In this document: positions 1-24,637 of the stretch, one piece after another
How positions within the stretch are numbered: the first letter of the stretch is position 1
How the letters are laid out: each line of letters starts with the position of its first letter
Source of the DNA: a virus
Direction: 5' to 3' (one strand)
DNA: 24,637 bases
Virus record (IMG/VR): IMGVR_UViG_3300043409_000401
Location: 1-24,637 of that record
The notes under the pieces: model-generated
Told to the model about the DNA's origin: nothing
Databases searched by the model: none
Seen by the model: only the letters and a program-made list of their open reading frames with translations
Program-made: the position numbers and the translations under genes

Positions 1-3000
1 GCAGCTTGGCGTGATCTTGCGCCTGACGATACAGCCCCATGGGGTTGAGCTTGCCGAGGCTGTCGCGCACTTTGCCATCGAACTGTTCGCGCAAGCGGTG
101 TTCAATCGTTGCTGCAGCGTCTGCTACTTGGGTGCGGAACTTAACGGCGTACCCCGGCTCGGCGGGTGATGTACCCGCTTTGAATGAGGAGATGAGCTTT
201 CGCAGGCCGTTCTCTGGAGCGGTCTCCAGTGGGCCCATGGAATCAATCAGGGCTTCCGTGCCCGGGGCCATGGCGAACTGCTTGCCGGTGGCGGTCGATG
301 TCTCTTGGAGTTCGGTAGTTGTGAGCTCGGTCAAGACCCCACCGATTCGCAGAATCTCACTCAGCGCGGTATCCGCTTTGGCAGTCAACCCCAGCACATT
401 ACGCACGGCTTCAACAAACTTGGTCCACAGCGTGGTGTTCTTGTACGGCACCGTTTCCATGTAGGCTTGCATGTCGCGGTTGGTCATGGTCCATGCCAGA
501 ACTTCATCGACGTCACGCATGTAATTGGAGCGCAGTTGTTTTTCTACCGCATTGAGAGTTTCCCCTCGGGCGTGCTTGGCATCAACATGTGTGAAGACCG
601 CCTTGGCCACGTCGTAGAGCTCACTGACTGTTTTACCGAGCCGAGTGTTAGCGGCGGAGCGCCTATTGCCAACCGAAAGGGCTCCCATTGTGGCCGTATG
701 AATCAACTCATGCAGGAGAATCTCTGGGGTGGTCCCGGATTGGTCGCCGTTTGATGGGTGATTCAGCGTGATCCGAACGGTGGATGGCATCCCGTTTGGC
801 CCGGGCTGCAGCCCCGAAACGCCTCGGGCTCCGCTGGCAAGCTGCTGCCCCGCAGGGGTAATTTTTACGGGCCCCATGATAACGCCCACAGCTTGGAGTT
901 CCCGCAAAGTGGCAGCAACTCGCTTGGCAATCATTTTCTGATCGGCGTCGGGAAGATTAGCTGCTGCCCAATTTGCGGCTTCCAGAATTGTCTTGCCCCC
1001 GATCGCTTGAACCATCGCTTCTTCGTCGGGCGGAAACGCCAGTTCCATTTGGCGCGTATCTGCCCCCGGGGTGGGGATCACGTCTTCTTTTCGGGCGTCT
1101 TCCGCCTGCTTGGCTTCCGCGTACTCAAGCTCCTCCCGCTTGCTCATGGGGAATAGCATGGCCTGCGGACCACGCAAGATTTCTTTCTGCCCTTCTTCCA
1201 TGCCGACTTCAGAAGCACCGACGGGCTCGTACATCTTCGATGGAATTTCTGTGGGCGCAGCTTTTTCGGCTTTGGGGGCAGGAGCCGGCGCAGCAGGTTT
1301 GGCGGGGCGTTTCTCCAAGGCTTCCATCTGGCGACGGACTGCTTCGGCTTCAGTTTGGCGGGCGGCTTCTTCGGCAGGAGTCTCTGCTACTGCTGCAGGG
1401 GGTGTGGCGCGTTCTCTCCGGTCAACAACATCCCATTGGCGACGCAGCCGGTCAATTTGGGTTTGGAAATCTTCCCATTGCTGGGCCTTCTTGGTATTGA
1501 CGCGCGGCATCCGGCCGGCACTGTCCAGCAATTCAAGTTGTTGGTCAGCCAGCGTTCTGATTTGTGTTTGCAAATCGCGGGAGGTTACTGCAGCAGGCTC
1601 TGCTCCTTGAGGCGCAACTCCCGGCATAGCAGGCCGTCCAGTAGGTACCAATCCGAGTCCGTCAGGTGTGACAGGTGCTTCGGCGGTGGGGGGAACTCCG
1701 GCTCCGGGTTGAACGCGTTCGGCAGGGGTAGGCTCACTAGGAACTCCCATGCTTGGCTCACCTGCTCCGGGCTCAATTCGCTGCTCAACTGCAGGCGTCT
1801 CGGTAATGGTCGGTTCGACACGGGGTGCCTCCTTAAATGGAGCTGGCTGTGGGGCCAGCAGTTCGCGCAGTATCTTGGCCTGTTGGGACGGGCCTTCAAT
1901 CAGGGCTGGGGTGCGCTTGACCAGTGCCTGTACTTCGGGAAGCGTTTTGCCAACGATGTTCTTCTCAAACCATGGTTGCATACCTTTGCGCATAGGCACG
2001 TTCACATCCAACACGTCCTGCATGGTAAGTGGTGCAGCCTGCTCAGGCATGGGGAACCCGCGCTGGGGCTCACGGCCTTCACGCACAGAACGCAGCGGCA
2101 ATTTGTACTGCAGAGGCGCTTTCTCTTTGGCCCCTCGCAGGATAGGCTCCGTTATGGGCGCCCCGGGCATTGGCGTGGTCGGAGCAATGACTCCTTCAGG
2201 GAACATCTCTCCTTGCGTACGGGCCTTCACTTCGTCAGGCATGGTCATCAACTCGGGGGCACCCGCCAGTCCGGGGAACTTCTTCCGAGCCTTGGCATCT
2301 TCCGCAGCTGCCATAGCTTGCGATTCGCGCTGGGCCCGGATGCTTTCGATGTCGCCCTGTGTGTACAGGGCCATTTGCGTGCCCAGCTCGGCAACCCGGG
2401 CTTTGATTTCCGGTGTTGGCTCCATCTGCTTGAGCCGTTCACGCTCTTGCACCATGTCCGCATACTCACGCTGGAAGTCAAGGTCAAGCCCTGTCTGTTC
2501 TGGGGATTGCGTTAGGCGTTGCGTGATCGCATCCATACGGGCCTGCGTCTCTGGAGTCGGCGCTTCAAGGCGCAGCTGCTCCCGCTCAGTTATCAATTCC
2601 GGCACAGTGGCAGCAGGAGGCTCAGGTACCCGGGTTACGGGCTCACCAAACATGTCCAGCTCAGGCTGTCTGGGCATAGGCGCTTCGCCGGGCTCGAATA
2701 AGGCACCTTGGGTACCGGGTTCCGCAGGTAGCGCAGGTTTTTCTTCAGTGGGCGTAGTCTTTGCCCCACGAGCACGACGGCCGAGGGCCATATCCATCAA
2801 GCCTTGAACGATGGCACCCGTAGCTCCGCCGTATGCAGCTTGCTCCCCCAGTCCTTCGATCAGGGCCTGTTCAGGTTTGTAGATGCCTTTGGCAATCAGG
2901 TTTTGGGCAAAGCCCGATGCAGCTTCCTGTGCCGCTTCTTCACCGCCCGCAATCAGGGCACGCTTGACTATCTCAACGCCAGCTGCAGTCGATGCAGTGG

Positions 3001-3568
3001 GGATACGGGACAAAATACGCAGCGGAGCAAACGCTTCCAACGCGCCGGGGATCATGCCCAGCGCCGTGGCGGTGCCCCGTTGTTCTCCAGTAGCCCCAGC
3101 TTCTTCCGCGCGGGTTCGTGATTCCCCAGCGCCGGCACCAACACCCAGACCAACGGCCGCAGCACGGCCAGCCAAGCCAAATGGTCCTGCCAACAGGAAC
3201 GGAGCCGTGGAGCCAATGGCTTCCCCGAGTTTGCGGGGGATGGTTTCTTCGTATCCGGGAGCGGCAGCAAATGGTTCTTTGGCGGCAGTGGCCACCGACT
3301 TGATTTTTTCCCGAGCGGACTTCTCCATATCCTCGGGCAGCAGCGCCGATGCGCCAGTAGCGGCACTTTCCAACAACCCCACCGCTCCGGGCACTATCCC
3401 TTTGAACAGCTCTTTGGCCCCACCCATCATGGTGGTTTCTGGCAGCGCTTGCCCGGCCTCGGGATTTTGTCCCAGTACAGCCTGCGCTACCTCCGCATCA
3501 CTTGCCCCCGGAGGGCCCTCTATCTGGTAACTTTTTCCGTTAGGGGCTGTGATGCGGTAGATTGGCAT
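1..3568 (-). CDS. Giant polyvalent virion (ejection) protein with HExxH zincin motif, N-terminal 1189 residues
   Basis: The frame is open from an ATG at 3568 to the window edge, so the C-terminus is missing. Residues 1-35 form a small basic-to-acidic domain (MPIYRITAPNGKSYQIEGPP) of a type often found at the N-terminus of phage ejection proteins. Residues about 47-268 are Gly/Ala-rich with amphipathic and hydrophobic helices, as in internal virion proteins. A long Pro/Glu-rich linker with predicted coiled coil runs to about residue 860. The motif HELIH lies at residues 953-957 (bases 698-712), and a downstream DEVLAW around E1022 could supply the third zinc ligand. Together these suggest a gluzincin-like peptidase domain within a large polyvalent protein. 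Family knowledge: such proteins are thought to enter the host with the DNA and carry several effector domains. The start lies 6 bases after the stop of the preceding gene, with no clear ribosome binding site. The exact substrate is unknown. Confidence 0.82.
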   Translation of the reverse strand, partial: MPIYRITAPNGKSYQIEGPPGASDAEVAQAVLGQNPEAGQALPETTMMGGAKELFKGIVPGAVGLLESAATGASALLPEDMEKSAREKIKSVATAAKEPFAAAPGYEETIPRKLGEAIGSTAPFLLAGPFGLAGRAAAVGLGVGAGAGESRTRAEEAGATGEQRGTATALGMIPGALEAFAPLRILSRIPTASTAAGVEIVKRALIAGGEEAAQEAASGFAQNLIAKGIYKPEQALIEGLGEQAAYGGATGAIVQGLMDMALGRRARGAKTTPTEEKPALPAEPGTQGALFEPGEAPMPRQPELDMFGEPVTRVPEPPAATVPELITEREQLRLEAPTPETQARMDAITQRLTQSPEQTGLDLDFQREYADMVQERERLKQMEPTPEIKARVAELGTQMALYTQGDIESIRAQRESQAMAAAEDAKARKKFPGLAGAPELMTMPDEVKARTQGEMFPEGVIAPTTPMPGAPITEPILRGAKEKAPLQYKLPLRSVREGREPQRGFPMPEQAAPLTMQDVLDVNVPMRKGMQPWFEKNIVGKTLPEVQALVKRTPALIEGPSQQAKILRELLAPQPAPFKEAPRVEPTITETPAVEQRIEPGAGEPSMGVPSEPTPAERVQPGAGVPPTAEAPVTPDGLGLVPTGRPAMPGVAPQGAEPAAVTSRDLQTQIRTLADQQLELLDSAGRMPRVNTKKAQQWEDFQTQIDRLRRQWDVVDRRERATPPAAVAETPAEEAARQTEAEAVRRQMEALEKRPAKPAAPAPAPKAEKAAPTEIPSKMYEPVGASEVGMEEGQKEILRGPQAMLFPMSKREELEYAEAKQAEDARKEDVIPTPGADTRQMELAFPPDEEAMVQAIGGKTILEAANWAAANLPDADQKMIAKRVAATLRELQAVGVIMGPVKITPAGQQLASGARGVSGLQPGPNGMPSTVRITLNHPSNGDQSGTTPEILLHELIHTATMGALSVGNRRSAANTRLGKTVSELYDVAKAVFTHVDAKHARGETLNAVEKQLRSNYMRDVDEVLAWTMTNRDMQAYMETVPYKNTTLWTKFVEAVRNVLGLTAKADTALSEILRIGGVLTELTTTELQETSTATGKQFAMAPGTEALIDSMGPLETAPENGLRKLISSFKAGTSPAEPGYAVKFRTQVADAAATIEHRLREQFDGKVRDSLGKLNPMGLYRQAQDHAKL

Positions 3569-3574
3569 AATGTG

Positions 3575-5275
3575 CTATGGCGTTATGACTTGGGCTTTAC
3601 CCCAGCCAGTGGTACTGGTTCCGCCGGGGCGAGCTGCGCCGGGGGCTGCCGCCATTGTACCTAGTCCTGCCATTTTTTCAATTTCTGCGTTTACTCGGGT
3701 AAGTTGGGCGTTGATAGCCGCGCGTTGATCTTTGTTGAACTCAGTCTTGAGCTGGGTAGCCAGTGACCCCTGCAGCGCTTTGAGTTCTGCAAGCTGCTGC
3801 TTATCGCCGCCCCCAGCGCCGCGCTCTTTGGCCGCAGCCAGCGTAGTACGCGCCTGCAACTGGGCCACATCCATTCGGCCTTGTTGTTCCACTTGGGTTT
3901 TGTAAATCCCAGCTGAGAGCTCCGCATCTTTGCCGGTGATGTCCATGATGCCTTTGATACCGACTTCCCGGGCTTTGTCCATGCGGGCTTCGGCCTTATC
4001 CTCAAAGGCTTGGGCTGTTTTCCAGTCCTCACGAGATTCCGCACGACGAGCTTGCTCAATTTCTCCGAAGGCTTTCTGGCGTTCCTTGGCGGCTTTCTTC
4101 ATGTCCTTTATGGCACCAGAATATTCGGTCAATGCAGTTCCGGCCGCGTCTCCGATGTTTTTGAACGCATTTGGCGATGTGCCCGCCATCATGCCCACTC
4201 CCAGTCGGAAAATAGCAACGCCTGTTGCTTCGTCTTTCTCTTTGCCAGCACCGGATTCTTCTTTTTTCAGCGACTCCTCATACTTGGAGTAGGCTTCACC
4301 CGCGGGCTTACCCTCTTCGCGACGGGCGCGGGCGGCTTCCACGAGCGTCGCCATATCTGTCTGGTATTTGCCAAGATCACTGCGCATGCCCTTGGTATCC
4401 AAGAACTGCCCGGCAGTTTCTTTTGCGCCTTGCACGGATGGGCCAACAGGACCGCGAAGCGCAGCGGCTTCACGAGTGCCGCCAAGACCAGCTTCCAGTT
4501 TTGGTTTCGGTTTTGGTGCAGGGAGATTTTCCAGTTGTTGAGGTGTCCTGATTTCTGTAGGTCGGCTGGTAGGCGCAGCTTTGGGTGCCGTCACCTTGTC
4601 TTTCCCCCATTCATACCCCGGGGCCTGTACCAGAGTCTTGACAATATCCCGAGGGTCTGGCACGTACTGGTCGATAAACCGCCCAACATTACCCATCTGG
4701 TCGCCGTAAGAGCTTGTACTGCCCCCTGCGGCTTCAATACGAGCCAAGCGTTCGGCACGTTCGGCTGCTTCGCGTTCACGAGTCTCCCGATTCATACGAT
4801 CGTATGGGGTCTCGTACGGACGAACTAAACCTTGATCCTGATACCGTTCAACACCCCCACCGTCCGCAAATGCCACGATCCCGCCGTCAGCGAAGTTCAT
4901 ATCGCCTGCAGGAAGTGCTGCAATACCCGCTTCGTCCGGTGACTGGGGTGCAGCCATAGGTTGGGATTGCCCACCGCCCGTAAATTCGCCATGCTCTGAT
5001 TGCTTTCTAGCTTCCAGCAGCTGGGACAGTCGGGCTAATTGGGCGGGGTTTAGAGTTCCCATGTCACCCATGCGCGCGAGTTCTTGATCGACCACTTTGG
5101 GCTGAGCTTGGGCAGGGCCCGCTTGTGCGGAGGCACGCATATCTTTGCGGCGCTTGGATTCCGACATGGCCAAGGCGATGATATAGGGGTCTCCCTTGTG
5201 CATCATGGCGTACTGCTGCAGGGACTGGTCTGGCATCTTGGCCAGACGGGAGGTTATCTGTTCAATGTTAATCAT
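3575..5275 (-). CDS. Internal virion / DNA-ejection protein, coiled-coil, 566 residues
   Basis: The start ATG overlaps the stop of the preceding gene in an ATGA, indicating translational coupling. The N-terminal 100 residues are helical and polar. At residues 128-140 two copies of the FADGG tag occur 8 residues apart. The middle is Pro/Lys/Ala-rich and low complexity. A glycine-rich hydrophobic stretch near residues 350-380 (RLGVGMMAGTSPNAF) is typical of phage ejection proteins in this position. The C-terminal third, to about residue 535, is strongly charged and heptad-like, suggesting coiled coil. No enzymatic motif is seen. Its place between two other low-complexity virion proteins and the giant polyvalent protein supports a role inside the capsid or in the conduit formed during genome entry. 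The function is inferred from context and composition, not from a named domain. Confidence 0.7.
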   Translation of the reverse strand: MINIEQITSRLAKMPDQSLQQYAMMHKGDPYIIALAMSESKRRKDMRASAQAGPAQAQPKVVDQELARMGDMGTLNPAQLARLSQLLEARKQSEHGEFTGGGQSQPMAAPQSPDEAGIAALPAGDMNFADGGIVAFADGGGVERYQDQGLVRPYETPYDRMNRETREREAAERAERLARIEAAGGSTSSYGDQMGNVGRFIDQYVPDPRDIVKTLVQAPGYEWGKDKVTAPKAAPTSRPTEIRTPQQLENLPAPKPKPKLEAGLGGTREAAALRGPVGPSVQGAKETAGQFLDTKGMRSDLGKYQTDMATLVEAARARREEGKPAGEAYSKYEESLKKEESGAGKEKDEATGVAIFRLGVGMMAGTSPNAFKNIGDAAGTALTEYSGAIKDMKKAAKERQKAFGEIEQARRAESREDWKTAQAFEDKAEARMDKAREVGIKGIMDITGKDAELSAGIYKTQVEQQGRMDVAQLQARTTLAAAKERGAGGGDKQQLAELKALQGSLATQLKTEFNKDQRAAINAQLTRVNAEIEKMAGLGTMAAAPGAARPGGTSTTGWGKAQVITP

Positions 5276-6840
5276 GCCCGGTCTCCCATCATGTCGGCGA
5301 TCGCCAAATCCATCAATCCGCCGTCAGCATACCCGCGAACCGCCCCGCCTTTTGCCATGAGCTTGCTTGCACCGAGTGCTGCAGTGCCGAGTCCGGCCAT
5401 TTGCGAAATCGGGCTTGGGGGCGCCGCATACAGGGACTGGGTTGTGCCCATGGGTGTTCCACGGATCATGTTGGACATAAACTCCAACTGCTGGTACGGG
5501 TATTTTTCCTGAGCCGCATATTCTTGCTGTTGCGAAGCAATTCGAGCTTGGTCCAACTGCTGCTGCTGGGTACCGTAAGCCTGTTGCAGCTTGTTGACAT
5601 CCATACCTTGCGTAAACTGCTGCTGACCCAAAGCGCCGAGTTGACCAGCTCCAGTAAGGGCCGTCTGCAAACCCTGCAAGCCAAGACCAGCGCCATATTG
5701 ACGGGACTGCTCCTCAAGCTGCTGTGCTGACTGGCCGTACTGGGCCCCGGTCTGAGCGCCCGTCATGGCTTGTTGCGCGGCAAACTGATTTGCAGCCTCT
5801 TGTGCCTGCTGTGCCGACATGCCGTATTGGGCTTGAAGCTGCGCTGCAGTCAGGCCTTGACCTGCGCCAAACTGACGTGATTGCTCCGCCAGTTGTTGAG
5901 CTTGCATTCCAGTCGTTGCGCCAAGCTGTTGCACGCCAAGTTGTGCGGCCAAGTTTTGTTGACCCGTAGTCAGGCCAGCTTGTTGGTTGGCCATTTGAGC
6001 TTGCATGCGTGCTTGCTGTTCGGCATTAAATTGCTGTTGGGCTTGTTGGTATGCAGCCTGTGTGCCGGTGGCTTGGATGTCGCCCTTCTGGGTTGCCAAG
6101 TTCCGCGCAGCTTCTGCATCCATGATGGCCTGACGGCTGCCGCCAAACGCACCTTGACTAACGGCCTGTGCGCCGCGTTGTGTGCCCGCAATATCGGCAG
6201 TCCGCTGAGCTTCACGCTGCTGCTTCTCCACCACACTTTGCATGTACGGGGACATGTAGGCTTCGGCAGCGCCGGGCTGTGCAAAAGACTGTGTGCCAAC
6301 TTGCTGAGCTGGCCCCATGCCGTATTGTTGCAACTGGGGTGCGCGTTCGCCTGCCGCTTGAAACTGGCCGGGCGCTTGAAAGGGGTTCTGGAACTGCGAG
6401 GGATTGTATGCGCCGGGGGCTTGGAACTGATTCCCAAACTGCCCAGCGTCATACCCGGTGCCAAGCGCACGCTCAGAAGCCAAGGCGGCAGTAGCGGCAC
6501 CCAGCCCAGTAGCAGCGGAGGGCTGCATTAGGCCCGCGCCCTCATAAGCCTTGGTCTGCAAGCCCGTGGGCCCCGCGACGGTCTGACCGGACAGCCCTTG
6601 CTTCCCCGCCCAAGTCCCGTAACTTTGGTAGGGCTGATCTTGGGTTAGTGTCTTGGTACGGGACAGGGCGTCTTCAGCGTACGGCTTTACCCAATCAGGG
6701 ATGTCCGTAATTTGAGTTTGCGTCGCGCTACCGCCGCCTCCGCCTCCGCCGCCGTAAATGATACGACCGGCTTCTTTACGGGTTGCGCTGTCGCCCAAGG
6801 GCTCGCCAAAGGCTTCAAGTTGTCGGCGTGAGTAGCTCAT
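5272..6840 (-). CDS. Gln/Ala-rich internal virion protein, 522 residues
   Basis: Translation starts in an ATGA overlap with the acetyltransferase gene. After a short N-terminus there is a run of eight glycines (about residues 30-37), then a segment with IPDWVKPYAEDAL. From about residue 100 to 440 the chain is extremely rich in Gln, Ala and Gly, with irregular repeats of AQQ, GAQ and SRQ(F/Y)GAG type. This suggests a long helical or fibrous body. Near the C-terminus comes a conserved-looking block, YPYQQLEFMSNMIRGTPMG, and the protein ends with MAKGG and YADGG tags (residues 495-508). Composition and neighbours match the internal core or ejection proteins of podovirus-like phages. No catalytic residues are visible. 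An alternative is a tail-tip or tape-measure-like role, which I consider less likely because of the Gln/Ala bias and the neighbours. Confidence 0.68.
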   Translation of the reverse strand: MSYSRRQLEAFGEPLGDSATRKEAGRIIYGGGGGGGGSATQTQITDIPDWVKPYAEDALSRTKTLTQDQPYQSYGTWAGKQGLSGQTVAGPTGLQTKAYEGAGLMQPSAATGLGAATAALASERALGTGYDAGQFGNQFQAPGAYNPSQFQNPFQAPGQFQAAGERAPQLQQYGMGPAQQVGTQSFAQPGAAEAYMSPYMQSVVEKQQREAQRTADIAGTQRGAQAVSQGAFGGSRQAIMDAEAARNLATQKGDIQATGTQAAYQQAQQQFNAEQQARMQAQMANQQAGLTTGQQNLAAQLGVQQLGATTGMQAQQLAEQSRQFGAGQGLTAAQLQAQYGMSAQQAQEAANQFAAQQAMTGAQTGAQYGQSAQQLEEQSRQYGAGLGLQGLQTALTGAGQLGALGQQQFTQGMDVNKLQQAYGTQQQQLDQARIASQQQEYAAQEKYPYQQLEFMSNMIRGTPMGTTQSLYAAPPSPISQMAGLGTAALGASKLMAKGGAVRGYADGGLMDLAIADMMGDRA

Positions 6841-7298
6841 GTTGGCTCCGTGCTCAAAAGTTTTGTGTACAGCTTATCCGTCAGTTTGTACCCAAGGTAC
6901 TCGAATAGCTTTGAATTGTCCAAGTGAATCTTGGTGTGCATGATGATACGATTTACGCCGTCATCTCTCAAGGCCTGTTCAGCAAACTGAAACAAGCGAA
7001 TCCCAGTGCGGCCCAGCCGCTGATCTTTGCGCAGAAAGTAAATGTCTTCAAACGCAGTCTTACATGTGCTGTAGTGCAGATGCGGCTGAACAATGAACAA
7101 TGCGTACCCAATCAATTCCCCGTCGGACCTCGCCACAATGCACTTGAGCATTTCCGCCACGCAAAGTCGCCCGTATGCCGCATAGTCTGGCATCAACGGA
7201 AAGTCTTTGGTCACGCACAACTCATCGTAATGCACCGGCAAAAGACTTTGCAACTCATCAATAAAAGTTGCGGGATCAGCGACGGAGTAGTCGATCAT
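6837..7298 (-). CDS. GNAT-family N-acetyltransferase
   Basis: This 153-residue protein has the length and order of a single GNAT domain. Residues 64-70 (GYALFIV) form the central strand. Motif A follows as DIYFLRKDQRLGRTGIRLF (85-103), where the QRLGRTG loop would bind the pyrophosphate of acetyl-CoA, followed by the FAEQAL helix. Motif B is NSKLFEYLGYKLTDKLYTK at the C-terminus. GNAT enzymes transfer an acetyl group from acetyl-CoA to an amine; the substrate here cannot be told. The gene overlaps both neighbours by ATGA, so its translation is coupled to two probable ejection proteins. That suggests it is made late, and either modifies a virion or host protein or is carried in the particle. 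The family assignment is firm, the role is open. Confidence 0.85.
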   Translation of the reverse strand: MIDYSVADPATFIDELQSLLPVHYDELCVTKDFPLMPDYAAYGRLCVAEMLKCIVARSDGELIGYALFIVQPHLHYSTCKTAFEDIYFLRKDQRLGRTGIRLFQFAEQALRDDGVNRIIMHTKIHLDNSKLFEYLGYKLTDKLYTKLLSTEPT

Positions 7299-8716
7299 AC
7301 TGGCAGAAGTCTTTCAGCTTTGGTATTGGTGGCCACACGGCCTTTGCCGGTGGTCTTGGCGCGGGCTTTTTGCACACGGTCCATCATGGCGTACAGCTTG
7401 CGGGCGCCAGCCTCGGTCGAGCCATTACCAATCTCCGACACAATGCGGGCGGGAACCACGAACTCGCCATCAGCCAAACGCGCAGGGCGCTTGTCACCGA
7501 TAGAGGCTGGGATGCTGTCTGAAACCCCATCACCCGGCCCACGCAGCAAACGACCGCCATCGGAGTAATCCCCCAGATGGCTCTGACCGCCTTTGGCAAA
7601 GTTTTCAGCGCCAGTATATGGATTGACGGACGTGTCGCTTACGCCGCCTTGCGCATACGCCGGGCGCATTTGTGATTGATTTTGCTGCGACATTGCCTCA
7701 ATTGGGTTGATGTCCATGAGGCCACCACCCGCTGCCATCTCAGTGGTAGTCTTCGGCCTCTTGATAAAGGGGCTTGTACGGTTTGTGGGGTCGTACTCGT
7801 AGTCGTAATCCAGCATGGACCCTGAGTAGGGCTTTTTAACCGGCTCAGGTGTTTGCATCAGCATGGGAGCCGCAGCCATCATGCCGTACTTCATCAAACC
7901 GCTGGTCCCGCCAACACCTTGGGCTTCGACACCTTTGGATGCAGCATTGCCCATGAACGCTGAACGCCCTTCTGGAGTCGTCAGCGCTTCAATACCTCTG
8001 GCCGATTGCGAGAGCTTATCCATTCCCGTGGGCGGCGTAAGTGTCTGTACCGGCGCAGCAATTGTGGGTTGCAGGGGCGCAGCTGGGGGAGCAACCGGCG
8101 CAGCAACCGTAGGAGTAACCGGCGCAGCAGGAATGGCAGAAGGAGAAAATGTGGATGGCTGAATACCCTGCGCGGCCATGTCCGCTTGAAACCCAGCGCC
8201 CAGTTGTCCAGCGGTCTGGGCCCCCAAAGAAGCCCCAGTTGCGCCTATAGTTGGCGCCACACCTTGAGCGGCCAGTGACGCCTCAAGCCCTGTACCAAGC
8301 TGCGCCGCCGTTTGCGGACCCATAGCACCCAAACCAGCAGCCCCCGCCTCTGCTGCACCAGCAGCGCCTGCGCCCATCAAACCCGCACCCAAACCAGCGC
8401 CGCCGAAAGCGCCCAAGCCCGCCATCAGACCTTTCTTCAAGCTGCCAGTAGCGGCAGTGTAGCCCGCGCCAGTAATCAAAGCTGCAGACAAGCCGCCAGT
8501 GAAGGGGGCCAGACCGAAGCCGATAAGCATCGGCAAAATGCTCGACAAGAAGCCCGCTTCGGGTAAACCCGTATCAGGGTTTGTGGTCAGTGATCCACCG
8601 TGGGCCTTGGCCAACGCGTGTAGCCCAGCAACTTCTTGCGGGGCCATATGAATCAACTGAGTATCCGGACCTCTGCCACGGGAGGCAAGGTGTTGTGCAG
8701 CAAGTTGTAGGCTCAT
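7295..8716 (-). CDS. Gly/Ala-rich virion protein with conserved C-terminal DGEFVVPA module, 473 residues
   Basis: The start is supported by GAGG five bases before the ATG. Residues 1-50 are a polar N-terminal block (MSLQLAAQHLASRGRGPDTQ). Residues about 55-130 are highly hydrophobic and Gly/Ala-rich and could insert into a membrane. An imperfect duplication of about 30 residues follows (about 129-190, each copy with QLG.G..A..AAQG). The middle is Pro/Ala/Thr low complexity. Residues 327-388 carry MAAGG, YAQGG, FAKGG and YSDGG tags. The C-terminus has a compact conserved-looking module (GPGDGVSDSIPASIG, then RPARLADGEFVVPARIVSEI, then KLYAMMDRVQ) and a basic tail. The first gene of the ejection run, it is probably a pore or internal virion protein. 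No enzyme domain is recognised. Confidence 0.7.
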   Translation of the reverse strand: MSLQLAAQHLASRGRGPDTQLIHMAPQEVAGLHALAKAHGGSLTTNPDTGLPEAGFLSSILPMLIGFGLAPFTGGLSAALITGAGYTAATGSLKKGLMAGLGAFGGAGLGAGLMGAGAAGAAEAGAAGLGAMGPQTAAQLGTGLEASLAAQGVAPTIGATGASLGAQTAGQLGAGFQADMAAQGIQPSTFSPSAIPAAPVTPTVAAPVAPPAAPLQPTIAAPVQTLTPPTGMDKLSQSARGIEALTTPEGRSAFMGNAASKGVEAQGVGGTSGLMKYGMMAAAPMLMQTPEPVKKPYSGSMLDYDYEYDPTNRTSPFIKRPKTTTEMAAGGGLMDINPIEAMSQQNQSQMRPAYAQGGVSDTSVNPYTGAENFAKGGQSHLGDYSDGGRLLRGPGDGVSDSIPASIGDKRPARLADGEFVVPARIVSEIGNGSTEAGARKLYAMMDRVQKARAKTTGKGRVATNTKAERLLPV

Positions 8717-8721
8717 GTGTG

Positions 8722-8725
8722 CCTC
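8722..8725 (-). promoter_or_regulatory. Ribosome binding site of the 473-residue virion gene (GAGG-CACAC-ATG)
   Basis: Identical to the initiation region of the long fibre gene over 12 bases. It lies in the 34-base gap, the widest in the window. Confidence 0.75.
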
Positions 8726-8750
8726 GCGGGAAGGGGGTTAATCGAGTCTA

Positions 8751-9626
8751 TCACGCCGGGAGCGCGGACACAAATGTGGCCGTCAGAATGAGAGAGGGGG
8801 AAACTGGAGTTACTGGAGCAGTACCAGCAGGGAATGTGGCGACGACTGTGTTTCCGCTTAAGGAGGAGAAGTAAATCTCAATGTAATCGTTGACGTTCAT
8901 GTTAACGATGAGGTTCCACCCATCAATACCGCTTCCGGGGTCGCTGCCGTGTTTGCCGTTAACTTGCACAACACCCGCGCTGTATGGAATGTCCACCCCG
9001 TTCTGCTTAAACCACATGGACACGTTATCTTCAGTGGTGGTGAAATTCAAGAGCTGGGCGGTGAACTGGAAGTTGTACACCCCGGCGACCGTGGCTTTTA
9101 CCCTTGAGGTGTTAACTCCATCAAGCTCCACACCAAAACTGGCAGCAGTGGTCGTTAATATCATGGCTTGCGCCGTAGTGGCGTTGGGCACCCCAAGAGA
9201 TTCAGTAACGGCAACCCCAGCGGTATGGGCTACGTTGGTTGTTCCGTATACGCCTCGGGTGATTCCTGTGAAGGTGGTGGATGTCTTGCCGGTGTACTTG
9301 ATCAACTCGTCTTCGATCAGCAAGCCCCCGGACGCAGTAAAGCCTGTGGTGGATGTAACCTCTATCGGGGTTGTTGAGTTATTGGTCATGTCCGCCGTCA
9401 AAAACGAAGCCCCGTCTTGAAAGAACGAACCGTAAGGAACCTGCAAGACTGACGTTGTGGCATTGGTCTCAAGCTGCGCCAAGATGGCGTCAAGCCGGTT
9501 GAAATATAAACGCAGCACATCGCTGTGCTGGTCATGAAACCTTGCCTCGTACTGGACCGGAGCCGTAGGCAAGCGCGGCGCAACAACCCGGTTCAGCTCA
9601 AATTCAGAAGTAACAATTAAAGTCAT
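8751..9626 (-). CDS. Tail-associated protein with C1q/TNF-like C-terminal domain, 291 residues
   Basis: The ATG lies 3 bases after the stop of the hub gene, with AGGTGA upstream. Residues 25-55 are helical (DVLRLYFNRLDAILAQL), suited to trimeric coiled coil. Residues about 85-145 form a Thr/Gly-rich beta segment (IEVTSTTGF, ELIKYTGKTSTTFTGITRGV), a pattern seen in many phage tail and baseplate proteins. Residues about 155-290 alternate beta strands ending in a pattern like C1q/TNF jelly rolls (VKATVAGVYNFQFTAQL, then NVNDYIEIYFSS). This points to a trimeric virion surface or tail-tip protein, perhaps receptor-binding or a short appendage. The jelly-roll call rests on strand pattern and familiarity with phage homologues, not on a search. 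Confidence 0.65.
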   Translation of the reverse strand: MTLIVTSEFELNRVVAPRLPTAPVQYEARFHDQHSDVLRLYFNRLDAILAQLETNATTSVLQVPYGSFFQDGASFLTADMTNNSTTPIEVTSTTGFTASGGLLIEDELIKYTGKTSTTFTGITRGVYGTTNVAHTAGVAVTESLGVPNATTAQAMILTTTAASFGVELDGVNTSRVKATVAGVYNFQFTAQLLNFTTTEDNVSMWFKQNGVDIPYSAGVVQVNGKHGSDPGSGIDGWNLIVNMNVNDYIEIYFSSLSGNTVVATFPAGTAPVTPVSPSLILTATFVSALPA

Positions 9627-9629
9627 AAG

Positions 9630-11576
9630 TCACCTACGTCCATCAGGACGGATGTCGAGCGAAGGAACGCCCAGCTGCCACTGCACACCCAAGCCGTCCG
9701 AGCTGATACGGAACGCCATCTGGCGGCCACGGACACGGACGTAGACGATCTCAGTGAACTGCTGCACCGTGTAGTTACGCTGGCCTTGGTAGTTCTGCGT
9801 GCTGGTTACAACCGGGGTTGCCGAGGTGTTGTACGCTGCGCCGGGGTTCTGCCGGGGCTTGAGCGTCATGGTGACAGCCGGGTTGTTTACATACGACCCA
9901 TCAAAGGTTACGTCGGGAATCATGCGCCAGACAAAACCGTAGTTATGGCCATCACCAATATTGGAGTCAGCAGACTGAATGAATGAACTGATCGGGCTTG
10001 GCGGGTTTGTGGTGCCGTCGTCTACGCCGTTTTCATGGTAAATGACTTGGTTACCATACCCAGTTGCCGTCGGGTATTGGCGCAAGGGTGTATCAAGCCA
10101 AGATGTTCTTGCCATATTGCCGTAAGACCAGATGCGTTCCAAGTGGTTATAAATTACGTAACGATCAATGGTTGTCGAATTGGCCGAGCAGTAGAACCAC
10201 CAGATTTCGTTGAAGCCTTCATTGGTTCCAGCGAAGAACTGATACTGTTGCTCAAGGTTAATGTTGCCGAAAATGTATTGGCGCAGCGGGCAGGCCAGAG
10301 TTTCCACACGACCGGAGTACATGTAGAACTTATCGAGCCCCATCCAGTATGTAATGTTGGCGGCAGTTGCCTGTACGTTTGGACCAGCAATAGAGATGTT
10401 TTCCCCCAGAATCTGGAAGCCCCAAATAAATGGTGGGCCAAGGTACTGCATGGAATACAACGCTGCGTCCGTCCACACCAAGATTTCCTGCCGTGCCTGC
10501 AGGTGCGCAACAATAGACGACCCGGTACTGAGCTGGTAACTGCCCGCTTGGTTTGTGATGGCTGGAGCCCACAGCGCGTAGTTTTCTTGGTCCGACCAAC
10601 GCACCAACAGCGGGTTTTGTATAGCGGAGCCGTAGTCATTGCAGCCGAAAGCGATCACAAACCGCGAAGCGTCAGAAATGGCGATCGCAGCCGCAACTGT
10701 CGGGCAGCTTGTATCTGTTGTGTATGGCGCGGGGCTGGTGGGGGATAGTAAAACCGCACGGTCATATGTAGAGGGGCTGGCGTTTACTTTCCAAAGATAA
10801 ATGGCACCGTTGCGGGGATTGATAATCAAATCCTGCCCGTAGTTATCCTGACTCCACAAGCGCAGTTGCTGGCCAACACCCACGCCCGCAGGAGCTGGAA
10901 CACCCCAACCCGTGCTTGTATACCCGGGGTTTACGCCGCCCCAGCCGCCAGAACCCCAGCCGACGCCAATTGTGTAAACGTCACCGCCAACAGAAATCTG
11001 ATAGGTAAACGTGGCCGCGCCAGTCGTGCCAGACGATGTAGCAGGAGCCCCTACAACAATGCTGTACTTTAAAGCGTCAATGTACGTGATGCGAAATTCA
11101 AGGTTTAGTGACGCTGCAGGGATGCCGTTTACAGCACCCGCCACGCCAGAGATGGTTACAAAATCCCCCGTTTGTCCTGCATACCCTGCGTCATTAACGA
11201 TAACCGTTGTAGAGCCATTGACTGTGGTGAAGGCGTTGGCTGCAATAATATTAACGTCACGGATTGGGGTGATGTCGTAAAAGCTACCGCCTGCGGTCTG
11301 CTGGATGTAGTACTTCAGGTTTGTTCCAACGCCCAGCAAGTTGGCTCCGCTCAACGTGATCCAGTTCCACAGAGAGCGGGCAGTTCCCCAGAATGAACCT
11401 GTGGGTGGCTGCAACACGGAGGTGGCTGTTCCGCGATCGGCAACCCAACCGCCCAGCTTCTCGGGATAGCCCGAGCGAAATCGCACCTTGTCCATCTCAA
11501 ACCAAGTGCCTTCGTTGGCCAGCGTTGTGGATTCTCGATTGACGCCCGGACGGAGTAGGAGTTTTTGTAATGGCAC
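9630..11576 (-). CDS. Tail hub / tubular structural protein (P22 gp10-like role), 648 residues
   Basis: I chose a GTG start at 11576. It is preceded by GAGGT at five bases and gives the N-terminus MPLQKLLLRPGVNRESTTLA, which is the usual beginning of this phage family. The block DKVRFRSGYPEKLGGW (residues about 29-44) is its signature. The rest is beta-rich with many Trp, Tyr and Gly residues and repeated short strands, compatible with a beta-propeller-like hub. Proteins of this type in metagenomic podoviruses sit next to head-tail adaptors and are considered equivalents of the P22 gp10 hub or T7-type tail tubular protein B. The gene lies between the endolysin and a tail protein, 8 bases after the endolysin stop. 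That it is a structural tail component is well supported; the exact equivalence is inference. Confidence 0.72.
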   Translation of the reverse strand: MPLQKLLLRPGVNRESTTLANEGTWFEMDKVRFRSGYPEKLGGWVADRGTATSVLQPPTGSFWGTARSLWNWITLSGANLLGVGTNLKYYIQQTAGGSFYDITPIRDVNIIAANAFTTVNGSTTVIVNDAGYAGQTGDFVTISGVAGAVNGIPAASLNLEFRITYIDALKYSIVVGAPATSSGTTGAATFTYQISVGGDVYTIGVGWGSGGWGGVNPGYTSTGWGVPAPAGVGVGQQLRLWSQDNYGQDLIINPRNGAIYLWKVNASPSTYDRAVLLSPTSPAPYTTDTSCPTVAAAIAISDASRFVIAFGCNDYGSAIQNPLLVRWSDQENYALWAPAITNQAGSYQLSTGSSIVAHLQARQEILVWTDAALYSMQYLGPPFIWGFQILGENISIAGPNVQATAANITYWMGLDKFYMYSGRVETLACPLRQYIFGNINLEQQYQFFAGTNEGFNEIWWFYCSANSTTIDRYVIYNHLERIWSYGNMARTSWLDTPLRQYPTATGYGNQVIYHENGVDDGTTNPPSPISSFIQSADSNIGDGHNYGFVWRMIPDVTFDGSYVNNPAVTMTLKPRQNPGAAYNTSATPVVTSTQNYQGQRNYTVQQFTEIVYVRVRGRQMAFRISSDGLGVQWQLGVPSLDIRPDGRR

Positions 11577-11581
11577 GGTTT

Positions 11582-11586
11582 ACCTC
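11582..11586 (-). promoter_or_regulatory. Ribosome binding site GAGGT before a GTG start
   Basis: GAGGT overlaps the endolysin stop codon and stands five bases before the GTG at 11576 of the hub gene. Confidence 0.7.
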
Positions 11587-12097
11587 ACGCGGTCATGGAT
11601 GAGGCTGTCGATTGCACTTCCGCCACACGGCGCTGCCAGCCACGACCAAATGTACTCCAATGTGGCAAATCCATCAAGAAGGAAAGACGACGTTTGGCGT
11701 AATCCTCAACCAGCTCGGACGGGTCCATGGCGGTTACTGCGGCCAGCGTCTTGGGGCCAATGCCGCCATCAGGCTCAACACCCACACAGGATTGCAACCA
11801 CTTGGCTGCTCGTCCGGGGCCACTGTTTACAGCAGCATCAAACACCGTGTAGTCCACGCCAGTTGGCAGGTCATCGCCTTTAATCTTGTCCCAATACTTG
11901 GCCCGGTACAGCGGGGCTACGGTGGCAGGAGTCAGTGCCCGCATCTGCTTTTCGTCCACAGGATGGCCAACCCACTCTTCCCAGACCTTTTTGGTGACGC
12001 CCAGATTTGTCATGCCCCCCGGATCGGCAGGATGATCTACGAAGCCCCCTTCGTGCGCCAGCAGTTTTTGCAAGGCTTCGGCAAAGTTCTGTTTCAT
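11585..12097 (-). CDS. Endolysin, GH108-type N-acetylmuramidase with C-terminal peptidoglycan-binding region
   Basis: This 170-residue protein begins with EALQKLLAHEGGFVDHPADP, the hallmark of glycoside hydrolase family 108, where the Glu of the EGG motif (E16) is the catalytic acid. PGGMTNLGVT follows as usual. The C-terminal half contains GPGRAAKWLQ and DGGIGPKTLAAV (residues about 92-121), matching the PG_binding_3 region found with this family. There is no signal peptide, so export should depend on a holin. The gene overlaps the upstream holin candidate by ATGA, a classic lysis-cassette arrangement. Function: cleaves the glycan strands of the host cell wall at the end of infection. Length and domain order are normal for the family. 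Confidence 0.93.
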   Translation of the reverse strand: MKQNFAEALQKLLAHEGGFVDHPADPGGMTNLGVTKKVWEEWVGHPVDEKQMRALTPATVAPLYRAKYWDKIKGDDLPTGVDYTVFDAAVNSGPGRAAKWLQSCVGVEPDGGIGPKTLAAVTAMDPSELVEDYAKRRLSFLMDLPHWSTFGRGWQRRVAEVQSTASSMTA

Positions 12098-12591
12098 TTC
12101 ATGGCTTTCATCATGGCGTCGGTCTTGTCTTTGCTGGACTTGCTGGAGCCAAAGAAGAAGTTAAAAAAGCCCGTTAGGACTGTCCCTATCAACACCCCAA
12201 GGATGGTGTCTGCCATGCGGATACCGCTTTCGGCAACAGTGCCAAAGGTTACAAAGGCAAAGTAGGTCATGGCGAAGATGGACCACGCGCTGGTGAACAC
12301 GTACAGAAAGGTCTTGGCAAACCAGTCTTCTTGCTGCAATGCAACAATCTGCATGGCGCGGGCACCGTCACGGTCTTTAACTTCAAGCTCAAACTGGCGC
12401 AGGTCTATTTCCGCAAGTTTTGCAGCCGCTTCAGGGTCTGCTTGGATGGCTTGCGTGACCGCCTCAACAGTATCTTCAACCCCAAGTTTCTCAGCAATAG
12501 CACGAACAGCCATGCCGCCAAGGGGGCCAGCAACAATAGTCGCAAGACCGGGTGCCACATTTTTAAGCAATCCAGCAAGTAGCTCATTCAT
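12094..12591 (-). CDS. Holin candidate (GTA-type 3TM holin-like), 165 residues
   Basis: The start at 12591 is chosen because AAGGAG lies six bases upstream; an in-frame ATG 30 codons earlier would run into the preceding gene and lacks support. The N-terminus has a moderately hydrophobic segment with a Gly/Pro core (NVAPGLATIVAGPLGGMAV, 11-29). An acidic helix rich in Ala and Glu follows (residues 40-85). Two clear membrane segments lie at about 94-118 and 127-148, ending in a short Lys/Ser-rich tail. This order resembles the three-TM holins described for gene transfer agents (family GTA_holin_3TM). Direct overlap with the endolysin supports a role in lysis. It could also be an unrelated membrane protein of the lysis module. 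Confidence 0.7.
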   Translation of the reverse strand: MNELLAGLLKNVAPGLATIVAGPLGGMAVRAIAEKLGVEDTVEAVTQAIQADPEAAAKLAEIDLRQFELEVKDRDGARAMQIVALQQEDWFAKTFLYVFTSAWSIFAMTYFAFVTFGTVAESGIRMADTILGVLIGTVLTGFFNFFFGSSKSSKDKTDAMMKAMK

Positions 12592-12593
12592 CT

Positions 12594-13055
12594 TTATCTC
12601 CTTATGTACAGCATGTAAATCACGATGCCGTAGATCATCAATCCTGTCAGAACGAGCGCAGCAATGCTGATCGCAATCCATTCCACCAGCTCTTCCATCT
12701 TTTTCTTGCGCTTAGCCACGGCACGACTTGCGGCTTCTTTATCTTCGCGCCTGCGACGGGCAGCTTGCGCTTGGAATTTTACCCAGTCCTCCCACAACCC
12801 CGGACGGCCTGCATAAATCATGCGCTCACGCAACTCCACCTCTTGGGCGTTGAGCTGCTCCAAGGCCATGAACTCTTCCATGTCAGACCGAGCTGCGCCG
12901 CCAGCGGCTTTCGTGGTGGCCTTTTCCTGAATCTTGGCTTTGTTGTCAAAGTAATCAAAGACGCGCCCACCTATCGCCGACAACTCTTTTCCGTTGTTGA
13001 GAGCGGCTTTGATTACTTGAAACGCTGCATTTGCAGCAGCCAGTTCGGCCAACAT
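12594..13055 (-). CDS. Tail-anchored membrane protein with coiled coil, 153 residues
   Basis: Residues 1-25 are Ala-rich and helical, residues 55-120 highly charged (SDMEEFMALEQLNAQEVELR, later RRRREDKEA and RKKKMEE). A single membrane segment at about 126-150 closes the protein, followed only by IRR. This is a C-terminal tail anchor with a cytoplasmic coiled-coil body. The conserved-looking block MIYAGRPGLWEDWVKFQ (79-95) is familiar from phage proteins of unknown function near lysis genes. The gene lies 2 bases before the holin candidate. It might take part in lysis, for example as a holin regulator or a spanin-like part, but an inner-membrane spanin would carry its anchor at the N-terminus, so I do not call it Rz. 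Confidence 0.7.
   Translation of the reverse strand: MLAELAAANAAFQVIKAALNNGKELSAIGGRVFDYFDNKAKIQEKATTKAAGGAARSDMEEFMALEQLNAQEVELRERMIYAGRPGLWEDWVKFQAQAARRRREDKEAASRAVAKRKKKMEELVEWIAISIAALVLTGLMIYGIVIYMLYIRR
12598..12603 (-). promoter_or_regulatory. Ribosome binding site AAGGAG fixing the holin start at 12591
   Basis: AAGGAG lies six bases before the ATG, inside the last codons of the upstream gene. It excludes the 30-residue N-terminal extension. Confidence 0.85.
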
Positions 13056-13058
13056 ATT

Positions 13059-13337
13059 TCAATACTTGCCTTCAGCAAACACGTTTACAAACACAGTGCC
13101 GTCTTCCAGCGCTTCGATCTCGTGCCATTCGTTTGCCACAAGGTTGACAGGCTGCGTGTCTTTGGTCATCAGCAAGCTGCGGCGTTCGTTACGCACAACA
13201 CAGCTTCCAGCATGGCACATGGTCAGGTGCGAAAACGTATGGTCGTGCTTGGGCAAACCCTCGCCCTTGTTGGCGTGGTACACAGCTAACGAAGTTCCGT
13301 TTTGCGTCACCATGAAGCGAGGGGCGATGGCGTTCAT
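13059..13337 (-). CDS. Small cupin-domain protein, 92 residues
   Basis: The sequence has the two conserved cupin elements in a single small barrel. The first is GEGLPKHDHTFSHLTMCHAG (25-44), with H31, H33 and H37 as likely metal ligands. The second contains NEWHEIEALEDGTVFVNVF (69-87) with H72. The histidine at position 37 replaces the usual glutamate. A metal-binding cupin fold is therefore likely, but the reaction is unknown; such single-domain cupins may bind metal or a small ligand without catalysis. The gene overlaps the upstream small gene by ATGA and lies 3 bases before the tail-anchored protein gene. Its position between fibre and lysis genes gives no clear clue to its job. Confidence 0.75.
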   Translation of the reverse strand: MNAIAPRFMVTQNGTSLAVYHANKGEGLPKHDHTFSHLTMCHAGSCVVRNERRSLLMTKDTQPVNLVANEWHEIEALEDGTVFVNVFAEGKY

Positions 13338-13585
13338 AGCGTTTGCGCCCCATCTACTGTTGGTTGTACTTGATCTTGCGGTGCAACGTACTCCGCAATC
13401 GGGCCGTAATTGCCAGCAACAATGTCAGCAAAGATTGCACGGCCATGCGGCTCAACATCAAATTTGTCGGCGGTAAATGGCAGGATTTCTTCACCAAACT
13501 GTGAAGTTGTGATTTCGCAGTCAATGCGTGTTTGTTCTGCGTTTGACCAGCGTGGGTTTGACAGCGATGTTAGGGTTGCTTGCAT
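13334..13585 (-). CDS. Small phage protein, possible tail-fibre assembly factor, 83 residues
   Basis: The ATG is preceded by AAAGGAC at suitable distance. The protein has the pattern SNPRWSNAEQTRIDCEI followed by PFTADKFDVEPHGRAIFAD and a C-terminal GNYGPIAEYVAP. Small proteins of this kind sit directly after tail fibre genes in many phages, and the asparagine-proline-x-tryptophan opening is common among them. No catalytic motif is present. Position after three fibre genes suggests a chaperone or accessory role, but this is inference; it may equally be a conserved protein of other function. Confidence 0.6.
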   Translation of the reverse strand: MQATLTSLSNPRWSNAEQTRIDCEITTSQFGEEILPFTADKFDVEPHGRAIFADIVAGNYGPIAEYVAPQDQVQPTVDGAQTL

Positions 13586-13597
13586 GGTGTTGTCCTT

Positions 13598-13942
13598 TTA
13601 AGAAATGCGTAAAAAAACTGTGCCAGTAGCGTTAGCTTGTCCAGAGTTATATCCCATACATCTCCAAGTTCCCGCTTGTGCTGCTCCGCTTGTACCAAAA
13701 ATAATAATGCCAGCACAAGGTGTAGTAGTACCTCCGCCGGGAGTTATGGAGCTTCCTGCGGTCGTTGCACCAAAAGCAAGAATAACGGCATTTCTATACC
13801 CCCACATATAACTTCCAACAGAGCCAGCCGAAGCCCCTGCTGTTGCGGTAAGAACTTGCGCCGTTGTAGGAGCGCCAGCCGCCGTAGTTTGAACTGTTGC
13901 ATCGTTAAACGTAATTGACGTTCCGCTTACTGTTACTGCCAT
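13598..13942 (-). CDS. Short tail-fibre-like protein, 114 residues
   Basis: An AAGGAG five bases upstream supports the ATG. The opening MAVTVSGTSITFNDATVQTT is a very common start of short phage fibre or fibre-tip proteins. The remainder is Gly/Thr/Ala-rich with short beta strands, and two cysteines (residues about 76 and 95) flank a TSGAAQAGTW stretch. No trimerisation chaperone is seen. It follows two larger fibre genes closely and may be a third fibre component, a tip, or a decoration bound to one of them. It is too short to be a stand-alone long fibre. Confidence 0.62.
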   Translation of the reverse strand: MAVTVSGTSITFNDATVQTTAAGAPTTAQVLTATAGASAGSVGSYMWGYRNAVILAFGATTAGSSITPGGGTTTPCAGIIIFGTSGAAQAGTWRCMGYNSGQANATGTVFLRIS

Positions 13943-13951
13943 GATGGCTCC

Positions 13952-15175
13952 TTATGCGGCACTAAAGCCGGTTGTTTGATCCATTGTAAATTTTGTCACG
14001 CCGCCGTACTTAAACAACAGTTGACCGCCTGATTCTTCAACTGTCCAGTTTGCCGCAATCAAATTAACTGCGTTTGTTGCGTTGACTGCGTTTGTTGCGT
14101 TCGTGGCGTTCGTGGCGTTCGTGGCGTTCGTGGCGTTCGTGACCGCCGTCGATCCAATCTGCCCAACTATGTCCGCCGCACTGGCAACAGTAACCGCCGA
14201 AGTACCCGCACCTTTAAGCAGTGCGCCAGACGTGAAGCTCGAAGCTCCAGTACCGCCGTCAGCCACAGCCAAGTCGGTGATGCCTGTAATGGAGCCGCCA
14301 GTGATCGACACGCTGCTGGACGCTTGCGTGGCCATTGTTCCCAAGCCGAGGTTGGTTCTGGCAGTCGTGGAATTTGCTAGGTCGGACAGGTTGTTAGCCC
14401 GGAACAAATAGGTGGTGTCCGCGCCCGTGGCTGAAACGCCAAGGTTGGTCCGAGCATCGGCTGCGGTGGATGCGCCCGTGCCGCCATCGGCAATCGCCAA
14501 GTCAGTGATGCCAGAAATCGAGCCCCCGGTAATAGATACCGAATTGGCGTTTTGCGTGGCAATTGTCCCGAGACCAAGGTTTGTCCGTGCAGTTGTCGAG
14601 CTGGCCAGATCGGATAAGTTGTTGGCTCGAAACGCATATGTGGTGTCTGCGCCTGTGGCCGTTACGCCAAGGTTTGTGCGAGCGTTAGCCGCCGTGGAAG
14701 CTCCAGTGCCGCCATCGGCAAGGGCCAAGTCTGTTGCCAGCGTCAGGCTGGACAGGTGGTTGTTCTGGAATGCGAAGTTGGTGCCATCCGACCACACGGT
14801 GACGGTCTTGCCCGCAGGGATGATCGCCCCCGCCCCAGCTGCAGTGGTGTTACCCATTACGGTGGAGTTGTACAACGTGGCTGCGTAGGCGCTGGCGTTG
14901 TAGATGACGTAAGTCTTTTCTTGGGGAGGCGCATACACATTGAAGACGGCCCCCGTTGTTGTGGTCAAGGCCAGCGCTTGGTTTCGCGCTTGATCAGGCG
15001 CCCCATCCAAAGCAGTTAGAGCTTGGTCTGAGCTAGTAATGGACACGGAGATGTACCCAGTGATCGCAGCTTCAACCAAAGTGCCAAGGTTTGTGTTTGT
15101 CGTATTGCCCCACACACCAGCCTGATCGCCGGTGGTAATGAGTTCAATTCGCAAGGAGGGGGAGAAAGTGCTCAT
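13952..15175 (-). CDS. Second tail fibre protein, repeat-built, 407 residues
   Basis: The start overlaps the stop of the long fibre gene in an ATGA. The N-terminus (MSTFSPSLRIELITTGDQAG, then VWGNTTNTNLGTLVEAAITG) is a well-known phage fibre beginning, probably the virion attachment part. From residue 153 a module of 76 residues with ADGGTGAST, ARTNLG, NNLSDL and SITGGSI elements occurs twice, with a third partial start at 305. Residues about 345-370 contain five Asn-Ala-Thr triplets plus variants, encoded by a 9-base repeat. The C-terminus (NWTVEESGGQLLFKYGGVTK) looks like a small terminal domain. No S74 chaperone is present. It presumably forms a trimeric fibre, either on its own or joined to the product of the preceding gene. 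Confidence 0.85.
   Translation of the reverse strand: MSTFSPSLRIELITTGDQAGVWGNTTNTNLGTLVEAAITGYISVSITSSDQALTALDGAPDQARNQALALTTTTGAVFNVYAPPQEKTYVIYNASAYAATLYNSTVMGNTTAAGAGAIIPAGKTVTVWSDGTNFAFQNNHLSSLTLATDLALADGGTGASTAANARTNLGVTATGADTTYAFRANNLSDLASSTTARTNLGLGTIATQNANSVSITGGSISGITDLAIADGGTGASTAADARTNLGVSATGADTTYLFRANNLSDLANSTTARTNLGLGTMATQASSSVSITGGSITGITDLAVADGGTGASSFTSGALLKGAGTSAVTVASAADIVGQIGSTAVTNATNATNATNATNATNAVNATNAVNLIAANWTVEESGGQLLFKYGGVTKFTMDQTTGFSAA
14066..14141 (-). repeat. 9-base tandem repeat in the second fibre gene
   Basis: Five exact copies of GCGTTCGTG (plus strand, 14097-14141) continue into three degenerate copies, encoding Asn-Ala-Thr and Asn-Ala-Val triplets. The unit keeps the frame. 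Confidence 0.95.
14264..14719 (-). repeat. Two tandem 228-base (76-residue) modules in the second fibre
   Basis: Residues 153-228 and 229-304 align nearly residue for residue, while the codons differ at many third positions. A third copy begins at residue 305 but diverges after about 9 residues. Confidence 0.9.
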
Positions 15176-18100
15176 GGTGCGATACCTTTTGTCAATTGTG
15201 CCACGATAGCCTCAAGTTTGGCAATCCGTGCGTCTTGCTCCACGACCCGCTTGGCCAACTCCACAGCCGACACAAGTGCTGCACCGCCGTAGTTCACAGA
15301 CAGTTGCCCGGTTGCATCGGTTAACACTGAATGTGGAAGAACAGGCTGCAATGATTGAGCAGATACACCGTCTTGTGTTACTTCAATGTCGGTACGATCA
15401 AACGTACCATGTTTAACTTCAGCCAATCGCTCAATAAAATCCATGGGCAGGTTGCGCCAATTTGTTTTTAGGCGGTCATCTGAGGTGGCAGTAAACGATA
15501 CCGCCGAGTAGCTATTTGCGGAATTTAAACCGTTGGCTGTAGTGGCTGTAGTGGCTGTAGTGGCTGTAGTGGCTGTAGTGGCGCTGGTCGCGCTCGTGGC
15601 GGTAGCGGAATTACCAGTGCACGAGGTTGAAGACCCCGCAATGTTCATCGTCTGGCCGCTGATGAATGTGGCTACCGCAGCCGCAGTACCTGACCGAAGA
15701 TAACTGTCCCCCGCCTTCACCATGACAGCGGTTACGCCGGAGGCTTGCGAGTTGTCAGTCGAGTTGAAGTAATTGTTGAAAATGTATCCGCTGGCGTCAG
15801 CAACGACAACCCGGTTTCCGACCCCCGCGCTTGCAGACGGTGTAAATCCACCAACCGTAGCAGAGTTACCGCCGTTGGCAGCAGCCGTCACAGTGATGGC
15901 TGCGGAACCGTCGAACGATACGCCGTTGATTGCCCGAGCAGTCTGTAGCGTAGTGGCGGTTGCAGCATTGCCTGTTGTGGTTGTTGCTGTTGTTGCATTC
16001 CCAGACAAGGCGGCAGTGATCGTGCCTGCGCTGAAGTTGCCAGAAGCGTCTCGCGCCACAATGGCCGAAGCCGTATTGGCTGAGGTTGCGTTGGATGTAA
16101 CCGTGAATGTGGCTGCACCAGCTTGGTTTGCCGTAAATGTCGTTGCCCCAGACAGCCCTGTACCTGACACGTTCAGTGTCAATGTGCCATTACCAATCGC
16201 TGGCGGAGTTATCCAAGACGGCGCTGTTGTGCCGTTTGACTGCAGATACTGCCCAGATGTGCCCGCCGCAGAGAACCCTGTTGCGCCTACACCCGACTGG
16301 AACGGAACAGCCCCAGCCACACCTGCAGCCAAGTTTGTAGCCGTACCCGCCGAAGTGGCTGAAGTAGCGGTGGTTGCATTGCCAGACAGCGCTGCTGTGA
16401 TCGTGCCTGCCGTAAAGTTACCCGAGGCGTCCCGAGCGACGATGGCTGAAGCAGTGTTTGCACTGGTGGCGTTGGATGTGACAGTAAAACTTGAGCTGCC
16501 CGACTGGTTGGCTGTAAATGATGCCGAACCCGACAGGCCTGTGCCGGACACTGCCATGGACAGTGTGCCGTTGTTGACGTTGGCTGCTGTTGTGGCCGTA
16601 CTGGCGTTGCCGTTGAGTGCTGCTGTGATTGTGCCAGCAGTAAAGTTACCCGAAGCATCTCGCGCAACGATGGCCGAGGCTGTGTTGGCTGAAGTTGCCG
16701 TAGTGGCTGCGTTGGGGATGCTGGTCGAGGCCGTCATGGCCCCCGTGCCGTTGCCGTACACATAGCCAGTCAGGGTTGTTGCGCCCGTACCGCCATTACT
16801 AACAGCCAAGGTGCCGCTGACGTGTGTGGTCAGGCCAATCTTGCCCCATGCAGGAGCTGTCCCGACGCCGCCCGAGATCAAGGCATTGCCAGAAACTACA
16901 TCCGCCAGCTTTGCCAAAGAAGTCGTGGTATCCGCATAAACAAGATCGCCAACGGCGTAAGAAGACTGGCCAGTGCCACCGTACACAGCAGCAATGACGC
17001 TGCCGTTCCAAGTACCAGCAGTGAGAGTGCCAACTCCAGTAACACCAGTGTACGAACCGTTAAGCCGCCCAGAAGGCAGCGTGCCCGAAGTGATGTTGGC
17101 TGCATTGGTGGTGTCTGTGGTTGCGGAGGCTGCCAAACCTGAGACGTCGGCTGCGGAAATGGTTCCCCATGCAGGGGCCGCAGACGCTGCGCCCGTACCG
17201 GTCTGAGTCAAAAAGGTTTTGGTTGTCGAAATACTACCTGCCAGCTTGGCCAGTGTGTTGGTTGCCGAGGAATACAGGGTATCGCCCAGCGTGTAGGTTG
17301 TGAGGTTAGTGCCACCGTTTGCAGTAGACAAAGCCCCGGACACCGCGCCGGATTGGTTTAAAGCAACAGCGTTCCACTCGACCTGTGTTCCGCCTGCATT
17401 CATTATCAACGACTTGTAGCCGGCCCCGGGGGCCAGTTTGCCCCACGTATTGGTGCCCGTGCCGTACAGCAGGTTGCCGGTGGAGACGGTGTTTGTCCCA
17501 GTGCCGCCGTTGGTTGCGGCCACAGTTCCCGTCAAGGAAATGTTCTGCCCAGTAACGTCAATTGGAGCCACGCCCACATAAGTAACTGCACCGCTGAACT
17601 GGGTGTACGTCAGATCGGTGTACCCAATAATCATTGTATTGGGTTCGGTCGTCAGAATATTAGAGTTGCCCGCGTTCAGATCACCGTCTTGGGTGTAGTA
17701 ATAGTCGCCCGTACCCACGCCGTTTGGATCAGCTGGGCTTACTCTATTGGAGTCCGTTGCCCGTGTCAGCTCCCAGTTTGTAGCGCCGCTGCCGACCGTG
17801 GTCACGGTGTAAACGCCGTTCTCTTCCGGGTTGGTCTGTGAACGCACCATGACCCGGTTGGTCAGTGCCAAGGCCACGTTGTCAATTGTTAGCGCAATCT
17901 GTGTGCCCGAGTTTGTCAGCTTCGAGCCGACGCCGGAGTTGGCCCGAGTGTTGTATGCCAAGCCTGTAGCGTTGGTTAAACCCGTAAGTTCCGAGTTGCC
18001 AAACGTAATCGACACCGTAATCTGGTTTAACGCAGGCGTTGAGTAAACGAAATAGGCGGTGTTGGTAGACAGGCCATTCCCAGCAGTGCTGTACAGCCAG

Positions 18101-19131
18101 ATTTGGTCATTAAGACTCAGCCCGTGGTTCACGGATGTGGTCAGTGTTTTGGTGCTAGTAATGTCTGTGATGTTAAACGTCGTGCCGCCTTGCGTGTAGC
18201 TGGCTGTCAAGTTAGCGTCGGTCTCCACCAGAACCGGGTCATGGATGTGAATACCAGCAGCGACTTGGTTGTCCACGTACTGTTTGGTAGCGGCCTGCAG
18301 GGAAAGCGTTGGGTTGGCCGAAAGCAGAACTGTAGAGGCAAAGTCTGCTGCGCCAGTCACGCTGGTTGTGCCCGCCACAGTCAAATCAGACGCCATCTCT
18401 ACGCTTTGGTCCGCACCTTTGATGCGAATAGCTTCGTTGGTAAGCTCTACGCCACCAGCAAAAAGGATTACGTCCTTGTTGGCCGTCTGGTTTCCGACCA
18501 GAAAGTCATCGCCATCGTGGTAAACGTAGCCTGAGCCGGGTGGAAAAATTGGAAAATCAACGGACGTGTAGTTGGAGCTGGCAATGCCCATGTCCGTGAA
18601 ATTTGTGCCGCCATCAGTTGTTAGGTCGTTGTATGCAACGATGTCTGTAGAGGCATCTGCGCCGTCGCTTTGGTTCCAAGCATAAAGCTGGGCAAAACTA
18701 TTGGTGTCAGCGTAAAACTCACCAAGCGCAGCGGACAACGACGTATAAGAGGTTACTCCTGTTCCGATAATCGTAATCGGGCCGCCGTCGATCAGTACGT
18801 TGCCTGCAGCTTCTTCGTAAATGGCTCTCTCGGCGGGGTACGTGACAAACACGTCCTTGGTGCCCGCAGAGAAATCAACCAGAGCCCCTGCGTTGCTTGA
18901 CTCGTAAACCGTGTCCCGCGCCAAGTACCAAGTACCCGTAACCTGAGTTACAGTCCCCTTGCCTACCTCCCATTCGGACCCCGACTGCAATGCAATGGTG
19001 TAGTACGTGGTGTTGCCGTCGCCAATAGCAGCGAAGTCTTGGTACCCTGTTGCCGCAGCGCCAAGCGTCACCGGTCCTGTTCCGACGATGCCGGAAGAAA
19101 CCTTAACTCTGTCTTTTAAAACGATGGCCAT
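15172..19131 (-). CDS. Long tail fibre with C-terminal S74 self-cleaving chaperone domain, 1319 residues
   Basis: GAGG five bases upstream supports the ATG. Residues 1-105 form an attachment module ending SAGTKDVFVTYPAERAIYEE. A classic fibre motif, ATKQYVDNQVAAGIHIHDPV, lies at 281-300, and VMVRSQTNPEENGVYTV at 427-443 is a common fibre beta module. The long shaft is Thr/Ser/Ala/Gly-rich, with NGGTG turns and a repeated block containing SAIVARDASGNF three times. A run of Thr-Thr-Ala triplets precedes the C-terminal domain. That domain begins at S1217-D1218 with SDDRLKTNWRNLPMDF, the signature of the S74 intramolecular chaperone, which helps the trimer fold and then cuts itself off at the Ser-Asp bond. 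A coiled coil (VEQDARIAKLEAIVAQL) ends it. This is the likely host-recognition fibre. No enzymatic depolymerase domain is apparent. Confidence 0.92.
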   Translation of the reverse strand: MAIVLKDRVKVSSGIVGTGPVTLGAAATGYQDFAAIGDGNTTYYTIALQSGSEWEVGKGTVTQVTGTWYLARDTVYESSNAGALVDFSAGTKDVFVTYPAERAIYEEAAGNVLIDGGPITIIGTGVTSYTSLSAALGEFYADTNSFAQLYAWNQSDGADASTDIVAYNDLTTDGGTNFTDMGIASSNYTSVDFPIFPPGSGYVYHDGDDFLVGNQTANKDVILFAGGVELTNEAIRIKGADQSVEMASDLTVAGTTSVTGAADFASTVLLSANPTLSLQAATKQYVDNQVAAGIHIHDPVLVETDANLTASYTQGGTTFNITDITSTKTLTTSVNHGLSLNDQIWLYSTAGNGLSTNTAYFVYSTPALNQITVSITFGNSELTGLTNATGLAYNTRANSGVGSKLTNSGTQIALTIDNVALALTNRVMVRSQTNPEENGVYTVTTVGSGATNWELTRATDSNRVSPADPNGVGTGDYYYTQDGDLNAGNSNILTTEPNTMIIGYTDLTYTQFSGAVTYVGVAPIDVTGQNISLTGTVAATNGGTGTNTVSTGNLLYGTGTNTWGKLAPGAGYKSLIMNAGGTQVEWNAVALNQSGAVSGALSTANGGTNLTTYTLGDTLYSSATNTLAKLAGSISTTKTFLTQTGTGAASAAPAWGTISAADVSGLAASATTDTTNAANITSGTLPSGRLNGSYTGVTGVGTLTAGTWNGSVIAAVYGGTGQSSYAVGDLVYADTTTSLAKLADVVSGNALISGGVGTAPAWGKIGLTTHVSGTLAVSNGGTGATTLTGYVYGNGTGAMTASTSIPNAATTATSANTASAIVARDASGNFTAGTITAALNGNASTATTAANVNNGTLSMAVSGTGLSGSASFTANQSGSSSFTVTSNATSANTASAIVARDASGNFTAGTITAALSGNATTATSATSAGTATNLAAGVAGAVPFQSGVGATGFSAAGTSGQYLQSNGTTAPSWITPPAIGNGTLTLNVSGTGLSGATTFTANQAGAATFTVTSNATSANTASAIVARDASGNFSAGTITAALSGNATTATTTTGNAATATTLQTARAINGVSFDGSAAITVTAAANGGNSATVGGFTPSASAGVGNRVVVADASGYIFNNYFNSTDNSQASGVTAVMVKAGDSYLRSGTAAAVATFISGQTMNIAGSSTSCTGNSATATSATSATTATTATTATTATTANGLNSANSYSAVSFTATSDDRLKTNWRNLPMDFIERLAEVKHGTFDRTDIEVTQDGVSAQSLQPVLPHSVLTDATGQLSVNYGGAALVSAVELAKRVVEQDARIAKLEAIVAQLTKGIAP
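15535..15579 (-). repeat. Five tandem copies of a 9-base unit in the long fibre gene
   Basis: Five exact copies of GGCTGTAGT on the plus strand, encoding repeated Thr-Thr-Ala just before the S74 domain. Being a multiple of three, length changes would keep the frame. Confidence 0.95.
16008..16707 (-). repeat. Three interspersed shaft modules in the long fibre
   Basis: Blocks at about 16008-16108, 16387-16488 and 16615-16707 encode the same SAIVARDASGNF-containing segment, two of them joined to a VSGTGLSG plus FTANQ block. They are related in DNA as well as protein and could recombine. Confidence 0.85.
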
Positions 19132-19136
19132 GTGTG

Positions 19137-19140
19137 CCTC
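19137..19140 (-). promoter_or_regulatory. Ribosome binding site of the long fibre gene (GAGG-CACAC-ATG)
   Basis: GAGG with a CACAC spacer precedes the ATG. The same 12 bases are found before the 473-residue virion gene. Confidence 0.75.
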
Positions 19141-19995
19141 TTAGTTCTGTGTTTGCACTGTGTGCCAAGTAGTAGGCTGGCTGTCATCAATGACGCCCCA
19201 AGATGTTGACTGACTGGCGTTTATGCCCGCCCAATTTGCGTTCTGTGCATCGTCAATAACTTCCCAAAGGAGCCGGGCAAAAAACTGGTCTACTGCAATC
19301 GCACCGTCCGTTATGGTAGCGTAAAACACTGCCGTTGTGAATAGCAACTCAAGGGCCGCCACCGTCTCGTCCACACGCGCATTAAACACGGACGGCTCAA
19401 CTAAGGCCGACATGTCGCCAGTTGCCAGCTCAGAGATAAATGTGGCGAAATCCATGCGGGCGGCGACGATTTCGGAGCCAGCGGCGGATTCTGAGATTCC
19501 CGCCGGGAACGTGGTGGATGCAACAACAGTCTCTGATGCGGTGGCCTGCTCAGAAATATTTGGAGTAAACACAGCAAGGGTGCTTACAGAATCTACTCCT
19601 GTCGCGCTGTCCGAAGTTGCAGTTTGGAATGTGGCAGCGGCTGCTACGTTGTCCGTACCGGTCAACAACTCCAAGATCAGTGCGCTAAAGTCAACCTGCG
19701 CCGCAGCTGTATCCGTTCCAGAGCCGCCGTCCACCGCGCTGACAGCAAAGTCAACAAGCACAGCGGTAGCGTCAGAAGCTGTAGCGCCTTCAAACGAAAG
19801 CGCAGTAAAGATGGAAGCAGCGACTTGGGCAACGTCGGAAATTACTGCGGTGTCTGCAAATGCAACTGGGAATACTGTCTGAGCAAGAAACGCATCAAAT
19901 GCTACAGACAACTCCGCAATCGAAACATCGTAAGAAACTCCGCCTTCGCCCGTTGCCCCCAGTGGGGCCGCCGCAAGTGGTGCGAACCCAAGCAC
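19141..19995 (-). CDS. Repeat-built virion protein with C-terminal tryptophan repeats, 284 residues
   Basis: I place the start at a GTG (19995) with AGGGG six bases upstream; the resulting N-terminus MLGFAPLAAAPLGATGEGGV is typical of this kind of phage protein. Residues 24-243 consist of about eleven degenerate units of roughly 20 residues, each with a pattern like xISExATxSDxVxAxxxFxA. The last 41 residues are four tryptophan-headed units of 11 residues (WEVIDDAQNAN, WAGINASQSTS, WGVIDDSQPTT, then WHTVQTQN). Such periodic beta units fit a fibrous or surface-exposed virion part. The gene directly precedes the long tail fibre gene (9-base gap), so a fibre-attachment or collar role is possible. 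No named domain is recognised. Confidence 0.68.
   Translation of the reverse strand: MLGFAPLAAAPLGATGEGGVSYDVSIAELSVAFDAFLAQTVFPVAFADTAVISDVAQVAASIFTALSFEGATASDATAVLVDFAVSAVDGGSGTDTAAAQVDFSALILELLTGTDNVAAAATFQTATSDSATGVDSVSTLAVFTPNISEQATASETVVASTTFPAGISESAAGSEIVAARMDFATFISELATGDMSALVEPSVFNARVDETVAALELLFTTAVFYATITDGAIAVDQFFARLLWEVIDDAQNANWAGINASQSTSWGVIDDSQPTTWHTVQTQN
19144..19266 (-). repeat. Four Trp-headed 11-residue units at the end of the 284-residue protein
   Basis: Tryptophans recur exactly every 11 residues from W244, with I/V at position 4 and Q at position 8 of the first three units. Confidence 0.9.
19267..19926 (-). repeat. About eleven degenerate 20-residue units in the 284-residue protein
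   Basis: Units follow the pattern xISExATxSDxVxAxxxFxA, for example NISEQATASETVVASTTFPA and GISESAAGSEIVAARMDFAT. DNA similarity is low. Confidence 0.75.
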
Positions 19996-20001
19996 TGGGT
20001 G

Positions 20002-20006
20002 CCCCT
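20002..20006 (-). promoter_or_regulatory. Ribosome binding site AGGGG before a GTG start
   Basis: AGGGG six bases upstream of GTG at 19995 supports the non-ATG start of the 284-residue repeat protein. Confidence 0.7.
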
Positions 20007-20007
20007 A

Positions 20008-20586
20008 TCAAGCCGCGTCGAGGCTGAAGGTGTATGTGACGTTCAAGGTATCGCCGGACACAACCACTCGGTCGCCGGGAGACTGGAAGTCTGCCTCAGA
20101 GAACAAAATGCCGGAAGTGCCGCTGGCCACGGTACACAAGAAAGCGCCTGCAACAGTACCGCCTGCGCCCGAAATCGAGAACGAAGAAGGGGCTGCGCTG
20201 TTGGAAATCACCGAAGGATCAGCGCTGGTGGCTGTACCAAACGTGATGGCTTTGCGTGAACCAGCGTAATTGGTGAACTCAGTCCAGCCGCCGTGGATGG
20301 CCAATGTGTCGGTTGCGGCGTATGTGGTGCCGGAGCCGGGTCCAGTCACCAACCCAAGAAAAAACGCCGCCGTGTAGGTGGAGCCCTTGAAGTATTGGGT
20401 GTTCATGTCCTGCAGACCTTCGTTGACCACGAGGTTGTGCATGCTGTCTTCCCACTTCAGGTTGCCATCTTTGTCGAGGCACTGAACGTGGTACACGCCG
20501 CCGCCTTGAGCGGCTGTGGAAAGGCCAGTCTTTGCAACCAAACCTGCTGCTGCGGCATCGCCGGAATGTGCTTTGTCTTGGAACAT
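20008..20586 (-). CDS. Conserved virion structural protein candidate, 192 residues
   Basis: The ATG at 20586 has a strong AAGGAG six bases upstream. The open frame continues further 5' but would overlap the preceding gene by nearly 190 bases and reads as its shadow, so the shorter start is preferred. The N-terminal 30 residues are Ala/Gly-rich. Residues 39-58 (KDGNLKWEDSMHNLVVNEGL) and the following DMNTQYFKGSTYTAAFFLGL are the recognisable core of a family found in many metagenomic phages, usually beside the gene that precedes it here. The rest is beta-rich and ends DTLNVTYTFSLDAA. A structural role in head decoration or tail is inferred from context; no function is established. Confidence 0.68.
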   Translation of the reverse strand: MFQDKAHSGDAAAAGLVAKTGLSTAAQGGGVYHVQCLDKDGNLKWEDSMHNLVVNEGLQDMNTQYFKGSTYTAAFFLGLVTGPGSGTTYAATDTLAIHGGWTEFTNYAGSRKAITFGTATSADPSVISNSAAPSSFSISGAGGTVAGAFLCTVASGTSGILFSEADFQSPGDRVVVSGDTLNVTYTFSLDAA

Positions 20587-20592
20587 GGAAAA

Positions 20593-20598
20593 CTCCTT
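20593..20598 (-). promoter_or_regulatory. Ribosome binding site AAGGAG fixing the start at 20586
   Basis: A perfect AAGGAG lies six bases before the ATG and overlaps the stop of the upstream gene. It decides against the longer in-frame start. Confidence 0.85.
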
Positions 20599-21013
20599 AT
20601 GCGAATCGAATGAGCGCTGATGTGGCCGTGTTTGCGGGCATCTGCACAGTGAATGAAGTGGTGGCGGTCTTGTCTGCCCCGAAGTCCAAAACAGCAATGG
20701 CTTTGTTGCCCTTGCTTGCATTGTAAATGAGCGCCCCACGGGCAGTAAAGCCAGCTGGATTCCAGACTGAATCGGCAAAATCAACGTACGCTGTTGTGCC
20801 TGAAGTCAACACCGTCACGCCCGTCAATATATTGCCGCCAGCCACGTACCCAGTCCCTGAGGTTTCGCCTGTGGTGCTGTACACCGTGGTGGCTGCGCCC
20901 AGCTCTGCTGTGGCCAAGAACAACGCCATCTTGAGCGTGTCCGTCTCAAGGTCGTGAACGCCCAGCAAAACCTCTTGTTTGAAGCTCGTGGTGAGGGTTT
21001 GCTCAAAGGCCAT
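20597..21013 (-). CDS. Conserved virion structural protein candidate, 138 residues
   Basis: The start lies one base after the stop of the adaptor gene, and the AAGGTGA within the adaptor's last codons can act as its ribosome binding site. The protein opens with TSFKQEVLLGVHDLETDTLK and MALFLATAELGAATTVYST. It continues with GTGYVAGGNILTGVTV, ARGALIYNASKGNKAIAVLD and a Thr-rich end. This is a compact beta protein common in uncultured tailed phages. Its size and pairing with the 192-residue gene suggest both belong to one virion substructure. It could be a decoration or tail-knob protein; I cannot say which. Confidence 0.68.
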   Translation of the reverse strand: MAFEQTLTTSFKQEVLLGVHDLETDTLKMALFLATAELGAATTVYSTTGETSGTGYVAGGNILTGVTVLTSGTTAYVDFADSVWNPAGFTARGALIYNASKGNKAIAVLDFGADKTATTSFTVQMPANTATSALIRFA

Positions 21014-21014
21014 A

Positions 21015-21695
21015 TCAAGTCACCTTCTGCTTGTACTGGCCGTCGCGGTAGGCATCGCCCCGCTCCATGCCATCACCCAGACGTTTGGCCAAGCCCAGAG
21101 CTTCACCGTACTTGGTGTTGTACAGCTGAACCATGTCGGCCTCGCCCTTCATGAACGTGACGGCCTCAACCAGTGAGCCGTACAGCAGCACAGAGTCAAA
21201 GTTATCGCCCAGCCATGTCTGGCCAGACGCCGCCACACTGATTGACTCCGGGTAGTAGTAAAAATGCAGTTCTACCGAGTACGCTGCCGCAGGGGTTGGC
21301 CCCAAGATGAACGACAGCTCGTTTGTAATGACTGGCGACGGGTCATTTGTGGTAGTCGGACCAAACAAGGCGTAGTACTTAGGGAGCCCCGTGCTTGTCG
21401 GCGTTGGGTATGCCTGCCGGATGAAGTTCACATCCTTGTTAAGCAGATACTCGTATGCGCCAGTAGCATCAATTACTGCCAAAGAATACACGGCCAAGAA
21501 GTCCGAAGGCGCGGAAAGGTATTTGTTGTTTGCAGTGGTCAGGCCAACAACATTCTTGCGAATCGAAGGAAACTGCACCGTGTTGAAGATACGCTGCTCC
21601 GCCTGCCTGACAAACACCGGAATGTTGGAGACAAAATCTTGGTCGAAGTTCTGCGTGTAATCGCAGATCGCAGCAGTCAACTGGGTGTAGTTCAT
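21015..21695 (-). CDS. Head-tail adaptor, SU10-type, 226 residues
   Basis: The protein starts MNYTQLTAAICDYTQNFDQD and continues VSNIPVFVRQAEQRIFNTVQ, the helical beginning of adaptor proteins like that of phage SU10. A beta-rich middle follows (YLSAPSDFLAVYSLAVIDAT, later LPKYYALFGP). The helical end (DNFDSVLLYGSLVEAVTFMK, then MVQLYNTKYGEALGLAKRLG) completes the pattern of a ring-forming connector below the portal. Length fits the family. It would join portal and tail and help keep packaged DNA inside. The start lies 7 bases after the preceding stop and has no obvious Shine-Dalgarno. The family call is from recognition of the pattern. Confidence 0.78.
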   Translation of the reverse strand: MNYTQLTAAICDYTQNFDQDFVSNIPVFVRQAEQRIFNTVQFPSIRKNVVGLTTANNKYLSAPSDFLAVYSLAVIDATGAYEYLLNKDVNFIRQAYPTPTSTGLPKYYALFGPTTTNDPSPVITNELSFILGPTPAAAYSVELHFYYYPESISVAASGQTWLGDNFDSVLLYGSLVEAVTFMKGEADMVQLYNTKYGEALGLAKRLGDGMERGDAYRDGQYKQKVT

Positions 21696-21702
21696 GTTCG
21701 TA

Positions 21703-21975
21703 TCAGGCCATTGGACCGCGAGCCATTACGCCTTTGGTGGCACAGCCGGTACCACGGATTTTAATGCCTGAAGTCTTAACGTCATCGGCAGCAGGATCGC
21801 CCATGCTTACGCGAGGGGTGGCTGTGTACCGAGTCATTTTGTTGGCAGCCAGCGTATTGGGGTCTTGCATGACCTTGGCGCCAGTACCAGCTTTGCCGTC
21901 CATTGTGTGGGGCTTGGCGTAGACGCTGGCTTGGCCAACTTCTTTGCCCATCATTTTTTGACTGAATTTAGCCAT
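21703..21975 (-). CDS. Small basic phage protein with C-terminal RGTGCATKG motif, 90 residues
   Basis: GAGGTT upstream supports the ATG, which lies one base after the stop of the previous gene. The chain is polar, with no membrane segment, and contains DGKAGTGAKVMQDPNTLAAN. It ends KIRGTGCATKGVMARGPMA. That end resembles motifs in two other small proteins of this cluster (64 and 128 residues). No function is known to me. Its place between zinc-ribbon and adaptor genes suggests a minor virion or assembly protein. Confidence 0.62.
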   Translation of the reverse strand: MAKFSQKMMGKEVGQASVYAKPHTMDGKAGTGAKVMQDPNTLAANKMTRYTATPRVSMGDPAADDVKTSGIKIRGTGCATKGVMARGPMA

Positions 21976-21976
21976 A

Positions 21977-22171
21977 TTAACCTCGCTTTTGTGCTGCGAC
22001 TTTGGCCAAGTTACGGCCCATGGTCTTCATATCAGCATTGGACTTGCCGCCGCCGCTTTTGCCGGGTTTACCCCCCGCTTGGATTGCAACGGTTGGGCCG
22101 CTGTCGCCCAGATTTTTACCTTTGGTCTTGCCTTTGGAGGCAATGCCGTCTGCAGATCGTGTAAATGCCAT
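21977..22171 (-). CDS. Very small Gly/Lys-rich phage protein, 64 residues
   Basis: A strong AAGGAG six bases before the ATG argues that this short gene is translated. The N-terminus carries ADGIASKGKTKGKN, a motif partly shared with neighbouring small proteins. The rest is rich in Gly, Lys and Ser with AGGKPGKSGGGKSN, and ends in a basic helix (MKTMGRNLAKVAAQKRG). It is likely disordered and nucleic-acid- or partner-binding, but this is inference from composition only. Confidence 0.6.
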   Translation of the reverse strand: MAFTRSADGIASKGKTKGKNLGDSGPTVAIQAGGKPGKSGGGKSNADMKTMGRNLAKVAAQKRG

Positions 22172-22177
22172 GATAGG

Positions 22178-22183
22178 CTCCTT
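22178..22183 (-). promoter_or_regulatory. Ribosome binding site AAGGAG of a 64-codon gene
   Basis: The strong site six bases before ATG at 22171 is the main proof that this very short gene is real. Confidence 0.75.
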
Positions 22184-22571
22184 AATTTGTCACTACCGTG
22201 ACTGTACCAACAAAACCCGTTGCCACCAAGTTATTTGGCGTCAACCCCGCATCAAAAAAGCTCGATCCGCCGACCGGATTCCAGCCCCACTGAATATCCC
22301 GGCTGCCGCCGCCGTTAAACCCATCCACCCCGATGCCAGATGTGACATACGTTGTGTCCCTGCGCGGGTTGCGCAAGGCCTGTGGATCATCCACCGGAAA
22401 CGTGCCGAGCATCAGCTGTGGCTGATCGGGGTCCCAACACGCAGGGCAGACCAGCAGATCGTATTTGCGCTGCTTAATAATCTCGGTTTTAAGCTCTTTG
22501 AGCTTGTACTGCTGCCCGCAACGATCGCACGAAGCGATCGCCCGTTTGCCGGACGCAAACCGATTGGCCAT
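22182..22571 (-). CDS. Zinc-ribbon phage protein, 129 residues
   Basis: Two CxxC pairs, C15/C18 (CDRC) and C42/C45 (CPAC), with a basic helix between them (KLKELKTEIIKQRK) form a treble-clef or zinc-ribbon-like site. Downstream come DPDQPQLMLGTFPVDDPQAL and a C-terminal beta region with WGWNPVGGSSFFDAG and TGFVGTVTVV. The start codon directly follows the stop of the adaptor gene (TAAATG), with a GGGGGTGGGG stretch upstream. The protein is of a kind repeatedly found near head-tail genes of uncultured phages. It is probably a structural or assembly protein using zinc for stability; a DNA-binding role is also possible. Confidence 0.72.
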   Translation of the reverse strand: MANRFASGKRAIASCDRCGQQYKLKELKTEIIKQRKYDLLVCPACWDPDQPQLMLGTFPVDDPQALRNPRRDTTYVTSGIGVDGFNGGGSRDIQWGWNPVGGSSFFDAGLTPNNLVATGFVGTVTVVTN

Positions 22572-23270
22572 TTAGGCCCCACCCCCGATGAACATCCGGC
22601 GCGGAACAAACCGAATAGCCGCCTTTTCACGGTCCTCACTGGAAGCCAAATCCCAAGCCTCGTCATACTGCGCTTTAAGCACTTGCAGGCGCTCCAGCCC
22701 GCCCGGAACCTTCATGGCCAAGTAATAGGCCAGTCCCGCGATCATGGCGGGGAGGAATCGGAAGGGCATGTCCATGGTGTTCACGCCTTCGCCCGCGTTC
22801 TGGATACGGCGCAAGCGCCAGTACACCAGCGTGTAGGTCTGGGAGTTGTCTGGCACGGGCCATACGGTGAACTGTGGGGTGTTCAAGCGCTCAATCCAAA
22901 TCTGAATTGGGCGGGCCTGAGTCAGCTTGTTGGGGATCGTGGCATAGGTAGAAACACTGATACGCGTGATGGTCAGGTCTGCCTGTGTCGAGGCGCTTCC
23001 CGCGCCCGTGCGAATGACGTGCTCCATCAAATCCACCGTATCGGCCGGAAGGGGGTAGGTGGCGACGCCCGGGATCAGCACTTGCGTGCCTTGCTCGAAC
23101 GTCCACATGTTGATGCCCCGGTTGGCCCAGTCAGCAAACAAGAGATTCAGCGACCGGCGCGCAGTGCGCAGGTCATAGCCCGTCCGCATCTCGCCGCCAA
23201 CGCGCTCAAACGCCTCTTCAACGATCTCCGTTAAATCGACATTGAAGTTTGCGACGCCTGATGTGGTCAT
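22572..23270 (-). CDS. Head-tail adaptor / tail accessory protein, P22 gp4-like, 232 residues
   Basis: The N-terminal helices contain DLTEIVEEAFERVGGE and RTGYDLRTARRSLNLLFADW, followed by NRGINMWTFEQGTQVLIPG and TYPLPADTVDLMEHVIRTG. A beta-rich centre (PQFTVWPVPDNSQTYTLVYW) leads to a helical end (YYLAMKVPGGLERLQVLKAQ, then DEAWDLASSEDREKAAIRFV). This pattern matches phage proteins that HMM comparisons usually link to P22 gp4, the ring that closes the portal and starts tail assembly. Two adaptor-type proteins, this one and the SU10-type one, thus occur within 2 kb. The assignment is by pattern memory, so the fold should be considered probable rather than proven. Confidence 0.65.
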   Translation of the reverse strand: MTTSGVANFNVDLTEIVEEAFERVGGEMRTGYDLRTARRSLNLLFADWANRGINMWTFEQGTQVLIPGVATYPLPADTVDLMEHVIRTGAGSASTQADLTITRISVSTYATIPNKLTQARPIQIWIERLNTPQFTVWPVPDNSQTYTLVYWRLRRIQNAGEGVNTMDMPFRFLPAMIAGLAYYLAMKVPGGLERLQVLKAQYDEAWDLASSEDREKAAIRFVPRRMFIGGGA

Positions 23271-23273
23271 GGG

Positions 23274-23555
23274 TTACTTCATTTTCTTGAGAGTCTGCGC
23301 CAAACGCGCGCGTTGCCCCAGTTTACCCGGAGCGGCTGCAGCTTTGGCCAGCTTTTTGGCCGGGATCGGTTGGCCTTCTTTTGCGCCAAGTGCGGAGCGC
23401 AGGGCCCCGGGCTTCTTGATTGCGCCAGAAATCCACTTATCCGTCGAGCCGCCTTCAGCGTACTGCGTGAAGTCGGTGTTATCCCGGCGGGCTTTAGTCA
23501 CGCCTTTGGGCATCTTGGAGGGGGCGATGTCCCCCATTCCGCGACTGGCTCTCAT
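23274..23555 (-). CDS. Small basic phage protein with YAEGG tag, 93 residues
   Basis: I prefer the ATG at 23555, one base after the upstream stop, giving MRASRGMGDIAPSKMPKGVT, which is the recurrent opening of this phage family. A longer in-frame start at 23588 would overlap the previous gene by 32 bases. The tag YAEGG is at residues 32-36. The C-terminal half (WISGAIKKPGALRSALGAKE, then KLAKAAAAPGKLGQRARLAQ) is basic and helical. The function is unknown; the positive charge suggests contact with DNA or with an acidic partner in the capsid. Confidence 0.65.
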   Translation of the reverse strand: MRASRGMGDIAPSKMPKGVTKARRDNTDFTQYAEGGSTDKWISGAIKKPGALRSALGAKEGQPIPAKKLAKAAAAPGKLGQRARLAQTLKKMK

Positions 23556-23556
23556 A

Positions 23557-23943
23557 TCAGCAGGCCTTGCCGCCCTTGGACATGGCAATCATCTTGCCCT
23601 TGGTTTTACCCTTGACAGCGCAGCCATCAATAGCGCCACCTTTGGCCATCTTGGTCATGCCACCAGCTTTGAGGCCGGCGTGGGCTTTGGAAGCGGGTTT
23701 GGATGCGTGTTTGGCCAGCGCATCTTTGCCCTCGCCAGCGCCTTTTTTCTTGGCCATCATTGCCATGAAGCCGGGGTTCATTTTGGAAGCCATAGTGTTA
23801 CCACCTTCTTTGAATTTGCGGCCCTTGTCCGCAGTTGAAAAATCTTTGCCCACGGATTGTGGAACGCCTACTTTCTTCGCAAAGGCCGGGCTATGCGCCA
23901 CAGCGTTCATGAAGTTGTGTTGTTTCTTACTCGTCGATGGCAT
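23557..23943 (-). CDS. Small basic Lys/Ala/Gly-rich protein, DUF3008-like start, 128 residues
   Basis: The first 45 residues (MPSTSKKQHNFMNAVAHSPA then KKVGVPQSVGKDFSTADKGR) resemble the opening of DUF3008-type phage proteins. The rest is rich in Lys, Ala, Gly and Met, with tags FKEGG (44-48), LKAGG (91-95), MAKGG (99-103) and MSKGG (121-125) and a DGCAVKGKTKGK motif (106-117). It overlaps the end of the holin-like gene by 17 bases. A second possible start, M51, has GAAGGTGG upstream, so the gene may be a fusion of two small proteins or encode two products. No function is established. Confidence 0.62.
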   Translation of the reverse strand: MPSTSKKQHNFMNAVAHSPAFAKKVGVPQSVGKDFSTADKGRKFKEGGNTMASKMNPGFMAMMAKKKGAGEGKDALAKHASKPASKAHAGLKAGGMTKMAKGGAIDGCAVKGKTKGKMIAMSKGGKAC

Positions 23944-24124
23944 CGGGTTTCTTTCGGCCAGTCCAGCTGCGGACAGTGGCGGTCTCCCAGATTCGGATGC
24001 TGGTCCAGACGATCGTGAATACTGCTGCGATTGAAGGGAGCATATCGGTTAAGGTGCCAAGCACTGTGACCACTGACAGCGCGTCAACGATGTGTTTTGA
24101 CGATTCTGAAAGTTCGTGTTTCAT
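23927..24124 (-). CDS. Small holin-like membrane protein, 65 residues
   Basis: Start chosen at 24124, one base after the upstream stop with GGAAA before it; an in-frame ATG at 24145 would overlap the upstream gene. After a polar N-terminus (MKHELSESSKHIVDALS) there are two short hydrophobic stretches, about residues 12-28 and 29-46, separated by a proline (P30), and a basic, then acidic tail (GRKKPDAIDE). Size and layout resemble small class II holins of podoviruses. It is far from the endolysin, 11 kb downstream, so a lysis role is not certain. Confidence 0.6.
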   Translation of the reverse strand: MKHELSESSKHIVDALSVVTVLGTLTDMLPSIAAVFTIVWTSIRIWETATVRSWTGRKKPDAIDE

Positions 24125-24125
24125 A

Positions 24126-24398
24126 TTAGCATTTCCATCGCGCAAGAGAAGCAGCCTTACGTGTAGGCTGGCCCTTCTCGTCTTTCATTGGGCCGGGCAT
24201 ACCAGACATCCGAGCGCAGAAAGAATCCTTACGGGCACCCCCTTGCGGCTGTGGAGCCTTGAGGTTACTACCAGTGGCGGCGTTGTACTTTGCACGCCCT
24301 TTTGCAGTCAGGCCAGCACCCTTGGAGACCGGCAGCTTTTCGCCACGGCCAACCGCAAGGGACGGACCTTTCTTCTTGGGGGCGGGTGGGTTTTGCAT
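24126..24398 (-). CDS. DUF6321-like small basic protein, 90 residues
   Basis: The signature GAGLTAKGRAKYNAATGSN followed by LKAPQPQGGARKDSFCARMS and a C-terminal ARWKC matches DUF6321 proteins of tailed phages. These are small, strongly basic proteins of unknown function, often next to packaging and capsid genes. Two cysteines are present, one at the very C-terminus. The gene lies 5 bases after the partial gene upstream and has no clear Shine-Dalgarno sequence. Confidence 0.78.
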   Translation of the reverse strand: MQNPPAPKKKGPSLAVGRGEKLPVSKGAGLTAKGRAKYNAATGSNLKAPQPQGGARKDSFCARMSGMPGPMKDEKGQPTRKAASLARWKC

Positions 24399-24403
24399 AT
24401 TAG

Positions 24404-24637
24404 TTACACCAGTTGTTGTAGGGGATTAGTTAAATCCCACACGCAAGTAGCTTCGTTGAGTGTACATGCTACTGCGGGTTTAGGGGGGATAAAAGCATCA
24501 CGTTCAGGGTCATAGGTATAACCAATACCCGCAAAGTTTTTACGAAGTGGGCGACCCTCTGGATGCACACCCCCATGCGTGTTGTAACTCGTTTGAATCC
24601 ATCCAGTGCCAAACAGGCCAGAATCAATTACGTCCTG
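24404..24637 (-). CDS. C-terminal 77 residues of a conserved phage protein (5' end outside window)
   Basis: The frame is open from the window edge to the stop at 24404-24406 and encodes SYNTHGGVHPEGRPLRKNFA followed by GIGYTYDPERDAFIPPKP, then a TLNEATCVWDL motif. The DAFIPPKP plus Trp-rich end is a well-known C-terminal block in small proteins of cyanophages and other aquatic phages, annotated as hypothetical. The full gene lies to the right. Function unknown; a virion-associated role is inferred from the neighbours. Confidence 0.7.
   Translation of the reverse strand, partial: QDVIDSGLFGTGWIQTSYNTHGGVHPEGRPLRKNFAGIGYTYDPERDAFIPPKPAVACTLNEATCVWDLTNPLQQLV

Follow-up and report, generated by a model that had tools for sequence, protein, structure and literature searches.

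Internal proteins of phage T4 carry capsid-targeting sequences, which are of an N-terminal type. For DarB of phage P1, a capsid localization signal was described (PMC9024508). Among tape-measure proteins, pb2 of phage T5 is cut after R1127, as located with mass spectrometry, and the reference list of that paper contains a title on selective host involvement in cleaving a T5 tail protein (PMC10038345). In JBD30, the tape measure is a trimer, and its 33 C-terminal residues were modelled within the baseplate core. Residues 1022-1066 are predicted by the authors to form a hook retaining the protein once its C-terminal part is released (PMC11445458). In the Douge tape measure, residues 1658-1699 were built (PMC13033339).

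The DNA analysed here, called the window over its whole length, is a virus record from IMG/VR of 24.6 kb, whose gene order, judged from sequence, looks like that of short-tailed phages. A preliminary description had pointed out that a short tag, an aromatic residue or Met followed by Ala (Ser in one copy), any residue and Gly-Gly, recurs in three ejection proteins; the label "ejection" comes from gene order alone. All eight tags are indeed present at the residues given there. On balance, we lean towards reading the tag as a junction motif that stands ahead of portable anchoring or targeting modules.

Occurrence and conservation of the tag

The 566-aa protein (3575-5275; this and all further tags, tagged proteins, modules and recurring peptides of the window lie on the minus strand) consists of a helical N-terminal module, a pair of FADGG tags (residues 128-132, positions 4880-4894, and residues 136-140, positions 4856-4870) spaced by 8 residues, and a part that is unalignable between homologues. 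In the 31 aligned N-termini of this family, the invariant columns lie in three places: within the helical N-terminus, in a GI..LP stretch, and at the tags, where A129, G131 and G132 of the first tag and G140 of the second are invariant and G139 is conserved in at least 90%. An AF2 model of residues 1-165 showed helices at 4-51 with pLDDT 75-87, and the tags at about 50. The Gln/Ala-rich 522-aa protein of the ejection cluster (5272-6840) contains MAKGG (residues 495-499, 5344-5358) and YADGG (504-508, 5317-5331). In this family, the tags stand before a conserved C-terminal peptide, which reads GLMDLAIADMM here behind YADGG and is of GLAELALSKI type in relatives; the strict tag occurs in some members only.

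The 473-aa protein (7295-8716) is part of a four-gene ejection cluster. It carries MAAGG (327-331, 7724-7738), YAQGG (354-358, 7643-7657), FAKGG (373-377, 7586-7600), at a C-terminal distance where relatives commonly have a tag, and YSDGG (384-388, 7553-7567). The last tag stands 90 residues before the C-terminus and all five of its residues are invariant in 38 aligned C-termini, with the earlier tags differing in number and place between members. A check of position conservation among homologues found YSDGG in every aligned sequence of the 473-aa family and AxGG in every aligned sequence of the 566-aa family. Two more tagged proteins, unmentioned in the preliminary description, adjoin an adaptor-like gene (22572-23270, Pfam SU10_adaptor). 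One is an 87-aa protein (gene 23277-23537) with YAEGG at residues 26-30 (23448-23462) and a C-terminal module WISGAIKKPGALR... behind it (23277-23447). The other, of 128 residues (23557-23943), contains FKEGG at 44, MAKGG at 99, MSKGG at 121 and DGCAVKGKTKGK at 106-117, and its N-terminus matches phrog_16759 and the virion structural phrog_22033. A second recurring peptide, ADGIASKGKTKGK, is found in a 64-aa protein (21977-22171) at 22115-22153.

For statistics, we sampled 109 related loci from viral contigs together with the window, which gave 1083 distinct proteins called with a purpose-written codon-usage caller; motif counts cover samples of phage collections. One scan of genome contigs, intended to point to a host, found no relative. 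With the strict tag defined as [MFYW][AS]xGG, 541 copies were observed in the 1083 proteins against 99 in shuffles, and the excess was confined to three clusters. Pooled, these three ejection clusters held 475 tags, 11.7 times the 40.5 in composition-matched shuffles; the remaining 815 proteins had 66 tags with 62 expected (1.06x). In the 473-aa family, 83 of 83 members are tagged (292 tags, 20.9 expected), and so are all 48 of 48 members of the 566-aa family (84 tags, 3.8 expected). The 522-aa cluster, which also contains other genes including diverged neighbours of 566-like appearance, had 99 tags with 13.6 expected. When each cluster at 50% identity was represented by a single sequence, the counts were 84 against 6.6 (473 aa), 53 against 2.5 (566 aa) and 38 against 3.8 (522 aa), and none of 1000 shuffles equalled the observed tag count. 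Even the single proteins of the window deviated from their composition shuffles, with P 0.005 for the 566-aa, 0.019 for the 522-aa and 0.0002 for the 473-aa protein, the last entered from an alternative start as 450 aa. Recurrence in the three ejection proteins is thus far above composition-matched shuffles and stronger than at first described. The tagged proteins are Gly- and Ala-rich, and one might take the tag for a chance product of such low-complexity proteins; the shuffles and the positional conservation refute this, and we give it practically no weight.

Shifted, reversed and non-aromatic control motifs reached 0.26-2.5x expectation in the same clusters, compared with 11.7x for the tag, and the exact tag grammar therefore matters. 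The tag often continues with one residue and then Val, Ile or Leu; its variable third residue is seldom hydrophobic. Codons vary, with 207 distinct 15-mers among the 292 tags of the 473-aa family, which points to selection on the peptide and rules out a DNA repeat or recombination site as the origin of the tag. The tag is also restricted in the genome. Of the 321 genes called in four near-complete relatives, those similar in sequence to virion-region loci, a grouping by similarity and not by proteomics, contained 37 tags with 9.3 expected; the remaining 169 contained 1 with 1.8 expected. Neither of the two refuting conditions named in the preliminary description, equal tag frequency in non-virion proteins and lack of position conservation, was borne out.

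A C-terminal module common to tape-measure proteins

The preliminary description saw no other obvious common sequence in the three ejection proteins. This is correct, although in the 473-aa protein the fourth tag forms part of a larger conserved module that tape-measure proteins are known to contain. It opens a conserved C-terminal stretch of the order YSDGG..GPGDGVSDSIPA..LADGEFVVPA, in the window YSDGGRLLRGPGDGVSDSIPA..LADGEFVVPARIVSE..GNGSTEAGARKLYAMMDRVQ (7370-7567), whose tape-measure type was recognised with hhalign, weak PHROG matches and a tblastn chain. When the podoviral profile was compared in hhalign with nine aligned siphophage modules, they matched with 97.6% and E 2.9e-12, with YSDGG placed over FATGG. 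In PHROG, the C-terminus of the 473-aa protein matched three families of tape-measure proteins weakly (E about 0.01), and tblastn gave matches to Caulobacter phage GB2A (4e-6), a cultured relative like Planktothrix phage Pag-Yong1, and to phage DSL-LC04 (1e-3). In GB2A and DSL-LC04, the matched genes are annotated as tape-measure proteins and the gene order is as in the window. Used as queries themselves, the modules of GB2A and DSL-LC04 found 405 and 869 phage records, respectively (E up to 0.1), and the matches listed are mostly annotated tape-measure proteins of long-tailed phages. The 473-aa protein has the order of tag and GPGxGxSDSIxAxLSxGE(Y/F)V motif, and its module is located C-terminally, starting 90 residues from the end throughout the family; in siphophage tape-measure proteins the module likewise lies towards the C-terminus.

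In gpH of phage lambda, FATGG 733, YATGG 778 and FSGGG 848 are found around a GEFVFTKEATSRIG stretch. The first two occupy the region equivalent to the module, and TIGR01541 spans it. The combined module profile scored only 6.9 bits against gpH, yet this was above 500 of 500 shuffles. Tags stand directly behind Tape_meas_lam_C both in lambda and in Dinoroseobacter phage R5C. The R5C tape measure contains the module stretch FADGGMVPVFADGGRISGPG and also reads FADGGMVPVFADGGRISGPGTGRSDSI, which resembles FADGGIVAFADGG of the 566-aa protein. Among solved structures, only the tape-measure sequences of JBD30 (8rk3) and Douge (8zdo) matched, found by phmmer with a single-sequence query; a profile search of solved structures with the 473-aa and 566-aa alignments gave nothing useful. 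The modelled residues of 8rk3 (33 C-terminal) and 8zdo (1658-1699) do not include the module. The predicted JBD30 hook at 1022-1066 overlaps it.

Pfam and NCBIfam searches, including TMP_2/TMP_3 and the TIGR tape-measure models, gave no match for the 473-aa protein; the same searches returned strong tape-measure matches for lambda, 9NA and MP22. AF2 models of the 473-aa C-terminus and the 566-aa N-terminus showed no confident fold of module or tags (mean pLDDT 58 and 64), and were set aside as a basis of fold searches because the tag regions were too uncertain. Our literature search found no paper that describes the tag or the module by sequence. Since its last tag, YSDGG, opens the module found C-terminally in siphophage tape measures, the 473-aa protein most likely is a tape-measure or pore counterpart in a short-tailed phage; the module would hold its C-terminus.

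Module exchange, cutting and binding at the tag

In the family of the 87-aa protein, a constant N-terminal half ends in RRDxTDFTxYAEGG, and behind it phages differ in carrying one or another of four C-terminal modules that are unrelated; the window and its closest relative already differ in the module present at this gene position. The exchange falls exactly at the tag. Head-region loci fetched with the 128-aa protein contained tags mainly in two clusters (159 against 9.3 and 40 against 1.7). In these loci and in the relatives, the C-terminus of 68 proteins is at most a few residues away from the peptide (R)ADG[IC]AxRGKT[KR]GKM, which belongs to a C-terminal tail (tag plus ADGIAQRGKTRGKM) that mostly opens with the tag. 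By blastp the bodies of these proteins fall into 29 unrelated families, a count that depends on blastp for such small proteins and may be somewhat too high. Just before this peptide, a tag is present in loose form in 62 and in strict form in 39 of the 68 proteins. Tail cores within one contig agree at 83% of residues, with the same codon at only 52% of the agreeing residues, and are therefore not explained by recent DNA copying. The window itself carries variants of the tail core only.

Tags that lie between modules, in low-complexity stretches predicted with low confidence, and modules swapped at the tag would also suit a passive flexible linker that recurs as gene fusions reuse the same joint. 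For such a linker, an aromatic residue, Ala or Ser and GG at fixed spacing would be needless, reversed and shifted motifs are not equally enriched, and the varied codons argue against a common DNA joint; we regard it as quite unlikely. The preliminary description had suggested a sorting role. The tail on 29 unrelated families points in this direction, but because the tag opens a longer module in the clearest cases, sorting or anchoring information more likely resides behind it than in the tag.

A protease role, likewise proposed there, has one real precedent. The T5 record places the R of FVPRAEGGMMYPG at residue 1127, and the cut thus reads R1127|AEGG. AEGG is one of two [AS]xGG sites in the 1219 residues of pb2, from which it follows that a random cut directly precedes one with a probability of 0.0016; this coincidence concerns one case only, chosen with hindsight, and Arg replaces the aromatic residue or Met. 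In lambda, a cut at FATGG737 would take off 12.2 kDa, and gpH reportedly loses roughly 12 kDa. Together with the title on host involvement listed in the T5 paper (PMC10038345), this would be in line with every tag being cut by a host protease and the downstream module being removed after assembly. Tandem tags 8 residues apart, however, fit cutting poorly, the T5 site has Arg in first position, and the records of 18 relatives contain no protease of the S78 or ClpP type, the two types searched. We hence consider cutting at every tag rather improbable. Taken alone, cutting at the tag in the phage of the window might occur, an analogy that we hold with reserve; to our knowledge, no cutting is known in this phage group.

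Two further candidates were discarded. As the protease, the giant neighbour came into question because of an HExxH motif; such a string occurs in 34 of 60 giants, but tags persist in DSL-LC04 and GB2A, where the protein in this slot has none. Removal of the P22 gp7 leader (20 residues, per record) is no precedent for GG either, as the cut lies before, not at, GG.

Alternatively, each tag could be a docking motif that binds a groove of a common partner, e.g., portal, scaffold or another internal protein, and so recruits the tagged proteins. Several copies in one protein, several non-homologous tagged proteins in one genome and the restriction to virion-region genes would all agree with docking, as would a third residue that, being seldom hydrophobic, fits an exposed face. 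In DSL-LC04, an otherwise unrelated PcfJ-like protein adjoining the portal gene has three tags at its start, on an N-terminal extension. On the other hand, siphophage tape measures with the tag sit in the tail tube and have no evident partner in common with a head protein. Moreover, the giant neighbour family, presumably ejected too, is depleted in tags (1 against 11.8 expected). Docking thus appears to us an unlikely account.

We rather propose that the tag is a junction motif at the protein level, by which portable modules are joined in phage proteins from the virion region, apparently in those whose destination is the inside of head or tail. Most likely, it would be a hinge, exposed at the point of the chain behind a folded part, and at some tags the module may be removed by a cut during assembly, as T5 exemplifies. 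Tagged proteins would be present in the virion, where the modules would anchor them. Against the tag as a junction, AF2 gave no confident fold of tags or module, classical ejection proteins of T7 and P22 lack the tag, the T5 site is one case with Arg in first position, tandem tags 8 residues apart suit cutting poorly, no S78 or ClpP-type protease was found in the 18 records, and the strict tag occurs in only part of the 522-aa family.

Comparison with known systems

The ejection proteins gp14, gp15 and gp16 of T7 and gp7, gp20 and gp16 of P22 are likewise encoded by adjacent genes; one of the proteins is hydrophobic and rich in Gly and Ala, and another is of giant size. The tag is absent from T7 gp14 and gp15 and from P22 gp7 and gp20, and is therefore not general, with one FSTGG in T7 gp16. 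PHROG and Pfam gave no assignment of the three tagged proteins and no T7/P22 ejection homology, and a profile search of the 473-aa C-terminus against T7 and P22 proteins was not significant.

Capsid-targeting sequences as in T4 and P1 DarB are similar in being short peptides by which unrelated proteins might be directed into the head. The tail of the relatives is, as a capsid-targeting sequence would be, common to many unrelated head-region proteins, 68 proteins of 29 families; unlike the T4 type, it is C-terminal and not N-terminal, and no S78/ClpP protease was found in the 18 records. If the tail is a packaging signal, small unannotated phage proteins that travel in the virion become predictable. 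The T5 pb2 maturation site R1127|AEGGMM has the AxGG of the tag at the start of a C-terminal part, and differs by Arg in place of the aromatic residue or Met and by being a single site. For the lambda gpH cut, the tag provides a concrete candidate position.

The tag also occurs in siphophage tape measures (lambda gpH/TIGR01541, Casadabanvirus JBD30/MP22, Douge gp16, 9NA and R5C), and is therefore no signal specific to ejection proteins. We may speculate, with little confidence, about a general junction code of the internal proteins of long- and short-tailed phages, in which the tag would mark the beginning of a portable targeting or anchoring module and serve as recognition site for a host protease or a common partner; unrelated proteins could then join the virion by acquiring tag and module. 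In contrast to siphophage tape measures, the 473-aa protein has neither known tape-measure domains nor a long tape, and its gene lies in a four-gene ejection cluster where two unrelated neighbours are tagged but have no module. Common to both are [FYM]AxGG, the GPGxGxSDSIxAxLSxGE(Y/F)V motif behind it and the placement towards the C-terminus, and siphophage tape measures are ejected virion proteins, as gene order suggests for the 473-aa protein. One module and one motif thus link the ejection proteins of podoviruses with the tape-measure proteins of siphophages, which are usually regarded as separate systems.

A second recurring peptide

A second peptide, [RA]DG[CI]AxKGKTKGK, is repeated in the window, where its two copies (23593-23628 and 22115-22153) lie in proteins unrelated to each other. 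Among the relatives (L133-L212), 68 small head-region proteins, distributed over 29 body families, end in this tail, and 41 contigs encode at least two proteins with the peptide each.

Neighbours of the tagged ejection genes

The tagged 473-residue and 522-residue genes flank a GNAT-type acetyltransferase gene (window 6837-7298, minus strand; Pfam Acetyltransf_1, E 4e-6). The giant neighbour protein (window 2-3568, minus strand), incomplete at the window end, contains a HELIH string and matches, over a short part only, a virion RNA polymerase family in PHROG (E 1e-13); its homologue at locus L001 carries LPD38, a large polyvalent protein domain.

Tags and the GPGTGTSDSI module in other phages

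In phage DSL-LC04, a PcfJ-like protein (L228 10347-12821), its gene flanked by those for terminase and portal, bears three tags, FAMGG, MADGG and FAEGG, on an N-terminal extension. The tape-measure-type GPGTGTSDSI module is found in gp72 of Pelagibacter phage HTVC115P (L119 5230-6237), encoded between the portal and capsid genes, and forms the extreme N-terminus, as annotated, of Pseudomonas phage F116 p58 (L120 around 7025-9052). The true p58 start looks to be upstream of the annotated one; an in-frame start located there would add LAEGGRV.
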